Shown here piece after piece: positions 1-64,000 of a stretch of 64,000 bases of DNA. The stretch is from Winogradskyella jejuensis. Lineage in GTDB: Bacteria; Bacteroidota; Bacteroidia; Flavobacteriales; Flavobacteriaceae. The DNA lies in NCBI RefSeq assembly GCF_900129745.1, contig NZ_FQWS01000001.1, positions 744,001-808,000 on the forward strand, in the 5' to 3' direction. Position numbers and translations under genes: made by a program. Positions within the stretch are counted from its first letter, which is position 1, and the number at the start of each line of letters is the position of its first letter. Below the pieces are notes generated by a model. The model had not been told where the DNA came from, made no database searches, and saw only the letters and a list, made by a program, of their open reading frames with translations.

Positions 1-2524
1 AAGGTGCGTCTGTATCTATATTTGGTAACTTATTTACTAGTCTTGTGAAGAAAGGCACCTCTGTTGCAAAGTTCCCGTTGATACCAAAAATAGTATTGTT
101 GATAGGCTCCGAGTCAAAATTTGCTTTTTGGGTAATCGGACGCTCGTTTAAATTAAGAAGGGTACCACCAAGTAAGAAATTCTCATTAAACTGATGCTCA
201 ATATTAATCCCTGTAAAACGACGTGTTTGCTGCCCAAATAATGAATTATTCTCTACAGACACATTAATAGGCGTATTAGATGCTTTAAGGGATTCGTCTA
301 AAATTTCAACACGACCTGCTGCATAGTTCACTACATAATCCACACCTTCAACTAAAAGCTGGCCGTTAGCCGTTACTCTCACAGACCCTCTTGCCGCATT
401 AAACGGAATTGGAATTCCACCGCCTCCGCCACTACTCTTAAAACGTCCTTTTATTTGGAACTTGTTCTTTTCAGAGTCATTTAGCGCTTGTGTTTTGGTC
501 GTTTTATATAGTAAATCGTATACGTATTTGGCTTGGTTAGGGTTAAATGTACTTGGTACATCATAATCCTCTGCTGTAGACGTTGGGTCGTCTAAAACAT
601 CGAATAAATAATTACCAAAAGGTTGAACTTTGGTGAAAATAATCTTTCCATTTTGCACTAAAACTGTTTGATTAGGAACAAAATCAAAGAACCCATCACC
701 ACCTTCTTGAGGGTCACCATTGAAGTTTAAACGGTCTAGATGAAATAGACGTATTAATGGTGTTTCTTCTATATCTGAATCATCCGTTGGTGTCGTAGTG
801 TTGTTATCATATAACTGCGGGAATGGCACTTGAACTCCATTAACTTCAGCCGGTGTAATGTAGTTTAATGGCGAAGCTTCCGTATAAAAAATATTAAGTC
901 TAAAATCTTCTTGAGACAACTGAAAAGCACCCGTATCGTAAATGTTTTTCATCATTAAATCCCAAATAGGCTCTTCTACTGCAGTTACGGCACTTTTCAG
1001 CATTTTTAGGACTAAACTTTGATTATTTACAATTTGATTTCCGTTACCTGGATTAACCGTAACATCAGTAGCATCTACGCCATCATTGGCAAATTCACCC
1101 ACTTGAAACACTTGTCCGCCAACAGTATATTGGTAAGCTACCGCTAAAACTTCATCGTTTAATAAACGTTGGTTTAATGATATGTAACCGAGTTGCGTGT
1201 TTAAGGTGTAATCTTGTCCTTGGTTAAGCTTACGAGCACTCTCTAAAATACCGTAATCAAACCCTTCATTAACCTGTACGTTAATACCACTTTGAACATT
1301 AGTAATATCTCTAACATTATCATTTAATTGTGACCCAGATCCTCCAATATTGGTTGGATCAAAATTATTATTACCATTGTCCGGGAAACTTCCTGGAGAG
1401 ACGTTCACAAAACCACCTGGTATTACATCTAGACCTATACGGTCTGATTCTCCTAAATCTTGAAAAGCAACCACATTACGCACATTTTGCGTTTGGTTAT
1501 TTCTGTTAGTTACCCAAACTTCTATCCTAGTAATCTGAATATTATTGTTGATATACGGATAGGTTAACATAGCTCTATCGTAATCATTTTCGAAGTATTG
1601 CGCCAAAAAGAAGTGACGGTTTTCGTCATAATCTCGGGCAAAGAATTCAAACTCTTCTAAAGTTCCACCACCTTGAGCCGTTACGGAACGTGATTCTGAC
1701 TGCTGCTCCGAGAAAACAGCAGTTACTCTAGTTTTTCCGAATTGTAATTCTGTTTTAACACCAAACAAACTTTGCGCTCCGGTAATTAAAGAGCTATTAA
1801 GCGGCATGTTTACGTTACCAACTTCTATTTTTTGAATAATATCATCTTCCGTTGGTGTATATTCTAACTTTACTAAATTCTGAAAGTCAAACGTACGTTC
1901 GGTATCGTATTGCGCATTAACTTGAAGCCTTGTTCCTACCGTTCCTGTTAAACTCATACTGATACGCTGATCAAAATCGAACGTAAAATTACTACGGTTA
2001 CGCGGCGTAAAAGTTGGATTGTCTTGTTGTGAAAATAAGATACCCAAATCTACATCAACTGAACCTTGCGGGATTACAGAGATTGTATTTCCTCCAAAAA
2101 TGGTTTCAAAAAAATCAGAGTTTACATAGAAATCTGGTAGTAAGTTTTTTTGAGCATCTTCTGCTCCTTCTTTTTGCCCAGATGTCGCATCAATTTTTTC
2201 TTTGTAATAGGCATTTAGTCTTTCGCGCTGAACTAACTTTTGAAACTGAGCAGGCGTAAGTATTAATGGATAATTGACATTGAACTTGCCAAATTTTTCA
2301 TTGTATATGTATCTATCTAAAACAGGGTCGTAGGTATATTTAGACTGAATACTCCCTATTTGAGGAAGCTTAATATCTCCAAAAGTGAACGTCGTTTTTG
2401 TAGAATCTTGTTCTGCAGGATTGGTTTGAGCAGCACCTATACCAAAACACAAAAAGCTCAGAAGGACCAAGCAATATCTTAATTTGACTACAGTAAATAA
2501 ATTAATAGCGTTAGTTGTATTCAA
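1..2524 (-). CDS. sprA: Cell-surface protein SprA, N-terminal part (cut by window edge)
   Basis: The reading frame is open from a TTG at 2522-2524 to the left edge, giving about 841 codons with no stop; the rest of the gene lies outside the window. The translation starts with a hydrophobic signal segment ending near GIGAAQT. It continues into a beta-rich outer-membrane sequence with SprA-like stretches (for example TFTPRNRSNFTFDFDQRI and GVKTELQFGKTRVTAVFSEQ). SprA is the giant outer-membrane barrel that forms the translocon of the type IX secretion system and is needed for gliding in Flavobacterium. No ATG gives the signal peptide, so TTG is my start choice; it lies six bases after the ruvA stop, which suggests co-transcription with ruvA. 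The family identity is recognised from sequence; the start is inferred. Confidence 0.88.
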   Translation of the reverse strand, partial: MNTTNAINLFTVVKLRYCLVLLSFLCFGIGAAQTNPAEQDSTKTTFTFGDIKLPQIGSIQSKYTYDPVLDRYIYNEKFGKFNVNYPLILTPAQFQKLVQRERLNAYYKEKIDATSGQKEGAEDAQKNLLPDFYVNSDFFETIFGGNTISVIPQGSVDVDLGILFSQQDNPTFTPRNRSNFTFDFDQRISMSLTGTVGTRLQVNAQYDTERTFDFQNLVKLEYTPTEDDIIQKIEVGNVNMPLNSSLITGAQSLFGVKTELQFGKTRVTAVFSEQQSESRSVTAQGGGTLEEFEFFARDYDENRHFFLAQYFENDYDRAMLTYPYINNNIQITRIEVWVTNRNNQTQNVRNVVAFQDLGESDRIGLDVIPGGFVNVSPGSFPDNGNNNFDPTNIGGSGSQLNDNVRDITNVQSGINVQVNEGFDYGILESARKLNQGQDYTLNTQLGYISLNQRLLNDEVLAVAYQYTVGGQVFQVGEFANDGVDATDVTVNPGNGNQIVNNQSLVLKMLKSAVTAVEEPIWDLMMKNIYDTGAFQLSQEDFRLNIFYTEASPLNYITPAEVNGVQVPFPQLYDNNTTTPTDDSDIEETPLIRLFHLDRLNFNGDPQEGGDGFFDFVPNQTVLVQNGKIIFTKVQPFGNYLFDVLDDPTSTAEDYDVPSTFNPNQAKYVYDLLYKTTKTQALNDSEKNKFQIKGRFKSSGGGGGIPIPFNAARGSVRVTANGQLLVEGVDYVVNYAAGRVEILDESLKASNTPINVSVENNSLFGQQTRRFTGINIEHQFNENFLLGGTLLNLNERPITQKANFDSEPINNTIFGINGNFATEVPFFTRLVNKLPNIDTDAP

Positions 2525-2529
2525 AAGAA

Positions 2530-3111
2530 TTATAAGTTTTTTAAGGCGTCTTTGATTAATGTTTCCACATTGGCATCTGGTTGTTGTGACAGAAGCTTTT
2601 CAATAACTTTTTCGGATTGTTTTTTATTAAATCCTAAAACCTCTAATGCAGATAACGCTTCACTTTTGTTCGTATTGTTTTGAGTTACGGAAACTTCATC
2701 AATTCCGTAGACCTTTAACACTTTATCTTTTAAATCTAAAATGACGCGCTGAGCTGTTTTTGCACCAATTCCTTTTACAGACTGAATAAGCGCCACATCT
2801 CCAGAAGCAATTGCTTCTTTTACTTGATTAGGGTCTAGAGACGATAACATGGTACGTGCCGTGCTTGCGCCGACACCACTTACAGAAATAAGTAATTTAA
2901 AAATTTCGCGCTCGGTCTTAGTAGAGAATCCATACAGCGTATGCGCATCTTCTTTAACCTGTAGATAAGTATAAAGTCTTAAATGTTCTTTATCTGGAAT
3001 TTGCCCGAAAGTATTTAAGGAAATATTGATTAAATAACCTACACCATTACAGTCTATTACTACATCTGTTGGATTCTTCTCAACAAGCTTTCCCTCTATG
3101 TGTGTAATCAT
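2530..3111 (-). CDS. ruvA: Holliday junction branch migration protein RuvA
   Basis: RuvA binds four-way DNA junctions as a tetramer and loads the RuvB motor during recombinational repair. The 193-residue product has the usual family length: an N-terminal OB fold (MITHIEGKLVEKNPTDVVID), two helix-hairpin-helix motifs (SVSGVGASTARTML and SVKGIGAKTAQRVI, about residues 72-130), and a flexible acidic linker before the C-terminal RuvB-binding domain (ALSALEVLGFNKKQSEKVIE). The ATG start is unambiguous. sprA follows six bases downstream, and maeB lies 76 bases upstream on the same strand. ruvB is in the window but separated from ruvA by maeB and queG, unlike the ruvAB operon of E. coli. Confidence 0.96.
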   Translation of the reverse strand: MITHIEGKLVEKNPTDVVIDCNGVGYLINISLNTFGQIPDKEHLRLYTYLQVKEDAHTLYGFSTKTEREIFKLLISVSGVGASTARTMLSSLDPNQVKEAIASGDVALIQSVKGIGAKTAQRVILDLKDKVLKVYGIDEVSVTQNNTNKSEALSALEVLGFNKKQSEKVIEKLLSQQPDANVETLIKDALKNL

Positions 3112-3135
3112 GTAGTTAAAAAAAAGTTAATGCCT

Positions 3136-3143
3136 CAAATGTA
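3136..3143 (-). promoter_or_regulatory. Candidate -7 promoter box (TACATTTG) for ruvA-sprA
   Basis: On the minus strand the bases read TACATTTG, matching the Bacteroidetes -7 consensus TAnnTTTG, 25 bases before the ruvA ATG. No clear TTG -33 element is seen at the usual spacing, so this is a partial match only. Confidence 0.35.
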
Positions 3144-3187
3144 ATAAAATTATTGAGACTTAAAAGCCTTTAAAAACAGGAATATAC

Positions 3188-5476
3188 TTACTTTTTTTGC
3201 TTGCGTTTTTCGCGTTCTTGTGCATCTATAACAGCGATTGCTGTCATATTTACAATTTCGTCTACACTTGCATCTAACTGAAGAATATGAGCAGGTTTTC
3301 TTAACCCCATCATAATTGGCCCAATAGATTCTGCTTTGTTTAGCTCTTTGAGTAACTTATAAGTGATATTAGACGATTCTAGATTAGGGAAAATAAGCGT
3401 GTTAACTTTACGGCCCGCTAATTTTGAAAATGGAAATATATCTTGAAGCATTTCAGAGTTCAAGGCAAAATCTGTTTGTAGCTCACCATCAACAATTAAA
3501 TCTGGATTACTTCTATGCAAAAACTCAACTGCATCTCTAACTTTTTTGGTTCTCTCGTTATCTGAAGAGCCAAAATTAGAATAGGATATCATAGCCATCA
3601 CAGGTTCTATACCAAACATTCGAGCAGCTATGGCTGTCATTTGCGCAATGGCTACCAAATCTTTAGATGATGGATCAATATTTATTGCTGTATCACTTAA
3701 GAACATTGGACCTCGCTGGGTCATCATTACATTGGTCGTTGCTATACGCGAAACTCCTTTACCCATACCAATCAACTCTAACATGGGTTTAACCACGCTA
3801 GGGTAACTACGAGAGTAGCCTGAAATTAGTGCATCGGCATCTCCTTCGTTTACCATCATTGCTGCAAAATAGTTACGCTCTCGCATAATTTTACCAGCAG
3901 AATACTTAGTAACACCGTTACGATGGTGTTGCCTCCAGTAAGCATCTGCGTACTTATCTTTTCTGGCTGATTCTTCATCAGACTTCGGGTCAATAATTAA
4001 AACATCTGCATCTTCAAATTCAATTTCTTTCATCAATTCTAAAATAGTCTCTTTTCGACCTAAAAGAATTGGTATGGCTACGCCTTCTTCGTAAACAATC
4101 TGCGCTGCTTTAAGAACATCTAATTGATCTGCTTCTGCAAATACTACACGTTTTGGGTTAGTTCTTGCACGGTTTAATAATAAACGTACCAATTTATTAT
4201 CCGAACCTAATCGTTCTAATAAACTGTTTTGATACTTCTCCCAATCTTCAATAGGTTCTTTTGCTACGCCACTCTCCATAGCCGCTTTTGCAACTGCAGG
4301 CGGAACTTCCGCTATTAGTCTTGGGTCAAAGGGTTTTGGAATAATATAATCTCTACCAAAGGTTAAACGCGTCTCACCATATGCAATATTTACTTGCTCA
4401 GGCACAGGTTCTTTGGCTAATTTAGACAGCGCTTTTACAGCAGCCATTTTCATAGCTTCGTTAATTTTAGTCGCTCTGACATCAAGAGCTCCTCTAAAGA
4501 TAAATGGAAATCCAAGTACATTATTCACCTGGTTCGGATGATCACTTCGACCGGTAGCCATGATGATATCATCTCTAGTATCTAATGCTAATTGGTAGCC
4601 TATCTCAGGGTCTGGATTAGCCATTGCAAAAACAATTGGGTTAGCAGCCATTGTTTTTAGCATCTCTGGATTGACAATATCTGCCATTGATAAACCTACA
4701 AACACGTCTGCATCCACCATTGCTTCTTCAAGTGTTTCAATATTTCTATCTGTAGCAAATTCTGCTTTTTGGCTCGTTAAGTTATCTCTATCAGCTCTAA
4801 TAACGCCTTTACTATCGAGCATTACAATATTTTCGCGCTTAGCTCCAAATGCTTGATACAATCGAGTACATGAAATTGCAGCTGCTCCTGCACCACTAAC
4901 CACAATCTTTACATCTTCTATAGTTTTTTCGGCGAGCTCTAATGCATTAAGTAATGCCGCTGCTGATATAATTGCTGTACCATGCTGGTCATCGTGCATT
5001 ACAGGAATATCTAACTCCTCTTTTAGTCGACGCTCAATTTCAAAAGCTTCAGGAGCTTTGATGTCTTCAAGATTAATTCCTCCAAAAGTTGGTGCAATAT
5101 TTTTAACGGTTTCTATAAACTCATCGACATTTTCTGTATCAACTTCGATATCAAAAACATCAATATCTGCAAAGATTTTAAAGAGTAGACCTTTACCTTC
5201 CATAACAGGTTTAGAGGCTTCTGGACCAATATTTCCTAGTCCTAAAACAGCGGTTCCGTTAGAAATTACTGCGACTAAATTTCCTTTTGTGGTATACTTA
5301 TAGACGTTGTCTTTGTCTTTATCAATTTCTAGACAAGGCTCTGCAACTCCTGGAGAATAGGCTAGAGATAAATCACGCTGCGAAGCGTACTTTTTAGTTG
5401 GAACTACTTTTATTTTTCCTGGCGTAGGCTTTGCGTGATATACTAAGGCTTCTCTTCTTTTACTTTGCTTGCTCAT
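3188..5476 (-). CDS. maeB: NADP-dependent malic enzyme, MaeB type with phosphotransacetylase-like tail
   Basis: This enzyme decarboxylates malate to pyruvate and makes NADPH in the cytoplasm. The 762 residues match the long MaeB architecture. The N-terminal malic domain (SLAYSPGVAEPCLEI, AVLGLGNIGPEASKPVMEGK) is followed by an NAD(P)-binding domain (IVVSGAGAAAISCTRLY) covering roughly the first 430 residues. The remaining 330 residues are a phosphate acetyl/butyryltransferase-like domain (RVVFAEADQLDVLKAAQIV, MISYSNFGSSDNERTKKVRD). In known MaeB proteins that domain is regulatory (acetyl-CoA sensing) rather than catalytic. Flanked by ruvA and queG on the same strand with gaps of 76 and 50 bases. 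The start ATG is preceded by a TAnnTTTG-like box. Confidence 0.95.
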   Translation of the reverse strand: MSKQSKRREALVYHAKPTPGKIKVVPTKKYASQRDLSLAYSPGVAEPCLEIDKDKDNVYKYTTKGNLVAVISNGTAVLGLGNIGPEASKPVMEGKGLLFKIFADIDVFDIEVDTENVDEFIETVKNIAPTFGGINLEDIKAPEAFEIERRLKEELDIPVMHDDQHGTAIISAAALLNALELAEKTIEDVKIVVSGAGAAAISCTRLYQAFGAKRENIVMLDSKGVIRADRDNLTSQKAEFATDRNIETLEEAMVDADVFVGLSMADIVNPEMLKTMAANPIVFAMANPDPEIGYQLALDTRDDIIMATGRSDHPNQVNNVLGFPFIFRGALDVRATKINEAMKMAAVKALSKLAKEPVPEQVNIAYGETRLTFGRDYIIPKPFDPRLIAEVPPAVAKAAMESGVAKEPIEDWEKYQNSLLERLGSDNKLVRLLLNRARTNPKRVVFAEADQLDVLKAAQIVYEEGVAIPILLGRKETILELMKEIEFEDADVLIIDPKSDEESARKDKYADAYWRQHHRNGVTKYSAGKIMRERNYFAAMMVNEGDADALISGYSRSYPSVVKPMLELIGMGKGVSRIATTNVMMTQRGPMFLSDTAINIDPSSKDLVAIAQMTAIAARMFGIEPVMAMISYSNFGSSDNERTKKVRDAVEFLHRSNPDLIVDGELQTDFALNSEMLQDIFPFSKLAGRKVNTLIFPNLESSNITYKLLKELNKAESIGPIMMGLRKPAHILQLDASVDEIVNMTAIAVIDAQEREKRKQKK

Positions 5477-5498
5477 AATTTATAACTAAATTAAGCGA

Positions 5499-5506
5499 CA
5501 AAGATA
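5499..5506 (-). promoter_or_regulatory. Candidate -7 promoter box (TATCTTTG) for maeB
   Basis: The minus strand reads TATCTTTG 23 bases before the maeB start, a full TAnnTTTG match. No TTG at the -33 position was found, so support is limited to the -7 box. Confidence 0.35.
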
Positions 5507-5526
5507 AGGATTGCTAGACTTAATAC

Positions 5527-6453
5527 TTAATGTTTTAAAAACTTAATGTTTCGCTGCAATCCCGAAAACTTTGTTCGTTTTACAGCTGATTTTTTAAAGA
5601 CTTTTCTAAATGTGTCCTCGGTAATTTCTTCCCAATCGTTCTTGGTCATAGACAGTAACTCAGGATGTGGATTAAATAAAGGTTCATTGTGTGGTTTAGA
5701 GAATCGATTCCAAGGACAAACATCTTGACAAACGTCACAACCAAACATCCAATCGTCAAATTTTCCTTTAAATTCTGAGGGAATATTATCTTTTAATTCA
5801 ATTGTAAAATAAGAAATACATTTACTACCATCTACAACATAAGGTTCTGTTATGGCTTCTGTTGGGCAAGCATCTATGCACGCTGTACAAGTACCGCAAT
5901 GGTCTGTTGTTGGTGTATCATAATCTAATTCTAAATCAATAATAAGCTCGGCAATGAAATAAAATGACCCTGTTTTTTGACTTAACAGGTTACTATGTTT
6001 ACCTATCCAACCCAAACCAGATTTTGCTGCCCAAGCTTTATCCAAAACTGGCGCTGAATCTACAAATGCACGACCATTGACTTCACCTATTTCGTCTTGA
6101 ATTGCACTAAGCAACTCCTTCAATTTGTCTTTAATGACAAAGTGATAGTCGGTACCGTAAGCATATTTAGATAGCTTGTAGGCGTTTTCATTTTGAATTT
6201 CTGAAGGAAAATAATTTAACAATAAAGACACCAAACTTTTAGAATCTTCTACCAATAATGTTGGGTCTAAACGCTTATCGAAATGGTTTTCCATGTAACG
6301 CATTTCACCATGCATATTCTTATTCAACCAAGCTTCTAATCTTGGCGCTTCTTCTTCAAGAAATTGGGCCTTACTAATTCCACAAGATAAAAAACCGAGG
6401 CGTTTGGCTTCGGTCTTAATAAATTCTGTGTATTTGGTTTTGTTCTCTATCAT
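5527..6453 (-). CDS. queG: Epoxyqueuosine reductase QueG
   Basis: QueG performs the last step of queuosine synthesis, reducing epoxyqueuosine in the wobble position of certain tRNAs with a cobalamin cofactor. The 308-residue sequence has the family landmarks: [20 protein letters not shown] with the catalytic aspartate region, the first 4Fe-4S cluster set [12 protein letters not shown], and the second set [13 protein letters not shown]. It is slightly shorter than E. coli QueG (379) because the C-terminal HEAT-repeat part is absent, as in many Bacteroidetes homologues. It sits between maeB and ruvB on the same strand. Its start ATG (6451-6453) is followed upstream by a repeat element rather than by an obvious promoter. 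Confidence 0.94.
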
Positions 6454-6469
6454 TTCTATTCTTCGCTTG

Positions 6470-6494
6470 CATTTCGACTGCGCTCAATGTGACA
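6470..6494. repeat. Dispersed palindromic repeat, copy 1 (between queG and ruvB)
   Basis: The bases CATTTCGACTGCGCTC followed by AATGTGACA form an imperfect hairpin (CATT/AATG arms around a TCGACTGCGCTC loop). The same core recurs at 7537-7562 and at 28619-28642. Short repeats with a TCGACTRCGCTC core are scattered between genes in many Flavobacteriaceae genomes. Their function is unknown to me. Confidence 0.6.
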
Positions 6495-6507
6495 GCTCAG
6501 AATTATT

Positions 6508-7530
6508 TTAGAATAATCCACCTTGTGTAGGTCCTTTAACTTTTCCGAGGTGTTTATAAGCTTGCTCTGTAACTTCACGCCCTCGTGGGGTACGCATTAT
6601 AAACCCTTGCTGAATTAGAAATGGTTCGTAGACCTCCTCGATTGTTTCTGCACTCTCACTAACCGCAGTAGCAAGCGTAGTAATGCCCACTGGTCCGCCT
6701 TTGAATTTTTCTATAATTGTGGTCAATATTTTGTTATCCATTTCATCCAAACCATGTGCATCGACATTTAAGGCTTCTAAAGCAAACTTAGATATCTGTA
6801 TATCTATATTTCCATTGCCTTTTATCTGCGCAAAATCTCTAACACGACGCAATAATGCATTTGCGATACGTGGTGTACCACGACTACGACCAGCAATTTC
6901 TATGGCTGCTTCCATAGTAATTGGCATATTTAGTATAGTAGCGCTTCGTTGAACAATAGTTGTCAGTAATTCGGTATTGTAATATTGAAGTCGACTACTA
7001 ATCCCAAAACGTGCGCGCATTGGTGCAGTTAATAATCCTGAACGTGTTGTAGCGCCTACAAGCGTGAAAGGTGCCAGATTAATTTGAACTGTTCTTGCAT
7101 TTGGTCCGGACTCAATCATGATGTCAATCTTATAGTCTTCCATAGCGGAATACAAATATTCCTCAACAATTGGACTAAGACGATGAATTTCGTCTATAAA
7201 CAGTACGTCGCGCTCATCAAGATTAGTCAATAAGCCTGCTAAATCGCCTGGTTTATCTAAAACGGGACCCGAAGTAACCTTGATGCCCACATCTAGCTCG
7301 TTAGCCAAAATGTGCGCCAATGTAGTTTTCCCTAATCCTGGAGGTCCGTGGAATAAAGTATGATCTAGAGCTTCATCACGTAACCTTGCCGCCTGGGTAA
7401 AGATTCTTAAGTTTTCGAGTACTTGATCCTGACCTGTAAAGTCTTCAAAAGATAGTGGTCTTAACTTCTTTTCGACATCTAACTCTTCTGGTGAGAAATT
7501 TTCGTTTGTTGGATCTAGGTTTTCGTTCAT
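6508..7530 (-). CDS. ruvB: Holliday junction branch migration helicase RuvB
   Basis: RuvB is the hexameric AAA+ motor that drives branch migration on RuvA-bound Holliday junctions. The 340-residue protein has the normal length. It shows the Walker A motif GPPGLGKTT at about residues 62-70, Walker [10 protein letters not shown], the sensor I region [20 protein letters not shown], the arginine-finger/sensor II region [20 protein letters not shown], and the C-terminal winged-helix domain ending in [16 protein letters not shown]. The gene is alone between two copies of the TCGACTRCGCTC repeat and about 170 bases from the end of the oxidase operon. I see no clear TAnnTTTG promoter box upstream. 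Confidence 0.97.
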
Positions 7531-7536
7531 TTTAAG

Positions 7537-7562
7537 ACCTTTCGACTACGCTCAAGGTGACA
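7537..7562. repeat. Dispersed palindromic repeat, copy 2 (upstream of ruvB)
   Basis: The arms ACCTT and AAGGT pair around a TCGACTACGCTC loop and are followed by GACA, as in copy 1. This copy begins seven bases upstream of the ruvB start codon, so it may fall in the ruvB leader. Confidence 0.6.
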
Positions 7563-7635
7563 TTTAATTTCCGTATAACAAAGCCAAATATTATTATGTA
7601 ATAGACATAAAAAACAGCTTAAAGCAAATATAAAG

Positions 7636-7666
7636 AAAAAGCCTCTCTAAATTAGAAAGGCTTTTT
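7636..7666 (-). terminator. Intrinsic terminator after the act-cox operon
   Basis: AAAAAGCCTCTCTAA and TTAGAAAGGCTTTTT form a hairpin ending in a T run when read on the minus strand, 33 bases beyond the ctaD stop. It is well placed to end the long respiratory operon. Confidence 0.75.
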
Positions 7667-7698
7667 GATATTATAATATTTCTGTTTTTACAGAAACT

Positions 7699-9495
7699 TT
7701 AATGATGTAGTTCTTCTTCACCATCTTTCATTGGTACGTTCTGAGGCACAAAATCCTCCTCGTAACCTGGTTTACTGTAATCGTATGCCCATCTGTATAC
7801 CTGAGGTAATTCGCCTGGCCAATTACCGTGCATATGCTCAACTGGAGCTGTCCACTCAAGAGTATTAGAGTTCCAAGGATTTTGCTCAGCTTTCTTTCCA
7901 TAAAAGATACTTGCAATAAAGTTATATAAGAATACTAATTGTGCAAGTCCTGCTACTAGAGCAAATACAGTAATCACTGCCTGAGTATTAGTAGTATCGT
8001 CGAATAATGGGAAATTAGAGTTTGTGTAATATCTACGTGGTAAACCTGCCATACCTATAAAGTGCATAGGGAAAAATACACCATAAGCACAAATAGCTGT
8101 CACCCAGAAATGTAAATATCCAAGATTTTTATTCATCATACGGCCAAACATTCTTGGGAACCAGTGGTACACACCAGCAAAAACACCATATAAAGCTGAA
8201 ATACCCATTACTAAATGGAAGTGAGCTACTACAAAATAGGTGTCGTGTACATTAATATCTAATGCACTATCACCAAGAATAATCCCTGTTAAACCTCCAG
8301 TAATAAACGTAGATACTAGACCGATTGAGAATAGCATAGCTGGATTCATTTGGAGATTACCCTTCCATAATGTCGTTATATAGTTGAATGCTTTTACCGC
8401 AGATGGAATTGCAATTAATAAGGTTGTAAATGTGAATACAGAACCTAAGAATGGATTCATCCCAGAGATAAACATGTGGTGACCCCAAACTATGGTTGAT
8501 AAAAAGGCAATTGCTAATATGGATGCAACCATAGCACGGTAACCGAAAATAGGTTTACGTGAGTTTGTAGCAATAATTTCTGAAGTAATACCTAATGCAG
8601 GTAATAATACAATGTATACTTCAGGGTGACCTAAGAACCAGAATAGGTGCTCAAATAACACAGGAGAACCACCTTGGTAATGTAAAACTTCACCTTGGAT
8701 AAATATATCTGATAAGAAGAATGATGTTCCAAAACTTCTATCCATGATTAATAATAATGCCGCAGATAATAATACTGGGAAAGAAATTACACCAATAATC
8801 GCTGTAACAAAAAACGCCCAAATTGTTAACGGTAAGCGTGTCATTGACATCCCTTTTGTACGTAAATTAATGACTGTTACAATGTAATTAAGTGAACCCA
8901 ATAAAGAGGACGCAATAAAAAAGGCCATCGACACTAACCATAAAGTCATACCCATACCCGAACCACCTTGAGCCATTGGTAATGCTGATAGTGGTGGATA
9001 GATAGTCCATCCTGCAGCAGCTGGACCAGCTTCTACAAAGAAGGATAATATCATTATTACTGAAGACACAAAAAATAACCAATAAGAAACCATATTAAGG
9101 AATCCTGATGCCATATCTCGTGCTCCAATTTGTAAAGGAATTAAAAGGTTACTGAACGTACCACTTAAACCAGCTGTTAATACAAAGAATACCATTATAG
9201 TACCGTGTATTGTAACTAATGCCAAGTAAATATCTGCATCCATTACGCCTCCTGGAGCCCATTTACCTAGTAAAGCTTCAAATAGAGGGTTAGGCTGCTC
9301 AGGCCATGCAATTTGCATACGTATCATTAGAGACATCATTATCCCTATAATACCCATAACGATTACCCCAGTAATTAAATACTGTTTCGCAATCATTTTA
9401 TGATCCTGACTAAATATGTATTTAGTTATAAAAGTTTCTTTGTGGTGATGTACGTCGTGGTCGTCGTGAACGTGTGTTTCTGCTGTTGCTGACAT
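7699..9495 (-). CDS. ctaD: Cytochrome c oxidase subunit I
   Basis: Subunit I of a heme-copper oxidase, carrying the low-spin heme and the heme-CuB site that reduces oxygen at the cytoplasmic membrane. The 598 residues contain many membrane segments. The active-site motif GHPEVYIVLLPALGI holds the CuB histidine and the cross-linked tyrosine, the paired histidines appear in WGHHMFISGMNP, and heme ligands lie in DTYFVVAHFHLVMG. The N-terminus is unusually histidine-rich (ETHVHDDHDVHHHKE). It is the last gene of the operon, 33 bases after coxB and just before a terminator. Subunit III is not encoded next to it, so it must be elsewhere in the genome. Confidence 0.97.
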   Translation of the reverse strand: MSATAETHVHDDHDVHHHKETFITKYIFSQDHKMIAKQYLITGVIVMGIIGIMMSLMIRMQIAWPEQPNPLFEALLGKWAPGGVMDADIYLALVTIHGTIMVFFVLTAGLSGTFSNLLIPLQIGARDMASGFLNMVSYWLFFVSSVIMILSFFVEAGPAAAGWTIYPPLSALPMAQGGSGMGMTLWLVSMAFFIASSLLGSLNYIVTVINLRTKGMSMTRLPLTIWAFFVTAIIGVISFPVLLSAALLLIMDRSFGTSFFLSDIFIQGEVLHYQGGSPVLFEHLFWFLGHPEVYIVLLPALGITSEIIATNSRKPIFGYRAMVASILAIAFLSTIVWGHHMFISGMNPFLGSVFTFTTLLIAIPSAVKAFNYITTLWKGNLQMNPAMLFSIGLVSTFITGGLTGIILGDSALDINVHDTYFVVAHFHLVMGISALYGVFAGVYHWFPRMFGRMMNKNLGYLHFWVTAICAYGVFFPMHFIGMAGLPRRYYTNSNFPLFDDTTNTQAVITVFALVAGLAQLVFLYNFIASIFYGKKAEQNPWNSNTLEWTAPVEHMHGNWPGELPQVYRWAYDYSKPGYEEDFVPQNVPMKDGEEELHH

Positions 9496-9528
9496 AATCT
9501 TTTCTTTTTCTTAAAACAATTTTTTATA

Positions 9529-10587
9529 CTAATTTAATGAATTTTCGAAAGTTTTTTGTTCTTTCATCCATGCATCAAATTCTTCTTGTGTCTCAACTAC
9601 AATCTTCATTTGCATGTTGTAGTGTGATTTTCCACATATTTTATTACATAACAATAGATAATCGAATTCGTAGGTTAAATCTTGACCTGCTTCTTCAATT
9701 TCTGCTTTTCTTTCTAAACGCAAAGCGTTAATATTAGCTACTTTATCCTGAATATCTGGATTTTGTCTCATTTCTGCTGTTGTTACAGTAGGTGTAAATG
9801 CAAATTGAGTTACCATACCTGGTACACAGTTCATCTGTGCTCTAAAATGAGGCATGTAAGCTGAATGCAATACATCTTGAGAACGCATTTTGAATAATAT
9901 TGGCTTACCAACAGGTAAGTGCAATTCTGTTACAATAACGTCGTCTTTAGCGTTAGGATCATCTTCATCAACACCCAATATATTTGCTTTATCTAAGTCT
10001 ATTAATCTAACATTTGCCTTACCTAAAACGTTATCCTCACCTCCGTATCTTGCTTTCCAATTAAATTGTTGCGCATATAATTCCACAACCATGGCGTCTT
10101 CACTCTCATCGATATTCATGATATCATTCCAAGTAAATAAACCGTAGATGATTAATCCAGCAAGCACAAATACTGGGATAACAGTCCATATAGCTTCTAA
10201 TGTGTTATTATCTGCATAGAATAAGGCTTTTTTTCCTTTTTCACCTCTGTATTTGAAAGCAAAGTAATGCAATAAGAATTGTGTTATTATCTGTACAGTG
10301 AAAATAACTATCATTGAGATTACCATTAAATTATCTAAACCAGGACCATGTTCTGATGCTGAGTTAGACATTAAAGGTAAGTCACCCAAATACACAAAAC
10401 TTGCGATTGTAATGGCATAAATGAAGATAAGGAAACCTATCATCATATAACCATTAAACTTATTGTCTTTGTCTGTAGCTACTTGATTATTAGAAGTACC
10501 TACTTGAGCTAAATCAAAAATCTTAACCATTTGCCAGAGTGCAACGGCTACGAACAGTACTATTATGAATATTAACAAAGTTGTCAT
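9529..10587 (-). CDS. coxB: Cytochrome c oxidase subunit II
   Basis: Subunit II takes electrons from cytochrome c through the binuclear CuA centre in its periplasmic domain. The C-terminal domain keeps the CuA ligands: His241 (DVLHSAYMPHF), then Cys314, Cys318, His322 and Met325 in the motif CNKICGKSHYNM. The glutamate that normally lies between the two cysteines (CSEICG in most families) is a lysine here. The 352 residues include about four predicted membrane helices (starting near residues 2, 46, 87 and 131), against two in classical subunit II. About 40 residues are inserted before the CuA motif. No cytochrome c domain is fused. It lies between actF and ctaD in one operon. Confidence 0.95.
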   Translation of the reverse strand: MTTLLIFIIVLFVAVALWQMVKIFDLAQVGTSNNQVATDKDNKFNGYMMIGFLIFIYAITIASFVYLGDLPLMSNSASEHGPGLDNLMVISMIVIFTVQIITQFLLHYFAFKYRGEKGKKALFYADNNTLEAIWTVIPVFVLAGLIIYGLFTWNDIMNIDESEDAMVVELYAQQFNWKARYGGEDNVLGKANVRLIDLDKANILGVDEDDPNAKDDVIVTELHLPVGKPILFKMRSQDVLHSAYMPHFRAQMNCVPGMVTQFAFTPTVTTAEMRQNPDIQDKVANINALRLERKAEIEEAGQDLTYEFDYLLLCNKICGKSHYNMQMKIVVETQEEFDAWMKEQKTFENSLN

Positions 10588-10611
10588 TATCGTTTCAGTT
10601 CTAAATTTTAA

Positions 10612-11958
10612 TTAATAATGAAAGTGTTCACTTTCTTTAATGAATGGGTTTCCTTTTGCCAATAATGGTGCTTTACTTAATGCTCTAAATACGAGGAATA
10701 AGAAGATACCGGCAAATAGACATATTGCTCCAATCTCAGGTGCACCAATAAACCATCTTTCACTTACGGTAGCAGGCATAATCATATTAAATACGTCAAG
10801 GTAATGACCACATAAGATGACAATACCAGCCATAACTACAAACCAAGGAATACGCTTGTAATCACTATTCATTAACAATAATAGTGGGAACAAGAAGTTC
10901 ATAGCAACCATACCAAAGAATGGTAATTTGTAATCTTCAATTCTAGCAACAAAGTACACCACTTCTTCTGGAATGTTAGAATACCATATTAGCATAAATT
11001 GAGAGAACCATAAGTAGGTCCAGAAGATACTAATACCAAACATAAACTTAGCCAAATCATGTAAGTGACTATCATTTACAAATTCTAATAAGCCTTTAGA
11101 CTTCAAGTAGATTGTCATTAATGCTATAACTGTAATACCACTAACAAGCATACTTGCAAATACGTACCAACCAAATAATGTAGAGAACCAGTGAGGATCA
11201 ACACTCATAATCCAATCCCAAGACATCATTGACTCAGTGTAGATATAGAACACTAAGAATCCCGCAGAAATTCTGAAGTTCTTTTTGAAGTTACTATTAC
11301 CTTCAGCTGTATCTTGAGCAATTGAAAACTTACGAGAAAAATATCGGTATGCAGACCAACCTGCTAAGAAAATAATTCCTCTTGCAAAGAACCATCCTTT
11401 GTTTAACCAACTCTCTTTTGCTTGTATAATCTCGTCATGAGCAACAACGTCTGGGTCCATCCAAATAAAAAGGTGAGAACCTCCAAAAGCAGCAACTAAA
11501 AGAACTAAAATACCTCCAGGTAACACATAATAGGTTATAGCCTCCATAACTCTAAATAATACCGGAGACCAACCAGCTTGCGCTGCATATTGTATAGCAT
11601 AGAATGCTAAAACGCCCAAAGCAATCATAAAGAAAAAGAACGCAGCAACATACAATGCCGCATAAGGTCTGTTATGTATTTGATGTAAAGCATGCTCTTC
11701 ATGGCTCATTTTATGACCTTCTTCTGCATGGTCATTTCCGTTGGCATCTCCATGAGAAGCAACTGCAGCATGAGCATCTCCGTGACCTTCTTCTGCATGT
11801 GCATCTCCATGATCACCGTGCTCAGCAGCTAAATACTCAGATATGTTATCTTCGTTAACAGCATGAGAACTTGAGTAGCCCCAACCCCAAAGTAATGCTC
11901 CAACAACCACAAGAATGATTGATGCTATCTTTAATCGATTTGAAATTTTATATTCCAT
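10612..11958 (-). CDS. actF: Alternative complex III integral membrane subunit ActF
   Basis: ActF is one of the two quinol-site-type membrane subunits of the quinol:cytochrome c oxidoreductase (alternative complex III), related to ActC/NrfD proteins. The 448-residue sequence has about ten membrane segments and the conserved stretch SMMSWDWIMSVDPHWFSTLF. Between the first and second membrane helices, about residues 45-97, there is a stretch rich in His, Asp, Glu and Ala with repeats such as HGDAHAEEGH and NDHAEEGHKMSHEEHALH. That stretch could bind metal or be a flexible spacer. The gene follows actE with a 22-base gap and precedes coxB by 24 bases. Confidence 0.93.
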   Translation of the reverse strand: MEYKISNRLKIASIILVVVGALLWGWGYSSSHAVNEDNISEYLAAEHGDHGDAHAEEGHGDAHAAVASHGDANGNDHAEEGHKMSHEEHALHQIHNRPYAALYVAAFFFFMIALGVLAFYAIQYAAQAGWSPVLFRVMEAITYYVLPGGILVLLVAAFGGSHLFIWMDPDVVAHDEIIQAKESWLNKGWFFARGIIFLAGWSAYRYFSRKFSIAQDTAEGNSNFKKNFRISAGFLVFYIYTESMMSWDWIMSVDPHWFSTLFGWYVFASMLVSGITVIALMTIYLKSKGLLEFVNDSHLHDLAKFMFGISIFWTYLWFSQFMLIWYSNIPEEVVYFVARIEDYKLPFFGMVAMNFLFPLLLLMNSDYKRIPWFVVMAGIVILCGHYLDVFNMIMPATVSERWFIGAPEIGAICLFAGIFLFLVFRALSKAPLLAKGNPFIKESEHFHY

Positions 11959-11980
11959 TTATATAATCTTTATCTAAATC

Positions 11981-12538
11981 TTATTTTTCTAAATCAGCTT
12001 TTAGTTTTTCAACATAAGCTACGACTTGCCAACGTTCTTCTTCACTCATAAAGTTAGCGTAAGACCCCATTGAGTTTTTACCATAGTAAATCACGTGGTA
12101 TATACTTCCTGTAGTGATAGCCCTTCCTGCATCGGCATAGCTAGGAACACCTAATATTTTCTCTCGCTTTACTAAATAACCCTGACCAGCACCTTTGGTT
12201 CCGTGACAAATGCCACAATAGATATCATACAATTCTTTTCCTCTAGCATAATCAACTGCTGTAGAGTCTAAAGGGCTTGTTAAGTTAGCTTTAGCATACT
12301 CATAACCTTCGTTAGTATCTTCTATTTCGTACAAAGAATAGCCTCTTGGTATAGTTCCTTCTACAGGTAACTGTGCTTCGACTCCGTTTGCAAAAGCATC
12401 AGATTCTTGGTAAGCCTCGTAACCTACAGATTCGTACATATTTGGCATATACTGATAGTTACGTCTCGTTTTCTTATTACAAGACACTATACTAAATAGC
12501 ATTAGTAATACTACTGATATTTTTAAAGTCGTCTTCAT
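11981..12538 (-). CDS. actE: Alternative complex III monoheme cytochrome c subunit ActE
   Basis: ActE is a membrane-anchored cytochrome c that passes electrons from the quinol oxidoreductase toward the oxidase. The 185-residue protein begins with a lipoprotein signal (lipobox IVSCNK). It carries one heme-binding motif, CGICHGTKGAGQG, and a likely methionine ligand in the NSMGSYANFM stretch. It ends with the typical WQVVAYVEKL helix. The stop is separated by a single base from the ATG-side end of actD, so the genes are tightly coupled. Length and order fit the family. Confidence 0.93.
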   Translation of the reverse strand: MKTTLKISVVLLMLFSIVSCNKKTRRNYQYMPNMYESVGYEAYQESDAFANGVEAQLPVEGTIPRGYSLYEIEDTNEGYEYAKANLTSPLDSTAVDYARGKELYDIYCGICHGTKGAGQGYLVKREKILGVPSYADAGRAITTGSIYHVIYYGKNSMGSYANFMSEEERWQVVAYVEKLKADLEK

Positions 12539-12539
12539 A

Positions 12540-13082
12540 TTAGTGTGCGTCTTCGTCTTTTTCTACAATATTAATCTCAACAGCTCCTGTTTCTTTTAAC
12601 AGATTGGTTAAGTCAGCTTCGTTATTATGAATAGCTATTTCCATAAGGAAATGGTCATCCGTTGTTCTTGGATCTGGATTTTCAGCTTTTTTGAATGGCC
12701 ACATTCTACTACGTAGATAAAATGTAATTACCATTAAATGGGCTGCAAAAAATACCGTAAGCTCAAACATGATTGGTACGAATGCTGGCATATTTTCTAA
12801 ATAACTAAAGCTTGGTTTACCTCCAATATCTTGTGGCCAATCTTTAATCATTATAAAATTCATCATTACTACTGCTACAGTTAAACCAACACAACCATAT
12901 AAAAAGGCAGTAATTGCTAAGCGTGTAGGTGCTAAACCCATAGCTTTGTCTAGTCCGTGAACAGGAAATGGGCAATATATTTCTTCAATATGATGCTTTG
13001 CTGCCTTAACCCTTTTCACGGCTGACATTAAGATATCATCATCGTTATAGATAGCATGAATTACTTTTGAAGCTGCTTCCAT
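12540..13082 (-). CDS. actD: Alternative complex III membrane subunit ActD (DUF3341)
   Basis: ActD is a small two-helix membrane subunit of alternative complex III with a soluble N-terminal part. The 180 residues contain the conserved start region (ALKRV-type AVKRVKAAKHHIEEIYCPFP with VHGLDKAMGL), two membrane segments (LAITAFLYGCVGLTVAVVMM and FVPIMFELTVFFAAHLMVIT), and the RTTDDHFLMEI motif near the C-terminus. The subunit's exact job is not known; a structural role is generally assumed. It sits five bases from actC and one base from actE. Confidence 0.92.
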   Translation of the reverse strand: MEAASKVIHAIYNDDDILMSAVKRVKAAKHHIEEIYCPFPVHGLDKAMGLAPTRLAITAFLYGCVGLTVAVVMMNFIMIKDWPQDIGGKPSFSYLENMPAFVPIMFELTVFFAAHLMVITFYLRSRMWPFKKAENPDPRTTDDHFLMEIAIHNNEADLTNLLKETGAVEINIVEKDEDAH

Positions 13083-13087
13083 ATCTA

Positions 13088-14824
13088 TTAATTGTTTAAT
13101 AAGTTTTTAGCTTGTCCTGCCCAATCGTCACGCTCTGCTCTTCCTGGGAAAGAACCTGTGATTGAATCTAACAAGTCGTATTCATTTTTAGTCATCTTAC
13201 TTACTTGTAAGAACGTGTAAATTCCAATGCTATTAAGAACTTCTTCCATCTTAGGACCTACACCGCTAATTTTCTTTAAGTCGTCTGCCGTTTGAGTAGC
13301 TGCATCAAATTTTCCGATGCTATTTAATAAGTCATCTACTTTTCCGTCATCTGTATTAGGAAGTGGTAATTCTGTAGAAGATGTTAACCCAGCTGCTTTT
13401 AAAGATGTTCTTTCATCAGCACCTGTTCCAACTAAGCTTTCACCACGCTCTCTTATCTTCTTATAGCGCTCTCCTGAAGATTTTAAAATCGTCTTAACCT
13501 CTGCTTGTGCTATTACTGGAAATGTACGTGAGTACAATAAGAATAGTACAAAGAAGAATCCAATAGTTCCGATAAAAATACCGATATCTACAAATGTTGG
13601 AGAGAACATAGACCAAGACGATGGTAAGTAATCTCTATGTAATGATGTTACGATAATTACAAAACGCTCAAACCACATTCCAATGTTTACTACAATCGAA
13701 ATTGCAAAAGAGAACATAATACTTGTACGTAATTTTTTGAACCACATAAACTGTGGAGAGAATACGTTACAAGACATCATTGCCCAGTATGCCCATGCGT
13801 AAGGACCCGTTGCTCTGTTTAAGAATGCATATTGTTCGTATTCTACACCTGAGTACCAAGCGATAAATAACTCTGTAATGTAAGCCACACCAACAATAGA
13901 ACCTGTAATCATAATTACGATGTTCATTAACTCGATGTGTTGTACTGTAATATAATCTTCTAAGCTACATACTTTACGCATGATGATAAGAAGTGTATTT
14001 ACCATAGCAAATCCTGAGAAAATCGCACCTGCAACGAAGTAAGGTGGGAAAATCGTGGTATGCCATCCTGGTATTACAGATGTTGCGAAGTCAAACGATA
14101 CAATAGTATGTACAGAAAGTACTAACGGTGTTGCTAAACCAGCAAGTACCAATGATACTTCTTCGAAACGTTGCCAATCTTTAGCACGACCTGACCAACC
14201 AAAACTTAATAAGGAATATATTTTCTTTTGGAAAGGCTTAACTGCGCGATCTCTAATCATTGCAAAATCTGGTAATAAACCTGTCCACCAGAATACTAAT
14301 GAAACCGATAAATACGTAGAAATTGCAAATACATCCCAAAGTAATGGTGAATTAAAGTTTACCCATAATGAACCAAATTGGTTTGGAATTGGTAATACCC
14401 AGTATGCTAACCATGGACGACCCATATGAATAATTGGGAATAAACCGGCTTGTACAACTGAGAAAATAGTCATGGCTTCCGCAGAACGGTTAATTGCCAT
14501 ACGCCATTTTTGACGGAATAATAAAAGTACGGCAGAAATTAGTGTTCCTGCGTGACCAATACCTACCCACCAAACAAAGTTGGTAATATCCCAAGCCCAG
14601 TTTACAGTCTTATTAAGACCCCAAACACCGATACCTGTTGATATGGTATAAATAATACAACCTATTCCCCAAAGGAAAGCTACCAAGGCAATTGAGAATA
14701 CAATCCACCATGATTTATTGGCTTTACCTTCGACAGGTCTAGCAACCTCGACAGTTACGTCGTGATAGGATTTTTCTCCTGTTACTAAAGGTCTTCTAAT
14801 AGGTGCTTCGTAATGAGACGCCAT
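13088..14824 (-). CDS. actC: Alternative complex III quinol-binding subunit ActC with a C-terminal helix-hairpin-helix tail
   Basis: ActC is an NrfD/PsrC-type protein with about ten membrane helices that holds a quinol site. Recognisable stretches include WWVGIGHAGTLISAVLLLFR, WVNFNSPLLWDVFAISTYLS and NVFSPQFMWFKKLRTS. The membrane part ends near residue 450. Beyond it lies an extra tail of about 100 residues, with a short linker and then, from about residue 514, DDLKKISGVGPKMEEVLNS and FPGRAERDDWAGQAKNLL. That tail closely resembles the helix-hairpin-helix domain found fused to NuoE and other Bacteroidetes proteins. The function of the tail is unknown. The gene lies 26 bases after actB and 5 before actD. 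Confidence 0.94.
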   Translation of the reverse strand: MASHYEAPIRRPLVTGEKSYHDVTVEVARPVEGKANKSWWIVFSIALVAFLWGIGCIIYTISTGIGVWGLNKTVNWAWDITNFVWWVGIGHAGTLISAVLLLFRQKWRMAINRSAEAMTIFSVVQAGLFPIIHMGRPWLAYWVLPIPNQFGSLWVNFNSPLLWDVFAISTYLSVSLVFWWTGLLPDFAMIRDRAVKPFQKKIYSLLSFGWSGRAKDWQRFEEVSLVLAGLATPLVLSVHTIVSFDFATSVIPGWHTTIFPPYFVAGAIFSGFAMVNTLLIIMRKVCSLEDYITVQHIELMNIVIMITGSIVGVAYITELFIAWYSGVEYEQYAFLNRATGPYAWAYWAMMSCNVFSPQFMWFKKLRTSIMFSFAISIVVNIGMWFERFVIIVTSLHRDYLPSSWSMFSPTFVDIGIFIGTIGFFFVLFLLYSRTFPVIAQAEVKTILKSSGERYKKIRERGESLVGTGADERTSLKAAGLTSSTELPLPNTDDGKVDDLLNSIGKFDAATQTADDLKKISGVGPKMEEVLNSIGIYTFLQVSKMTKNEYDLLDSITGSFPGRAERDDWAGQAKNLLNN

Positions 14825-14850
14825 AATTATATATTGATTTCTTTATTAAT

Positions 14851-17800
14851 TTACGCTTTTGTGTTTCTAACTTTTGTATGGTAGAATACGTTTGGTTTTG
14901 TACCTACATATTCTAATAAATGATACATACGGTCATCTCCTTTTAGTTTGGCTACTTTACTTTCTTTATCATTTACATCACCAAATACCATAGCACCGTT
15001 TCCACAAGCAGCAGAACATGCTGTTTGGAACTCACCATCTTTAACTTCGCGTCCATCACGCTTGGCATCAAGAATTGTTTTCTGTGTCTTTTGGATACAG
15101 AATGAACATTTCTCCATAACACCACGAGAACGTACGGTAACATCTGGGTTTAATACCATGCGACCTAAATCATCGTTCATAAAGTAATCGAATTCATCAT
15201 TTTGGTTGTATAAGAACCAGTTGAAACGACGTACTTTATAAGGACAGTTGTTTGCACAATAACGTGTTCCCACACAACGGTTATACGCCATGTGGTTTTG
15301 ACCTTGACGACCATGAGCTGTTGCAGCAACAGGACATACAGTCTCACAAGGTGCGTGGTTACAATGCTGACACATTACTGGTTGGAAAACTACTTGTGGA
15401 TTTTCGTTTGGATTTTCCATTTCTCCAAACTCATTAAGCGAGCTTCCTAAACCAGAAATATTTTCTTTCTTTTCAATATCTCCATCAAAAGTATCTTCAG
15501 AAGAGTAGTATCTATCAATACGCAACCAATGCATATCTCTACTACGTCTCATTTCAGATTTACCAACAACAGGAACGTTGTTTTCTGCGTGACATGCAAT
15601 AACACATGCTCCACAACCTGTACAAGCATTTAAATCTATCGATAAGTTAAAGTGATGTCCAATTGAACGGTCAAACTCATCCCATAAATCTACATCTGGA
15701 GAAGTTACAGGAGTTTCAATATGATTTAATGATACTTCTGGAATAGAGTTCCAGTATTTTTTATCTTTTGTATTAAATACCTCTAGCGTAGTTTCTTTAA
15801 TAATGTCTCCACGCCCCATTAATGTGTTGTGCAATTGCACACAGGCAAACTCATGCTCTCCAGCAGCTTTAGTGATAGACACTTCTTGTACTGGATTGAA
15901 GTTTTGATATAATGGGTAGGCATTTACACCTGTTTGCATTTCTTCTTTTAATCCTGCAGTTCTACCATAACCAAATGATAAACCTACAGAACCTTTAGCT
16001 TGACCTGGTTGAATTAAAACAGGAACATTCTTAACCGTAACACCATTAGCAGTAACATCTACTAAGCTACCATTAAGACCACCGTTAGCAACATTTTTGT
16101 TAACTAAACCAGCTGCATCAGCATCGGTTTGAGATATCGTTAAGTAGTTATCCCATGATGTTCTTGTAATTGGGTCAGGGAACTCTTGTAACCAAGGGTT
16201 GTTAGCTTGCTGACCATCACCCATACCTGTTTTGGTATATAATGATAATTCCATTCCGCCAGATTTAGCAGATAATGCTAAAGCTCTTGCTGCGTTTCCC
16301 CTTGGTGCTTCTGTATCTTCAGCATCTGTAGTTGTTTCTTCAAAAGTAGAATTTGATGTTGAAACAAATACACCATCATGTAATGCTTGGTTGTAAGATG
16401 CGCCATTTAAGACGCTCTCTTTCCAAGTTGCCTTGATGTAATCGTTATATGCTGTTGTATTATCAGTCCAAGTCAATAACACATCCTGAAACTGCTTCGT
16501 GTCAAATAAAGGACGAATTGTTGGTTGCATTAATGCATAGTGTCCTGTCTTAATTTCAACATCACCCCAAGATTCTAAGTAGTGAGGTGCTGCAGCGATA
16601 TAGTTACAGATTGTTGACGTTTCATCTTTCTTCATTGAGAAAGCAATCGACGTTGTTTTCTTTAAACCTTCAGCAAAATCAGTTGCATTTGGTAATGTGT
16701 ACATTGGATTAACACCAACCATTACTAATGCACCAACTTTACCAGCTTTCATATCGGCAACTAATTGCATTACTGCCTTGTCGTTACCTTGTTTTGTATT
16801 TATTGTCGTTTTAGTATCAAAAGCTTTACTTGATAAAGCTTCGTTCAATTCTAAAACAACAGTTTGCGCATTCACATCTTGAATACCTGTAACAACAACA
16901 CCGTTGCTACCCGCTTTTTTAAGTTCTGAAGCTGCTGCTCTTACTGCTTTATCTAATCCTTCTGGAAGATTGCCTCCTACAGCATTACCAGTAACATAGC
17001 TATATAATTTAGCTAAAGCTAAACGTTGCTCGCTTGGCTTCATTGGTACACGCTTATCTGCGTTAGCACCAGTTAAAGACATGTTAGATTCAAACTGAAT
17101 GTGACGAGACATTTTTCCGTTTTCAGGAATACGTTTTTCTGCGTAGCCGCCGTCAAATCCGCCGCCTTGCCAATCACCTAAGAAGTCTGCTCCTACAGAA
17201 ACTATAGTCATAGCTTTAGAAAAATCGTAGTTAGCTAAAGCACGCTTTCCATATTTTGCTTGAAATGCATCTAAAGCTGCAGATTCTGAAACTGCATCGT
17301 AAGATACGTGACGTACGTTACCATACTTTTCTGAAAACTCACCAACTAATTTTGACGTTGAAGGACTAGCGAAAGTTTGCGTTAAAAACACGATCTCTTT
17401 GTCACCAACTTTGCTTAGCACATCTTTAGTTTCCGTGTTGAATGTATCCCAAGAAATTGGTGTATCACCTTTCATTGGACCTTTAACACGAAGACTATCG
17501 TATAAACCTAAAATTGAAGCGTTAACTCTTGCATTAGCATGACCGTTGGTCTTTGCCAAATCGTTATTCTCAATTTTAATTGGTCGACCTTCTCTTGTTT
17601 TCACTAAAACACTAGCAAAATCATAACCATCTGCAATTGCTGTTGCATAGTAGTTTGCCACACCAGGAACAATCTCCTTTGGTTGCACTACATAAGGAAT
17701 AGATTTTACCACTGGTCCTTCACAGGCTGCTAGAGAAGCGGCTGCTGTACTAAAACCAACATATTTTAAGAAATCACGACGCGATGTAGATGAAGTTTCT

Positions 17801-17934
17801 AATGTTTCTTTATCTCCTAAAAACTCGTCTGTTGGTATTTGTTCAACAAATTCGTTTTGCTGTAGCGTCTCAACAATAGAGCTATTTTCGTTTAGCTCCT
17901 CAACACTTTTCCAGTATTTCTTGTTTGATGACAT
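14851..17934 (-). CDS. actB: Alternative complex III iron-sulfur/molybdopterin-like subunit ActB (Tat-exported)
   Basis: ActB is the large periplasmic subunit of the quinol:cytochrome c oxidoreductase. The 1027 residues join a molybdopterin-oxidoreductase-like domain, which lacks the cofactor in characterised complexes, to a C-terminal ferredoxin-like domain. Four cysteine sets are visible: CTGCGACVIACH, CQHCNHAPCETVCP, CVGTRYCANNCP and CSFCIQ with CSAACG. A twin-arginine signal (TSRRDFLKYVGFSTAAASLA, about residues 49-68) ends in a lipobox-like cysteine, so the protein is exported folded by Tat and probably lipid-anchored. The N-terminal 45 residues before the RR are normal for this family. 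It follows actA by 25 bases. Confidence 0.95.
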   Translation of the reverse strand: MSSNKKYWKSVEELNENSSIVETLQQNEFVEQIPTDEFLGDKETLETSSTSRRDFLKYVGFSTAAASLAACEGPVVKSIPYVVQPKEIVPGVANYYATAIADGYDFASVLVKTREGRPIKIENNDLAKTNGHANARVNASILGLYDSLRVKGPMKGDTPISWDTFNTETKDVLSKVGDKEIVFLTQTFASPSTSKLVGEFSEKYGNVRHVSYDAVSESAALDAFQAKYGKRALANYDFSKAMTIVSVGADFLGDWQGGGFDGGYAEKRIPENGKMSRHIQFESNMSLTGANADKRVPMKPSEQRLALAKLYSYVTGNAVGGNLPEGLDKAVRAAASELKKAGSNGVVVTGIQDVNAQTVVLELNEALSSKAFDTKTTINTKQGNDKAVMQLVADMKAGKVGALVMVGVNPMYTLPNATDFAEGLKKTTSIAFSMKKDETSTICNYIAAAPHYLESWGDVEIKTGHYALMQPTIRPLFDTKQFQDVLLTWTDNTTAYNDYIKATWKESVLNGASYNQALHDGVFVSTSNSTFEETTTDAEDTEAPRGNAARALALSAKSGGMELSLYTKTGMGDGQQANNPWLQEFPDPITRTSWDNYLTISQTDADAAGLVNKNVANGGLNGSLVDVTANGVTVKNVPVLIQPGQAKGSVGLSFGYGRTAGLKEEMQTGVNAYPLYQNFNPVQEVSITKAAGEHEFACVQLHNTLMGRGDIIKETTLEVFNTKDKKYWNSIPEVSLNHIETPVTSPDVDLWDEFDRSIGHHFNLSIDLNACTGCGACVIACHAENNVPVVGKSEMRRSRDMHWLRIDRYYSSEDTFDGDIEKKENISGLGSSLNEFGEMENPNENPQVVFQPVMCQHCNHAPCETVCPVAATAHGRQGQNHMAYNRCVGTRYCANNCPYKVRRFNWFLYNQNDEFDYFMNDDLGRMVLNPDVTVRSRGVMEKCSFCIQKTQKTILDAKRDGREVKDGEFQTACSAACGNGAMVFGDVNDKESKVAKLKGDDRMYHLLEYVGTKPNVFYHTKVRNTKA

Positions 17935-17959
17935 ATAATTGTGAGTTACTTCTTAATTA

Positions 17960-19261
17960 TTAATAATGACACTTACCGCATTCTAATCCACCCATCTGCG
18001 CTGCAGTTAACTGCTCCACTCCATATTTTTTAGATAATTGCTCGTGGATTTTTGTGTAGTATGCGTTGTCTTTAACTTTTACATTTGTTTCTCTGTGGCA
18101 ATTGATACACCAACCCATAGTTAATGGAGAATGTTGGTACATAATTTCCATTTCTTCAACTGGACCATGACACGTCTGACACTCTAACCCTGCAACAGAA
18201 ACGTGCTGCGAGTGATTAAAGTAAGCAAAGTCTGGTAAGTTGTGTATACGTATCCATTTTACAGGATTTGTTTCTCCCGTATAAGACTGCGTATTCTCAT
18301 CCCAACCAACGGCTTTGTATAATTTCTGAATTTCTGCATTGTAATCTACACCGTACTCTTGACCTTCTGCATAAGTTTCTGGTGCAACCTCTGCAATATT
18401 TTTATGACAGTTCATACAAACATTAAGCGAAGGAATACCTGAATGCTTACTTACTCTTGCAGAAGAGTGGCAATACTTACAATCTATCTTATTATCTCCA
18501 GCGTGAATTCTATGTGAATAATGAATTGGCTGAACTGGCTCATAACCTTGGTCTACACCAACTTGCATTAAATAACCATAAACAAAATACCCACTTGCCA
18601 ACAGGAAGATGATTGAAGTTACTAATACTAAGAATTGGTTTTGAACAAAAGCTTTCCAGATTGGTGTTTTCTTTTCGTCAACAGGAATCTCGATACCTTT
18701 AGCATCTGCAAAACGCTTTAGGGTACGATTTACAAGAACTAAAGCTAATGCTAACAGGCCAAATAATAAAGCTAAAGCACCTAGAATAATTGAGTTCGAC
18801 GTTGAGTCTGTGGTAGTTCCTCCTCCATCTGTTCCTGTAGCACCTCCATCAACAACAACTGGCTCTGGTTTTGGCTGAGCTGTATATGCTAAAATATCTG
18901 AAATTTGTTGATCGCTTAAACCTGGAAAGGCATTCATTGCCGTTTGATTATACTCGTTCCAAATTTTATTGGCGTAAGTATCTCCAGCCTTTATAAGCGC
19001 AGAGCTATTTCTTATCCACTTGTTTAACCATTCTCTATCAAGACCCTCTTCTTCATAGAGTCTTGCTTCAACGTTTCGTAACGCAGGACCTGTCATCTTT
19101 TTATCTAGCTTATGACATGCCGCACATTGAGAATTGAATAGAGATTTTCCGTTTGCTGGGTCACCTTCTTGGGCCAAAACAGTGGTTGAAAACGTAAGTA
19201 ATACTATGAAACCTAAACGGAGAATGCTTGAGGTTAAATTACGGTAGATAACGTGTTTCAT
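17960..19261 (-). CDS. actA: Alternative complex III multiheme cytochrome c subunit ActA, with an extra N-terminal monoheme domain
   Basis: ActA is the multiheme cytochrome of alternative complex III. Six CxxCH motifs are visible: CAACH in an N-terminal class I cytochrome domain (about residues 35-130), and CKYCH, CMNCH, CQTCH, CINCH and CGKCH in the C-terminal pentaheme domain. The two parts are joined by a Gly/Thr-rich linker and two membrane helices (NSIILGALALLFGLLALALV and FLVLVTSIIFLLASGYFVYG). An N-terminal signal peptide ends near TTVLAQ. The last heme motif lies at the very C-terminus. This is the first gene of the eight-gene act-cox operon. Confidence 0.95.
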   Translation of the reverse strand: MKHVIYRNLTSSILRLGFIVLLTFSTTVLAQEGDPANGKSLFNSQCAACHKLDKKMTGPALRNVEARLYEEEGLDREWLNKWIRNSSALIKAGDTYANKIWNEYNQTAMNAFPGLSDQQISDILAYTAQPKPEPVVVDGGATGTDGGGTTTDSTSNSIILGALALLFGLLALALVLVNRTLKRFADAKGIEIPVDEKKTPIWKAFVQNQFLVLVTSIIFLLASGYFVYGYLMQVGVDQGYEPVQPIHYSHRIHAGDNKIDCKYCHSSARVSKHSGIPSLNVCMNCHKNIAEVAPETYAEGQEYGVDYNAEIQKLYKAVGWDENTQSYTGETNPVKWIRIHNLPDFAYFNHSQHVSVAGLECQTCHGPVEEMEIMYQHSPLTMGWCINCHRETNVKVKDNAYYTKIHEQLSKKYGVEQLTAAQMGGLECGKCHY

Positions 19262-19342
19262 ATGTATAATTGAATTATCTTCTAAAATTTGGTACGATTT
19301 TTTCAGTAATTATGATAAAAATCATGTTTCTAAAAACTCAGG

Positions 19343-19350
19343 CAAAAATA
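19343..19350 (-). promoter_or_regulatory. Candidate -7 promoter box (TATTTTTG) for the act-cox operon
   Basis: Read on the minus strand the bases are TATTTTTG, matching TAnnTTTG, about 80 bases before the actA start. The -33 position reads TTC rather than TTG, so the match is partial. Confidence 0.38.
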
Positions 19351-19448
19351 AGGTATAAAGTCGATTTTAGAAATGTTAGAGAAGTCATAATAACTAATTT
19401 ATAAACGTTCTAAATAAGAATAAAGCCCTCGAATACGTTAAGAAAATA

Positions 19449-19456
19449 TAACTTTG
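19449..19456 (+). promoter_or_regulatory. Candidate -7 promoter box (TAACTTTG) for the SPOR gene
   Basis: TAACTTTG matches TAnnTTTG and lies 20 bases before the ATG at 19476, giving a very short leader as is common in Flavobacteriaceae. No TTG is present at the -33 position. Confidence 0.42.
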
Positions 19457-19475
19457 CAACATAATACATTTGACT

Positions 19476-19853
19476 ATGAATAAATTGAATATAAAACTTT
19501 TATCTTTTTTGGCTTTAGTGCTAATTTCTGCACCAATTTTTGCTCAAGATGGCACTGTAAATATTAATCAGCCAAAAGCTATTGAAAAGCTGTTAGAATT
19601 TAAAAAAGACATAAAAACTGTTGAGACTTATAAAATCCAAATTTTTAGTGGTAGTAGTTCTTTTACAGCAGAGAAAGTAAAAGCTGATTTTATGTCTACC
19701 TACGGTCAGTGGCCTGTAGAGATGGTTTTTAACACACCTAATTACAAAATTTGGGTAGGTAATTTTAGAGACCGACTTGAGGCAGACCGTGCACTTTTAA
19801 GAATTAAGAAAAATTATATGAATGCTTTTATTTTTCAGCCTAAGAAAGATTAA
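19476..19853 (+). CDS. Small exported SPOR-domain protein
   Basis: The protein has about 125 residues, with a signal peptide (FLALVLISAPIFAQ) and one SPOR domain that fills the C-terminal half: YKIQIFSGSSSFTAEKVKAD, then YKIWVGNFRDRLEADRALLR and YMNAFIF. SPOR domains bind peptidoglycan glycan strands that lack stem peptides, often at division sites. The protein would act in the periplasm, though its specific role is unknown. I chose the ATG at 19476 over the TTG at 19470 because it starts the signal peptide directly. The gene stands alone, divergent from actA and convergent with infB, with a shared bidirectional terminator downstream. Confidence 0.88.
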   Translation: MNKLNIKLLSFLALVLISAPIFAQDGTVNINQPKAIEKLLEFKKDIKTVETYKIQIFSGSSSFTAEKVKADFMSTYGQWPVEMVFNTPNYKIWVGNFRDRLEADRALLRIKKNYMNAFIFQPKKD

Positions 19854-19870
19854 AACCTTGAGTCAAGAAC

Positions 19871-19899
19871 AAAAAAAGCCGCTTCTAGCGGCTTTTTTT
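19871..19899. terminator. Bidirectional terminator between the SPOR gene and infB
   Basis: AAAAAAAGCCGCT and AGCGGCTTTTTTT form a perfect 13-base-pair stem around a TCT loop, with A and T runs on both sides. It lies between the convergent stops at 19853 and 19916, so it can terminate both transcripts. Confidence 0.9.
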
Positions 19900-19915
19900 A
19901 TGTGCGATTATATAA

Positions 19916-22633
19916 TTATTTCAGTTTCTTCTTAACCTCAACTTCTTGGAAAGCTTCTATAACATCACCTTCCTTGATGTCGTTGTAGTTTTTGATTTGC
20001 ATACCGCAATCGTAACCTTTAGATACTTCTTTTACATCATCTTTAAAACGCTTAAGTGAAGCTAACTCACCTGTGTAAATTACAACACCATCACGGATTA
20101 AGCGGATGCCTGAATTTCTATAGATTTTACCATTTGTTACCATACAACCAGCGATACTTCCAATTTTAGATACTTTAAAGATTTCTCTAATTTCGGCCGT
20201 ACCTGTAATCTCTTCTTTAAGCTCTGGAGATAACATACCTTCCATAGCATCCTTGAGATCATTGATTGCATCATAGATAATAGAATATGTACGGATATCG
20301 ATTTCTTCCTTATCAGCAATTTGACGGGCATTACCCATCGGACGAACATTAAATCCAATAATAATTGCATCCGAAGCTGTTGCCAGCAACACGTCACTTT
20401 CCGTTATTGCACCAACACCTTTATGTATAATATTTACCTGAATTTCTTCTGTAGATAGTTTCTGGAATGAATCTGTTAAAGCTTCAACAGAACCATCAAC
20501 ATCACCTTTAAGAATAATATTTAACTCTTGGAAATCACCAAGCGCGATACGTCTTCCGATTTCATCAAGTGTAATATGACGCTGCGTTCTTACGGATTGC
20601 TCACGTTGTAATTGCGTTCGTTTTGTTGCAATTTGTTTTGCTTCACGCTCGTCTTCAAAAACATTGAACTTATCACCTGCCTGAGGCGCACCATCTAAAC
20701 CTAAGATAGATACTGGTGTTGATGGACCAGCTTCTTTAATTTCTTTACCACGCTCATCGTGCATAGCCTTGACCTTACCGCTGTTCTTACCAGCTAGTAC
20801 ATAATCTCCAATTTTAAGAGTACCTGCCTGCACCAATATTGTAGATACATATCCACGTCCTTTATCTAAGTATGCTTCTACTACTGTACCAGTTGCTAGT
20901 TTATTTGGATTGGCCTTGAGCTCTAATAACTCAGCTTCTAGAAGCACTTTTTCAAGTAATTCTTTTACACCTGTACCAAATTTTGCAGAAATGTCATGTG
21001 ATTGAATTTTTCCTCCCCAATCTTCTACCAAGAGGTTCATATTGGCTAAACCTTCTTTAATCTTATCCGGATTTGCATCAGGCTTATCAATCTTATTTAT
21101 GGCGAAAACAATAGGAACACCTGCTGCTTGTGCATGAGATATGGCTTCCTTAGTTTGAGGCATAATATCGTCATCTGCTGCTGCAACAATGATGGCAATA
21201 TCTGTGACTTGAGCACCACGAGCACGCATCGCCGTAAAGGCTTCGTGACCAGGCGTATCAAGAAACGCAATTTTTTGTCCATTTTCTAGAGTTACACCGT
21301 AAGCTCCAATATGTTGTGTAATACCACCTGATTCGCCAGCAATTACGTTTTCTTCACGTATGTAATCTAATAGTGACGTTTTACCATGATCAACGTGACC
21401 CATTACGGTAACAATAGGTGCGCGTTCTACTAAATCTTCTGGATTATCTTCAACCTCTTCTATAGATTCTTCAATATCTGCAGTAACAAACTCAACAGAG
21501 TAACCAAATTCTTCTGCTACAATAGTTAATGTCTCTGCATCTAAACGCTGATTCATTGTCACCATCATACCTAAAGACATACATGCAGAGATAACTTGAG
21601 TAACACCTACATCCATCATCGTAGCAACTTCACTTACTGTAACAAACTCAGTTACTTTAAGTGTTTTACTTTCTGCTGCTTCTGCTTGTGCTTCCTTCTC
21701 AGTCTGCTCTCTGTGTTGGTCTCTTTTCTCTCTACGGTACTTTGCGCCTTTACCTTTGTTGCTTTTTCCTTGAAGTTTCTCTAGAGTTTCACGGATTTGC
21801 TTTTGTACGTCTTCTTCACTAGGCTCTTCTTTTACGACTTTAGGTCTGTTTTGACCACGTCCTTTAAAGTTACCTTTTCTATCGTTAGAGAAGTTTGGCT
21901 TACCACCATTATCTCCTGGTTTGCTAATTCTTCTACGCTTACGCTTATTGGTAGCATCACCGTCTTTTGCTTTGTCTTCTTTCTTCTTTTTAGGCTTATT
22001 AAATTGAGTTAAATCAATTTTTTTACCTGTAATATTAGGTCCACTAAGTTTTTGATACTGCGTCTTAATCTTCTCATCTACCGGCTCAGAAGTAGATTCA
22101 GATTCTTCTTTAGTATCTTCTTTTTTTGCTTTTGCGGCTTTAGGGGCTTTCTCCTCTACTGGAGCAGCCTCTTCTTTTTTAGCTTCTGGTTTAGACTTTT
22201 TTGCAGGTGCTTTTTTAGCTTCTTCCTTTTTTGGAGCTTCTGCTTTTGGCTCTTCTTTTTTAGGGGTTTCAGCCTTTGGCTCATCACCATCTAAATCGAT
22301 TTTTCCCACTTGCTTAGGGCCAGAAAGTTCTGCTTTAGCTTTTAGAACGGTTTCTTTTTCCGCTTCTTCCTTAGCTTTTTCTTCGAGCTCACGCTCACGT
22401 TTTTCTCTTAAAGCTTCCTTCTCTTTCTGCTTTGCTTCGCTTACTTCTTGAGCTTTTTCACGTTTAGTTGCATCTGTCTGAAATTCATCAGCCAATGTAT
22501 CGTAAACATCTTGAGAAATTTTTGTATTAGGGCTTTTCTCTATCTCGATACCCTTGGATTCTAGAAAATCCACAGCACGGTCTAAAGAGATATTTAATTC
22601 CCTAAGTACTTTATTAATTCTAATTTGAGCCAT
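19916..22633 (-). CDS. infB: Translation initiation factor IF-2
   Basis: IF-2 is the GTPase that brings initiator tRNA to the small ribosomal subunit. The 905 residues have the expected order: an IF2_N-type domain at the N-terminus ([20 protein letters not shown]), a long low-complexity charged linker rich in Lys, Ala, Glu and Pro (about residues 70-310), a second IF2_N motif, and the G domain with [31 protein letters not shown] and NKIDK. The beta-barrel and C-terminal initiator-tRNA-binding domains follow, ending in [20 protein letters not shown]. It follows nusA by 60 bases in the rimP-nusA-infB operon, an order conserved across bacteria. Confidence 0.97.
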
Positions 22634-22693
22634 AAATGCTTTTATATAATCCTAAATATATAGTTTACCAATTGATTTGCAAAAATTGGTGGT

Positions 22694-23926
22694 TTAGTCT
22701 TCGAATTCTTCTTTTAAAATTCGAATAACTTCTGATATTGTTTCTTCTTCTAAATCTGTACGCTTAACAAGGTCATTAACATCTTGCTCTAAGATACTCT
22801 TTGCAGTATCTAGTCCAGCCTTGCTAAATTCTTCGATAATCCATCCTTCTATTTCATCAGAGAACTCACTTAATTCTACATCTTCTTCTGCGCCTTCTCT
22901 AAATACATCAATTTCGTAACCTGTTAATTTACCTGCTAATCTAATATTGTGACCGCCACGACCGATAGCTTTTGATACTTCTTCTGGCTTTAACAATACC
23001 TCAGCTCGCTTGTTTTCTTCATCTATTTTTAATGAAGTTACTCTTGCTGGGCTTAATGCACGCGTTATAAATAGCTGTAAATTGTTTGTGTAGTTAATGA
23101 CATCGATATTCTCGTTACCCAACTCACGAACTATACCGTGAATTCTAGAACCCTTCATACCTACACAAGCACCTACTGGGTCAATTCTATCATCATAAGA
23201 ATCTACAGCAACTTTTGCTTTTTCTCCAGGAATACGAACGACGTTCTTAACGGTAATTAAACCATCAAAAACTTCTGGTATTTCTTGCTCGAATAACTTT
23301 TCAAGGAATAATGGCGATGTTCTAGACATAATAATCGCTGGCTTACTTCCTTTAAGCTCTACACTTTCTATAACACCTCGTACGTTTTCTCCTTTGCGGA
23401 AAAAGTCTGATGGAATTTGCTTGTCTTTTGGCAAGATAATCTCGTTACCATCATCATCTAATAAGATAATTGCTCTGTGACGGATATGGTGAACCTCAGC
23501 CGAATAAATCTCTCCTTCAAGTTCTTTAAACTGCTTGTAAATATTCGTGTTATCGTGCTCGTGAATTTTAGATATTAAATTTTGCTTTAATGCTAAAATA
23601 GAACGTCTTCCTAATTCAAAAAGCTTTACTTCTTCCGCTACATCTTCACCAACTTCGAAATCTGGTTCTATTTTTTGAGCTTCAGATAATTCAATTTCTT
23701 GATTTGGGTCTTCTACTTCACCATCTGCAACAACAATTCTGTTTCTCCAAATTTCTAAATCTCCTTTATCTGGATTTATAATAATATCGAAGTTATCATC
23801 ATCTCCATACTTCTTTTTCAATGCATTACGCAATACATCTTCTAGAATCGCCATTAGCGTAACTCTATCTATTAATTTATCATCTTTAAAATCTGAAAAT
23901 GATTCAATTAACGCTAAATTTTCCAT
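22694..23926 (-). CDS. nusA: Transcription termination/antitermination factor NusA
   Basis: NusA binds RNA polymerase and modulates pausing, termination and antitermination. The 410-residue product has the NusA N-terminal domain (MENLALIESFSDFKDDKLID), an S1 domain (GEIYSAEVHHIRHRAIILLD) and two KH domains (VGACVGMKGSRIHGIVREL and EVSKAIGRGGHNIRLAGKLT). A short acidic C-terminal segment follows. The acidic repeats of E. coli NusA are not present in full, which is usual outside Proteobacteria. It lies 11 bases after rimP and 60 before infB. NusA regulates its own operon in E. coli, and a terminator-like hairpin in the leader here makes the same plausible. Confidence 0.96.
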   Translation of the reverse strand: MENLALIESFSDFKDDKLIDRVTLMAILEDVLRNALKKKYGDDDNFDIIINPDKGDLEIWRNRIVVADGEVEDPNQEIELSEAQKIEPDFEVGEDVAEEVKLFELGRRSILALKQNLISKIHEHDNTNIYKQFKELEGEIYSAEVHHIRHRAIILLDDDGNEIILPKDKQIPSDFFRKGENVRGVIESVELKGSKPAIIMSRTSPLFLEKLFEQEIPEVFDGLITVKNVVRIPGEKAKVAVDSYDDRIDPVGACVGMKGSRIHGIVRELGNENIDVINYTNNLQLFITRALSPARVTSLKIDEENKRAEVLLKPEEVSKAIGRGGHNIRLAGKLTGYEIDVFREGAEEDVELSEFSDEIEGWIIEEFSKAGLDTAKSILEQDVNDLVKRTDLEEETISEVIRILKEEFED

Positions 23927-23937
23927 ATTAACAGGAC

Positions 23938-24402
23938 TTAAAATTTTATTATAACTTTTGCTTCTTTTATATCGTCTAAAGCAATCGTAGCTTCTTTAGT
24001 TACGGTTACTTTTCCCTTTCCTACTGGCTTTGGCTCACGAGCTTTCCATTTTAGTTGAATGGAATTTTCATCAGCTGCTTCCAGTTTACCTTCGGTTTTT
24101 TTATCGTCATTGGTTCTCACCTCTAGAGTACGACCAATATTCTTTTTATACTGTCTTGGTAATGTTAGTGGCGATGCTGCTCCTGCAGAAAGCACTTCTA
24201 AAGAAAAATCTTCTTCTTCTCTATCTAAATTATGTTCAATGGCTCTGCTTATAAACATGCAATCTTCTACCAAGACACCATTATCTCCATCGATTACTAC
24301 TTTTATAGCATTATCAGTGCCAATCGTTAGACTTATAAGAAATAAGTCTTGCCGCTCTTCTAAGGCGTTTTGTAGTAATTCTTCTGCTTTATTTTTTAAC
24401 AT
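23938..24402 (-). CDS. rimP: Ribosome maturation factor RimP
   Basis: RimP helps assemble the 30S ribosomal subunit. The 154-residue protein has the two-domain layout: an N-terminal alpha/beta domain with VVIDGDNGVLVEDCMFISRA and the YSLEVSSPG-like motif FSLEVLSAGAASPLTLPRQY, then a C-terminal SH3-like barrel (GRTLEVRTNDDKKTEGKLEA, ending EAKVIIKF). It is the first gene of rimP-nusA-infB. The ATG lies eight bases after the T run of a hairpin on the minus strand and about 60 bases after a strong promoter match, so both the start and the regulation are well supported. Confidence 0.95.
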   Translation of the reverse strand: MLKNKAEELLQNALEERQDLFLISLTIGTDNAIKVVIDGDNGVLVEDCMFISRAIEHNLDREEEDFSLEVLSAGAASPLTLPRQYKKNIGRTLEVRTNDDKKTEGKLEAADENSIQLKWKAREPKPVGKGKVTVTKEATIALDDIKEAKVIIKF

Positions 24403-24409
24403 ATGGTAT

Positions 24410-24435
24410 AAAAAGAGGGGACTTTTCGTCCCCTC
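24410..24435 (-). terminator. Terminator-like hairpin in the rimP leader (possible attenuator)
   Basis: On the minus strand GAGGGGAC, loop GAAAA and GTCCCCTC are followed at once by TTTTT, a textbook intrinsic terminator. It lies downstream of the rimP promoter and only eight bases before the rimP ATG. It would therefore stop transcription before the operon unless read through, which points to attenuation. The alternative is that it mainly blocks readthrough from the upstream tRNA. Confidence 0.75.
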
Positions 24436-24463
24436 ATATTCTTCATTTCCTTTAACAGTGGTG

Positions 24464-24493
24464 CAAATATACGATATATATTGATTTTTGCAA
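24464..24493 (-). promoter_or_regulatory. Promoter of rimP-nusA-infB
   Basis: On the minus strand TTG, 19 bases, then TATATTTG matches the Bacteroidetes consensus (-33 TTG, -7 TAnnTTTG) in both boxes and in spacing. Transcription would begin near 24457, giving a leader of about 55 bases that contains the hairpin at 24410-24435. Confidence 0.72.
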
Positions 24494-24566
24494 GGTGTTT
24501 TAATGCTATTATTCTGAATTTTTGGGAACTATACTTTAACTCTTTTGATATTAAAATCGAAAAAAC

Positions 24567-24600
24567 AAAAAATCCTCATTCGACAAAGAACAAGGATTTT
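24567..24600 (-). terminator. Terminator of tRNA-Gln
   Basis: On the minus strand AAAATCCT and AGGATTTT form a stem followed by TTTG and a further run of T, starting ten bases beyond the tRNA 3' end. It separates the tRNA transcript from the rimP promoter. Confidence 0.65.
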
Positions 24601-24609
24601 AAATTTATG

Positions 24610-24682
24610 TTGGCCTACTAGGGCTCGAACCTAGACTCTTCTGGACCAAAACCAGACGTGTTGCCAGTTACACCATAGGCCA
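24610..24682 (-). tRNA. tRNA-Gln (anticodon TTG)
   Basis: The minus strand folds into a complete cloverleaf. It has a seven-base acceptor stem TGGCCTA/TAGGCCA, an anticodon stem TCTGG/CCAGA around the loop TTTTGGT with anticodon TTG, and a T arm CTAGG/CCTAG with loop TTCGAGC. The discriminator base is A. The terminal CCA is not encoded and would be added by the CCA enzyme. The gene has its own promoter and terminator and lies just upstream of rimP. Confidence 0.96.
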
Positions 24683-24701
24683 TCATCTCAAAATGAGGAT
24701 G

Positions 24702-24731
24702 CAAATTTATAACAAAGTTTTACTTGGGCAA
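24702..24731 (-). promoter_or_regulatory. Promoter of tRNA-Gln
   Basis: On the minus strand TTG, 19 bases, then TAAATTTG fits both boxes of the Bacteroidetes consensus with the same spacing as the rimP promoter. The -7 box ends about 20 bases before the tRNA 5' end. Confidence 0.65.
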
Positions 24732-24836
24732 AAAAAAAGTGAAAAAATAATTAGGAATACTTAACGTTTGCTTAAAAGCATTAGGCTGTGTTGTATTTAT
24801 TAGTAAATTCGCCAGCATCAAAAAGTGTTAGTTTTT

Positions 24837-27800
24837 ATGACCAATTTCAACTTTAAAAAGTGGAACACAATTTTAGGATGGTTTGTGTTTGCTGTAGCTG
24901 CAATCACTTATGCCTTAACTATTGAACCAACCGTTAGTTTCTGGGACGCTGGAGAATACATTTTAACGTCATCTAAATTACAAGTTGGACATCCTCCAGG
25001 AGCACCTTTATTTCAGATGTTAGGTGCTTTTTTCTCTATTTTTGCTTTGGAGCCTTCGCAAATTGGAGCACTTTTAAATATGATGAGCGCCGTATCTAGT
25101 GCTTTTACTATACTTTTTATGTTCTGGACTGTTACTATTTTACTTCGTAAGATGGTAAAATACAATCCTGAAAAAGACCCAAAAGCTAAAGCTTTTGCTA
25201 TTCTTGGAAGTGCTTTAGTAGGGAGTTTAGCTTTTACATTTACTGACTCGTTTTGGTTTAATGCTGTAGAAACTGAAGTTTACGCCATGGCTACCTTAAT
25301 TATGGCTGTACTTTTCTACTTGGCTTTACGCTGGGAAGCTGAGATGAATACCCCTCGAGGAAACCGTTGGTTAATCCTCATTGCTTTTGTTATTGGTCTG
25401 TCTTTTGGTGTACACTTTATGGGACTATTGACTATCCCTGCAATTGGACTTATCTATTATTTTAAAAATTACAAGACCATAACAGTACAGAATTTCATTC
25501 TAGCTAATGTGGTTTCTGCTGCCATATTACTCTTCATCTTTAAATTATTATTACCAAACACACTTCGTTTCTTTGGTTGGATGGAAGTAAATATTGTGAA
25601 TACTTTTGGTTTACCTTTTCATTCTGGAACCATTATAGCAGGCTTAATTGTTATTGCTGCTTTTTATTACGGTCTTAATTACACACGCAAAAAAGGTCAT
25701 ATCCATGCAAATACGCTAACACTTTGTTTATTATTTATCTTTATTGGATTCTCCTCTTGGATGATGCTCCCAATAAGAGCAAATGCTCATGTAATTATTA
25801 ATGAGAATGACCCATCTGATGCTAGAGAACTTTTAGCTTATTATAACCTAGAGCAATATCCAGAAACGCATTTGTTTTATGGTCCTCAGTTTACCGAATT
25901 ATACTCTGGTCAAGACAAAGACCAACCTTTTGTTGACGATAAAAAGAACTACGAAAAAGACTTTGAAAAAGGCGAATACGTTATTATTAATGACTGGAAA
26001 AACGCCAAACAAAACTACAATTCTGAACACGCATCTCTACTGCCCCGAATGTGGAGTACAGAACATGCCGAAAACTACATGATGTTTACGGGAATGATTG
26101 ACTTTAAAGTTAAGCCAACCCTTGGTACTGATATTTACGAAAGCTATCTCGAAGGTGGTTATCCTGAAGAAGAAGCAAGCGTAAGAGCCAGTTACCAAAT
26201 GCAACAGATTAACCAAATGGTGAGTCAGTTTAGGCAAGCTGTTGCTCAAGGAAAAGTAGATTACGAAGATTACCACAACTTTCTTAAAGAGAACGCACAG
26301 TCATGGTTTGAAGTCGAGAAGCCATCGATGTTAGATAACGTCATGTACATGTTTCAATATCAATTTGGTTACATGTACTGGCGCTATTTTATGTGGAATT
26401 TCACTGGACGTCAAAACGATATCCAAGGAAAGTATGATGACTTTAATGGTAACTGGATTTCTGGAATCAATTTTATAGACAAATGGCATACTGGTTTATC
26501 ACAAGAGAATTTACCAAGTGACGTTAAGAATAATAAAGGCAGAAACACGTATTACTTCTTACCTCTAATTTTAGGGCTAATTGGTTTCTTCTTTTTATTA
26601 AGTGTAGACAAAAAACGCTTTTGGGTTTTATTAGTTTTCTTTTTACTCACAGGTTTAGCTATTCAGTTTTATACCAATATTAGACCTTTTGAGCCTCGAG
26701 AGCGAGATTACTCTGTTGTAGGTTCGTTTTATGTATTTGCCATTTGGATTGGCTTCGGCGTCTATGCGCTCTATGACTTATTAACCAAACAAGCTAAAAA
26801 GAGTATTGCTCCTGTCACAGCAATAACTTTGGTTTGTTTAATTGCAGTTCCAGGTGTTCTTGCAGCTAATAATTGGGATGACCATGACCGCTCAGGAAAA
26901 TACACTGCCAATTCTATGGCCAGAACGTATTTAGAATCCTGTGCACCTAATGCCATATTATTTACCATTGGTGATAATGATTCGTTCCCATTATGGTACT
27001 TACAAGAGATTGAAGGTGTCCGCCGAGATGTTCGTGTGGTGAATACAAGTTTATTCCAAACAGCATGGTATATAGACCAAATGAAACGTAAGGCGTATAC
27101 AAGTGACCCTATTCCTTCTCAATTAACACATAAACAATATCGAGATGGAACTAGAGATTATACATTCTATCGAGAAATCAGTGACAAAATAGCCAAGGAC
27201 ACATTAGATATTAAACAGTTTATGGATTTTGTAAGCAGTGATAAACCTTCTACAAAACTTCGCCATTTAGTGAGGTCTCAAGGCGAAAACCCTGCAGGAT
27301 ATCCAACTTATTTCTTAAACTCTAATTACTATCCTACAAAGAATATTAGAATTCCTGTGGATAAAGCAACTGTGCTTAAAAACGGAATTGTAAAGCCTAA
27401 AGATGCTGACAAAATTGAACCGTACCTAGATATAAAAATATCTGGAAGCGCAGTTTACAAGAACCGATTATTAATGCTAGATATTATAGCAAATAATAAT
27501 TGGGAACGCCCTATCTATTTTAGTGGTGGTGCCTTTGCAGACGAAGATTACATTTGGATGAAAGACTACCTACAGCTAGATGGACTTTGCTACAAATTAG
27601 TGCCTATTAAAACGCCTGTAGATAAAGCTAACCCATTTGACATGGGACGTGTAGATCCAGAATTAATGTACGACCTCGTTAAAGACTGGGATTGGGGCGG
27701 TAGCGGAGAAGATATCTATCATGATGTTGAAACACGTAAAAACGGTATTACCTATCGCGGAAATATTGCACGTGGTATTGAAGCCCTCTTAGATGAAAAG

Positions 27801-28271
27801 CAATTAGATAAGGCCGAAGAACTTGCGGATTTGGCTATGGAGAAAATGCCAGTAGATGATTTTGGTTACTACACCCTTCTAGAGCCATATATCTCTACGT
27901 ATTTTGAAGTTGGAAACACTGAAAAGGCAAGAAAACTCTATCTCGATGTTGCGGCTAAATATCAAGAAAATTTGGTTTGGCACAGCTCTCAAGATATAGA
28001 AACGCAACAAGATATCATTGAAGAAATTTTTACAGATATTCAAAAGTATCGTTCATTGGTGGATGCATTAGTGGCTTACGACGAAAGAGATTTTGCTCTT
28101 GAGCAAACTAAGAAATTTAATGAATACTTAGGTTTGTTTTCACGTCTTATGGGTGATGATGACCTTTCCGAAGAGCCAGAAGCAGATATCAGTGATATCC
28201 TAAAAGATGGCGAAACGGTGAATGACACCATTAAAAAAGTAGCTCCAGCCGAAGGCGATAGTACTAATTAA
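24837..28271 (+). CDS. Large polytopic membrane protein, DUF2723 / glycosyltransferase family 117
   Basis: The protein has about 1144 residues, with a dozen or so membrane helices in the first 700 residues and a soluble C-terminal part that looks TPR-like (KAEELADLAMEKM, YFEVGNTEKARKLYLDVAAK). The DUF2723 signature is clear near the N-terminus: EPTVSFWDAGEYILTSSKLQ followed by VGHPPGAPLFQ. This resembles the aspartate-containing first loop of C-type glycosyltransferases such as protein O-mannosyltransferases. Bacteroidetes members are annotated GT117 and are suspected of membrane-based glycosyl transfer; the substrate is not established. I prefer the ATG at 24837 over a GTG at 24825. A polysaccharide deacetylase starts on the base after the stop codon. 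Confidence 0.85.
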   Translation: MTNFNFKKWNTILGWFVFAVAAITYALTIEPTVSFWDAGEYILTSSKLQVGHPPGAPLFQMLGAFFSIFALEPSQIGALLNMMSAVSSAFTILFMFWTVTILLRKMVKYNPEKDPKAKAFAILGSALVGSLAFTFTDSFWFNAVETEVYAMATLIMAVLFYLALRWEAEMNTPRGNRWLILIAFVIGLSFGVHFMGLLTIPAIGLIYYFKNYKTITVQNFILANVVSAAILLFIFKLLLPNTLRFFGWMEVNIVNTFGLPFHSGTIIAGLIVIAAFYYGLNYTRKKGHIHANTLTLCLLFIFIGFSSWMMLPIRANAHVIINENDPSDARELLAYYNLEQYPETHLFYGPQFTELYSGQDKDQPFVDDKKNYEKDFEKGEYVIINDWKNAKQNYNSEHASLLPRMWSTEHAENYMMFTGMIDFKVKPTLGTDIYESYLEGGYPEEEASVRASYQMQQINQMVSQFRQAVAQGKVDYEDYHNFLKENAQSWFEVEKPSMLDNVMYMFQYQFGYMYWRYFMWNFTGRQNDIQGKYDDFNGNWISGINFIDKWHTGLSQENLPSDVKNNKGRNTYYFLPLILGLIGFFFLLSVDKKRFWVLLVFFLLTGLAIQFYTNIRPFEPRERDYSVVGSFYVFAIWIGFGVYALYDLLTKQAKKSIAPVTAITLVCLIAVPGVLAANNWDDHDRSGKYTANSMARTYLESCAPNAILFTIGDNDSFPLWYLQEIEGVRRDVRVVNTSLFQTAWYIDQMKRKAYTSDPIPSQLTHKQYRDGTRDYTFYREISDKIAKDTLDIKQFMDFVSSDKPSTKLRHLVRSQGENPAGYPTYFLNSNYYPTKNIRIPVDKATVLKNGIVKPKDADKIEPYLDIKISGSAVYKNRLLMLDIIANNNWERPIYFSGGAFADEDYIWMKDYLQLDGLCYKLVPIKTPVDKANPFDMGRVDPELMYDLVKDWDWGGSGEDIYHDVETRKNGITYRGNIARGIEALLDEKQLDKAEELADLAMEKMPVDDFGYYTLLEPYISTYFEVGNTEKARKLYLDVAAKYQENLVWHSSQDIETQQDIIEEIFTDIQKYRSLVDALVAYDERDFALEQTKKFNEYLGLFSRLMGDDDLSEEPEADISDILKDGETVNDTIKKVAPAEGDSTN

Positions 28272-28946
28272 ATGAAACTCATTCCTGCGAAAACACCGGG
28301 ATTTGTAAAATCTTTATTCCCCAGTTTTATTTGGAATATAGACACCAATCAGCAGGAATTATATCTCACTTTTGATGATGGACCAACACCAGAGATTACA
28401 CCTTGGGTGTTGGACACGTTAAAACAGTACAATGCCAAAGCCACTTTCTTTTGTATCGGCGCTAATATTGAAAAGCATCCTGATATTTTTGAATCTATTA
28501 TAGCCGAAGGACATTCTGTTGGTAATCATACTTACAACCACCCTAAAGGTTGGAAACACAAAACGAGGTATTACATTCAAAATGTTTTTAAATGTGAAGC
28601 GGTCATATCGAAACAAAGCACTTCAACTGCGCTTAGTGTGACGGAAGAAGAAAAATCAAAACTGTTTCGTCCACCCTATGGAAAGTTTAAAACCAAGCAG
28701 GCCAAACAACTTCAAAACTTGGGTTATAGCATAGTTATGTGGGACGTTCTGTCTTTTGACTGGGATGCAAAAGTATCTGAACAAGAATGCTTAAATAATA
28801 TAATTAACTCCACTAAAAATGGAAGTATTATTGTAATGCATGATAGCGTAAAAGCTTCACGGAATTTGAAAGCAGTCTTACCTAAGATTTTAGAATATTA
28901 TAGTGAAAGAGGTTTTGATTTTAAGTTAATTCCAAATAATAACTGA
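28272..28946 (+). CDS. Polysaccharide deacetylase (NodB/CE4 family)
   Basis: CE4 enzymes remove acetyl groups from amino sugars in chitin-like polymers, peptidoglycan or surface glycans. The 224-residue domain has the NodB motifs in order: LTFDDGPTPEITPWV (catalytic Asp and first metal Asp), GHSVGNHTYNHP (metal histidines), LFRPPYGK, MWDVLSFDWDA and IIVMHDS. No signal peptide or membrane helix is obvious, so a cytoplasmic or membrane-associated location is possible. About residues 116-124 are encoded by a copy of a genome repeat (see 28619-28642). The start codon follows the GT117 stop directly, so the two genes are translationally linked and probably share a glycan pathway. Confidence 0.88.
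   Translation: MKLIPAKTPGFVKSLFPSFIWNIDTNQQELYLTFDDGPTPEITPWVLDTLKQYNAKATFFCIGANIEKHPDIFESIIAEGHSVGNHTYNHPKGWKHKTRYYIQNVFKCEAVISKQSTSTALSVTEEEKSKLFRPPYGKFKTKQAKQLQNLGYSIVMWDVLSFDWDAKVSEQECLNNIINSTKNGSIIVMHDSVKASRNLKAVLPKILEYYSERGFDFKLIPNNN
28619..28642. repeat. Dispersed palindromic repeat, copy 3, inside the deacetylase gene
   Basis: CACTTCAACTGCGCTTAGTG followed by TGAC matches the repeat copies at 6470 and 7537 with two changes in the loop and intact CACT/AGTG arms. It is in frame, and its bases encode part of the stretch KQSTSTALSVTEEE between two conserved NodB blocks. Confidence 0.5.
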
Positions 28947-28954
28947 CTGATTCA

Positions 28955-29548
28955 TTATTCCATGAAATCTTTCAAGTAGCTCATAGCATCCAATCCATAA
29001 ATCGTGATATATTCACCAGAAGGCTTTAAAGCAAAATAGGCGTTACAAGTAGTATTCGATTTAAATAATTTTTCTTTAAAAAAACCCGTATCCAAAAAAT
29101 AATAACTTCTGCTTTGATAAATACTCTTATTGTAAGCATTTTCGGTATAAACAAAAAAATCTCTCAAGTTGTACCTTTCAGAAATTTCATTTGAAAGTCT
29201 TTTGATATTGTTAGTAATAGCTATGAAATTTTCGTATCCGTAATCATAGCATAAATCTCCTTTTTGTTTGAAACTAATTAATACTCCTTGGTCAAGATTC
29301 AGCTTTGATTTACTGTAAGGCTCTAAAGATTGATATAAATCAATCATCTCTTTTTTTGATAAGTTACCTTGAAGTCTCTTAACATTCGCTTTTAAATCTT
29401 TATAGATGTTTTTACCTTCATAAGCAGGAATTCTATCTTCATAATCTTCTGGGTAATCATTAGGTAATTTGTAAGATTTACAACTAAGCACTTGTATAAA
29501 AAACATCACAAAGAGTAATATTTTAAATCTAAAAATAGCTTTAAACAT
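28955..29548 (-). CDS. Putative lipoprotein of unknown function
   Basis: I do not recognise a family. The product has about 197 residues and starts with a lipoprotein signal (FKILLFVMFFIQVLSCK with the lipobox cysteine), so it is probably anchored in the inner or outer membrane. The mature part is mixed alpha/beta and rich in Tyr, Asn and Lys (for example YSKSKLNLDQGVLISFKQKG and YYFLDTGFFKEKLF). I chose the ATG at 29546-29548 over one six codons upstream. It gives the cleaner signal peptide and makes an eight-base overlap with the end of the thioredoxin-like gene, implying translational coupling. The gene converges with the deacetylase gene, leaving only eight bases between stops. Confidence 0.7.
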   Translation of the reverse strand: MFKAIFRFKILLFVMFFIQVLSCKSYKLPNDYPEDYEDRIPAYEGKNIYKDLKANVKRLQGNLSKKEMIDLYQSLEPYSKSKLNLDQGVLISFKQKGDLCYDYGYENFIAITNNIKRLSNEISERYNLRDFFVYTENAYNKSIYQSRSYYFLDTGFFKEKLFKSNTTCNAYFALKPSGEYITIYGLDAMSYLKDFME

Positions 29549-29837
29549 ACTCCTGAATAATACCAATTAACGTATTGGCATCTTGCTCACCACTATGGCG
29601 CCATTTCATTTCGCCATTTTTGTAAATAATAAGTGTTGGTAAGCCTTTAACACGTAGTGCCTCGGCTAATTCTTGGTTTTTATCAACATCTATTTTAATA
29701 ACGCGAGCTTTATCGCCTAGAGCTGCAGCTACATCTCGAAGTACAGGATGCATTGCGGTAGATTGCTCGTTCCACTCTGTGAAGAAGTCTAGTAGAACTG
29801 GTTTGTCTACATCTATAAGCTCCCCAAATTTTGACAT
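29541..29837 (-). CDS. Thioredoxin-fold protein lacking the active-site cysteines
   Basis: The 98 residues follow the thioredoxin pattern: VLLDFFTEW at the end of strand 2, the AMHPVLRDVA helix, VIKIDVDKNQELAEALRVKG, the cis-proline loop GLPTLIIYKNGE, and a C-terminal helix. The WCGPC active site is replaced by WNEQS (residues 22-26), so there is no redox cysteine anywhere in the protein. It therefore cannot act as a dithiol reductase. A chaperone, scaffold or regulatory role is possible, but this is inference. The sequence is otherwise intact, so it is not simply a decayed pseudogene. It overlaps the downstream lipoprotein gene by eight bases. Confidence 0.85.
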   Translation of the reverse strand: MSKFGELIDVDKPVLLDFFTEWNEQSTAMHPVLRDVAAALGDKARVIKIDVDKNQELAEALRVKGLPTLIIYKNGEMKWRHSGEQDANTLIGIIQEYV

Positions 29838-29869
29838 ATCGTTACTGTTTTAGTCAGATATATTTAATT

Positions 29870-29877
29870 CAAACTTA
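29870..29877 (-). promoter_or_regulatory. Candidate -7 promoter box (TAAGTTTG) for the thioredoxin-like gene
   Basis: The minus strand reads TAAGTTTG, matching TAnnTTTG, 33 bases before the ATG at 29837. No TTG occurs at the -33 position. Confidence 0.35.
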
Positions 29878-29975
29878 AGCATTTTTTTTATAATTTACTT
29901 TAAATGAGTATGCGTATAACTTTCAGTTAGATGCTTTTATAAATATACAACTTTATTAAAAGCTAAATACAGAAC

Positions 29976-31220
29976 TTATGCGTTTGCTTTTTGGCTACCT
30001 TTTTTAAGCTCTATTACTGTGATTTCGGGCCAAATCCCCACGCGTCCAGGAAAGGCTAAATAACCAAATCCGCGATTAACATTAATGTACTGCCCCAACT
30101 CCTCGTAAATACCGGCCCAACGCTTATAACGCCACTTTACAGGACTCCACTTAAACCAACCTGGAATCTCTATACCAAATTGCATACCGTGTGTATGTCC
30201 GCTTAATGTAACATGATAATGATAATCGTCATTAACCACCTGAGCATCCCAATGGCTTGGGTCGTGGCTTAGTAAAACTTTAAAATCGTTTTTATTTATT
30301 TGTTCCGATGCTTTTTTAAGATCACCCGCTTTTTTAAAACCACCTTTTCCCCAATTTTCAACACCAACTAATGCAATACGTTCTCCGTTTTTTTCAATAA
30401 AACGGCTCTCATTCAATAGTAAATCGAAACCTATTTGTTTTTGGAGGCTTTTTAAATTTTCTAAGTTTTGTTTTTTATCGTCTTCAGAATTCCAACGAAC
30501 ATAATCGCCATAATCATGGTTTCCTAAAACAGAATACAACCCATCTTTTGCCTTTAGCTTATTAAAAATAGGAACATACGGTTCAAGCTCTGTAGCTTTA
30601 TTGTTTACAATATCTCCTGTAAATAAAATAACATCACTTTGCTGCTCATTAATTAAATCTACAGCATATTTCACTTTATCGATATTATCAAAACTTCCTG
30701 AATGTATATCACTAATCTGCGTGAGTTTATAACCATCAAAAGCTTTAGGTAGATCATCAAAATGAAGCGTGTACTTTAATACTTTAAAGTTGTATTTACC
30801 TTTATACATACCATAAAGAATAGATGTAAAAGGTATTGCCGCTAGACCCAAAGCAATTTGGCTAATGAATTTTCTTCGTGCTGGAAAATGCTTTACGCTG
30901 TCTCCATTATCACTGCCTTGCATAAAATAGCTGTAAATGCCTTGCGGCACTCTAAATACATCCTCAGTAAACATTACCGCAATTAATACTAATTTAGGCA
31001 CTACCAAAGCGATTAAAAAACCTACAGCATAAGCGTTGGTGTGCGAAAAACCGTCACTTCTGCTAAATCCATAAAACTGATAGACAAAGTTTCCAATAAC
31101 CGCTACTGTAAACACCCAATACAAAATATACCACCAGTTACTTTTGGTAATTGTTCGTAAAGACTGAAATGCATAATAATCTGCAACAGCTACAATAATG
31201 ATAAAAATAAACCAGCGCAT
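29976..31220 (-). CDS. Membrane metallophosphoesterase (calcineurin-like)
   Basis: A 414-residue protein. The first 140 residues hold about four membrane helices (MRWFIFIIIVAVADYYAFQS, WYILYWVFTVAVIGNFVYQF and others). The C-terminal 270 residues are a dinuclear metallophosphoesterase domain. Motifs in order are QISDIHSG (first metal Asp and His), LFTGDIVNN, LGNHDYGDY (bridging Asn, His), LLSHDP and LSGHTHGMQFG. The layout resembles the YaeI/YkuE group, whose members hydrolyse lipid or nucleotide phosphates at the membrane. The exact substrate cannot be read from sequence. It is on the same strand as the GH2 gene, 37 bases downstream of its stop. Confidence 0.9.
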   Translation of the reverse strand: MRWFIFIIIVAVADYYAFQSLRTITKSNWWYILYWVFTVAVIGNFVYQFYGFSRSDGFSHTNAYAVGFLIALVVPKLVLIAVMFTEDVFRVPQGIYSYFMQGSDNGDSVKHFPARRKFISQIALGLAAIPFTSILYGMYKGKYNFKVLKYTLHFDDLPKAFDGYKLTQISDIHSGSFDNIDKVKYAVDLINEQQSDVILFTGDIVNNKATELEPYVPIFNKLKAKDGLYSVLGNHDYGDYVRWNSEDDKKQNLENLKSLQKQIGFDLLLNESRFIEKNGERIALVGVENWGKGGFKKAGDLKKASEQINKNDFKVLLSHDPSHWDAQVVNDDYHYHVTLSGHTHGMQFGIEIPGWFKWSPVKWRYKRWAGIYEELGQYINVNRGFGYLAFPGRVGIWPEITVIELKKGSQKANA

Positions 31221-31240
31221 GTTTAATTTTTTAAAAAAAT

Positions 31241-31248
31241 CAAATTTA
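31241..31248 (-). promoter_or_regulatory. Candidate -7 promoter box (TAAATTTG) for the metallophosphoesterase
   Basis: The minus strand reads TAAATTTG in the 37-base gap between the GH2 stop and the metallophosphoesterase start. A complete box in so short a gap suggests a separate transcript, but a TTG -33 element is not seen at normal spacing. Confidence 0.35.
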
Positions 31249-31257
31249 CAAATAGCC

Positions 31258-33732
31258 TTACAGCGTTTCTCTTACAAAACTGTTAAAGCTTTTTAGTTTC
31301 AGTTCGTCAAGAGATTTAGACTCTGTTTTAAAATGAATTGTATACGTTTTATTTGGTAGCATATTGAAGAAGTTATCAGAGAAGTAGCCTTTAGCATCAG
31401 CGAATAAAAACACATCTTTTTGAAACGTTTCACTATATAAGTCTATATTAAAACCATCTATAGTCTCAAAGATTTTGGTTTTAATGTCTCCTACATTCAA
31501 TTTTAAATCTTTTGGCTTAACAAAAAAGAAATATGACGTTTGACTATTGAATATAGCAACCAAAACAGCTTTATTCTCTTCAAAATCTATGCCTTCTAGA
31601 TTTTGTTTAAATATTAGCTGACTTGTATTAGCTTCAACAGTTCTCATCTGTGTATTCTCCCATTTAACCTTACCCTCAAAATCGATTATTTTAAGTGATA
31701 ACACATCTGAAATCGCTTCTAAATTATCATTAATAATCCACGTTTTCAGAAATTTATCTTCAACTTTAGAAGATACTAAAACATCTTTAAAACTTCGCTT
31801 TACTTCGTAATGTAAGGCTTTCCAATTACCAAAATAGTCAATGCTCGACCAGGACACAGATGGCCAACAATCATTTAGTTGCCAATACAATGAACCCATA
31901 TTGTAAGGTCGTGCACGACGTTGTGCCTCAAAACCTATTCTCATTCCGTAAGCTTGTAATAATTGACTCATATATACATAATCCTCGCCATTATCGGGGA
32001 CTGGGAAATCTCTCTTCATATATTCATCTATCAACTGAAAACCTCTAGTATGTTTCTGATGATTTTTGAAACCTTCTGAAGAAATTCCTATACTATCATT
32101 TTGGTTAATGTATTTAATTGTTTCATGGCTTGGAAACGATTGAAACCCAAATTCGCTCATAAAACGCGGTACGTTTTCCTCAAGATGCTCAAACGGATAG
32201 GCATCATGCCAAATCCACCAATCGTGAGCATCACCTTCAGTTTTGTATTTAGGGTTTCCACGACCATATTTGGGTGAGCTTTCCCAATAATCGGTATCTG
32301 TATATTGAGCAACAGTATTTGGCAAAATAGAATCAAATACTTTAAGATAATTGCTCCATATTTCCTCTTTTTCTTCATCACTTCTATTCGCTTGCCAACC
32401 CCATCGATGCCAACCTTCAGAATTTTCATTATTGCCACACCATAATGCAATTGACGCGTGATTTTGTAAACGTTTCACATTGTCTTCTGCTTCGTATTTT
32501 ACATTCTCTAAAAAGGCTTCAACACCTGGATACATGGCACAGGCAAACATAAAATCTTGCCAAACCAAAATACCTTTTTCGTCACATAAATCGTAAAAGA
32601 TATCGTTCTCGTAAATGCCGCCGCCCCAAACCCTGAGCATATTCATGTTGGCATTGACAACGTTATCTAACAATTTCTCATAACGTGTATCGGTTACTTG
32701 ATTTTGAAAACTATGTTGCGGAATATAATTGGCACCTTTAGCGTAAACAGGAACACCATTAACTTTAAAGTAAAAACTCTCACCAATACTGTCTTTTTCA
32801 GTCACCAATTTGATATTTCGTATACCATATTTGGTAGAAATGCTGTCTAAAACTTTATTGCCATTTTTTACCACGACTTTTATATCGTACATATAAGGCT
32901 CGCCGAGGTTATGTGGCCACCAAAGTTTTGGATTTTTGATTTTGAAAGAAATGTCATAAGGCTGATATTCTGGAAGCGCTGCCTTTTTAATAAGACTGTC
33001 ATTTACTAAAATTTCATAATTAAGATTCTCATTAAAGTAATTCGTCTGATTTAATTGCAAGGTTAAATCCGAAACTGAGTCTGTAATTTTATTGGTTTTA
33101 ATGTAAACGTCTGTAATCTTAAAATCATTCCAAGCCACTAACTTTATCGGTCGCCAAATCCCTGAGGTATTTAATTTTGGGCCCCAATCCCAACCGTATT
33201 GAAATTGTGCTTTACGTGTGAAAATACGATTGCCTTCAGGAAGTTGATAAGCGAGTTTTGCTTTTTCTATTTCTTCATATTTTGAAGTGTTTTCAAACAG
33301 AATTCGCAATTCGTTTTCAGCTTTTAAATTCTCTTTTATGTCAACCTCAAAACTTCGAAAAGCATTGTTGGTTTTCAGGATTAAACTATCGTTCAGAAAT
33401 ACAGAAGCGTAGGTGTCTAAGCCTTCAAAATTAAATTCTATATGTTTCTTTTGAAGTATTTCCTTGCTTACCAAAAATGTGGTTTTATATTCCCAATCGG
33501 CTTCAGAAATCCATTGTACATCTTTTTCGTTGTCGCCAATAAACGGGTCTTTAATTTGTTTGTTTTCTAATAAATCTGAAAATACATTACCAGGCACCGT
33601 AGCTGATTGCCAAAGCGTATCGGTCACTTTTTTAAACTGCCAATTTTCATTTAAATTAATGATGATTGGAATGTCGTTTTTGGGTTGACAGCCAAAAATG
33701 AGTAGCACAAAAATGAGATAACTATATCGCAT
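31258..33732 (-). CDS. Beta-mannosidase, glycoside hydrolase family 2
   Basis: GH2 beta-mannosidases release beta-linked mannose, including the Man-beta-1,4-GlcNAc bond in the N-glycan core. The 824 residues begin with a lipoprotein signal (FVLLIFGCQ), so the enzyme is probably surface- or periplasm-anchored. They continue with a sugar-binding jelly roll (NLNENWQFKKVTD), an immunoglobulin-like domain and the TIM barrel. The acid/base glutamate is in LWCGNNENSEGWHRWGW and the nucleophile glutamate in FMSEFGFQSFPS. The substrate-defining NMLRVWGGGIYEND motif is present. The start overlaps the end of cutC by 11 bases, so GH20-cutC-GH2 form one operon. Length is normal for the mannosidase branch of GH2. 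Confidence 0.93.
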   Translation of the reverse strand: MRYSYLIFVLLIFGCQPKNDIPIIINLNENWQFKKVTDTLWQSATVPGNVFSDLLENKQIKDPFIGDNEKDVQWISEADWEYKTTFLVSKEILQKKHIEFNFEGLDTYASVFLNDSLILKTNNAFRSFEVDIKENLKAENELRILFENTSKYEEIEKAKLAYQLPEGNRIFTRKAQFQYGWDWGPKLNTSGIWRPIKLVAWNDFKITDVYIKTNKITDSVSDLTLQLNQTNYFNENLNYEILVNDSLIKKAALPEYQPYDISFKIKNPKLWWPHNLGEPYMYDIKVVVKNGNKVLDSISTKYGIRNIKLVTEKDSIGESFYFKVNGVPVYAKGANYIPQHSFQNQVTDTRYEKLLDNVVNANMNMLRVWGGGIYENDIFYDLCDEKGILVWQDFMFACAMYPGVEAFLENVKYEAEDNVKRLQNHASIALWCGNNENSEGWHRWGWQANRSDEEKEEIWSNYLKVFDSILPNTVAQYTDTDYWESSPKYGRGNPKYKTEGDAHDWWIWHDAYPFEHLEENVPRFMSEFGFQSFPSHETIKYINQNDSIGISSEGFKNHQKHTRGFQLIDEYMKRDFPVPDNGEDYVYMSQLLQAYGMRIGFEAQRRARPYNMGSLYWQLNDCWPSVSWSSIDYFGNWKALHYEVKRSFKDVLVSSKVEDKFLKTWIINDNLEAISDVLSLKIIDFEGKVKWENTQMRTVEANTSQLIFKQNLEGIDFEENKAVLVAIFNSQTSYFFFVKPKDLKLNVGDIKTKIFETIDGFNIDLYSETFQKDVFLFADAKGYFSDNFFNMLPNKTYTIHFKTESKSLDELKLKSFNSFVRETL

Positions 33733-34411
33733 CTAAAATGGCTTTTATGTTGGTAATATCTGAAACGGTCTGCGGCATGGCAAACATAGAATCGGTTTGA
33801 TTAATTGTTACTGATGCCGATGCATGAATCTCTTGTAATCCGATAGCTTTAAATTTTGAAGCGTTGCCAGCATTAATTCCGCTACCAGCCAAAATTGTAA
33901 TTCTACTATCAGCAATTTCATTTAATTGCCTAAGCAAATCTAAACCTTCCTCTGCTGTTTTTTTCTGACCTGATGTTAATACACGTTCAACGCCTAAATC
34001 GATTAATTGCTCTAAAGTTTCAATTGGATTTTTTACCTCATCAAACGCACGATGGAAAGTAAATGGAAGTGGTTTAGATAATTCCACCAATTCTTTTGTT
34101 CTTTTTACATCTATCGTTCCATCAGAATTTAAAACTCCAGAAACGATACCATGACAACCCAAATCTTTACACAATTGAATGTCATTTTTCATAACTTGAA
34201 ATTCCTCTTCAGAATACACAAAATTGCCGCTTCGTGGCCGAATCAGGACAAAGGTTTTAATATTTAGTTTTTTAATTACTTGCGTTATAAAACCGTAAGA
34301 AGGCGTAATGCCACCAATGGATAATTCCTGACACAATTCAATACGATGTGCCCCTGCATCTTGGGCGTTTTTTGCAGATTGGTATGAGTCGGCGCAGACT
34401 TCTAGTTTCAT
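33722..34411 (-). CDS. cutC: CutC family TIM-barrel protein
   Basis: A 229-residue TIM-barrel protein with the CutC signature: KLEVCADSYQSAKNAQDAGA at the N-terminus, RIELCQELSIGGITPSYGFI, VLIRPRSGNFVYSEEEF, TFHRAFDEVKNP and ILAGSGINAGNA. CutC was first described as a copper homeostasis protein, but its enzymatic activity is unsettled. Here it is locked between two glycosidase genes, one base after GH20 and overlapping GH2 by 11 bases. This suggests a role in sugar metabolism rather than copper handling, which is inference from context. There is no signal peptide, so it is cytoplasmic, unlike its exported neighbours. Confidence 0.93.
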   Translation of the reverse strand: MKLEVCADSYQSAKNAQDAGAHRIELCQELSIGGITPSYGFITQVIKKLNIKTFVLIRPRSGNFVYSEEEFQVMKNDIQLCKDLGCHGIVSGVLNSDGTIDVKRTKELVELSKPLPFTFHRAFDEVKNPIETLEQLIDLGVERVLTSGQKKTAEEGLDLLRQLNEIADSRITILAGSGINAGNASKFKAIGLQEIHASASVTINQTDSMFAMPQTVSDITNIKAILDAI

Positions 34412-34412
34412 G

Positions 34413-36740
34413 TTAATTAACTATAATTTCATCAATAAACGTCCACGCTTTATTGCCAGCACCTTGTTTGCCTTGAGGAATAATACCATAGTTTTCAACT
34501 TTAATTTTTATGTATCTTGCTTTGGTCTGATATATTTTGTTGTCTTTAGAATAATCTCTTTTGTAAGCTTTAAGATTTGGATTATTAGTTAATGAAGAAA
34601 GTAAAAGTTCTGGCTCTAAGGATATATCTAATTCATTGTCATTAGATTCGCTTTCTAAAGAAATTTCCATAGTAAGAGGTAAATAAATCCACTGTCCATT
34701 TCCGTTGTAGCATCTTGTCTCAATCGAATTGATTTCTTTTTCCTCACCTAAGTCAATCGTAATCTCAATATCATCACCCCAAAAGCCCAACCATTCTTTA
34801 TCACCATAACGCGTATCACTGCCACTAACACCATTGATTAAACCTTCTGGGCCACTACCAGGATAGCTTTTGTGCGGCTCTTTATCAATGGTAATTTTTG
34901 CACCGACAGCTTTGTGGTAATTAATAGTTTGAGAAAATGTTTTACCTAATTGTTTCTCTGAATTAAAAACGGCAGATTTAATGTTTAAACTTTCTGAAAC
35001 AGGTATTTGAGATGTGTAAACTTCAGAATTTAAAGTTGGCTCGCTTCCATCTAAAGTATAACGAATGTCTTTTCCTTTTGTGAGTGTTTCTAATTCATAA
35101 AAAGACTTACCATTTTCAGAAGTCATTACGCCATCAATCTCATACAAGTGATTGGCATAGTTAATATCTAACACATCCAATCTTTGATGAAAATGCTCTA
35201 ATCGTGTTATAAAATCTTCATAGTTTTTATTTTCTGTAGCTGACCAAACAACTTCACTCATCGCAAGCATTCTAGGAAAAGCCATGTATTCTACCTGTTT
35301 TTCGGTTGGCATATATTCTGTCCATACATTGCCTTGTGCGCCCAAAACATACTTGGATTCTTCCACAGGCAATTCTTCTGGAATTGGATTAAAAGCATAT
35401 ACTTTTTCCAATGGCAAATAACCGCCAATGGCTAACGGCTCGTCTTCAGTATCGGCTTGGTAATAATCAAAATAGCAATGAGATGTTGGTGTCATCACCA
35501 CATTATGTCCAGATTTTGCAGCTTCCACAGCGCCTTTTGTGCCTCGCCATGACATTACCGTAGCATTTGGCGCTAAACCACCTTCTAAAATTTCGTCCCA
35601 ACCTATGATTTGTCGGCCTTTAGAATTGAGATATTTCTCCATTCTCGTGATAAAATAATTCTGAAGTTCATGTTCATCTTCTAAGCCTTCTGACTTGATT
35701 CGTGCTTGGCAATTATCACAAGTTTTCCAATTTGTTTTTGGCGCTTCATCACCTCCAATATGAATATATTTACTCGGAAACAACTCTAAAACTTCATCTA
35801 ATACATCTTCTAAAAAATTAAAAGTTTTATCTTTTGTACAATAAATATTTTCAAAAACACCCCATTTTGTGGCGACCTTAGCTTCTCCTTCAATCGAAGC
35901 GCAGCCCAATTCTGGATACGCTGCAATCACTGCTTGGCTATGACCAGGCATTTCAATCTCGGGAATTACAGTAATCATTCGCTTTTCAGCGTAAGCTACA
36001 ATATCTTTGATTTGTGCTTTAGTGTAAAATCCGCCGTAACGCTTGCCATCAAATTGATGCAGTTGGTCACTGTAATGACCGATTAATGTCTCGTCTCTGT
36101 AAGATGAAATCTGATTCAGTTTTGGATACTTATCAATCTCCACGCGCCAACCTTGGTCGTCCGTTAAATGCCAATGAAATGTGTTCATTTTGAGCATAGC
36201 CATCGCATCGATATATTTTTTTATGAAATCTACCGAGTACATATGTCTTGCAACATCTAAATGCATTCCACGATATAAAAATTGAGGTTGGTCCTCTATT
36301 CGTAAAGCTTGAATCGCTATTCTTCTATCTTTAAGTTTTTTCGTCTCTAAAGCTGCTGGTAATAACTGCCTCAGCGTCTGAAATCCATAAAACGCACCTT
36401 CTTTAGTGCTTGCTTTTAATTCAATATGATTGGAATTTACTTCAATACTGTAGCCTTCAGGATTTTGTATTGATGAATCCTTTATCAACGATACTTTATT
36501 TTCAACGCCATCTGTATTTGCTAAAACAGGCTCTAAATAAGATTCTAATAATTCGCCAATTTGCCGAAAATCATCAGCAATAATTTCAGTATTAGTGGAC
36601 AACAGAAAATTACCTTGCCTTATTTCTAAACGTTCTGGCGCAGGAATAAGTTGTGGCTGCTGTATTATAACTTCAGATTCATTACAAGCCATACAGATAA
36701 TGAACAAAAATAAAACAAGCCTCTTTTTCTTGATTTGCAT
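34413..36740 (-). CDS. Beta-N-acetylhexosaminidase, glycoside hydrolase family 20, with discoidin-like tail
   Basis: GH20 enzymes cleave terminal GlcNAc or GalNAc using the substrate acetamido group. The 775 residues start with a lipoprotein signal (FLFIICMACN). They continue with the GH20b domain (IPAPERLEIRQGNFLLSTNT) and the catalytic barrel, with RGMHLDVARH, WHLTDDQGWRVEIDKYP and the catalytic Asp-Glu pair in HIGGDEAPKTNW. From about residue 545 there is a chitobiase-C-like segment (RYTLDGSEPTLNSEVYTSQI), then an F5/8 type C (discoidin) domain ending in WTFIDEIIVN. The same pair of C-terminal modules ends the divergently transcribed GH92 protein. It is the first gene of GH20-cutC-GH2. Confidence 0.93.
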   Translation of the reverse strand: MQIKKKRLVLFLFIICMACNESEVIIQQPQLIPAPERLEIRQGNFLLSTNTEIIADDFRQIGELLESYLEPVLANTDGVENKVSLIKDSSIQNPEGYSIEVNSNHIELKASTKEGAFYGFQTLRQLLPAALETKKLKDRRIAIQALRIEDQPQFLYRGMHLDVARHMYSVDFIKKYIDAMAMLKMNTFHWHLTDDQGWRVEIDKYPKLNQISSYRDETLIGHYSDQLHQFDGKRYGGFYTKAQIKDIVAYAEKRMITVIPEIEMPGHSQAVIAAYPELGCASIEGEAKVATKWGVFENIYCTKDKTFNFLEDVLDEVLELFPSKYIHIGGDEAPKTNWKTCDNCQARIKSEGLEDEHELQNYFITRMEKYLNSKGRQIIGWDEILEGGLAPNATVMSWRGTKGAVEAAKSGHNVVMTPTSHCYFDYYQADTEDEPLAIGGYLPLEKVYAFNPIPEELPVEESKYVLGAQGNVWTEYMPTEKQVEYMAFPRMLAMSEVVWSATENKNYEDFITRLEHFHQRLDVLDINYANHLYEIDGVMTSENGKSFYELETLTKGKDIRYTLDGSEPTLNSEVYTSQIPVSESLNIKSAVFNSEKQLGKTFSQTINYHKAVGAKITIDKEPHKSYPGSGPEGLINGVSGSDTRYGDKEWLGFWGDDIEITIDLGEEKEINSIETRCYNGNGQWIYLPLTMEISLESESNDNELDISLEPELLLSSLTNNPNLKAYKRDYSKDNKIYQTKARYIKIKVENYGIIPQGKQGAGNKAWTFIDEIIVN

Positions 36741-36778
36741 TTTACTATCTTAGGTGCATTAAAATTAGTAATCTTTTG

Positions 36779-39730
36779 ATGAAACCTAAATATGTTTTCG
36801 TTTTACTTAGTGTTCTGCTAATATTTAGTTGCCAAGATGACTCCAGCAGTTCATCTGCAAAAAAAGACCAACCTTTAATAAACTATGTTAACACCTTTAT
36901 TGGTACTGGTGGTCACGGCCACACCTATCCAGGTGCATCCGCGCCTTTTGGTATGATGCAATTAGGTCCGGATACACGGCTAGAAGGTTGGGATGGTTGC
37001 TCTGGCTACCACTACTCAGATGAATATATTTATGGCTTTTCTCATACCCATTTGAGTGGAACCGGCATTAGTGATTATGGCGATGTGCTTTTAATACCTG
37101 TAAAAAAAGTCGAATTCAATAACGGTGCTGATGGGAAACCTGGCTATCGTGCCCATTTTTCGCATGACAACGAATTTGCCGAACCAGGCTATTACAAAGT
37201 ACATTTAGATTCTACAGAAATTGATGTTGAACTTACAGTTTCTAATCGAAGTGGAATTCATAAATACCAATTCCCTTCTGCAGAAAACCAGTATATGGTT
37301 TTAGATTTAGCGCATCGTGATAAATTATTAGACTATAAAATTCAGAAAATAGACGACAAAACCATTCAAGGGTTACGGCATTCCGAAGCTTGGGCAAAAG
37401 ACCAACGCTTGTTTTATTACATGACGTTTTCGCACCCTATGGAAAGCATTGTATATGATGATGATGAGGGTAATCCCATTTCAAAAAACTACAAATTCAG
37501 CAGTAAAAAAGCAGTTATAAAATTCGATAATCCTAATAACGAACCTGTTTTTATTAAAGTCGGAATTTCTGCTGTAGATATCCAAGGCGCTAAACAAAAC
37601 ATGGTAGCCGAAATTGGCGATAAGGATTTTGAAACGGTTAAAATCGAAGTTCAAAACTATTGGGAAAAACAACTCGAAAAAATTGTAGTTGAAGGTGATG
37701 ATTTAGATAAAAAAACCAACTTCTACTCCGCATTGTATCATACCATGCTAGCACCAAACCGCTATCAAGATGTCGATGGTCGTTATCGTGGGATGGATTT
37801 AGAAATTCATCAAGCAGATTTTGATTACTACACGGTATTTTCACTTTGGGATACCTATCGTGCGGCACATCCACTCTATACCATTATCGAGCAAGACCGC
37901 ACCAACCATTTTATCAATACATTTTTGGCAAAATATGATGAAGGTGGTATTATGCCCATGTGGGATTTGGCTGGTAATTATACCGATTGTATGATTGGCT
38001 ATCATGCCGTACCAGTTGTTGCAGATGCGTATTTAAAAGGTATTCGTGATTACGATACTGAAAAAGCTTTTGAAGCCATGAAACATTCTGCCACAAGAGA
38101 TAAATTTGGACTTGAGGCTTATAAGACATACGGATTTATTCCTGTTGATGAAGAAAGCGAATCGGTATCCAAAACCTTAGAATACGCTTACGACGATTGG
38201 ACGATTGCGCAAATGGCAAAAGATATGGGCAAGACCGAGGATTATAAAACCTATATTCAACGTGCCCAATATTATAAAAACGTTTTTGACCCAGAAACCA
38301 AATTTATGCGTGGTCGTTTTAGAAACACGTGGTTCGCGCCTTTTGACCCTTACGAGGTAAATTTTAATTACACAGAAGCCAACTCATGGCAATACAGTTT
38401 TTATGTACCGCAAGATGTTTCTGGATTTATAAACTTATTGGGTGGAAAAGAACAACTTGAAGCAAAACTAGACGACTTATTTTCTGCAAAAACAGAGTTT
38501 ACAGGTCGTGACCAATCGGATATAACAGGACTTATTGGGCAATACGCCCATGGTAACGAGCCTAGCCACCATATGGCGTACTTATACAATTTTGTTAATA
38601 AACCGCATAAAACACAGGAGAAAGTACATCAAATTTTAACGGAGCTTTACAAAAACGACCCAGATGGTATTTCGGGTAACGAAGATTGCGGCCAAATGAG
38701 TGCTTGGTATGTTTTGAGTTCTATGGGATTTTATTCGGTAACACCAGGAAGTAATGAGTATGTGATTGGTACACCGTTATTTGATAAAGCGACGATTAAT
38801 CTTGAAAATGGAAAGAAATTTAATATTATCGCAAATAATTTAAGTGATACCAACATTTACATTGAAAGTGTGAGTCTGAATGGTAAAGCTTTAGACAAAA
38901 CATTCATCAAACATTCAGATGTTGTTGAAGGTGGCACGTTGGAATTCAATATGACTTCTTCTCCAACCGATTGGGGAACAGCCGAAGGTACCGAACCAAA
39001 AACCGAAATTGCTGAGCACATTATTTTGCCTTCGCCATATATTGAAAAAGGTGATATTACCTTTAGAGGTGAAACCGAAGTGGTTTTAAACACCTCTGAA
39101 AAAGATGCGAAAATCTTTTATGCGTTGAATGATGAAGCGTTTCAAGAATATTCAAAACCTTTCAAAATAACAACCGATACGAAAGTGAAATTATATTCTG
39201 AAAAAGGCGAATTAAAAAGTCCTGTTTTAGAGACACCTTTCTTTAAGATTGACCCGAATTTAAGTATCAAATTAGAATCTAATTATGCTAATCAATATTC
39301 CGCAGGTGGGAATGACGCTTTAATCGATGGTATCAGAAGCACTAAAAATTACAGAACAGGAAGTTGGCAAGGTTATCATGACCAAGATTTGGTTGCTGTT
39401 GTAGATTTGGGGTTAGATAGAGATATTACAGAAATTTCAGTAAATTTTCTGCAGGATCAAGGTGCTTGGATTTTCTTACCTACTAATGTAGATATCCTAA
39501 TATCAGAAAACGGAAATAACTTTTATTCGCTCGGTGATTATAACGTTAGCAATTCGAGAAAAAATAATGAAATTTTAATACAATCGTTCTTGTTTAAAAA
39601 ACCTCCAAATCAGAAAATTAGATATATTAAATTAATCGCCAAAAAACTAGGTGATTTACCTGAGTGGCATATAGGTCACCCAATGAATGGAAAAAGCTGG
39701 ATTTTCGTAGATGAGATATCCATTAAGTAG
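36779..39730 (+). CDS. Alpha-1,2-mannosidase, glycoside hydrolase family 92, with discoidin-like tail
   Basis: GH92 enzymes are calcium-dependent exo-alpha-mannosidases that trim high-mannose N-glycans and yeast mannan. The 983-residue protein has a lipoprotein signal (VLLSVLLIFSCQ) and typical motifs: NTFIGTGGHGHTYPGASAPF, HLSGTGISDYGDV, SLWDTYRAAHPLY and GNEDCGQMSAWYVLSSMGFY. After about residue 750 come a chitobiase-C-like segment (VVLNTSEKDAKIFYALNDEA) and an F5/8 type C domain ending in WIFVDEISIK, much like the tail of the adjacent GH20 enzyme. I chose the ATG at 36779 over the TTG one codon earlier. Only 38 bases separate it from the divergent GH20 start, so promoter elements must overlap the coding ends. 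Confidence 0.94.
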   Translation: MKPKYVFVLLSVLLIFSCQDDSSSSSAKKDQPLINYVNTFIGTGGHGHTYPGASAPFGMMQLGPDTRLEGWDGCSGYHYSDEYIYGFSHTHLSGTGISDYGDVLLIPVKKVEFNNGADGKPGYRAHFSHDNEFAEPGYYKVHLDSTEIDVELTVSNRSGIHKYQFPSAENQYMVLDLAHRDKLLDYKIQKIDDKTIQGLRHSEAWAKDQRLFYYMTFSHPMESIVYDDDEGNPISKNYKFSSKKAVIKFDNPNNEPVFIKVGISAVDIQGAKQNMVAEIGDKDFETVKIEVQNYWEKQLEKIVVEGDDLDKKTNFYSALYHTMLAPNRYQDVDGRYRGMDLEIHQADFDYYTVFSLWDTYRAAHPLYTIIEQDRTNHFINTFLAKYDEGGIMPMWDLAGNYTDCMIGYHAVPVVADAYLKGIRDYDTEKAFEAMKHSATRDKFGLEAYKTYGFIPVDEESESVSKTLEYAYDDWTIAQMAKDMGKTEDYKTYIQRAQYYKNVFDPETKFMRGRFRNTWFAPFDPYEVNFNYTEANSWQYSFYVPQDVSGFINLLGGKEQLEAKLDDLFSAKTEFTGRDQSDITGLIGQYAHGNEPSHHMAYLYNFVNKPHKTQEKVHQILTELYKNDPDGISGNEDCGQMSAWYVLSSMGFYSVTPGSNEYVIGTPLFDKATINLENGKKFNIIANNLSDTNIYIESVSLNGKALDKTFIKHSDVVEGGTLEFNMTSSPTDWGTAEGTEPKTEIAEHIILPSPYIEKGDITFRGETEVVLNTSEKDAKIFYALNDEAFQEYSKPFKITTDTKVKLYSEKGELKSPVLETPFFKIDPNLSIKLESNYANQYSAGGNDALIDGIRSTKNYRTGSWQGYHDQDLVAVVDLGLDRDITEISVNFLQDQGAWIFLPTNVDILISENGNNFYSLGDYNVSNSRKNNEILIQSFLFKKPPNQKIRYIKLIAKKLGDLPEWHIGHPMNGKSWIFVDEISIK

Positions 39731-39793
39731 ACAGTTTTCAATCGCAGTAAGCGGTCACAAAAATTAATATTTAAACTAACTAACAATCATAAA

Positions 39794-41488
39794 ATGAGCA
39801 ACCAAACTAATAAATCAGCATTAACAACTTTAGTTACCGTATTCTTTTTCTGGGGCTTTATTGCTGCGTCTAACGGTGTTTTTATTCCGTTTTGTAAAAC
39901 CTATTTTAATATCGACCAGTTTCAGTCGCAATTGGTAGATTTTGCATTTTATGGCGCCTATTACATCGGGGCACTTTTGTTGTTTATTATATCGAGTGGT
40001 ATTAAAAAAGATATTGTTAATTCTTGGGGTTATAAAAAAGTTATTGTCTATGGCTTGTTACTTTCGGCAATTGGTGCTTTTATTATGTATCCAGCAACTG
40101 CTGGAGCAGAGCAAGGTCAAACAGCAGTATTTTATTTTGTCTTAATCGCCTTGTTTATTGTGGGTCTTGGTTTCTCATTGCAACAAACTGGCGCCAATCC
40201 TTTTGCAATTGCACTCGGCCCACCAGAAACAGGTTCACATCGTTTGAATTTGGCTGGCGGAATCAATTCATTTGGTACAACCATTGGACCAATAGTCGTG
40301 GCTTTAGTGCTTTTTGGTGCTGCAGCTGTTAGTCCAGAAGAATTGGTGCGTATGATTAAAGAAAATGAAATTACTCTAACCACAGTTCAACTGCTGTATT
40401 TAGGTGTTGGTGGATTGTTTTTAGTGGCAGCCGCATTATTTCATTTTTCAAAAAAATTGCCAGCTCTAAAGTCAGAAACTGATTTTGAAGCAGCTAACAA
40501 AGCTAAGAATTTACTCATTATTTTAACCCTAATAATTATGGCTTGTTTTGGTTATATATTTAGTACTTATGCAGGCGACGAAGTAGCTACTGAAAGTGTT
40601 GAAAATACAAGATTAGCGCTACTTTTTGTAGCGCTAATTGCCGTTATCGCTTCAGTGTTTATTGCTAATACAAGCGCTTCGAAAAACCCTATCGGTTGGG
40701 GCGCCATGAAATATCCTCAATTGGTTTTAGGCATGTTAGCTATTTTTACTTATGTCGGGGTCGAGGTAACAATCCAATCTAATTTAGGTGAACTATTAAA
40801 AACCGTTGGCGACGCTGCTAATAATCTCAATACTCTAGGTTTGCCAGTTTTAAATGATGCCGAGATTGGAAAATACATTTCCATGTATTGGGGTGGCCTT
40901 ATGATTGGGCGTTGGGTTGGTGCCATTACCGTGTTTAGCCCAAGTAAAGGCCTCAAAAAAGCACTACTTATTATTGTACCATACATTGCTTTTGGCGTAA
41001 TAATACTGGCAAATTCGGCAAATTCTTTAATGTCTTCGGGCGAATTGAATTTTTCGAATAACGAGTTACTGTTTTTTGCTATTTGTATCGCCGTTCAGAT
41101 TCTTGGATTCTTCTTAGCAAAAGATAAGCCTGTTGCTACACTTAAAATATTTAGCTTGTTAGGTGTTTTAGGAATGTTAATAGGCTTATTTACAACAGGA
41201 AACTTAGCCTTATTCGCATTTTTATCTGGCGGATTATTTTGCTCTATTATGTGGCCATGTATCTTTACACTCAGCATTGCTGGTTTAGGTAAATATACAT
41301 CTCAAGGTTCCGCTTTCTTAATCATGATGATTTTAGGTGGCGCTATTATTCCGCCTTTGCAAGGGAAATTGGCAGATATATTCAGTATACAATCGTCATA
41401 TTGGGTCGCTGTATTTTGTTTTGTCTACCTGTTGTTTTATGCCTACAGAACAAAAACAGTTTTGGACAAGCAAGGCGTAACTTATTAA
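39794..41488 (+). CDS. Sugar MFS transporter, FucP/NagP-like
   Basis: A major facilitator of the FucP family, which takes up fucose, glucose/galactose or N-acetylglucosamine with protons. The 564 residues give about 12 membrane helices. Typical stretches are [54 protein letters not shown] and [20 protein letters not shown]. It is longer than E. coli FucP because of an enlarged central and C-terminal part, common in Bacteroidetes members. It lies 63 bases after GH92 and 44 before the glycosylasparaginase, so import of mannose or GlcNAc released by the neighbours is likely. The actual substrate cannot be read from the sequence. Confidence 0.92.
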
Positions 41489-41532
41489 TAAATTTAGACC
41501 CCAATTGCTAGGGAATTACAAACAAGTTTACC

Positions 41533-42540
41533 ATGAAACGCAGAAAATTTTTAAAGAATGCATCGTTAACAGGAGTTGGAATTGCTGTTGGCTCATCTAT
41601 CGTATCGTGTGATGATGCTGCCCAAGGTAAACCCATTCCACCAAAAATTAATTCTGAATCCAAAACGGTTTTACCTGTCGTCGTTGCCACGTGGCACGTT
41701 GAAGAAGCAACCGCTAAAGCGATGGACGTATTACAATCTGGAGGTACGGCACTCGATGCTGTAGAACAAGGCTGCAAAATAGAAGAAGCCAACGAAAAAG
41801 GACAATCTGTGGGTAAAGGCGGTTTACCAGACCGAGAAGGTAATGTGACTCTTGATGCTTGTATAATGGACGACAAAGGGAATTGTGGTGCTGTAGTCTA
41901 TTTAAAAGATATTAAACATGCGGTTTCTGTTGCCAGAAAAGTCATGGAAGATACACCTCACGTGATGCTTGCTGGTGAAGGCGCAAAACAATTTGCTTTA
42001 GAAAGTGGATTTGAAGCTGAAGACCTATTAACCGAAGCTTCTAAAAAAGCTTGGGAGAAATGGAAAATTGAAGCGAAATATAAACCTATTATTAATATCG
42101 AAAACCATGATACTATAGGCATGCTCGCCGTTGATAAAAATGGAACTATTTCTGGAGCTTGTACCACAAGTGGCTTGGCCTATAAAATGAATGGCCGCAT
42201 AGGTGACTCTCCAATTATAGGTTCAGGATTATTTGTAGATAACGAAGTTGGTGGTGCTACTGCTACGGGACTTGGTGAAGAAGTTGTAAAAACTGTTGGA
42301 AGTTTTTTAATTGTAGAACTCATGCGTCAAGGTAAAACTCCACAAGAGGCATGTGAAGAAGCTATTGGGCGTATAGTAAACAAACCAGGAAAAGACTATA
42401 AAGATTTTCAGATTGGCTACATCGCAGTTAACAAAAAAGGTGAAACAGGTTGCTACTCCATCCATCAGTATTTTAGTATGACCAAATACCAAGATGGCGA
42501 AAACAAGCAGATACAGTCAGATTTTTTTAATAAGGCCTAA
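41533..42540 (+). CDS. Glycosylasparaginase (N4-(beta-N-acetylglucosaminyl)-L-asparaginase), Tat-exported
   Basis: This Ntn hydrolase cleaves the bond between GlcNAc and asparagine left after N-glycan trimming. The 335 residues begin with a twin-arginine signal (MKRRKFLKNASLTGVGIAVG) and a lipobox-like SIVSCDD. The enzyme family self-cleaves before a threonine. The expected site is present in ENHDTIGMLAV, where Asp-Thr matches the bond cut in the flavobacterial enzyme. Also conserved are GGTALDAVEQGC in the alpha chain and IIGSGLFVDNEVGGATATGL in the beta chain. It is the last plus-strand gene of the glycan block and gives the strongest reason to read that block as an N-glycoprotein degradation locus. 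Confidence 0.92.
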   Translation: MKRRKFLKNASLTGVGIAVGSSIVSCDDAAQGKPIPPKINSESKTVLPVVVATWHVEEATAKAMDVLQSGGTALDAVEQGCKIEEANEKGQSVGKGGLPDREGNVTLDACIMDDKGNCGAVVYLKDIKHAVSVARKVMEDTPHVMLAGEGAKQFALESGFEAEDLLTEASKKAWEKWKIEAKYKPIINIENHDTIGMLAVDKNGTISGACTTSGLAYKMNGRIGDSPIIGSGLFVDNEVGGATATGLGEEVVKTVGSFLIVELMRQGKTPQEACEEAIGRIVNKPGKDYKDFQIGYIAVNKKGETGCYSIHQYFSMTKYQDGENKQIQSDFFNKA

Positions 42541-42743
42541 TACAATGTGAGAATAATTTTTTTGATGTGCTGACAGCTTTTAAAAAAACTTATTGTATAC
42601 AACTTACTTATCTAATTATAAATTGTATTCACATATATTAGTTTTGATTTAAATTGCAAATAGTGTTACTTACTAAAAAAACAATAGCAATGACCATAAA
42701 AAGTAATTATTCTATTTCAGAATTTTTACATTTAGTCAGTTAT

Positions 42744-42751
42744 TATCTTTG
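42744..42751 (+). promoter_or_regulatory. Candidate -7 promoter box (TATCTTTG) for the sensor kinase operon
   Basis: TATCTTTG matches TAnnTTTG about 75 bases before the kinase ATG. The inverted repeat at 42763-42775 would overlap the start of the transcript. No TTG -33 element is seen. Confidence 0.35.
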
Positions 42752-42762
42752 ACTCATGTTGT

Positions 42763-42775
42763 ATACCATTGGTAT
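42763..42775. promoter_or_regulatory. Inverted repeat upstream of the sensor kinase (possible operator)
   Basis: ATACC and GGTAT are perfect inverted arms around ATT. The element overlaps a second copy of TTGTATAC, whose first copy is part of a palindrome 167 bases upstream. Such pairs can be regulator sites, but no LytTR consensus is certain here. Confidence 0.3.
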
Positions 42776-42824
42776 TTTGAGCATTTTTTAGTAAAATTTG
42801 AATTAAGAAATCCTATTTAGCCTA

Positions 42825-44735
42825 ATGCATTTTAGACTTTTTTTTATCGCCATAGTACTAGTTTCCTCAGTTGTGTTTCCACAAAATACTACTCAGAAAA
42901 CTATAGATAGTATTCTTACTATTGATGATGATAAACAAAATGAATTTAAAAAATTACTGAGAAAAATAGACCAACTGCCAAGTAAAGAATCTATTGAAAA
43001 GTTCAAATATATTGACGCTTCGATTAAAGATAACGACTCATTACGGCTATACAACTATATGTACTATACAAGTACATTATTACGTAACGGTAAAAATAGT
43101 GAAGCACTAAAGGTAAACACCAAAGGCCTAGCAATGGCAAAACGTTACAATTGGCCTTATTTTCTTTTTGAATACTATCAAATGCGTGCTAACATTTTTG
43201 ATGATAAAGCTGTTTTAGATTCTACTTTATTTTACATCAATAAAGCTGAAGATGTCATAAGCAAAAATAAAAAAAAACTTGGCCATGCTATGGCTAGAAT
43301 TTACTTTCAGCGTGCTTTATTAGAACAAAAATTGGGACATCCAGAAAAAGAAGATGCCTACATAGAAAAAATTGCAGATGTTGTTTTTGAGTATCCAAAT
43401 AACCAACAGAGCGCATTCTATTTGACCTCGATAGTTTATCACTTTAAAACACGGAAAAACTACGCTAAACATGCTTACTATGCTCAGAAACTAAAAGCTT
43501 TTTATTTAAAAAGAGACGGGTTTAATTCACCTAAAGCCCATGAGTCGCTTTCCTCTATGCTACAAATGGACAATACTGATGAGCAAATAAAAGAGCTAAA
43601 ACAAACGCTTAAAAATAATGACAGCTTAAAATACGATTTCCTATTGTCTCAAATCGCTAATACTATAGGTGCAAAACTATTAGAAGCAGGCAAGACTAAA
43701 GAAGCTATAACATACTTTAAGAAATCCCTTAGTTATAACGATAAAAACATAAGTCCTTACAGTAAAATTATTTCTTACGAAAATTTACATCGTGCCTTCT
43801 ACGATTCAAAAGATTATGTAAAAGCTATAGAAACACTTAGAGCAAAGGAAACTATTGTTAATACCATAAGACAAAACGAAACACTAGAAAGAGTTGAGGA
43901 ATTAGAAGTCAGATACGAGGCTGAAAAAAAAGCCAATGAAGTTCAACTTTTAAAAGCAGAAAATACTACTAAAGAAAAACAAAGGCAACTCTATCTTATA
44001 TTGGCAATATCTGGACTTATCATAGCCACACTCTTTGCTTATTTTGCTTATAAATTCAAAAAACAAAAACATGTATTATCAATTCAAAAGAAAGAATTAG
44101 AAAAAACAATCAATGAGAAAAATGTTCTGTTCAAAGAAATTCATCATCGCGTAAAAAATAGTCTTCAGGTGGTTTCGTCACTTTTATTTTTACAGTCTCA
44201 AAACATTGATGATACTCAAGCAAAAGAAGCTATAAAAGATGCTCAAAACCGCGTACGTTCTTTAACCTTGATTCATCAAAAGCTGTACAGTAAAAAACAC
44301 TTAGTAGGTGTTGAAACAAAAGATTATATCACAGATTTAACACAAGACATTTTTAGCAGTCATCAATTAGAATCACAAAACATAAATACCGAGTTAGATA
44401 TAGAAAACCTTGTTTTAAGTATAGATACTTTATCCCCAATCGGGCTTATTCTAAACGAGCTTATTACTAATGTTCTTAAGCACGCTTTTAAAGAAAACCA
44501 GGAGATTAATAACCTCCATATTAAGTTTTATAAAAATAACGGTTCTTTGATACTAAAAGTTGAAGATAATGGTGTTGGATACAACGCCAAAAATGGACGT
44601 AAAAATTCCTTTGGTCTTAAACTCATAAACTCACTTTCTAAAAAGTTAGATGCTACTTTTACAATAAAAGCTAAGACTGATAAAGGCACAGAAGCAAATT
44701 TGACAATTAATGATTTTGAAATTGTAAACAGTTAA
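42825..44735 (+). CDS. Sensor histidine kinase, TPR input region and HisKA_2 catalytic core
   Basis: The 636 residues comprise a signal peptide (LFFIAIVLVSSVVFPQ), a periplasmic helical region of about 350 residues with TPR-like units (for example AKTKEAITYFKKSLSY-type repeats near residue 290), and one membrane helix near residues 389-411 (LYLILAISGLIIATLFAYFA). A short coiled coil leads to the kinase core. The phosphorylation motif is EIHHRVKNSLQVVSSLL with His440 or His441, the HisKA_2 form. The ATPase domain shows LILNELITNVLKHAF (N box), VEDNGVGY (G1) and NSFGLKLINSL. The stop overlaps the start of the LytTR regulator by one base, so they are a cognate pair. Confidence 0.92.
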   Translation: MHFRLFFIAIVLVSSVVFPQNTTQKTIDSILTIDDDKQNEFKKLLRKIDQLPSKESIEKFKYIDASIKDNDSLRLYNYMYYTSTLLRNGKNSEALKVNTKGLAMAKRYNWPYFLFEYYQMRANIFDDKAVLDSTLFYINKAEDVISKNKKKLGHAMARIYFQRALLEQKLGHPEKEDAYIEKIADVVFEYPNNQQSAFYLTSIVYHFKTRKNYAKHAYYAQKLKAFYLKRDGFNSPKAHESLSSMLQMDNTDEQIKELKQTLKNNDSLKYDFLLSQIANTIGAKLLEAGKTKEAITYFKKSLSYNDKNISPYSKIISYENLHRAFYDSKDYVKAIETLRAKETIVNTIRQNETLERVEELEVRYEAEKKANEVQLLKAENTTKEKQRQLYLILAISGLIIATLFAYFAYKFKKQKHVLSIQKKELEKTINEKNVLFKEIHHRVKNSLQVVSSLLFLQSQNIDDTQAKEAIKDAQNRVRSLTLIHQKLYSKKHLVGVETKDYITDLTQDIFSSHQLESQNINTELDIENLVLSIDTLSPIGLILNELITNVLKHAFKENQEINNLHIKFYKNNGSLILKVEDNGVGYNAKNGRKNSFGLKLINSLSKKLDATFTIKAKTDKGTEANLTINDFEIVNS

Positions 44736-45451
44736 TGAATGTGTTAAAAATTCATATCGTTGAAGACGAACCTCTAATCGCAGAGACCATAAAGACTATT
44801 TTAGAAAATGAAAATCATACCATAACAGGTATAAGTTTAAGAGGTAAAGATGCCATTTTTGATATTGAAGCATTGAAACCAGATTTAGTACTGGTTGATA
44901 TTATGATAAAAGGTGATATGGATGGTGTAGATATCGTAAATCATTTTAAAAATAAACTAGATATCCCATTCATATATCTGACTTCTCTTTCTGATGAAAA
45001 AACTCTTGAGCGTGTTAAATCTACAAATCCATCAGGTTATATTGTAAAGCCATTTAATGAAAATACATTAATGGCAAATATTGAATTAGCTTACCATAAA
45101 TATCTCACTACACAATATCAACTTTCTGTAAATATTAAAAGTGATGCTTTTTTTATAAAGAATAAAGGAGAGCTTATTAAAGTTACCCAAAGCGATATCC
45201 TGTTTTTTGAAGCTTATGACAACTATTGTAATTTATATACATCAAAGAAAAAGTACTTACTTAGTTACACCTTAAAACGTATCGAAGAAAAGTTACCAAG
45301 TTCAAAATTTTTAAAAGTTCACCGTTCTTATATTATTAATTTCTCAAAGATTGATTCTATCCAAGATAGTTACATCTTCATAAACAAGCACAAAATCCCT
45401 TACAGCAAATCTCATAAAGATGAGCTCATGCAAAAGCTAAATTTGTTGTAA
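44735..45451 (+). CDS. Two-component response regulator, LytTR family
   Basis: The 238-residue protein has a receiver domain followed by a LytTR DNA-binding domain. The receiver shows the acidic pair in HIVEDEPLIAE, the phosphoacceptor Asp in LVLVDIMIKG, the threonine in FIYLTSLS and the lysine in YIVKPFNE. The LytTR domain covers about residues 140-238: ILFFEAYDNYCNLYTSKKKY, then FLKVHRSYIINFSKIDSI and the final DELMQKL. LytTR regulators bind paired direct repeats and often control secreted or surface proteins. The ATG overlaps the kinase stop (TAATG). The genes downstream, mostly encoding exported proteins, are natural targets, but no repeat pair could be assigned with confidence. Confidence 0.93.
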   Translation: MNVLKIHIVEDEPLIAETIKTILENENHTITGISLRGKDAIFDIEALKPDLVLVDIMIKGDMDGVDIVNHFKNKLDIPFIYLTSLSDEKTLERVKSTNPSGYIVKPFNENTLMANIELAYHKYLTTQYQLSVNIKSDAFFIKNKGELIKVTQSDILFFEAYDNYCNLYTSKKKYLLSYTLKRIEEKLPSSKFLKVHRSYIINFSKIDSIQDSYIFINKHKIPYSKSHKDELMQKLNLL

Positions 45452-45602
45452 TTGCATTAACCTAAATATTCATCCTATTCACTAAAAAAAACACAACACT
45501 CACCAAAAAGAATCCGTGAGAGCTACGTTGTAAGCTAATTTTATAGTGCTATTAATTCAAACTCGTCAATTGAGTTTCTTTAAACATTATAATATCTAGT
45601 TT
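45452..45602. other. Intergenic region between the LytTR regulator and the secreted-protein block
   Basis: Two short inverted repeats are visible: CTCAC/GTGAG at 45499-45520 with a 12-base loop, and AAACTC/GAGTTT at 45559-45577 with a 7-base loop. Neither has a T run, so they are not terminators. They could be regulator sites or RNA hairpins. No TAnnTTTG box was found. Confidence 0.4.
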
Positions 45603-46310
45603 ATGAAAATCAAATCAATTTTTGCTTTATTAATATTTGCTGTTCTTTCTATTTCCTGTGCATCAGACCAAGAACAAGAAGCATTTGCTCATATTGGCAA
45701 TTACTACAATGCTGAAGTTAACTTCACTAAAGGATTTTCTTCAAAAGTGGGTAAAGAAACAGAGAACTACATTGCACTGAAAATCAAAAACAGTCCCTAC
45801 GAAAAACGTATTAAAGAAGACCAGCTTTCAGTCTATGCAGCCACCCTTTTACTCGAAAATTTAAACGATGAAGAAATAGACAAGTACACACATATTAAAG
45901 TAAACTTCTTTCATGAAACTGATAGTGAAGAGAAAGCGGATTCACTTATCAGTTATAAAATCGAAACTATTAAGAACGTTTCTAGAAAGTCTCAAGTTTT
46001 CAAAAATACAGTTAATGCTTTGCTAAACGCCTCTGGAGTTGATGTTTTTAGAATGCTAGATGAAAAATATCGCGACCCTAAGCGAGAACAAGGTTTTGCG
46101 GAGGCTATTAATTCTATGAAAATAGAACGAAACGGTGTTAAAGCTATAAAACTATTAGGTGTAGAAGCCTTGGTAGACAAGACCACCAGAGAACGTTATT
46201 TAGGATATAATGGTGAGATAGCTTGGGGAAATAATACGAACTCCTATTTATCGGTAAGAACCTTTGAAGACCCTAAAAATGATGATATCATCTTTTTAAA
46301 TCTTAATTAA
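45603..46310 (+). CDS. Putative lipoprotein of unknown function
   Basis: No family recognised. The 235 residues start with a lipoprotein signal (FALLIFAVLSISCAS with the lipobox cysteine). The mature part is mixed helix and strand with many charged residues, including IKVNFFHETDSEEKADSLIS and QGFAEAINSMKIERNGVKAI. It is the first gene after the LytTR regulator, 151 bases away. The next gene begins eight bases after its stop, so the two are probably co-transcribed. Codon use and base composition look like those of the neighbours. Confidence 0.72.
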   Translation: MKIKSIFALLIFAVLSISCASDQEQEAFAHIGNYYNAEVNFTKGFSSKVGKETENYIALKIKNSPYEKRIKEDQLSVYAATLLLENLNDEEIDKYTHIKVNFFHETDSEEKADSLISYKIETIKNVSRKSQVFKNTVNALLNASGVDVFRMLDEKYRDPKREQGFAEAINSMKIERNGVKAIKLLGVEALVDKTTRERYLGYNGEIAWGNNTNSYLSVRTFEDPKNDDIIFLNLN

Positions 46311-46318
46311 TCTCTTAT

Positions 46319-46852
46319 ATGAAAACCAAACTAATTATTCTTGCACTTCTACTATCATCTCTTTCTATATATAGTCAGAAAGTAATCCAATACCAAGACG
46401 GAAATGACCTTTTTATTAAAGGTAATCTTAGCGAAGGAAAACCAATGACAGATCTTTCCTGGGCTTGGCAAAGTAATAATGCTTGTTTTCCTGAAACTCA
46501 AAAGAAAAAATTTACTGGTAACCACGTTTTGTACTATACAGATTTGCCAGTCTATTCCGAAATGGAGGTGACAGTAGTGCCAAAAGACCCAAGTAAAAAT
46601 TTCAGCATATATGCCTATCAAGTAGGCAAAGTATCGGAGAACAAACTAGTGCCTAATCTAAGCAGTTGTACACGTTGCGAAGCCGATTATAAATGGGATT
46701 ATAAAAGAAGAGGTAGAACTCAAGACCACACCAGAACTGTAAAAGATTTACTCGCCATCAGAAATCCTTTTCAAGTAGTTATAGGTGTTGTTGGTGCAAA
46801 TGGCTTAGTTGAAGGTGAATATGAGTTACATATAAAACTAAAATCTAGATAA
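46319..46852 (+). CDS. Exported protein of unknown function, probably beta-sandwich
   Basis: No family recognised with confidence. The 177 residues have a signal peptide (LIILALLLSSLSIYSQ). A predicted all-beta body contains four cysteines that could form disulfides (NNACFPE and SSCTRCEADYKW hold three of them or more). The C-terminal part, FQVVIGVVGANGLVEGEYEL, has the rhythm of pre-peptidase C-terminal type sandwich domains, but that is a weak impression. It lies eight bases after the lipoprotein gene and 40 before the next gene. The last residues, HIKLKSR, resemble the end of the small protein at 49617. Confidence 0.7.
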   Translation: MKTKLIILALLLSSLSIYSQKVIQYQDGNDLFIKGNLSEGKPMTDLSWAWQSNNACFPETQKKKFTGNHVLYYTDLPVYSEMEVTVVPKDPSKNFSIYAYQVGKVSENKLVPNLSSCTRCEADYKWDYKRRGRTQDHTRTVKDLLAIRNPFQVVIGVVGANGLVEGEYELHIKLKSR

Positions 46853-46892
46853 ACAAATACGGACTAATACTAAAAAAATAAAATATTTAAAC

Positions 46893-47657
46893 ATGAAAAA
46901 ATCAATTCTAATAATCACGCTCCTTATAGGCTTTTTATTAAGCACGACTCTAATGGCACAAGTTCAGATTTCTGGTAGTTCTTTAAATGGTATCGCTAAA
47001 CCAAAAGTAGAATGCTCGGTTAATGCAGGTTACGAGAAATTTAAAATTTTTGGTAATAAGAGTAAAAATTATACACTAGTTACCAAAAGTAAAAAAATTC
47101 AGGATTATACTTTCACATTTGTAAAAACTTCAGGAAAGGCTAAGGCCACATTCACCATATTCATAAATGGTGTAAAACAAGATAGTTGGGTTTTTGAAGG
47201 CAAAATAGCCAGAGGCGAAAAAAACATAGAGCTTAACGATGTAGCAGGAAAAGAGGTGACATTAATCATTAAAAATAATTCAGCAACCAATAAAATTGAA
47301 GGTAATTACAGAGGTACTTTTGAGTCTAATAGCATGCTTTACGATTACTATAATCCAAAAAAATCAGATGCTACCATAGTTAGGAGAATAACAAACACCC
47401 TTGAACAGCAACTTATTAAACCTTGTAACAGAAAAGGCACAATAGAGGTTGTACGGGTAAGCGGAAACTCAAGCGCAGAAATAGTTGTAGTGCATGGTAC
47501 TAATGTTATTAAAGTAGTTGATATGGCTGCTAATCAAGGCTCAAGAAGAATAAACCTTACCAACCTACCCAACAATAATAATCAGCTAAAATTACAAATT
47601 AGAAATATTGAAACTAATAAATTTTTGAAGGCACGTATTGGTGCTTGGTTTAATTAG
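46893..47657 (+). CDS. Exported protein of unknown function with two related beta domains
   Basis: The 254-residue product has a signal peptide (LIGFLLSTTLMAQ) and no family I can name. Residues 73-143 and 183-253 look like diverged copies of one domain. FVKTSGKAKATFTIFINGV lines up with VVRVSGNSSAEIVVVHGTN. NIELNDVAGKEVTLIIKNNS lines up with INLTNLPNNNNQLKLQIRNI, and both copies end in aromatic strands (GNYRGTF and RIGAWF). The pattern suggests two small beta sandwiches joined by a helix. It is 40 bases after the preceding gene and 31 before the next, within one apparent operon. Confidence 0.72.
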   Translation: MKKSILIITLLIGFLLSTTLMAQVQISGSSLNGIAKPKVECSVNAGYEKFKIFGNKSKNYTLVTKSKKIQDYTFTFVKTSGKAKATFTIFINGVKQDSWVFEGKIARGEKNIELNDVAGKEVTLIIKNNSATNKIEGNYRGTFESNSMLYDYYNPKKSDATIVRRITNTLEQQLIKPCNRKGTIEVVRVSGNSSAEIVVVHGTNVIKVVDMAANQGSRRINLTNLPNNNNQLKLQIRNIETNKFLKARIGAWFN

Positions 47658-47688
47658 TAGAACACTATAAGTAATAATTTTCCATGAT

Positions 47689-48042
47689 ATGAAAATAAAA
47701 ATAAAACCAGAGGCTATTGATATTAATCAATTAAAAAAATTATTGGAAAAACACTTCTCAGGAACTTATACATTAAATAAACGAAATAAAAATTTATTAG
47801 CCGTTGCAGCTACAAAAACCATTGGCGCAACTGTATTGGTCCAAAAAAAGGTAATCATAGTCAACGGGAATTTTCCAACCATGGGAAGGCAGGTAATATT
47901 TACAATTCTACTATTCTCATTGGGTATTATACCTCCATTATTAGTGTACTTTTTATTCTATCATAAAAAAATGAAAGCTGTAGAGAAAGACGTTGTAGAG
48001 TTCATTACATCTAAATATACAGACCAGCTAAAAACAAATTAA
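47689..48042 (+). CDS. Small membrane protein of unknown function
   Basis: No family recognised. The 117 residues have no signal peptide. A basic N-terminal region of about 65 residues (DINQLKKLLEKHFSGTYTLN, then AVAATKTIGATVLVQKKVII) looks like a small alpha/beta domain. One or two membrane helices follow (QVIFTILLFSLGIIPPLLVY), and then a charged tail. It is the only member of the secreted-protein block that appears to face the cytoplasm. It begins 31 bases after the preceding stop and ends 25 bases before the T9SS cargo gene. Confidence 0.68.
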   Translation: MKIKIKPEAIDINQLKKLLEKHFSGTYTLNKRNKNLLAVAATKTIGATVLVQKKVIIVNGNFPTMGRQVIFTILLFSLGIIPPLLVYFLFYHKKMKAVEKDVVEFITSKYTDQLKTN

Positions 48043-48067
48043 TAATCAAATCTTTTAAATGTATCTC

Positions 48068-49594
48068 ATGAAAACAATTCTACATTACTTAAAATATTTA
48101 TTATCTATTGCAATTTTTCAAAGCATGTTATTTTCAAACTCACAGGTTTATAATGGTAGCCGTGTGTTTATTTCAGAATTTCATTATGACAATGTAGGAT
48201 CTGATGTTAATGAGTTTGTAGAAATTTGTAGCTTAAGTGGTTATTCCTTAGACGGTTGGCAGATTGAGTTGGTAAACGGATCAAGTAGTACCGTTTATGA
48301 CACACGGGAGTTAACAGGACTTGGTACCTCTTTTCCAAATCGTGTGGGAGCGACAAAAGCAGAAATCTTTACTAGTCTACAGAATGGTGCCCCAGATGGC
48401 ATTGTATTAAGAGCACCAGATGGCTCCATACACGAATTTATCAGTTATGAAGGCACTATAGTTTTTGAAGGTGTTGCCTCAACAAACGTAGGAGTCGCAG
48501 AAAATAGTGCTACTCCTGTAGGTACAAGCATACAAAATAATGGATTTGGAGATTGGACATCAGGCAATACCGAAACTTCAGGATTGGAAAACAGTAATAA
48601 TTTATGGTTACCGACTCAAGCCTATCAACTGTTTTGGAATGGTACAGATAATAACTGGAATAGTAGAAACTGGAATCTTTGGGACAGAATAACAGACCCT
48701 AATAATGCACTAGGGCAAGGACCTGGCATATACGATTTTAGTATTGTAAACATTAACTCTGGAAACGTTGTTATCGATTACTATTTAGATAATAATAACC
48801 CAAATGCTATAACTGGATATGTTGATAATGTTGAAACCACTATACAAACCTTGTATTTAAATGGAGGTACTTTAACAGTAACGGATACAGGCAGGTTAGA
48901 TGTTTCTAATAATGTAGAAAATGATGGTACGCTAATTATAAACGGAACATTTAATGTACCTAATGTATTAACAAATACAGGCACTTTAGTACTCGGAAGT
49001 GATTTAATATCAGCATCAAATCTTACAAATAGTGGTATTGTAAATATTGGTGACAATACGTTTACGCAAGCTACCGTGACTGGAAATATATCAACCAATA
49101 CATCAATTAATTTTGAAATAGAAGATAATGTTAGTAAAGATTTTTTAATTGTGAATGGTGATTTGGAATTAGGAGGAACATTAAATTTAACTGTAGATGC
49201 CAATTATAATCCGCCAACTGGTACAACAATCACGTTGATGACCTACTCAGGAAATTTAACAGGAACTTTTGCAACCACAAATATTCCTATGGATTGGACT
49301 TTAGATTTAAGCACACCTAATGAGATAAATGTAGTTAAAAATTCTACTTTAAGTATTGAAAGTGACTTTTTGAACAATACCTTGAGTATTTACCCAAACC
49401 CAACGACAGATAATATTACTATTTCTAGTAGTACTTCAATTAATAGCATATCCGTTTTTAATTTACTTGGTCAACAGGTCATTAACACATCTCAAACAGA
49501 GAAGATAGACATAAGTCATTTAGAATCGGGTATCTATTTGGTTAAGTTGAAAACAGAATCTGGTGAACAAACAAAACGAATTATAAAAGAATAG
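48068..49594 (+). CDS. Lamin-tail-domain protein with a type IX secretion sorting domain
   Basis: About 508 residues: a signal peptide, a lamin tail domain (VFISEFHYDNVGSDVNEFVE through GIVLRAPDGSIHEFISYEG), and a repetitive beta-rich middle in which short units such as NVENDGTLIINGTFNVPNVL suggest a beta-helix. It ends in a type A T9SS C-terminal sorting domain, with SIYPNPTTDNITISS, VFNLLGQQV and LESGIYLVKLKTESGEQTKR. It is therefore exported by the SprA-containing type IX system to the cell surface or medium. Bacterial lamin-tail domains occur with nucleases and adhesins, but no catalytic domain is visible here. The ATG at 48068 gives the better signal peptide than the one at 48059. Confidence 0.88.
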   Translation: MKTILHYLKYLLSIAIFQSMLFSNSQVYNGSRVFISEFHYDNVGSDVNEFVEICSLSGYSLDGWQIELVNGSSSTVYDTRELTGLGTSFPNRVGATKAEIFTSLQNGAPDGIVLRAPDGSIHEFISYEGTIVFEGVASTNVGVAENSATPVGTSIQNNGFGDWTSGNTETSGLENSNNLWLPTQAYQLFWNGTDNNWNSRNWNLWDRITDPNNALGQGPGIYDFSIVNINSGNVVIDYYLDNNNPNAITGYVDNVETTIQTLYLNGGTLTVTDTGRLDVSNNVENDGTLIINGTFNVPNVLTNTGTLVLGSDLISASNLTNSGIVNIGDNTFTQATVTGNISTNTSINFEIEDNVSKDFLIVNGDLELGGTLNLTVDANYNPPTGTTITLMTYSGNLTGTFATTNIPMDWTLDLSTPNEINVVKNSTLSIESDFLNNTLSIYPNPTTDNITISSSTSINSISVFNLLGQQVINTSQTEKIDISHLESGIYLVKLKTESGEQTKRIIKE

Positions 49595-49616
49595 TAAACA
49601 AATAAAGTCTAGCCTT

Positions 49617-50033
49617 ATGAAATTAATTATTAAAACTATTTGCTATTTATTTTTAATCAATGTATGCCTATCTCAAACTAATAAAGGGCATTCGAAAAGC
49701 AATCAAAATTTACAAACAACAATTGATAATGTAAATATCGGTGAAATGAAATTGATTACAGGAACAATGGATGGCAGCGGCACAACATCGATAAATTATC
49801 CAAGAGGCTTTAATTGGGAAAACAGTTATGTACTGAGTTTCAAAATATTATCTAATACTGGTCATAGAGGCGGAATAAGTTGGTATACCTCTTTAGGTAA
49901 TTATACCAAAGGTGATAATCAGGCAGTGTATGTAAACCTAAAAAATGATAATACTATATTGATAAAAGCTTCACACACTCAATACGTTGGTGTTAAATAT
50001 TCTCTAGTTCTAATGAAATTAAAGACCAGGTAA
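49617..50033 (+). CDS. Small exported protein of unknown function
   Basis: The 138 residues have a signal peptide (TICYLFLINVCLSQ) and then a beta-rich body. The stretch INYPRGFNWENSYVLSFKIL, and the ending YVGVKYSLVLMKLKTR, resemble the end domains of phage tail or cell-surface fibre proteins, where strands repeat with aromatic residues. This is an impression, not a family match. It is the last gene of the apparent secreted-protein operon, 22 bases after the T9SS cargo. It converges with the aldehyde dehydrogenase gene. No terminator hairpin was found in the 94 bases between the stops. Confidence 0.68.
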   Translation: MKLIIKTICYLFLINVCLSQTNKGHSKSNQNLQTTIDNVNIGEMKLITGTMDGSGTTSINYPRGFNWENSYVLSFKILSNTGHRGGISWYTSLGNYTKGDNQAVYVNLKNDNTILIKASHTQYVGVKYSLVLMKLKTR

Positions 50034-50127
50034 AACAATACTTAAGGGTATATAAATTAATTATGACAACTTTAATGGTGTAGCTCAAATTTTGCTAATG
50101 AAAGGGGAACAAAATGCAGAATTTGGG

Positions 50128-51540
50128 CTAGAACCATTTTACAGTCCATTTTGCCAATTTCTCTTTATAATTAGTATATGGTGGAAACAAAAGTTCTGTA
50201 ATTCCAAATGTATGTTGCTTAACAACTGCTCTCTCATTACTAAAGGCTTTAAACCCATGATAGCCATGCGATTTTCCAATACCACTATTATTTATTCCTC
50301 CAAAGGGTAAATTGTGGTTAGCATAATGAATAATATTGTTGTTAATACACGTGCCTCCCGCTTTTGTGTAATTCAATATCTTTCTAATATTCTTTTTACT
50401 CTTACTATAAATGTAAAGTGCTAATGGACGCTCTTTATTTTTTATATATTGGATAGCCTCATCAAGTGTATTGTAAGTTACAATAGGTAAAATAGGTCCA
50501 AATATTTCATCCTGAAGAAGTGAAGCCGCTTCTTCTAAATCCGAAACTAAAGTAGGCGCAATGTATTTTGAAGCTTCATTAGACTCACCTCCTGTTATTA
50601 TTTGACCGTTGTTAGATTTTGCATCGTTTAAATGTTCTAATAGACGCTTATAATGCTTTTGAGACACAATTCTTCCGTAAGAATCTGAAGCTTCAGGACG
50701 GCTGCCAAAATAAGCATTCAACCATATTTTACACTCTTCAATAAACTTTGACTTCACGGTATATTTTACAAGTACGTAATCTGGTGTCACGCAAATCTGT
50801 CCGCAATTTAAAAACTTACCCCACATGATTTTTTTAGCAGCAGCTTTGAGATTTGCAGTTTCATCTATTATGGTTGGTGATTTTCCACCGAGTTCTAAGG
50901 TTACTGATGCTAAATGTTCCGCAGCCGCTTTCATCACTATTTTTCCAACGGTAGGTGAACCGGTAAAAAAGATGTGATTAAATGGGAGGTTTAATAAATC
51001 TGTGGAGGTTTGTACTTCACCTTCAACTAGCGCAACTTCTTCTTCTTTAAAAACAGTTTCAACTATTTTCTTCATTAAGGCTGAAGAATGTGGTGTCATT
51101 TCAGAAGGTTTTAAAATAGCTGTATTCCCTGCTGCAATCGAAGATACTAAGGGTCCAAAAGTTAAATTGAATGGAAAATTCCATGGCGAAATAATTAAAC
51201 ATACACCTTTTGCTTCATATTTAATATAAGATGAAGCCCCTAACATGGAAAGCGGTGTTTTTACTTTTTTGTTTCGCATCCATTGATGTAGGTACTTTTT
51301 TGCATGCTTAATGTCTCCCACAATCTGATAGATTTCTGTCATTTCGGACTCTACCCTAGGTTTTCCTAAATCTTTTTTAAGTGCGTCTATTATGTCATTT
51401 CTAAAGGTGAATTCTATTGCTCGTTGAAGTGCATTTAACTTTTTAATACGTTGATTATAAGTACTATTAGAAACATTTATGCTATTGGCTTTTTGCTTTT
51501 TAAATAGGTCTAAGTAGGGATTATTAGCTTTTTCTGTCAT
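50128..51540 (-). CDS. Aldehyde dehydrogenase (NAD(P)-dependent)
   Basis: The 470-residue enzyme oxidises aldehydes to acids in the cytoplasm. Family signatures are complete: ISPWNFPFNLTFGPLVSSIA (cofactor-binding start), KPSEMTPHSSALMKKIVETV, FTGSPTVGKIVM, the catalytic glutamate in TLELGGKSPTII, and the nucleophilic cysteine in FLNCGQICVTPDYV. NHNLPFGGINNSGIGKSHG is the C-terminal motif. The sequence is closest in style to the membrane-associated fatty-aldehyde branch (AldH/YwdH/ALDH3-like), which lacks the long N-terminus of ALDH1/2. The exact substrate is not evident. It stands alone, convergent with the secreted-protein block. Confidence 0.93.
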   Translation of the reverse strand: MTEKANNPYLDLFKKQKANSINVSNSTYNQRIKKLNALQRAIEFTFRNDIIDALKKDLGKPRVESEMTEIYQIVGDIKHAKKYLHQWMRNKKVKTPLSMLGASSYIKYEAKGVCLIISPWNFPFNLTFGPLVSSIAAGNTAILKPSEMTPHSSALMKKIVETVFKEEEVALVEGEVQTSTDLLNLPFNHIFFTGSPTVGKIVMKAAAEHLASVTLELGGKSPTIIDETANLKAAAKKIMWGKFLNCGQICVTPDYVLVKYTVKSKFIEECKIWLNAYFGSRPEASDSYGRIVSQKHYKRLLEHLNDAKSNNGQIITGGESNEASKYIAPTLVSDLEEAASLLQDEIFGPILPIVTYNTLDEAIQYIKNKERPLALYIYSKSKKNIRKILNYTKAGGTCINNNIIHYANHNLPFGGINNSGIGKSHGYHGFKAFSNERAVVKQHTFGITELLFPPYTNYKEKLAKWTVKWF

Positions 51541-51713
51541 TCTATGTTATTGATTTTAAAGGGCTATCGACCGAAATCGTGCATTTCATCGATGTTTTCA
51601 ACAAAACATTTCCTTTTATCTAGAAGTGTCCTTGTTTGGTCTAAAATTTTAGTGACCAACCTCTATTCTGTTGTTTATTTGTGCTGTTGTTAAAAATAAG
51701 AACAATAACCCAA

Positions 51714-51971
51714 ATGAAAAACTTAATTCTAATAGTAGCATTTTTAACCTTACCACTTGTAGGGTTTGCACAGGCTAATACAGCTGTGAGTGCTAATACT
51801 TCAGAATTAGTTTCTATCAAAAAAGTTGAAGACATTGCGCCAAGAAAAGTAAGAGCTTCTAGAAATGCTAAGCATATTAAAGTGAATTACAAAAAGAGCA
51901 ACGACATTATAAGTATTAAAGCTTATCGCAAGAGTCTTAAAGACAAAGTGCGAAGAGAGAGATTGTGCTAA
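51714..51971 (+). CDS. Small exported basic protein of unknown function
   Basis: About 85 residues: a signal peptide (MKNLILIVAFLTLPLVGFAQ), a short linker rich in Ala, Ser and Thr, and then a strongly basic C-terminal part (APRKVRASRNAKHIKVNYKK, KSLKDKVRRERLC). It ends in a lone cysteine as the last residue. No family recognised. I chose the ATG at 51714, since the upstream in-frame start would put residues before the signal peptide. The gene stands alone, with two terminators downstream, so it is transcribed independently. Confidence 0.7.
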   Translation: MKNLILIVAFLTLPLVGFAQANTAVSANTSELVSIKKVEDIAPRKVRASRNAKHIKVNYKKSNDIISIKAYRKSLKDKVRRERLC

Positions 51972-51996
51972 GCACATAATTTAGTTTTAAATCGTT

Positions 51997-52028
51997 AAAT
52001 CCTTTTGTCGTAGATGAAAGGATTTTTT
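51997..52028 (+). terminator. Terminator of the small basic-protein gene
   Basis: AAATCCTTT and AAAGGATTT form a nine-base-pair stem followed by TTTA on the plus strand, 26 bases after the stop codon at 51971. Confidence 0.6.
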
Positions 52029-52038
52029 ATTGAAAACA

Positions 52039-52070
52039 AAAAAGCCCTTCCAAATCTGGAAGGGCTTTTT
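52039..52070. terminator. Strong bidirectional terminator between the small gene and RNase G/E
   Basis: AAAAAGCCCTTCCA and TGGAAGGGCTTTTT form a perfect 14-base-pair stem around an AATC loop. It lies 12 bases beyond the stop of the minus-strand RNase gene, and serves both convergent transcripts. Confidence 0.9.
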
Positions 52071-52081
52071 ACTAATAGATA

Positions 52082-53626
52082 TTATTTGATTTTGTTACCA
52101 TTTTTATCAAAAAAATGATATTCAAGATAAGTGTAAGCATCTCTAGGTAAAACTTTTACCCATTTTTTGTGTTCAAAAAACCATTTTGAACGTACTGATG
52201 GAAACCCTTTGGTTAAAAAGGCTGCTATAAAAGGGTGTGCGTGCAATGCTACTTTTTTATAGTCTTTTTTGTAAATCCTTTCTAAGTCTTGGCTCATACG
52301 CTCAACGACTTTAATTGGTGCTTCGATTTCATCGCCACCAATACTATTAGGATTTACTTCTTTTGTTTTAATATTACGCTCTGGCCTAACGCGTTGTCTG
52401 GTAATTTGCACTAATCCAAACTTACTCGGCGGTAATATTTTATGCTTTGCTTTATCATCTTTCATTTCTTCACGAAGATGATTGTAGAGTGCTTTTCGGT
52501 TTTCTGCTTTTCCCATATCGATAAAATCGATAACGATGATGCCTCCCATATCACGCAAACGTAATTGTCTGGCAACTTCTGTCGCAGATATTAAATTAAC
52601 CTCTAAAGCTGTGTCTTCTTGGTTTTTCTCTTTGTTAGAGCGATTACCACTGTTAACATCTACTACATGGAGCGCTTCGGTATGTTCTATTACCAAATAG
52701 GCGCCTTTTGCCATAGATACGGTACGCCCAAATGATGTTTTTATTTGGCGTTCTATACCAAACTTTTCAAAAATGGGTACGCCGTTTTTGTAGTGTTTTA
52801 CAATGGATTCCTTTTTTGGTGCAATTTGTTGCACATAATCTTTTACTTGACTGTACAAAACTTCGTCATCTACATGTATTCCTGAAAATGAATCGTTAAA
52901 GATATCTCTCAAAATTGAGGATGCTTTGTTCATTTCTCCTAATACTTTTGTAGGATGATGTGCTTTGTAGAGTTTTTTGCACATTGCTGTCCATCTGTTC
53001 AGCAAATTCTGCAAGTCACTATCAATCTCAGCCACTTTTTTACCCTCAGCTACTGTGCGTATAATAACACCAAAACCTTTTGGGGTAATACTTTTTACCA
53101 ATCGCTTCAATCTGTCTTTTTCTTCTTGAGATTCTATTTTTTGAGAAACAGAAATACGATTAGAAAAAGGGACTAAAACAATATAACGCCCTGCAATAGA
53201 CAATTCTGAACTAATGCGAGGCCCTTTGGTAGAAATAGGCTCTTTTACAACTTGTACTAATAGTGATTGGTTAGACTTAATGGCTTCTGCAATTTTACCA
53301 TGCTTGTCTAAATCTTTTTCAAAAGGAAAGTTTTTTAAAGAGTAATCTTTTAATTTCCCTGTGCTTACACGTTTAGTGAATTTTAAAAGTGAAGGCAATT
53401 GCGGACCTAAATCATGATAATGCAAAAATGCATCTTTCTCATAACCTACATTTACAAACGCAGCATTAAGTCCAGGAACAACTTTACGGATTTTGGCTAT
53501 AAATATATCGCCAACTGCAAAATTGTTATCCTCTTCATCTTTGTGCAATTCAATAAGTTTTCCATCTTTTAATAAGGCAAAATCAACAATATCTGAACTC
53601 GATCTTACGATTAATTCTTTGTTCAT
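52082..53626 (-). CDS. rng: Ribonuclease G/E family endoribonuclease
   Basis: RNase G/E cuts single-stranded RNA and matures 16S rRNA and mRNA in the cytoplasm. The 514 residues match RNase G length and lack the long RNase E C-terminal scaffold. The S1 domain with an inserted loop is near the N-terminus (FIAKIRKVVPGLNAAFVNVG). The catalytic magnesium aspartates are in VVDVNSGNRS and GGIIVIDFIDM, and the region LGLVQITRQRVRPE-like FGLVQITRQRVRP is conserved. The protein ends without the zinc-link cysteine pair seen in E. coli RNase E (CPxC), which I do not see here. A hairpin lies 13 bases before the ATG in its leader. Confidence 0.94.
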   Translation of the reverse strand: MNKELIVRSSSDIVDFALLKDGKLIELHKDEEDNNFAVGDIFIAKIRKVVPGLNAAFVNVGYEKDAFLHYHDLGPQLPSLLKFTKRVSTGKLKDYSLKNFPFEKDLDKHGKIAEAIKSNQSLLVQVVKEPISTKGPRISSELSIAGRYIVLVPFSNRISVSQKIESQEEKDRLKRLVKSITPKGFGVIIRTVAEGKKVAEIDSDLQNLLNRWTAMCKKLYKAHHPTKVLGEMNKASSILRDIFNDSFSGIHVDDEVLYSQVKDYVQQIAPKKESIVKHYKNGVPIFEKFGIERQIKTSFGRTVSMAKGAYLVIEHTEALHVVDVNSGNRSNKEKNQEDTALEVNLISATEVARQLRLRDMGGIIVIDFIDMGKAENRKALYNHLREEMKDDKAKHKILPPSKFGLVQITRQRVRPERNIKTKEVNPNSIGGDEIEAPIKVVERMSQDLERIYKKDYKKVALHAHPFIAAFLTKGFPSVRSKWFFEHKKWVKVLPRDAYTYLEYHFFDKNGNKIK

Positions 53627-53639
53627 AATGTTAATTTAT

Positions 53640-53667
53640 ATCCATCTCATAATTGAGACAGATGGAT
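53640..53667 (-). promoter_or_regulatory. Hairpin in the RNase G/E leader
   Basis: ATCCATCT and AGATGGAT pair (8 base pairs). An alternative inner stem TCTCA/TGAGA competes with it. Read on the minus strand it lies 13 bases before the RNase start codon with no T run, so it is a leader structure rather than a terminator. E. coli RNase E is controlled through its own leader; a similar role here is inference. Confidence 0.45.
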
Positions 53668-53703
53668 TTTACTTAATTATTTGACACAGGATGTAATATC
53701 CAG

Positions 53704-53711
53704 CAAATCTA
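53704..53711 (-). promoter_or_regulatory. Candidate -7 promoter box (TAGATTTG) for RNase G/E
   Basis: The minus strand reads TAGATTTG, matching TAnnTTTG, 77 bases before the RNase start and downstream of the small-basic-gene terminator. It lacks a clear TTG at -33. A 14-base palindrome, AAAGAACGTTCTTT, lies 37 bases further upstream. Confidence 0.32.
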
Positions 53712-53748
53712 GGTGTACTCTATTAAATATCACCATAGATTCTATATC

Positions 53749-53762
53749 AAAGAACGTTCTTT
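53749..53762. repeat. 14-base perfect palindrome upstream of RNase G/E
   Basis: AAAGAACGTTCTTT reads the same on both strands. It lies between the terminator of the 29-residue protein gene and the RNase promoter candidate, where an operator could sit. No matching regulator is known to me. Confidence 0.4.
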
Positions 53763-53770
53763 TAAAACCG

Positions 53771-53797
53771 AAAAAAGTAGTTGGTATAACTACTTTT
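53771..53797 (-). terminator. Terminator after the small basic-protein gene (probable bL38)
   Basis: AAAAGTAGTT and AACTACTTTT form a ten-base-pair stem around GGTAT, and on the minus strand the stem is followed by TTTTTT. It lies seven bases beyond the stop of the gene at 53804-53893. Confidence 0.8.
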
Positions 53798-53803
53798 GAC
53801 GAT

Positions 53804-53893
53804 TTATTTTTTCTTGTGACGATTAGCGCGTCTACGTTTCTTACGCTTATGCGTCGCTACCTTGTGTCTTTTACGTTTTTTACCACTTGGCAT
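53804..53893 (-). CDS. 29-residue, very basic protein, probable small ribosomal protein (bL38 candidate)
   Basis: The ORF gives 29 residues, of which roughly three-fifths are Lys or Arg, plus four His and no acidic residue: it begins MPSGKKRKRHKVATHKRKKR and ends in KKK. A small, basic, cytoplasmic protein of this kind is a strong candidate for a ribosomal protein. A novel protein named bL38 has been reported from the F. johnsoniae ribosome structure, but I cannot confirm that this is the same sequence. It lies 40 bases after the HU gene and ends in a good terminator, so the two are probably co-transcribed. ATG and TAA are both clear. Confidence 0.72.
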   Translation of the reverse strand: MPSGKKRKRHKVATHKRKKRRRANRHKKK

Positions 53894-53933
53894 AAATAAT
53901 TCGTTTTAGATTAATATTTTACTTAATTATATC

Positions 53934-54224
53934 TTAGTTCACGTCCACTTTTGCCTTAACACCTTCTAAAAAGATTTTAGCTGGCTTAAACGCTGGTATG
54001 TTGTGAGCTGGTATTTTAATAGTTGTATTTTTAGAGATGTTACGACCCGTTTTTTCAGCTCTTGTTTTGATAATAAAGCTTCCAAAACCTCTTAAATATA
54101 CATTATCTCCACTCTCTAAAGATGTTTTTACTTCGTCCATGAAAGATTCTACTGTAGCTTGTACATCACCTTTTTCGATTCCTAATTTGTCCGAAATTTT
54201 AGCTACTAAATCTGCTTTTGTCAT
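53934..54224 (-). CDS. HU/IHF family DNA-binding protein
   Basis: HU-type proteins bend DNA and compact the nucleoid as dimers. The 96-residue product has the normal length and landmarks: MTKADLVAKISDKLGIEKGD as the helical N-terminus, then SLESGDNVYLRGFGSFIIKT and the DNA-contacting arm KTGRNISKNTTIKIPAHNIP with the intercalating proline region, followed by AFKPAKIFLEGVK. It is divergent from mutY, with a two-box promoter in the 136-base intergenic region, and lies upstream of the small basic-protein gene. HU versus IHF cannot be decided from a single subunit. Confidence 0.95.
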   Translation of the reverse strand: MTKADLVAKISDKLGIEKGDVQATVESFMDEVKTSLESGDNVYLRGFGSFIIKTRAEKTGRNISKNTTIKIPAHNIPAFKPAKIFLEGVKAKVDVN

Positions 54225-54265
54225 TTTACTTAATTGTTTGTGTTACTATTGTTTATAAGGGGTTG

Positions 54266-54297
54266 CAAATATATGTAATTTAATTTCAATATTTCAA
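54266..54297 (-). promoter_or_regulatory. Promoter of the HU gene
   Basis: On the minus strand TTG, 21 bases, then TATATTTG matches both Bacteroidetes promoter boxes with acceptable spacing, 41 bases before the HU start. Confidence 0.55.
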
Positions 54298-54331
54298 ACG
54301 TAATTGATTTAAATTTAAGCGTATATAGTTT

Positions 54332-54339
54332 TATGTTTG
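54332..54339 (+). promoter_or_regulatory. Candidate -7 promoter box (TATGTTTG) for mutY
   Basis: TATGTTTG matches TAnnTTTG and lies 21 bases before the mutY ATG. A TTG lies 25 bases upstream, longer than the usual spacing, so the -33 match is uncertain. Confidence 0.38.
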
Positions 54340-54360
54340 CAGTGTTCTACACTTTTCTAA

Positions 54361-55401
54361 ATGAATTTTTCAAAAAACGTAATTAACTGGTATTCAGACT
54401 ATAAAAGAGATTTACCTTGGAGACGCACTAAAAATCCATATTATATTTGGCTCTCCGAAATTATCTTACAGCAAACACAAGTTAAACAAGGCTTGCCTTA
54501 TTATGAAGATTTTGTAAATACCTTTCCAACTATTTTTGATCTTGCAAAAAGTGATGAACAAAACGTTCTGAAATTATGGCAAGGTTTGGGCTACTATTCC
54601 AGAGCACGAAACCTTCACTATACAGCTAAATATGTTGCTAATGAGTTAAACGGAAAATTCCCAAACACTTACAGCGAGATTATAAAGCTAAAAGGTGTTG
54701 GAGATTACACAGCAAGTGCCATTGCCTCTATTGCTTTTGGAGAAGCTACAGCAGTCGTAGACGGGAATGTTTATCGTGTACTGTCTCGATTTTTCGGAAT
54801 TGATACGCCTATAAATTCTACAAAGGGCATAAAAGAGTTTAAAGCTTTAGCAACAGAATTGATAGATAAAAAACACCCTGCAGAATTCAATCAAGCCATT
54901 ATGGAATTTGGCGCACAACAGTGTAAACCTAAAAACCCTTATTGTATTGTTTGCCCGTTACAATCTGCTTGTGTAGCGTTTCAAAAAAATAAAATTTCAG
55001 AATTACCTGTAAAACTAAAAAAGACGAAAGTTAGAAATCGCTATTTTAATTATTTAGTTATTATAGATAAATTCAAAAACATTATAGTTGAGCAACGCAA
55101 AGGAAAAGGCATATGGCAGAATTTATATCAGTTTCCGCTAATAGAAACCGAAAAAAGTTTATCCATTGAAGCTTTTGAAGAAGTAGCAGAAAAGCATAGA
55201 CTTCTAAAAAATGTTGATTACGATTTAAGTCTCTATAATGAGACTGACGTAGTTCATAAACTGTCACACCAACACTTACATACCAAGTTTTGGATTATAA
55301 GCACAGACCAAACCTATAAAAATGCTATTTCTATAAAAGAATTGAAAGCGTATCCTGTTCCTGCTTTAATACATGATTTTATCTCCAAATTCAAATTTTG
55401 A
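54361..55401 (+). CDS. mutY: A/G-specific adenine DNA glycosylase MutY
   Basis: MutY removes adenine mispaired with 8-oxoguanine. The 346 residues have the HhH-GPD fold: the catalytic glutamate in SEIILQQTQVKQGLPYYEDF, the hairpin KLKGVGDYTASAIASIAFGE, and the catalytic aspartate in AVVDGNVYRVLSRFFGI. The 4Fe-4S cysteines are CKPKNPYCIVCPLQSAC with normal spacing. The C-terminal domain (YLVIIDKFKNIIVEQRKGKG, WQNLYQFPLIET) is the NUDIX-like part that recognises 8-oxoG. It is the first gene of the mutY-ssb-gldE-gldD set, 84 bases before ssb, and divergent from HU. Confidence 0.96.
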   Translation: MNFSKNVINWYSDYKRDLPWRRTKNPYYIWLSEIILQQTQVKQGLPYYEDFVNTFPTIFDLAKSDEQNVLKLWQGLGYYSRARNLHYTAKYVANELNGKFPNTYSEIIKLKGVGDYTASAIASIAFGEATAVVDGNVYRVLSRFFGIDTPINSTKGIKEFKALATELIDKKHPAEFNQAIMEFGAQQCKPKNPYCIVCPLQSACVAFQKNKISELPVKLKKTKVRNRYFNYLVIIDKFKNIIVEQRKGKGIWQNLYQFPLIETEKSLSIEAFEEVAEKHRLLKNVDYDLSLYNETDVVHKLSHQHLHTKFWIISTDQTYKNAISIKELKAYPVPALIHDFISKFKF

Positions 55402-55452
55402 AATTACCCTATTCTTATTTTTATTATTTTTAAAGAACAGAATTAAAAAGTT

Positions 55453-55460
55453 TAATTTTG
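55453..55460 (+). promoter_or_regulatory. Candidate -7 promoter box (TAATTTTG) for ssb
   Basis: TAATTTTG matches TAnnTTTG and lies 25 bases before the ssb ATG. No TTG is seen at -33, so ssb may also be read through from mutY. Confidence 0.35.
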
Positions 55461-55484
55461 TAAGCTAATAAATTCTAAAAAATT

Positions 55485-55937
55485 ATGTCAGGAACATTAA
55501 ATAAAGTAATGCTTATAGGTCACTTGGGAGATGAAGTTAAGATGCATTATTTTGATGATAAAAACTGTGTAGGTCGTTTTCCCCTTGCCACAAATGAGAC
55601 GTATACAAACAAGCAAACCAACGAGCGTGTTTCTAATACAGAATGGCATAATATTGTTGTGCGTAACAAGGCAGCAGAAATTTGCGAAAAATACTTAAGC
55701 AAAGGTGACAAAGTCTATATTGAAGGACGTATTAAAACTCGAAAATGGACTGATGATAAGGGTATGGAACGCTACTCTACAGAAATACAATGCTCTGATT
55801 TTACGTTTTTAACAGCTAAAAACGAACAACAAAATCCTGGCAATACGCAACAAAGTGCACCGCAAACTCCATCAAATTCTGCACCTACCAACGATGTATC
55901 TATTGCAAATGATGATAATGACGATTTACCATTTTAG
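55485..55937 (+). CDS. ssb: Single-stranded DNA-binding protein SSB
   Basis: SSB coats single-stranded DNA in replication and repair as a tetramer and recruits partners through its acidic tip. The 150-residue protein has the OB fold (MSGTLNKVMLIGHLGDEVKM, then FPLATNETYTNKQTNERVSN, WHNIVVRNKAAEICEKYLSK, GRIKTRKWTDDKGMERYSTE). A Gln/Pro/Asn-rich linker leads to the conserved acidic tip NDDDLPF-like DDNDDLPF. It lies between mutY and gldE on the same strand, with gaps of 84 and 21 bases, an arrangement conserved in Bacteroidetes. Confidence 0.96.
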   Translation: MSGTLNKVMLIGHLGDEVKMHYFDDKNCVGRFPLATNETYTNKQTNERVSNTEWHNIVVRNKAAEICEKYLSKGDKVYIEGRIKTRKWTDDKGMERYSTEIQCSDFTFLTAKNEQQNPGNTQQSAPQTPSNSAPTNDVSIANDDNDDLPF

Positions 55938-55957
55938 TTTAATTAAATCCTCTGATT

Positions 55958-57262
55958 TTGGATCCTGATCCCGGTAGTTTATATTTTTTACTCATTACGT
56001 TTAACACAAGCTTAGTTGTCAGTGTAATAGTACTTATACTGCTTCTTTTTTGTTCTGCCTTAATTTCTGGCGCAGAGGTTGCTTTATTTTCATTAACAAA
56101 AACCGATATAGATACTGCGTCCGAAGAAAATTCAAAAACACTATCACTTATTACATCGCTGTTAGAGCGTCCAAAGAAGTTATTGGCTACCATTTTAGTT
56201 GCTAATAATTTTATAAATATTGCTATTGTTATTCTGTTTGCTTACATAGGAGAGTTTCTATTTTATTCAATAGAAAATAGTATTGCACGATTTTTATTAG
56301 AAGTGGTTTCGGCTACATTTTTAATTCTTCTTTTTGGGGAAATAATTCCAAAGATTTACGCCAGTAGAAATAGCCTTAAATTCGCTATTGCAATGGCAAG
56401 GCCATTAAAGTTTTTGGATGTTATATTCTCTCCAATAAGTATGCCTTTGCGTTTTATTACCATACAAATACAAAACAAACTAGGTAAGCAAAAAACCAAC
56501 TTAAGTGTAGACCAATTATCGCAAGCATTAGAGTTAACTGACGATAACGATACCACTAAAGAAGAACAACAAATTCTTCAAAGTATTGTCTCTTTTGGCA
56601 ACACAGACACCAAACAAGTGATGCGTCCCCGAATGGATATATTTGCAGTAAATATTGAGGCAGAATTTAGCACTATTATACCAGAGATTATTAATAACGG
56701 CTATTCTCGTATACCAGTTTATAAAGAAAATATAGACACCGTTGTAGGTGTGCTTTATGTAAAAGATCTACTACCACATCTCAATAAGAAAAACTTTAAT
56801 TGGAAAACCATTCTTAGAGAACCATTTTTTGTTCCAGAAAATAAAAAGCTGGATGACTTAATGCAAGAGTTTCAAACTAAGAAAGTGCATCTAGCCGTTG
56901 TTGTAGACGAATATGGCGGGACATCTGGTGTGATATCTCTAGAAGATATTATCGAAGAAATCGTTGGTGACATTAGTGATGAATACGATGTTGATGACCT
57001 TAATTACACTAAAATTGATGACAAAAATTATAGGTTTGACGGGAAGACACAACTCAAGGATATTTATAAAATCTTAGATTTAGAAGACACTAGCATTTTT
57101 GAAACAAAAAAAGGCGAAGCTGAAACATTAGCCGGTTTTGTTCTAGAGTTATCTGGTGGTTTTCCAAGAGTTGGAAATAAAATAAATTTTGACAATTACG
57201 TTTTTACTATTGAGGCTATTGAAAAAAAACGCATCAAACAGATTAAGCTAACCATTACATAA
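55958..57262 (+). CDS. gldE: Gliding-motility-associated protein GldE (CNNM/CBS-domain transporter-like)
   Basis: GldE is a membrane protein linked to GldD in gliding and type IX secretion. The 434 residues comprise a CNNM (DUF21) membrane domain with about four helices (SVIVLILLLFCSALISGAEV, FINIAIVILFAYIGEFLFYS). CBS repeats follow (KQVMRPRMDIFAVN, YSRIPVYKENIDTVVGVLYV, VVVDEYGGTSGVISLEDIIE), and then a CorC/HlyC-type C-terminal domain (FDGKTQLKDIYKILDLEDTS). In the wider family such proteins affect metal ion efflux. The start is TTG (55958), chosen because the DPDPGSLYF N-terminus is conserved in GldE and there is no suitable ATG. gldD follows 34 bases after the stop. Confidence 0.92.
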   Translation: MDPDPGSLYFLLITFNTSLVVSVIVLILLLFCSALISGAEVALFSLTKTDIDTASEENSKTLSLITSLLERPKKLLATILVANNFINIAIVILFAYIGEFLFYSIENSIARFLLEVVSATFLILLFGEIIPKIYASRNSLKFAIAMARPLKFLDVIFSPISMPLRFITIQIQNKLGKQKTNLSVDQLSQALELTDDNDTTKEEQQILQSIVSFGNTDTKQVMRPRMDIFAVNIEAEFSTIIPEIINNGYSRIPVYKENIDTVVGVLYVKDLLPHLNKKNFNWKTILREPFFVPENKKLDDLMQEFQTKKVHLAVVVDEYGGTSGVISLEDIIEEIVGDISDEYDVDDLNYTKIDDKNYRFDGKTQLKDIYKILDLEDTSIFETKKGEAETLAGFVLELSGGFPRVGNKINFDNYVFTIEAIEKKRIKQIKLTIT

Positions 57263-57296
57263 ATAGTTAAAAACCTTATTTAAAAAGGAAATCCTC

Positions 57297-57878
57297 ATGA
57301 AAAAAATACTTATTCCTATATTTTCTCTTTTCCTTACAGGTTGTGGTAATGATACCCTTCCTAAGCCAAAAGCGTTTTTAAGATTAGATTATGAAAAGCC
57401 TTCATATAAACGTGTGGATATCCCAGTCCCATTTGCTTTTGAAAAAAATGAAGCTGCTAAACCAATTTCAAAAATAAAACGTAGTGAAAATGGAAACTCT
57501 ATAAGCGTAGATATAGAATATCCTAAACTAAAAGGAACTGTTTACCTTACCTATAAAAAAGTTACGGAAAACAATCTTAGAGACTTACTACGAGATGCTC
57601 AAAATCTCACCCAAAAGCACACACAAAAAGCAGATGAGATAAACAGTACTGTATTTGAAAACCAAGAAAAGAATGTTTACGGGATGTTTTACGAAGTAGG
57701 CGGCAATGCAGCTTCACAATCACAATTTTATGCTACTGATAGTACAAATCACTTTTTAAGTGGCTCTCTTTACTTTTATGCAAAACCTAATTACGATTCT
57801 ATTTATCCTGCTGCAATATATCTTAGAAACGATATAAAACGAGTTATGGAGAGTTTAGAGTGGAGGACTGAAGATTAA
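57297..57878 (+). CDS. gldD: Gliding motility lipoprotein GldD
   Basis: GldD is a lipoprotein required for gliding and for T9SS function in Flavobacterium; its biochemical role is not known. The 193 residues start with a lipoprotein signal (ILIPIFSLFLTGCGN with the lipobox cysteine). They contain the conserved region YEKPSYKRVDIPVPFAFEKN, then ISVDIEYPKLKGTVYLTYK and GMFYEVGGNAASQSQFYATD, and LSGSLYFYAKPNYDS near the C-terminus. It directly follows gldE and is the last gene before a bidirectional terminator. Its partner sprA lies at the other end of the window, so three gliding/T9SS genes are within 60 kb. Confidence 0.93.
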   Translation: MKKILIPIFSLFLTGCGNDTLPKPKAFLRLDYEKPSYKRVDIPVPFAFEKNEAAKPISKIKRSENGNSISVDIEYPKLKGTVYLTYKKVTENNLRDLLRDAQNLTQKHTQKADEINSTVFENQEKNVYGMFYEVGGNAASQSQFYATDSTNHFLSGSLYFYAKPNYDSIYPAAIYLRNDIKRVMESLEWRTED

Positions 57879-57904
57879 ATTAACTCTCTAATTTTTACAT
57901 AAAC

Positions 57905-57937
57905 AAAAAGCGCGACTTTAAAAGTCGCGCTTTTTTT
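57905..57937. terminator. Bidirectional terminator between gldD and the TonB-dependent receptor
   Basis: AAAAAGCGCGACT and AGTCGCGCTTTTT form a 13-base-pair stem around a five-base loop with A/T runs at both sides, between the convergent stops at 57878 and 57961. Confidence 0.92.
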
Positions 57938-57960
57938 ATGATTAAAATAAGTCTAAACTA

Positions 57961-60900
57961 CTAGAAAGAGTACCTTAAACCTACTTGCATTTGCCATCTT
58001 GAAGAATTAAGACCGCTATCATCAACAATATTCTCAGTACCTTCAACACTTGGATTGTAAGTAAATGTTGGAGTTGTACCATCGGCCGCAAAATCTTCGA
58101 AATTTAACAACTGTACTTGGTTAAAATTAGTAAACGATCTCACACCCCATTCTTTATTCAATAGATTTGTAAAGTTAAAGATATCTGCCGTTAGCTCTAA
58201 CCTATGTATCTTATCTCCAAATTTAACTCCAAATTCTTGAGCAAATTTTAAGTCAATAATATGACTCCAGTCAGAACGGTCTGCATTACGCTCTGCAAAC
58301 TGACCTCTTCTTGTTCTCAAGTAATCGTTACCTTCAATATAAGCATCTAATAACGCCCATTGCTCAGATGCAGTTAAACTACCACTATCAACTAGTTGAG
58401 CTTCAGCTTGATTAGCAGGGACGTAGATTAATGCTGATTCTGCACCAAAAGTATCATCTAACAAGTCACCTCCGTCATTATAAACATAGCTAAATGGTGA
58501 GCCTTCAGCACCTTCGTAGAATAAACCAATACGAGTCTTAATCGTTTCTGACCATTTAAACTCTATTGTAGAGTTAGCAATAACTCGGTGTCCAGGAGAA
58601 AAATCAGAAATAGATAAATCTGGTCTGTTAGAACCGTTTACTGTCTCCAATCTTCTCCATTGAGAACTGTTTTGAGACGACGTACCATCAAAAATACCAT
58701 CTGCTTCACCATAAGAATATGTAGCAGAAGTTCTAATATCTAATCTGTCTGCTATAAAATTCTTAGATAAAGTTCCTGCTATATTATAAGAGCTACCAGC
58801 ACCTGTATTAGAAGCCAGGTAAATTGCAGTATATGTATTATCAATTGACTGATTACCCCAATGTGGTCTAGAACCTGCACCTGTTGTATTAAACAAAGGT
58901 GTATTAGGTAAATTTAAGTTCTCATATTGCACTGCTGTGATGTTATCGTTCCAGATAAAATCAGCAGAGAATGTAATCCCCCAAGGTAATTTTTGGTCAA
59001 TAGCAATATTTGTCTTGAACACCTGTGGTAACATAAAATCTTTAGCAAATAAATCTATTTGTCCACCAACTTCTCCTGTTCCTGGCTGTGCAATACCTGG
59101 TATTGGCTGTCCTGTAGATATGTCTGTAAGTTGGTTAGAAGGATCTGGGTTAAATAAAGGTGTGTTACCTGTACCTCTAATTTCTGCAAATCCTGTTGTT
59201 ACACCATTATTACCGTAAGTTGCACCTGGCCATACTAATGGTACTCTAGAGGTAAAAATACCTAAACCACCACGGATTTGAGTTTTCTTTTCTCCACTAA
59301 CATCCCAGTTAAAACCAACTCTAGGTGAAATATGAACGTTTGCGTTAATCCCTTGACCAACTCTAGCATCTTGTAAATCTTTACCATTTGCTTCTAACAA
59401 AGCAACTGTTCTTGTATTGAAATCTTCATTTACAGCGCCATCTTGCCAGAAAGGTACATCGAAACGTAAACCAGCTGTAATAGTTAAATTATCATTAAAG
59501 TTAACTTCATCTTGAACATAGAAAGCTGTTTGGAAGAAATCGAACTCTGGCGCACCAAGTGAGTTATCTGCTAAACCTCCTTGTAAAGAATAACCATAAC
59601 GGAAACGATTTGGTGCTGCATTGTTTAAGAAGTCGTCTAAATTGTTATATCTGTAATCTCCAAAGTTTTGTCTGAAGAATACATTCTTCATATTAGAGAA
59701 CTCATTATTAGTACCAATAGTAATTCTATGTCTTCCTGAGTAAATCTCAAAGTTATTGGTTAATGTAAGTATGCGTTGCTCAAGTAAATTAGCAGTAGAG
59801 AATGGCTCAGAACCAAAGAAAATACTCGTACCAGCTGTATCAAAAATCTGTACACTTGGGAAAGGATTTCCTTGGATACCTCTGTCATCATTAACACTAG
59901 TGTAACCAATAACAAGGTTATTAGCCAAGTTATTTCCAAACTTAGAACTTAATTCTAAAGATGTAGAGTTTGTTATAGACTCAAAATTTTCTGCTCTGTT
60001 AGAAAAACTTATAGAACCTTGGTTAGAACCTGGCGCATCCAAGTTAACTGCTTTAACATAACTGTGCTTAAATGTTAAGTTATGATTGTCATTAATGTTC
60101 CAGTCTAATCTAGCAATTAATTTATCACTTGTTAAAGATGAAGTGTTACTATCAAAACTACCTGGATTATATCCAAAGTTAGTATCTAAGTAATTAACTA
60201 AGTTAGTTATATCCGCAGCTGTAGTACTTCCTCTGTAAGTGCTAATATCAAAAGGTTGAGGAGTTTCTCTCTCTTCTCTTTCATAATTTACGAAAAGGAA
60301 TAATTTGTCTTTTATGATTGGACCTCCAATTCGAGTACCATAAATATTTGCTGAAAAATCATCTAATTTTTGACGACCACCAGTCCCAGCTAAATCAACT
60401 GGGGTTTTACCTGCTAAATCTTGATTTCTTAAGAAGGTGTAAGCAGACCCTGTCCATGTGTTTGTACCAGATTTTGTAATAGCATTGATACTACCACCTG
60501 CAAAACCAGATTGCTTAACATCAAAAGGAGCAACATTGATTTGGAAAGTCTCAATGGCATCTAAGGAGATTGGACTAACACCTGTTTGTCCACCATTAGT
60601 ACCAGAACCGGCTAAACCAAAAACATCATTGTTAACAGCTCCATCAATAAAGATTGTGTTATATCTGTTATTTTGACCTGCAATAGAAATTGTAGCATCT
60701 CCCGTAACTTTAGCTTGTGGTGTCAACCTAGCAAAATCAGCAATGTTTCTAGAAACAGAAGGTAAAGTATTCACTTGTCGCCTAGACACTTTAGTATCAG
60801 CTCCTGTTTTACCTGAACCAAAAACACCGTCATTACCAGCTACAATCACAACTTCATCAAGTACGCTAGCGTCTTCAGAAAGTTTTGTACTTATTCTCTT

Positions 60901-61209
60901 AGATTCACCTAATGCTAAAAACACATTTTTGTCTGCATAATCTTTAAATCCAACATAAGTAATTGTAATTGTGTATGGTCCACCTGTTCTCATGTTTGAG
61001 ATACGGTAGTAACCATCAAAATCGGTAGCGACACCATACTTAGTTCCGGATGGTGTGTGAACAGCTAAAACGGTAGCTCCTGGTAACGGATCTCCATTAA
61101 CATCTGTAACTTGTCCATTGATTGAAGATGTTGTAACACCTTGAGCAAAGGACATTGTTGCAAATAACATTGCAACGGTCATTACTAAAAATTGTGTAAT
61201 TTTTTTCAT
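57961..61209 (-). CDS. TonB-dependent outer-membrane receptor with carboxypeptidase-regulatory-like N-terminus
   Basis: A 1082-residue outer-membrane receptor. It has a signal peptide (FLVMTVAMLFATMSFAQ), a carboxypeptidase D regulatory-like domain (SINGQVTDVNGDPLPGATVL), a plug domain (NRYNTIFIDGAVNNDVFGLA, GSINAITKSGTNTWTGSAYT), and a beta-barrel ending with a terminal aromatic strand (WQMQVGLRYSF). Such proteins import large or scarce substrates using TonB energy. The substrate cannot be read from sequence, and no SusD partner is encoded beside it, so a SusCD glycan system is unlikely. I chose the ATG at 61209, which begins the signal peptide. It stands alone between gldD and pgi. Confidence 0.93.
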   Translation of the reverse strand: MKKITQFLVMTVAMLFATMSFAQGVTTSSINGQVTDVNGDPLPGATVLAVHTPSGTKYGVATDFDGYYRISNMRTGGPYTITITYVGFKDYADKNVFLALGESKRISTKLSEDASVLDEVVIVAGNDGVFGSGKTGADTKVSRRQVNTLPSVSRNIADFARLTPQAKVTGDATISIAGQNNRYNTIFIDGAVNNDVFGLAGSGTNGGQTGVSPISLDAIETFQINVAPFDVKQSGFAGGSINAITKSGTNTWTGSAYTFLRNQDLAGKTPVDLAGTGGRQKLDDFSANIYGTRIGGPIIKDKLFLFVNYEREERETPQPFDISTYRGSTTAADITNLVNYLDTNFGYNPGSFDSNTSSLTSDKLIARLDWNINDNHNLTFKHSYVKAVNLDAPGSNQGSISFSNRAENFESITNSTSLELSSKFGNNLANNLVIGYTSVNDDRGIQGNPFPSVQIFDTAGTSIFFGSEPFSTANLLEQRILTLTNNFEIYSGRHRITIGTNNEFSNMKNVFFRQNFGDYRYNNLDDFLNNAAPNRFRYGYSLQGGLADNSLGAPEFDFFQTAFYVQDEVNFNDNLTITAGLRFDVPFWQDGAVNEDFNTRTVALLEANGKDLQDARVGQGINANVHISPRVGFNWDVSGEKKTQIRGGLGIFTSRVPLVWPGATYGNNGVTTGFAEIRGTGNTPLFNPDPSNQLTDISTGQPIPGIAQPGTGEVGGQIDLFAKDFMLPQVFKTNIAIDQKLPWGITFSADFIWNDNITAVQYENLNLPNTPLFNTTGAGSRPHWGNQSIDNTYTAIYLASNTGAGSSYNIAGTLSKNFIADRLDIRTSATYSYGEADGIFDGTSSQNSSQWRRLETVNGSNRPDLSISDFSPGHRVIANSTIEFKWSETIKTRIGLFYEGAEGSPFSYVYNDGGDLLDDTFGAESALIYVPANQAEAQLVDSGSLTASEQWALLDAYIEGNDYLRTRRGQFAERNADRSDWSHIIDLKFAQEFGVKFGDKIHRLELTADIFNFTNLLNKEWGVRSFTNFNQVQLLNFEDFAADGTTPTFTYNPSVEGTENIVDDSGLNSSRWQMQVGLRYSF

Positions 61210-61240
61210 TTTAATAAAGTTGAGTTTGTTTTTAACGGCG

Positions 61241-61248
61241 CAAAAATA
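61241..61248 (-). promoter_or_regulatory. Candidate -7 promoter box (TATTTTTG) for the TonB-dependent receptor
   Basis: The minus strand reads TATTTTTG, matching TAnnTTTG, 31 bases before the ATG at 61209. No TTG lies at -33 and no operator-like repeat is seen in the 159-base gap. Confidence 0.4.
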
Positions 61249-61368
61249 CGACATAAAACACTTGAAATATTAACTAAACGTTAAGATTTTTTTAACATCA
61301 ATGTTAATAACATTTTTCTGAAATTTTTGAATTTCTGTCAACTAAAAATCACTTGTTCTGCAACGTAT

Positions 61369-63012
61369 TTAATCTTCTTTATAAAAATTTATTAATCTCT
61401 CAGTCGAGGAATCGTGTGAGCTAGCAGTTTTATTTAATTTTAACTCTTCTAAAATGGTCTTCGCCAGCTTTTTCCCAAGTTCAACACCAAATTGATCGTA
61501 GCTAAATATGTTCCAAACCACACCTTGTACAAATATTTTGTGTTCATACATGGCAATGAGTTTACCTAAACTTTCTGGTGTTAATTTTTGAATTAAAATT
61601 GAAGTTGTCGGCTTGTTACCTTCAAATATTTTGAAAGGCAAGAGCATATCTTTTTCTTCTGAAGATAAATTAGCTGACGATAACTCTTCTAAAACTTCAT
61701 CTTTAGTTTTACCATTCATCAAAGCTTCGGTTTGGGCAAAATAATTAGACATCAATTTGTCATGATGGTCTTTATTACCGTGTAGCGATTTTACAAAACC
61801 TATGAAGTCCGTAGGGATTAGCTTTGTTCCTTGGTGAATTAATTGAAAGAACGCATGTTGAGAATTTGTTCCTGGCTCACCCCAAATTAATGTGCCCGTT
61901 TGGTAATTAACGTGGTTTCCATCTCTATCAACACTCTTACCGTTACTTTCCATAATACCCTGTTGCAAATAGGTTGCAAATTGGTTGAGGTATTGTGTGT
62001 ACGGAATTATAGCTTCGCTTTCAGCATTAAAAAAGTTATTGTACCAAATCGTTAAAAGAGCAGCAATTACAGGAATATTCTTATTAAAATCTGCCGTTCT
62101 AAAATGTTCATCCATTTTATGAGCACCAGACAAGAGACTTTCGAAATTATCATAGCCTAACGCTAAACTAATTGATAAACCTACAGCACTCCAAAGCGAA
62201 AAACGACCACCTACCCAATCTTTCATTGGGAAAATATTAGCTTCATCAATTCCAAAATCTTTTACCACGCTCACATTGGTAGATACAGCAACAAAGTGAT
62301 TGGCTACCGCTTCGCTAGGCATGCTTTGTAAAAACCAATCTCTAATAGAATTAGCATTAGACAATGTTTCTTGCGTAGTAAAGGTCTTTGATACAATTAC
62401 AAAAAGTGTCGTCTCTGGGTTAAGATGCTTTACAATTTCCTGATAATGATCGCCGTCTACATTACTTACAAAATGCGTGTGGAGATGATTTTTATAAAAC
62501 TGAAGTGAATCTACAACCATCGCTGGACCTAAATCTGAACCCCCAATTCCAATGTTTACTACATCTGTAATTGGTTTTCCTGTAAATCCTTTGTGGCTGC
62601 CACTAGTTACTGCATTGGTAAAGTCTTTTATCTTGTTCTTAACGTCATAGACACCAGGAATTACATTTTCGCCATTTACAAAAACCTCAGCAGACTTTGG
62701 CGCTCTTAATGCGGTGTGAAGCACTGCTCTACCTTCGGTTTGATTAATAATATCGCCTTCAAAATATTTTGAAATAGCATCTTTAAGATTCACTTCATTT
62801 GCTAATTCTACCAACAGAGACAATGTTTTTGATGTCATCCTATTTTTTGAAAAATCAGCATAAAAGTCATCCCAAATAATAGTTAATTCTTCGGCTCGTT
62901 TTGGATTTGATTTAAACAACTCCTTAAGATGAATATCTTTTATTTCTGAAAAATGAGACAAGAGTTTAGACCACGTCTTTGTAGTCATTAGATTAGTTGA
63001 TTTTAATGCCAT
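61369..63012 (-). CDS. pgi: Glucose-6-phosphate isomerase
   Basis: This cytoplasmic enzyme interconverts glucose-6-phosphate and fructose-6-phosphate. The 547 residues have the usual length and motifs: NIGIGGSDLGPAMVVDSLQF and IVSKTFTTQETLSNANSIRD for phosphate binding, DWVGGRFSLWSAVGLSISLA (family signature), GTNSQHAFFQLIHQGTKLIP (second signature, with the catalytic His and Lys region), and VWNIFSYDQFGVELGKKLA near the C-terminus. It is two bases away from the upstream M23 peptidase gene (stop to start), so the two are co-transcribed. No terminator hairpin was seen after its stop. Confidence 0.97.
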   Translation of the reverse strand: MALKSTNLMTTKTWSKLLSHFSEIKDIHLKELFKSNPKRAEELTIIWDDFYADFSKNRMTSKTLSLLVELANEVNLKDAISKYFEGDIINQTEGRAVLHTALRAPKSAEVFVNGENVIPGVYDVKNKIKDFTNAVTSGSHKGFTGKPITDVVNIGIGGSDLGPAMVVDSLQFYKNHLHTHFVSNVDGDHYQEIVKHLNPETTLFVIVSKTFTTQETLSNANSIRDWFLQSMPSEAVANHFVAVSTNVSVVKDFGIDEANIFPMKDWVGGRFSLWSAVGLSISLALGYDNFESLLSGAHKMDEHFRTADFNKNIPVIAALLTIWYNNFFNAESEAIIPYTQYLNQFATYLQQGIMESNGKSVDRDGNHVNYQTGTLIWGEPGTNSQHAFFQLIHQGTKLIPTDFIGFVKSLHGNKDHHDKLMSNYFAQTEALMNGKTKDEVLEELSSANLSSEEKDMLLPFKIFEGNKPTTSILIQKLTPESLGKLIAMYEHKIFVQGVVWNIFSYDQFGVELGKKLAKTILEELKLNKTASSHDSSTERLINFYKED

Positions 63013-63014
63013 AT

Positions 63015-64000
63015 TTATTGAATCTCTGAGAGGGTTTCCTCTGTTTCTGGCTGAAGTGAATCTTCAACCAAAATAATGTTATCTAGTTGTTGCTTTATTG
63101 GTGCGATATAGTCTAAAAACTTAACCTTTAAACTGTCTGAAATTGGTTTGGCCTCAGGTAGTTTTTCTTTAAAAGGATCGACTTGTTTTCCGTTTTTCCA
63201 AAAACGATAGCAAACATGGTTCCCAGCGGAACTTCCTGTATTACCAACATAGCCAATAACGTCACCCTGCTTTACAAATTCGCCCACTTTAGCTTTTCGG
63301 CGAGACATATGTAAATACTGTGTTTCGTAAGTGGAATTATGTCTAATTTTCACATATTTACCATTTCCTCTAGTGTAAGACGATTTAGTAACTGTACCGC
63401 TCGCTGTGGCTAAAATTGGTGTTCCGTTTGGTGCAGCAAAATCTGTCCCGCGATGCGCTTTTACACGATACCCGTAATGGGCAATTCGTCTTCTTAAATT
63501 ATAACGCGATGATACGCGTCCAAATCGTAGTGGTGATTTTAAAAAGGCACGTCTTAGGTTTTTTGCATCTTCGTTAAAATAATCTATGATGCCTTTTACG
63601 CTATCCGTCTCGAACTCAAAGGCGTAAAAGGGTTTTTTATTATGTTCAAAATAAGCAGCTTTTACATCATGAACACCTGCATAGGTGCTATCGTCTATAT
63701 ATTTGTCTGTATATATAACTTTAAACCGATCTCCTGGTTGTAAGCGGTTAAAATCTATCGTCCACGCGTAGATTTCGTTTGCCATTTTATTGGCTAAACG
63801 CTGACTAAGTCCTTTTTTATCTAACACTACGGAAATACCACTTCCTGGTGTTATTACACCAGACGCTTCCTTTTCGACATATTTTATTGGTTTTCTGCCC
63901 ATGTAGGTCTGTATAGAATCTTGAAAATCTATAACAACGTACTCTTCTTTATTGGGCTGGTAAATAAAGCTTTTTGGCGTTTCTAAGCTGTCTTTTGAGC
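63015..64000 (-). CDS. M23-family (LytM) peptidase, N-terminus cut by window edge
   Basis: The frame is open to the right edge, 32 codons beyond the first ATG at 63902, so the N-terminus lies outside the window. M23 peptidases cut peptide cross-links in peptidoglycan. The visible part has an N-terminal extension with an OpgG/LysM-like RLQPGDRFKVIYTD motif. The LytM domain follows: HRGTDFAAPNGTPILATASG (zinc His and Asp), GKYVKIRHNSTYETQYLHMS, and GNHVCYRFWKNGKQVDP. In the last motif the usual HxH is HVC, so the second zinc-ligand histidine is a cysteine. A charged tail follows (LQPETEETLSEIQ). It ends two bases before the pgi start. Confidence 0.9.
   Translation of the reverse strand, partial: SKDSLETPKSFIYQPNKEEYVVIDFQDSIQTYMGRKPIKYVEKEASGVITPGSGISVVLDKKGLSQRLANKMANEIYAWTIDFNRLQPGDRFKVIYTDKYIDDSTYAGVHDVKAAYFEHNKKPFYAFEFETDSVKGIIDYFNEDAKNLRRAFLKSPLRFGRVSSRYNLRRRIAHYGYRVKAHRGTDFAAPNGTPILATASGTVTKSSYTRGNGKYVKIRHNSTYETQYLHMSRRKAKVGEFVKQGDVIGYVGNTGSSAGNHVCYRFWKNGKQVDPFKEKLPEAKPISDSLKVKFLDYIAPIKQQLDNIILVEDSLQPETEETLSEIQ

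Follow-up and report, generated by a model that had tools for sequence, protein, structure and literature searches.

What brings six mostly exported proteins to stand behind a two-component sensor pair in Winogradskyella jejuensis, and do they form one system? The question arises from a stretch of 64,000 nucleotides (contig NZ_FQWS01000001.1, forward-strand positions 744,001 to 808,000; hereafter the window), for which a preliminary description reported six same-direction genes, here called P1 to P6, with gaps of 8-40 bp behind a kinase/regulator pair. ORF coordinates and Pfam matches confirm this layout. The answer that we favour from sequence comparison, with a probability of about 0.6, is that the block represents an exchangeable surface-protein slot wired to a LytTR regulator.

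The locus and its proteins

41533..42540, plus strand: asparaginase-like gene, left flank (54 of 68 genus genomes at E<=1e-80)
42825..44735, plus strand: TPR-HisKA_2 sensor kinase (Pfam TPR; HisKA_2, 1.6e-25; HATPase_c, 1.7e-6)
44735..45451, plus strand: response regulator, receiver and LytTR domains (Response_reg, 7.1e-19; LytTR, 4e-22)
45603..46310, plus strand: P1, lipoprotein, 235 aa (lipobox by eye; C-terminal half NTF2-like in model)
46319..46852, plus strand: P2, exported, 177 aa (signal-like N-terminus by eye; PPC-like beta-sandwich model)
46893..47657, plus strand: P3, exported, 254 aa (signal-like N-terminus by eye; relatives adjoin P2 in other genera)
47689..48042, plus strand: P4, small membrane protein, 117 aa (hydrophobic stretch by eye)
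48059..49594, plus strand: P5, T9SS cargo, 511 aa (Por_Secre_tail, 3.5e-17)
49617..50033, plus strand: P6, exported, 138 aa, fibre-end-like (signal-like N-terminus by eye)
50128..51540, minus strand: aldehyde dehydrogenase family gene (ALDH), right flank (67 of 68 genus genomes at E<=1e-120)

By their Pfam domains, the kinase is of HisKA type with a HATPase domain and the regulator joins a receiver to LytTR. The regulator ends at 45451, 151 bp ahead of P1, and successive genes from P1 to P6 are separated by 8, 40, 31, 16 and 22 bp. From kinase to P6 the unit measures 7.6 kb and comprises these eight genes only, none of them recognised as the integrase or transposase of a self-mobile element, inserted between the convergent flanks, of which the left one is presumably of the isoaspartyl peptidase/glycosylasparaginase type. 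The order kinase-regulator-P1-P2-P3-P4 is kept in Winogradskyella psychrotolerans (G224) at 62, 82, 44, 78, 45 and 57% identity, respectively; because the gene order is identical at such identities, P1-P4 and the pair are not chance ORFs.

The description of these genes as mostly unrecognised holds for five of the six, since searches of Pfam and NCBIfam place P1-P4 and P6 in no curated family. PADLOC and PHROGs yielded nothing usable for the six proteins, the sole usable family in any of the four databases being the type A sorting domain at the C terminus of P5 (PF18962 and TIGR04183, both 3.5e-17). As the preliminary description had it, most products look exported. The one predicted lipoprotein is P1, whose Cys19 is the sole invariant column among 24 aligned relatives, and the small membrane protein is P4, for which the searched pool yielded seven relatives (two from the same genome). 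For P2, the label of small exported beta protein agrees with the modelled beta-sandwich. P5 had been called a T9SS cargo with a lamin tail; the first half of this label stands, and the second is a resemblance by eye, as Pfam gives no lamin-tail (LTD) model at E<=1. P3 was found in none of the phage records.

As regards a possible NTF2-like fold, the modelled C-terminal half of P1 aligns with 4hyz (Z 11.8 over 103 residues), with no Foldseek match at E<=0.001. The model of P2, a protein with invariant cysteines C56, C117 and C120, resembles a PPC-like fold (Foldseek 2.6e-4; TM 0.42 by query length) and a ColG domain (Z 10.1 over 96 residues); the one PDB match of P2 by sequence, at 0.85, was dismissed. 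The folds of the modelled proteins point to no function.

A site filled in some genomes and empty in others

The two flanking genes lie on a single contig in 52 Winogradskyella genomes, a count that excludes two genomes with the flanks on separate contigs, 13 with no left-flank match and one (G245) with neither, and they are convergent in all 52. They nearly abut (1-196 bp) in 35 genomes; in the other 17, the window's included, 3.9-15.9 kb separate them. All 17 filled sites carry a TPR kinase and a regulator (tblastn) together with surface-type ORFs of varying kind, the inserts outside the window being read by ORF starts only. The kinase and regulator unit thus occupies one site in some genomes and not in close kin. 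Kinase matches at E<=1e-60 occur in 19 of 68 genus genomes. Among the 13 genomes with no left-flank match, five are filled beside ALDH (G157, G243, G254, G207 and G225); another seven show ordinary neighbours next to it, and G215 carries a LytTR pair of a different kind. The preliminary description had missed that the whole of kinase, regulator and cargo is a presence/absence insert at a single site.

The cargo differs among genomes yet, as far as its sequences tell, remains of exported or surface type. In relatives it includes proteins with S74 or YadA-head domains, and regulators 80-84% identical to that of the window precede differing cargo in G221, G217, G224 and G243. P1-P4 recur as a set (three genomes), whereas P5 and P6 give way to other surface-type proteins; P6 itself is 52% identical to the C-terminal end of an 882-aa YadA-head protein that G221 carries at this site. 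The proposal that the six genes constitute one system is not supported.

Mapped on a quick InfB tree of 61 genomes, on which gain and loss are indistinguishable, the site requires at least 11-13 changes of state (G215, G261, G227, G245 and G246 were left out, as were G232 and G247, which gave no InfB match). With the labels shuffled, an average of 17 changes is required, compared with 13, which indicates some clustering of the filled state on the tree. Two observations count against the slot reading: the kinase contains a stop in G217 and G228, and the LytTR frame is split in G228.

A repeat-plus-promoter element behind the regulator gene

Directly behind the LytTR gene, repeats and a promoter-like stretch together span 45456-45561:

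45456-45465, 45477-45486 and 45498-45507, plus strand: three direct repeats of ~10 bp with a 21-bp period, presumed LytTR operator
45476..45561, plus strand: repeat-plus-promoter element (43.1 bits and E 4.9e-11 with a profile of 22 copies taken from other genomes)
45536-45543, plus strand: -7-like box TAATTTTA
45548-45556, plus strand: conserved GCTATTAAT

The 22 site copies behind the profile included 12 of 14 strong regulator-cargo matches, with the window, G200 and G216 outside the training set, and its match here is the only one at E<=10 in the window. Genus-wide, the repeat pattern has 64 matches, 35 of them at the slot against 0.2 expected if placement were uniform (12 kb per site, 67 sites, 3.55 Mb per genome). 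At the slot it occurs in 16 of the 17 genomes with a LytTR-type unit and in none of the five with a LuxR-type regulator only; among these type-B regulators, the GerE domain itself was identified in that of G247, whose likeness served to assign the remaining type-B sites. The recurrence of this element at LytTR-type sites with other cargo strengthens the proposed tie between block and two-component pair.

Shuffling within the sequence gives p ~0.02 for the window site and p values of 0.005-0.57 for single sites in general, weak at most of them, so that the argument rests on counts across genomes. A profile match below E 0.1 is absent at three of 18 regulator-cargo junctions and reaches only 0.068 at one more, the reversed pattern still gives 15 matches in 10 genomes (places not mapped), and in most copies the -7-like box closes with A where the consensus has G. 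These points count against the slot reading, as do the element copies that stand behind the last cargo gene, where a promoter is not needed.

Known LytTR operators are described as repeats that lie upstream of promoters with a spacing of 11-13 bp, with autoregulation (PMC6193735), and AgrA repeats are placed near -60 (PMC4227749). The repeat pair at 45477-45507 is centred ~56 bp ahead of the presumed start, and by analogy both period and placement fit such operators. Element copies ahead of the kinase at some sites suggest autoregulation here too.

Relatives of P2 elsewhere in Bacteroidota

Relatives of P2 were examined at 75 of 79 loci, four (L058, L077, L080 and L125) having been dropped because the ATG-based caller gave no P2 ORF. 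A kinase lies within six genes of P2 at 34 loci, in 22 as the adjacent gene, and all eight fibre-head genes found near P2 stand one to three genes downstream of it. In other genera, TPR kinases and regulators repeatedly accompany relatives of P2, P3 and P1, further support for the tie to the pair. That linkage nevertheless holds only in part, since at 35 of the 75 loci neither a kinase nor a regulator nor a fibre head lies within six genes of P2. Genes without linkage to the pair are what the preliminary description had named as evidence against its own reading, and these loci count against the slot reading too.

Interpretation and alternatives

P1-P6 are probably switched on by the sensor system, and the best reading of P1-P4 is as accessory envelope or surface proteins. 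We propose that the kinase, through its presumably periplasmic TPR part, responds to a cue from the envelope or from outside; the phosphorylated regulator would bind the repeats at 45456-45507 and activate a promoter with its start near 45548, from which P1-P6 would be made as one operon. P1 and P4 would then have their place of action in the envelope, P2 and P3 might be small exported binding or assembly proteins, and P5 and P6 may serve adhesion or display at the surface. Cargo would turn over through gain, loss and replacement of units. A bolder version, which we hold tentatively and at somewhat under even odds, is that kinase, LytTR regulator and promoter element form a constant socket, such that any surface gene landing behind the element would immediately come under sensor control. 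Element copies at junctions would allow cargo to be gained, lost or swapped by recombination, leaving promoter scars as in G216. In P1-P4 we would then see a specialised load that has had a history of its own beside TPR kinases across Bacteroidota. If true, bacteria of one genus would exchange their surface and retain the switch.

An ordinary accessory operon, in which P1-P6 merely adjoin the pair and are regulated otherwise, seems unlikely. It would account for the separate 151-bp gap, the failure of P5 and P6 to stay with P1-P4 and the P1-like proteins with no window-related kinase in the surrounding 20 kb (L017, L026 and L028), but the element tracks the LytTR regulator across cargo and none of the 17 filled sites lacks the pair. 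Slightly less credit goes to the idea that the repeats are chiefly recombination sites for cargo swapping rather than operators. Copies at several junctions and behind the last cargo (G210, G205, G200, G229 and G240; weak in G257) speak for it, as does the single element copy in the 196-bp gap of the "empty" G216 site, possibly a promoter scar; the fixed distance of the repeats ahead of the -7-like box and GCTATTAAT, their position behind LytTR genes and their absence from the five sites with a LuxR-type regulator only, speak for operators. Both roles could be true.

A nutrient-sensing or uptake module appears still more doubtful. ECF sigma factors (26 loci), TonB-dependent receptors (22) and FecR (21) do accompany P2 relatives, these domain names having been checked on one example each, but the window block contains none of the three and the alternative slot cargo is fibre-like. 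As for antagonism or defence (toxins, immunity, anti-phage), the variable, presence/absence and mostly exported cargo would suit such a locus; it is nevertheless highly improbable, as PADLOC returned only a very weak match to the regulator (0.0042) and PHROG nothing beyond one to P4 at 0.034.

Under the slot reading, five protein families with no assigned function (P1-P4 and P6) gain a context together with a likely regulator and an operator that lends itself to testing, and the site marks where close kin differ by an entire unit of sensor and surface proteins. An element serving as operator and exchange point alike, if it does so, would account for the swapping of surface proteins with expression control kept. 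The slot also offers a way to test which cue a TPR-HisKA_2 kinase perceives, in a genus that is culturable and non-pathogenic.

Comparison with known systems

The AgrA and HdrR/BrsR systems (PMC4227749, PMC6193735) share with the slot the LytTR domain and, ahead of a promoter, direct repeats of ~10 bp spaced ~11-12 bp apart. The repeats differ in sequence, LytTR regulatory systems use a membrane inhibitor in place of the TPR-HisKA_2 kinase, and the slot is distinguished by a regulator that is present or absent as one unit with its varied surface cargo. Among the matches listed in the open-access literature, no title or abstract opening describes this locus.

The P2 model is similar to PPC (pre-peptidase C-terminal)/collagen-binding domains, from which P2 is set apart by its three invariant cysteines, by its occurrence singly or in tandem and by having no match to the PPC family in Pfam at E<=1. 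P5 shares the sorting domain of T9SS cargo, which P1-P4 lack, as they lack the S74 and YadA-head domains of fibre proteins in relatives' cargo. Relatives in the order P3-P2-kinase-regulator-P1 adjoin ECF sigma/FecR/TonB-dependent receptor loci of Bacteroidota, Altibacter lentus (L086) and Ulvibacter litoralis (L120) being two examples.

A general association of S74 fibres with LytTR genes was considered and rejected. Six genomes were searched, and five of them, all but G000, gave 15 S74 matches; none of those outside the slot is close to a LytTR gene (two lists compared by eye). Four matches lie at the slot, three of them beside a LytTR gene and the fourth, in G231, with the other regulator type.

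Gene order and a probably exchangeable site

The six genes P1–P6 (45603–50033, forward strand) lie on the same strand with gaps of 8–40 bp downstream of a kinase and a LytTR regulator, an arrangement noted in the preliminary description and borne out by the ORF positions. Its view of the genes as unrecognised holds for five of the six products (P1–P4 and P6), which are without a usable family match. P5 had been described as a T9SS cargo with a lamin tail; its T9SS type A sorting domain was found, but the lamin-tail domain was not recovered in the domain search. In Winogradskyella psychrotolerans (G224), kinase, regulator, P1, P2, P3 and P4 follow one another in the same order as in the window (62, 82, 44, 78, 45 and 57% identity, respectively). 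Outside the genus, Flavobacteriaceae UBA5544 (G365) has P1-P2-P3-P4 close to an aldehyde dehydrogenase (ALDH) gene 58% identical to the window's, with the far side taken up by a different kinase and regulator.

The stretch from the kinase to P6 is bracketed by convergent asparaginase-like and ALDH genes. This interval, or slot, was surveyed in the 52 genus genomes with both flanks on one contig: 35 slots are empty, with 1–196 bp between the matched coding parts (2 or 5 bp in 29 of them, stop codons uncounted), and 17 are filled, with 3.9–15.9 kb intervening. All 17 filled slots contain a TPR/HisKA_2-type kinase and a regulator (tblastn) together with surface-type ORFs; in G217 and G228 a stop lies inside the kinase frame. 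Five more genomes, lacking the left flank, are filled beside ALDH, which brings the filled sites to 22. A LytTR-type unit occupies 17 of these, G247 and G232 carrying the other type too, and the remaining five (G219, G231, G257, G242 and G241) have only a receiver-GerE-like regulator similar to that of G247. A quick InfB tree covering 61 genomes, 20 of them filled and 41 empty, requires at least 13 changes of slot state, or 11 counting starred branches only, against a shuffled mean of 17, and the window's genome is the sole filled member of a nine-genome clade in which its sister, G263, is empty. The locus is best read as a two-component system with surface genes, a known kind, unusual in probably forming an exchangeable unit at one site; among the literature matches listed, no description of the slot was found in titles and abstract beginnings. 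In G207 (L172 6617), a second, broken ALDH copy within the filled slot resembles a site duplication. G215 (L177) has a different LytTR regulator and kinase adjoining ALDH (27 and 24% identity); the genes that accompany them are small and encode exported or lipoprotein-like products.

Cargo of the slot

Differing cargoes stand behind regulators 80–84% identical to the window's in G221, G217, G224 and G243. Across the filled sites, cargo includes S74-chaperone fibres in G217, G247, G243 and G157, a YadA-head fibre in G221, to whose C-terminal end P6 is 52% identical, and, in G224, P1–P4 plus T9SS proteins that look LRR-like by eye (a related protein of UBA5544, L054, has LRR_4). A role of the cargo in surface adhesion or display is an even bet. 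ORFs of 65–69 aa and similar sequence lie between LytTR regulator and cargo in G217 (L154 11255), G243 (L158 13618) and G224 (L190 14583), with none at the corresponding place in the window. The slot cargo of G254 and G207 (L171 4349, L172 9206) includes an exported protein of 440–443 aa with a similar "GRDWYVS" stretch (by eye), and in G176 (L024 7341; by eye) one of this type is found close to relatives of P1 and P4.

A putative repeat-plus-promoter element behind the regulator

Features of the element in the window (45456–45561)
ATTAACCTAA, ATTCACTAAA, ACTCACCAAA: repeats directly behind the regulator gene, 21-bp period
TAATTTTA, GCTATTAAT: downstream of the three repeats

Judged by its sequence, the element would fit LytTR operator repeats followed by a Flavobacterium-type promoter. 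Published work describes LytTR proteins as bound to direct repeats 11–13 bp apart upstream of promoters (PMC6193735) and the Flavobacterium sigma A −7 box as TAnnTTTG (PMC9723704), from which the window's box deviates in the last base. The pattern YTYACTAWA-N11-13-YTYACYAAA has 64 matches in the 68 genus genomes, 36 of which have at least one, against 15 matches in 10 genomes for the control, the same pattern read backwards. Thirty-five of the 64 lie within 20 kb of the slot's ALDH gene, spread over 17 genomes, one of which is G216. The pattern occurs at the slot in 16 of the 17 genomes with a LytTR-type unit (the exception is G221) and in none of the five with only the receiver-GerE-like regulator.

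A profile built from 22 copies matches the window at 45476–45561 (43 bits), with no second match at E ≤ 10. Among 18 regulator–cargo junctions of LytTR-type units, the profile match is below 1e-9 in 14 and 0.068 in G224, with none below 0.1 in G217, G221 and the second unit of G243. Copies also occur upstream of the kinase (G217, G228, G224, the second unit of G243 and, weakly, G247) and after the last cargo gene (G210, G205, G200, G229, G240 and, weakly, G257), and part-elements lie between kinase and regulator at 11 sites. G216, classed as empty, holds one copy (32 bits) inside its 196-bp gap and adjoins the filled G210 on the InfB tree (support 94, not starred), the pattern expected of a loss leaving a scar. 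The element may have a role in recombination.

Direct control of P1–P6 by the LytTR regulator is probable (roughly three chances in four), since the adjacency of regulator and cargo outlasts changes of cargo, the element goes with the LytTR regulator rather than with the site, and P2 relatives are recurrently linked to kinases elsewhere.

Families P1–P4 and their neighbourhoods

P1–P4 represent undescribed families. At E ≤ 0.001, and with the window's genome included in each count, P1 occurs in 3/68 genus genomes (in one, G238, as a weak match at another location) and 13/199 family genomes, P3 in 2/68 genus genomes and P2 in 21/397 family genomes, where it is well conserved, its 20 relatives being 52–76% identical to the window's copy with C56, C117 and C120 invariant. 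Scanning contigs for P2 gave 101 relatives, with 79 loci retained, from Flavobacteriaceae, Saprospiraceae, Cyclobacteriaceae and others (taxa from record titles).

Beyond the genus, linkage of the block to the two-component pair, as previously suggested, was recovered in part. A P2 ORF was called in 75 loci, which include W. psychrotolerans and many short contigs. Within six genes of P2, 34 loci have a kinase of the window's type, 34 a receiver protein and 8 a fibre head; 35 lack all three. The kinase is the very next gene in 22/75, and each of the eight fibre-head genes follows P2 on its strand at a distance of one to three genes. P3-cluster proteins, present in 27 loci, usually precede P2 by one to three genes. 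A frequent order is ECF sigma, FecR, TonB-dependent receptor, P3 type, P2, kinase, regulator and P1 (domains checked in one example).

The predicted P2 structure is a beta-sandwich (pLDDT 82). Among solved structures it most resembles PPC/collagen-binding domains (Foldseek 2.6e-4 with TM 0.42 by query length; Z 10.1 and rmsd 2.4 over 96 residues) and the lysozyme inhibitor PliG (Z 9.7). The P1 model (pLDDT 90) has no Foldseek match at E ≤ 0.001, and its C-terminal half is like the NTF2-like DUF3887 (Z 11.8, 103 residues, rmsd 2.3). As modelled, the two folds point to no particular function. Some P2 relatives carry two to four tandem domains within a single protein, and those of L091, L128 and L114 have three or four. 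In G235 (L155, contig 10), whose slot is itself empty, another locus holds a kinase–regulator pair that shares 45% identity with that of the window and lies ahead of a galactose-binding-like T9SS protein.
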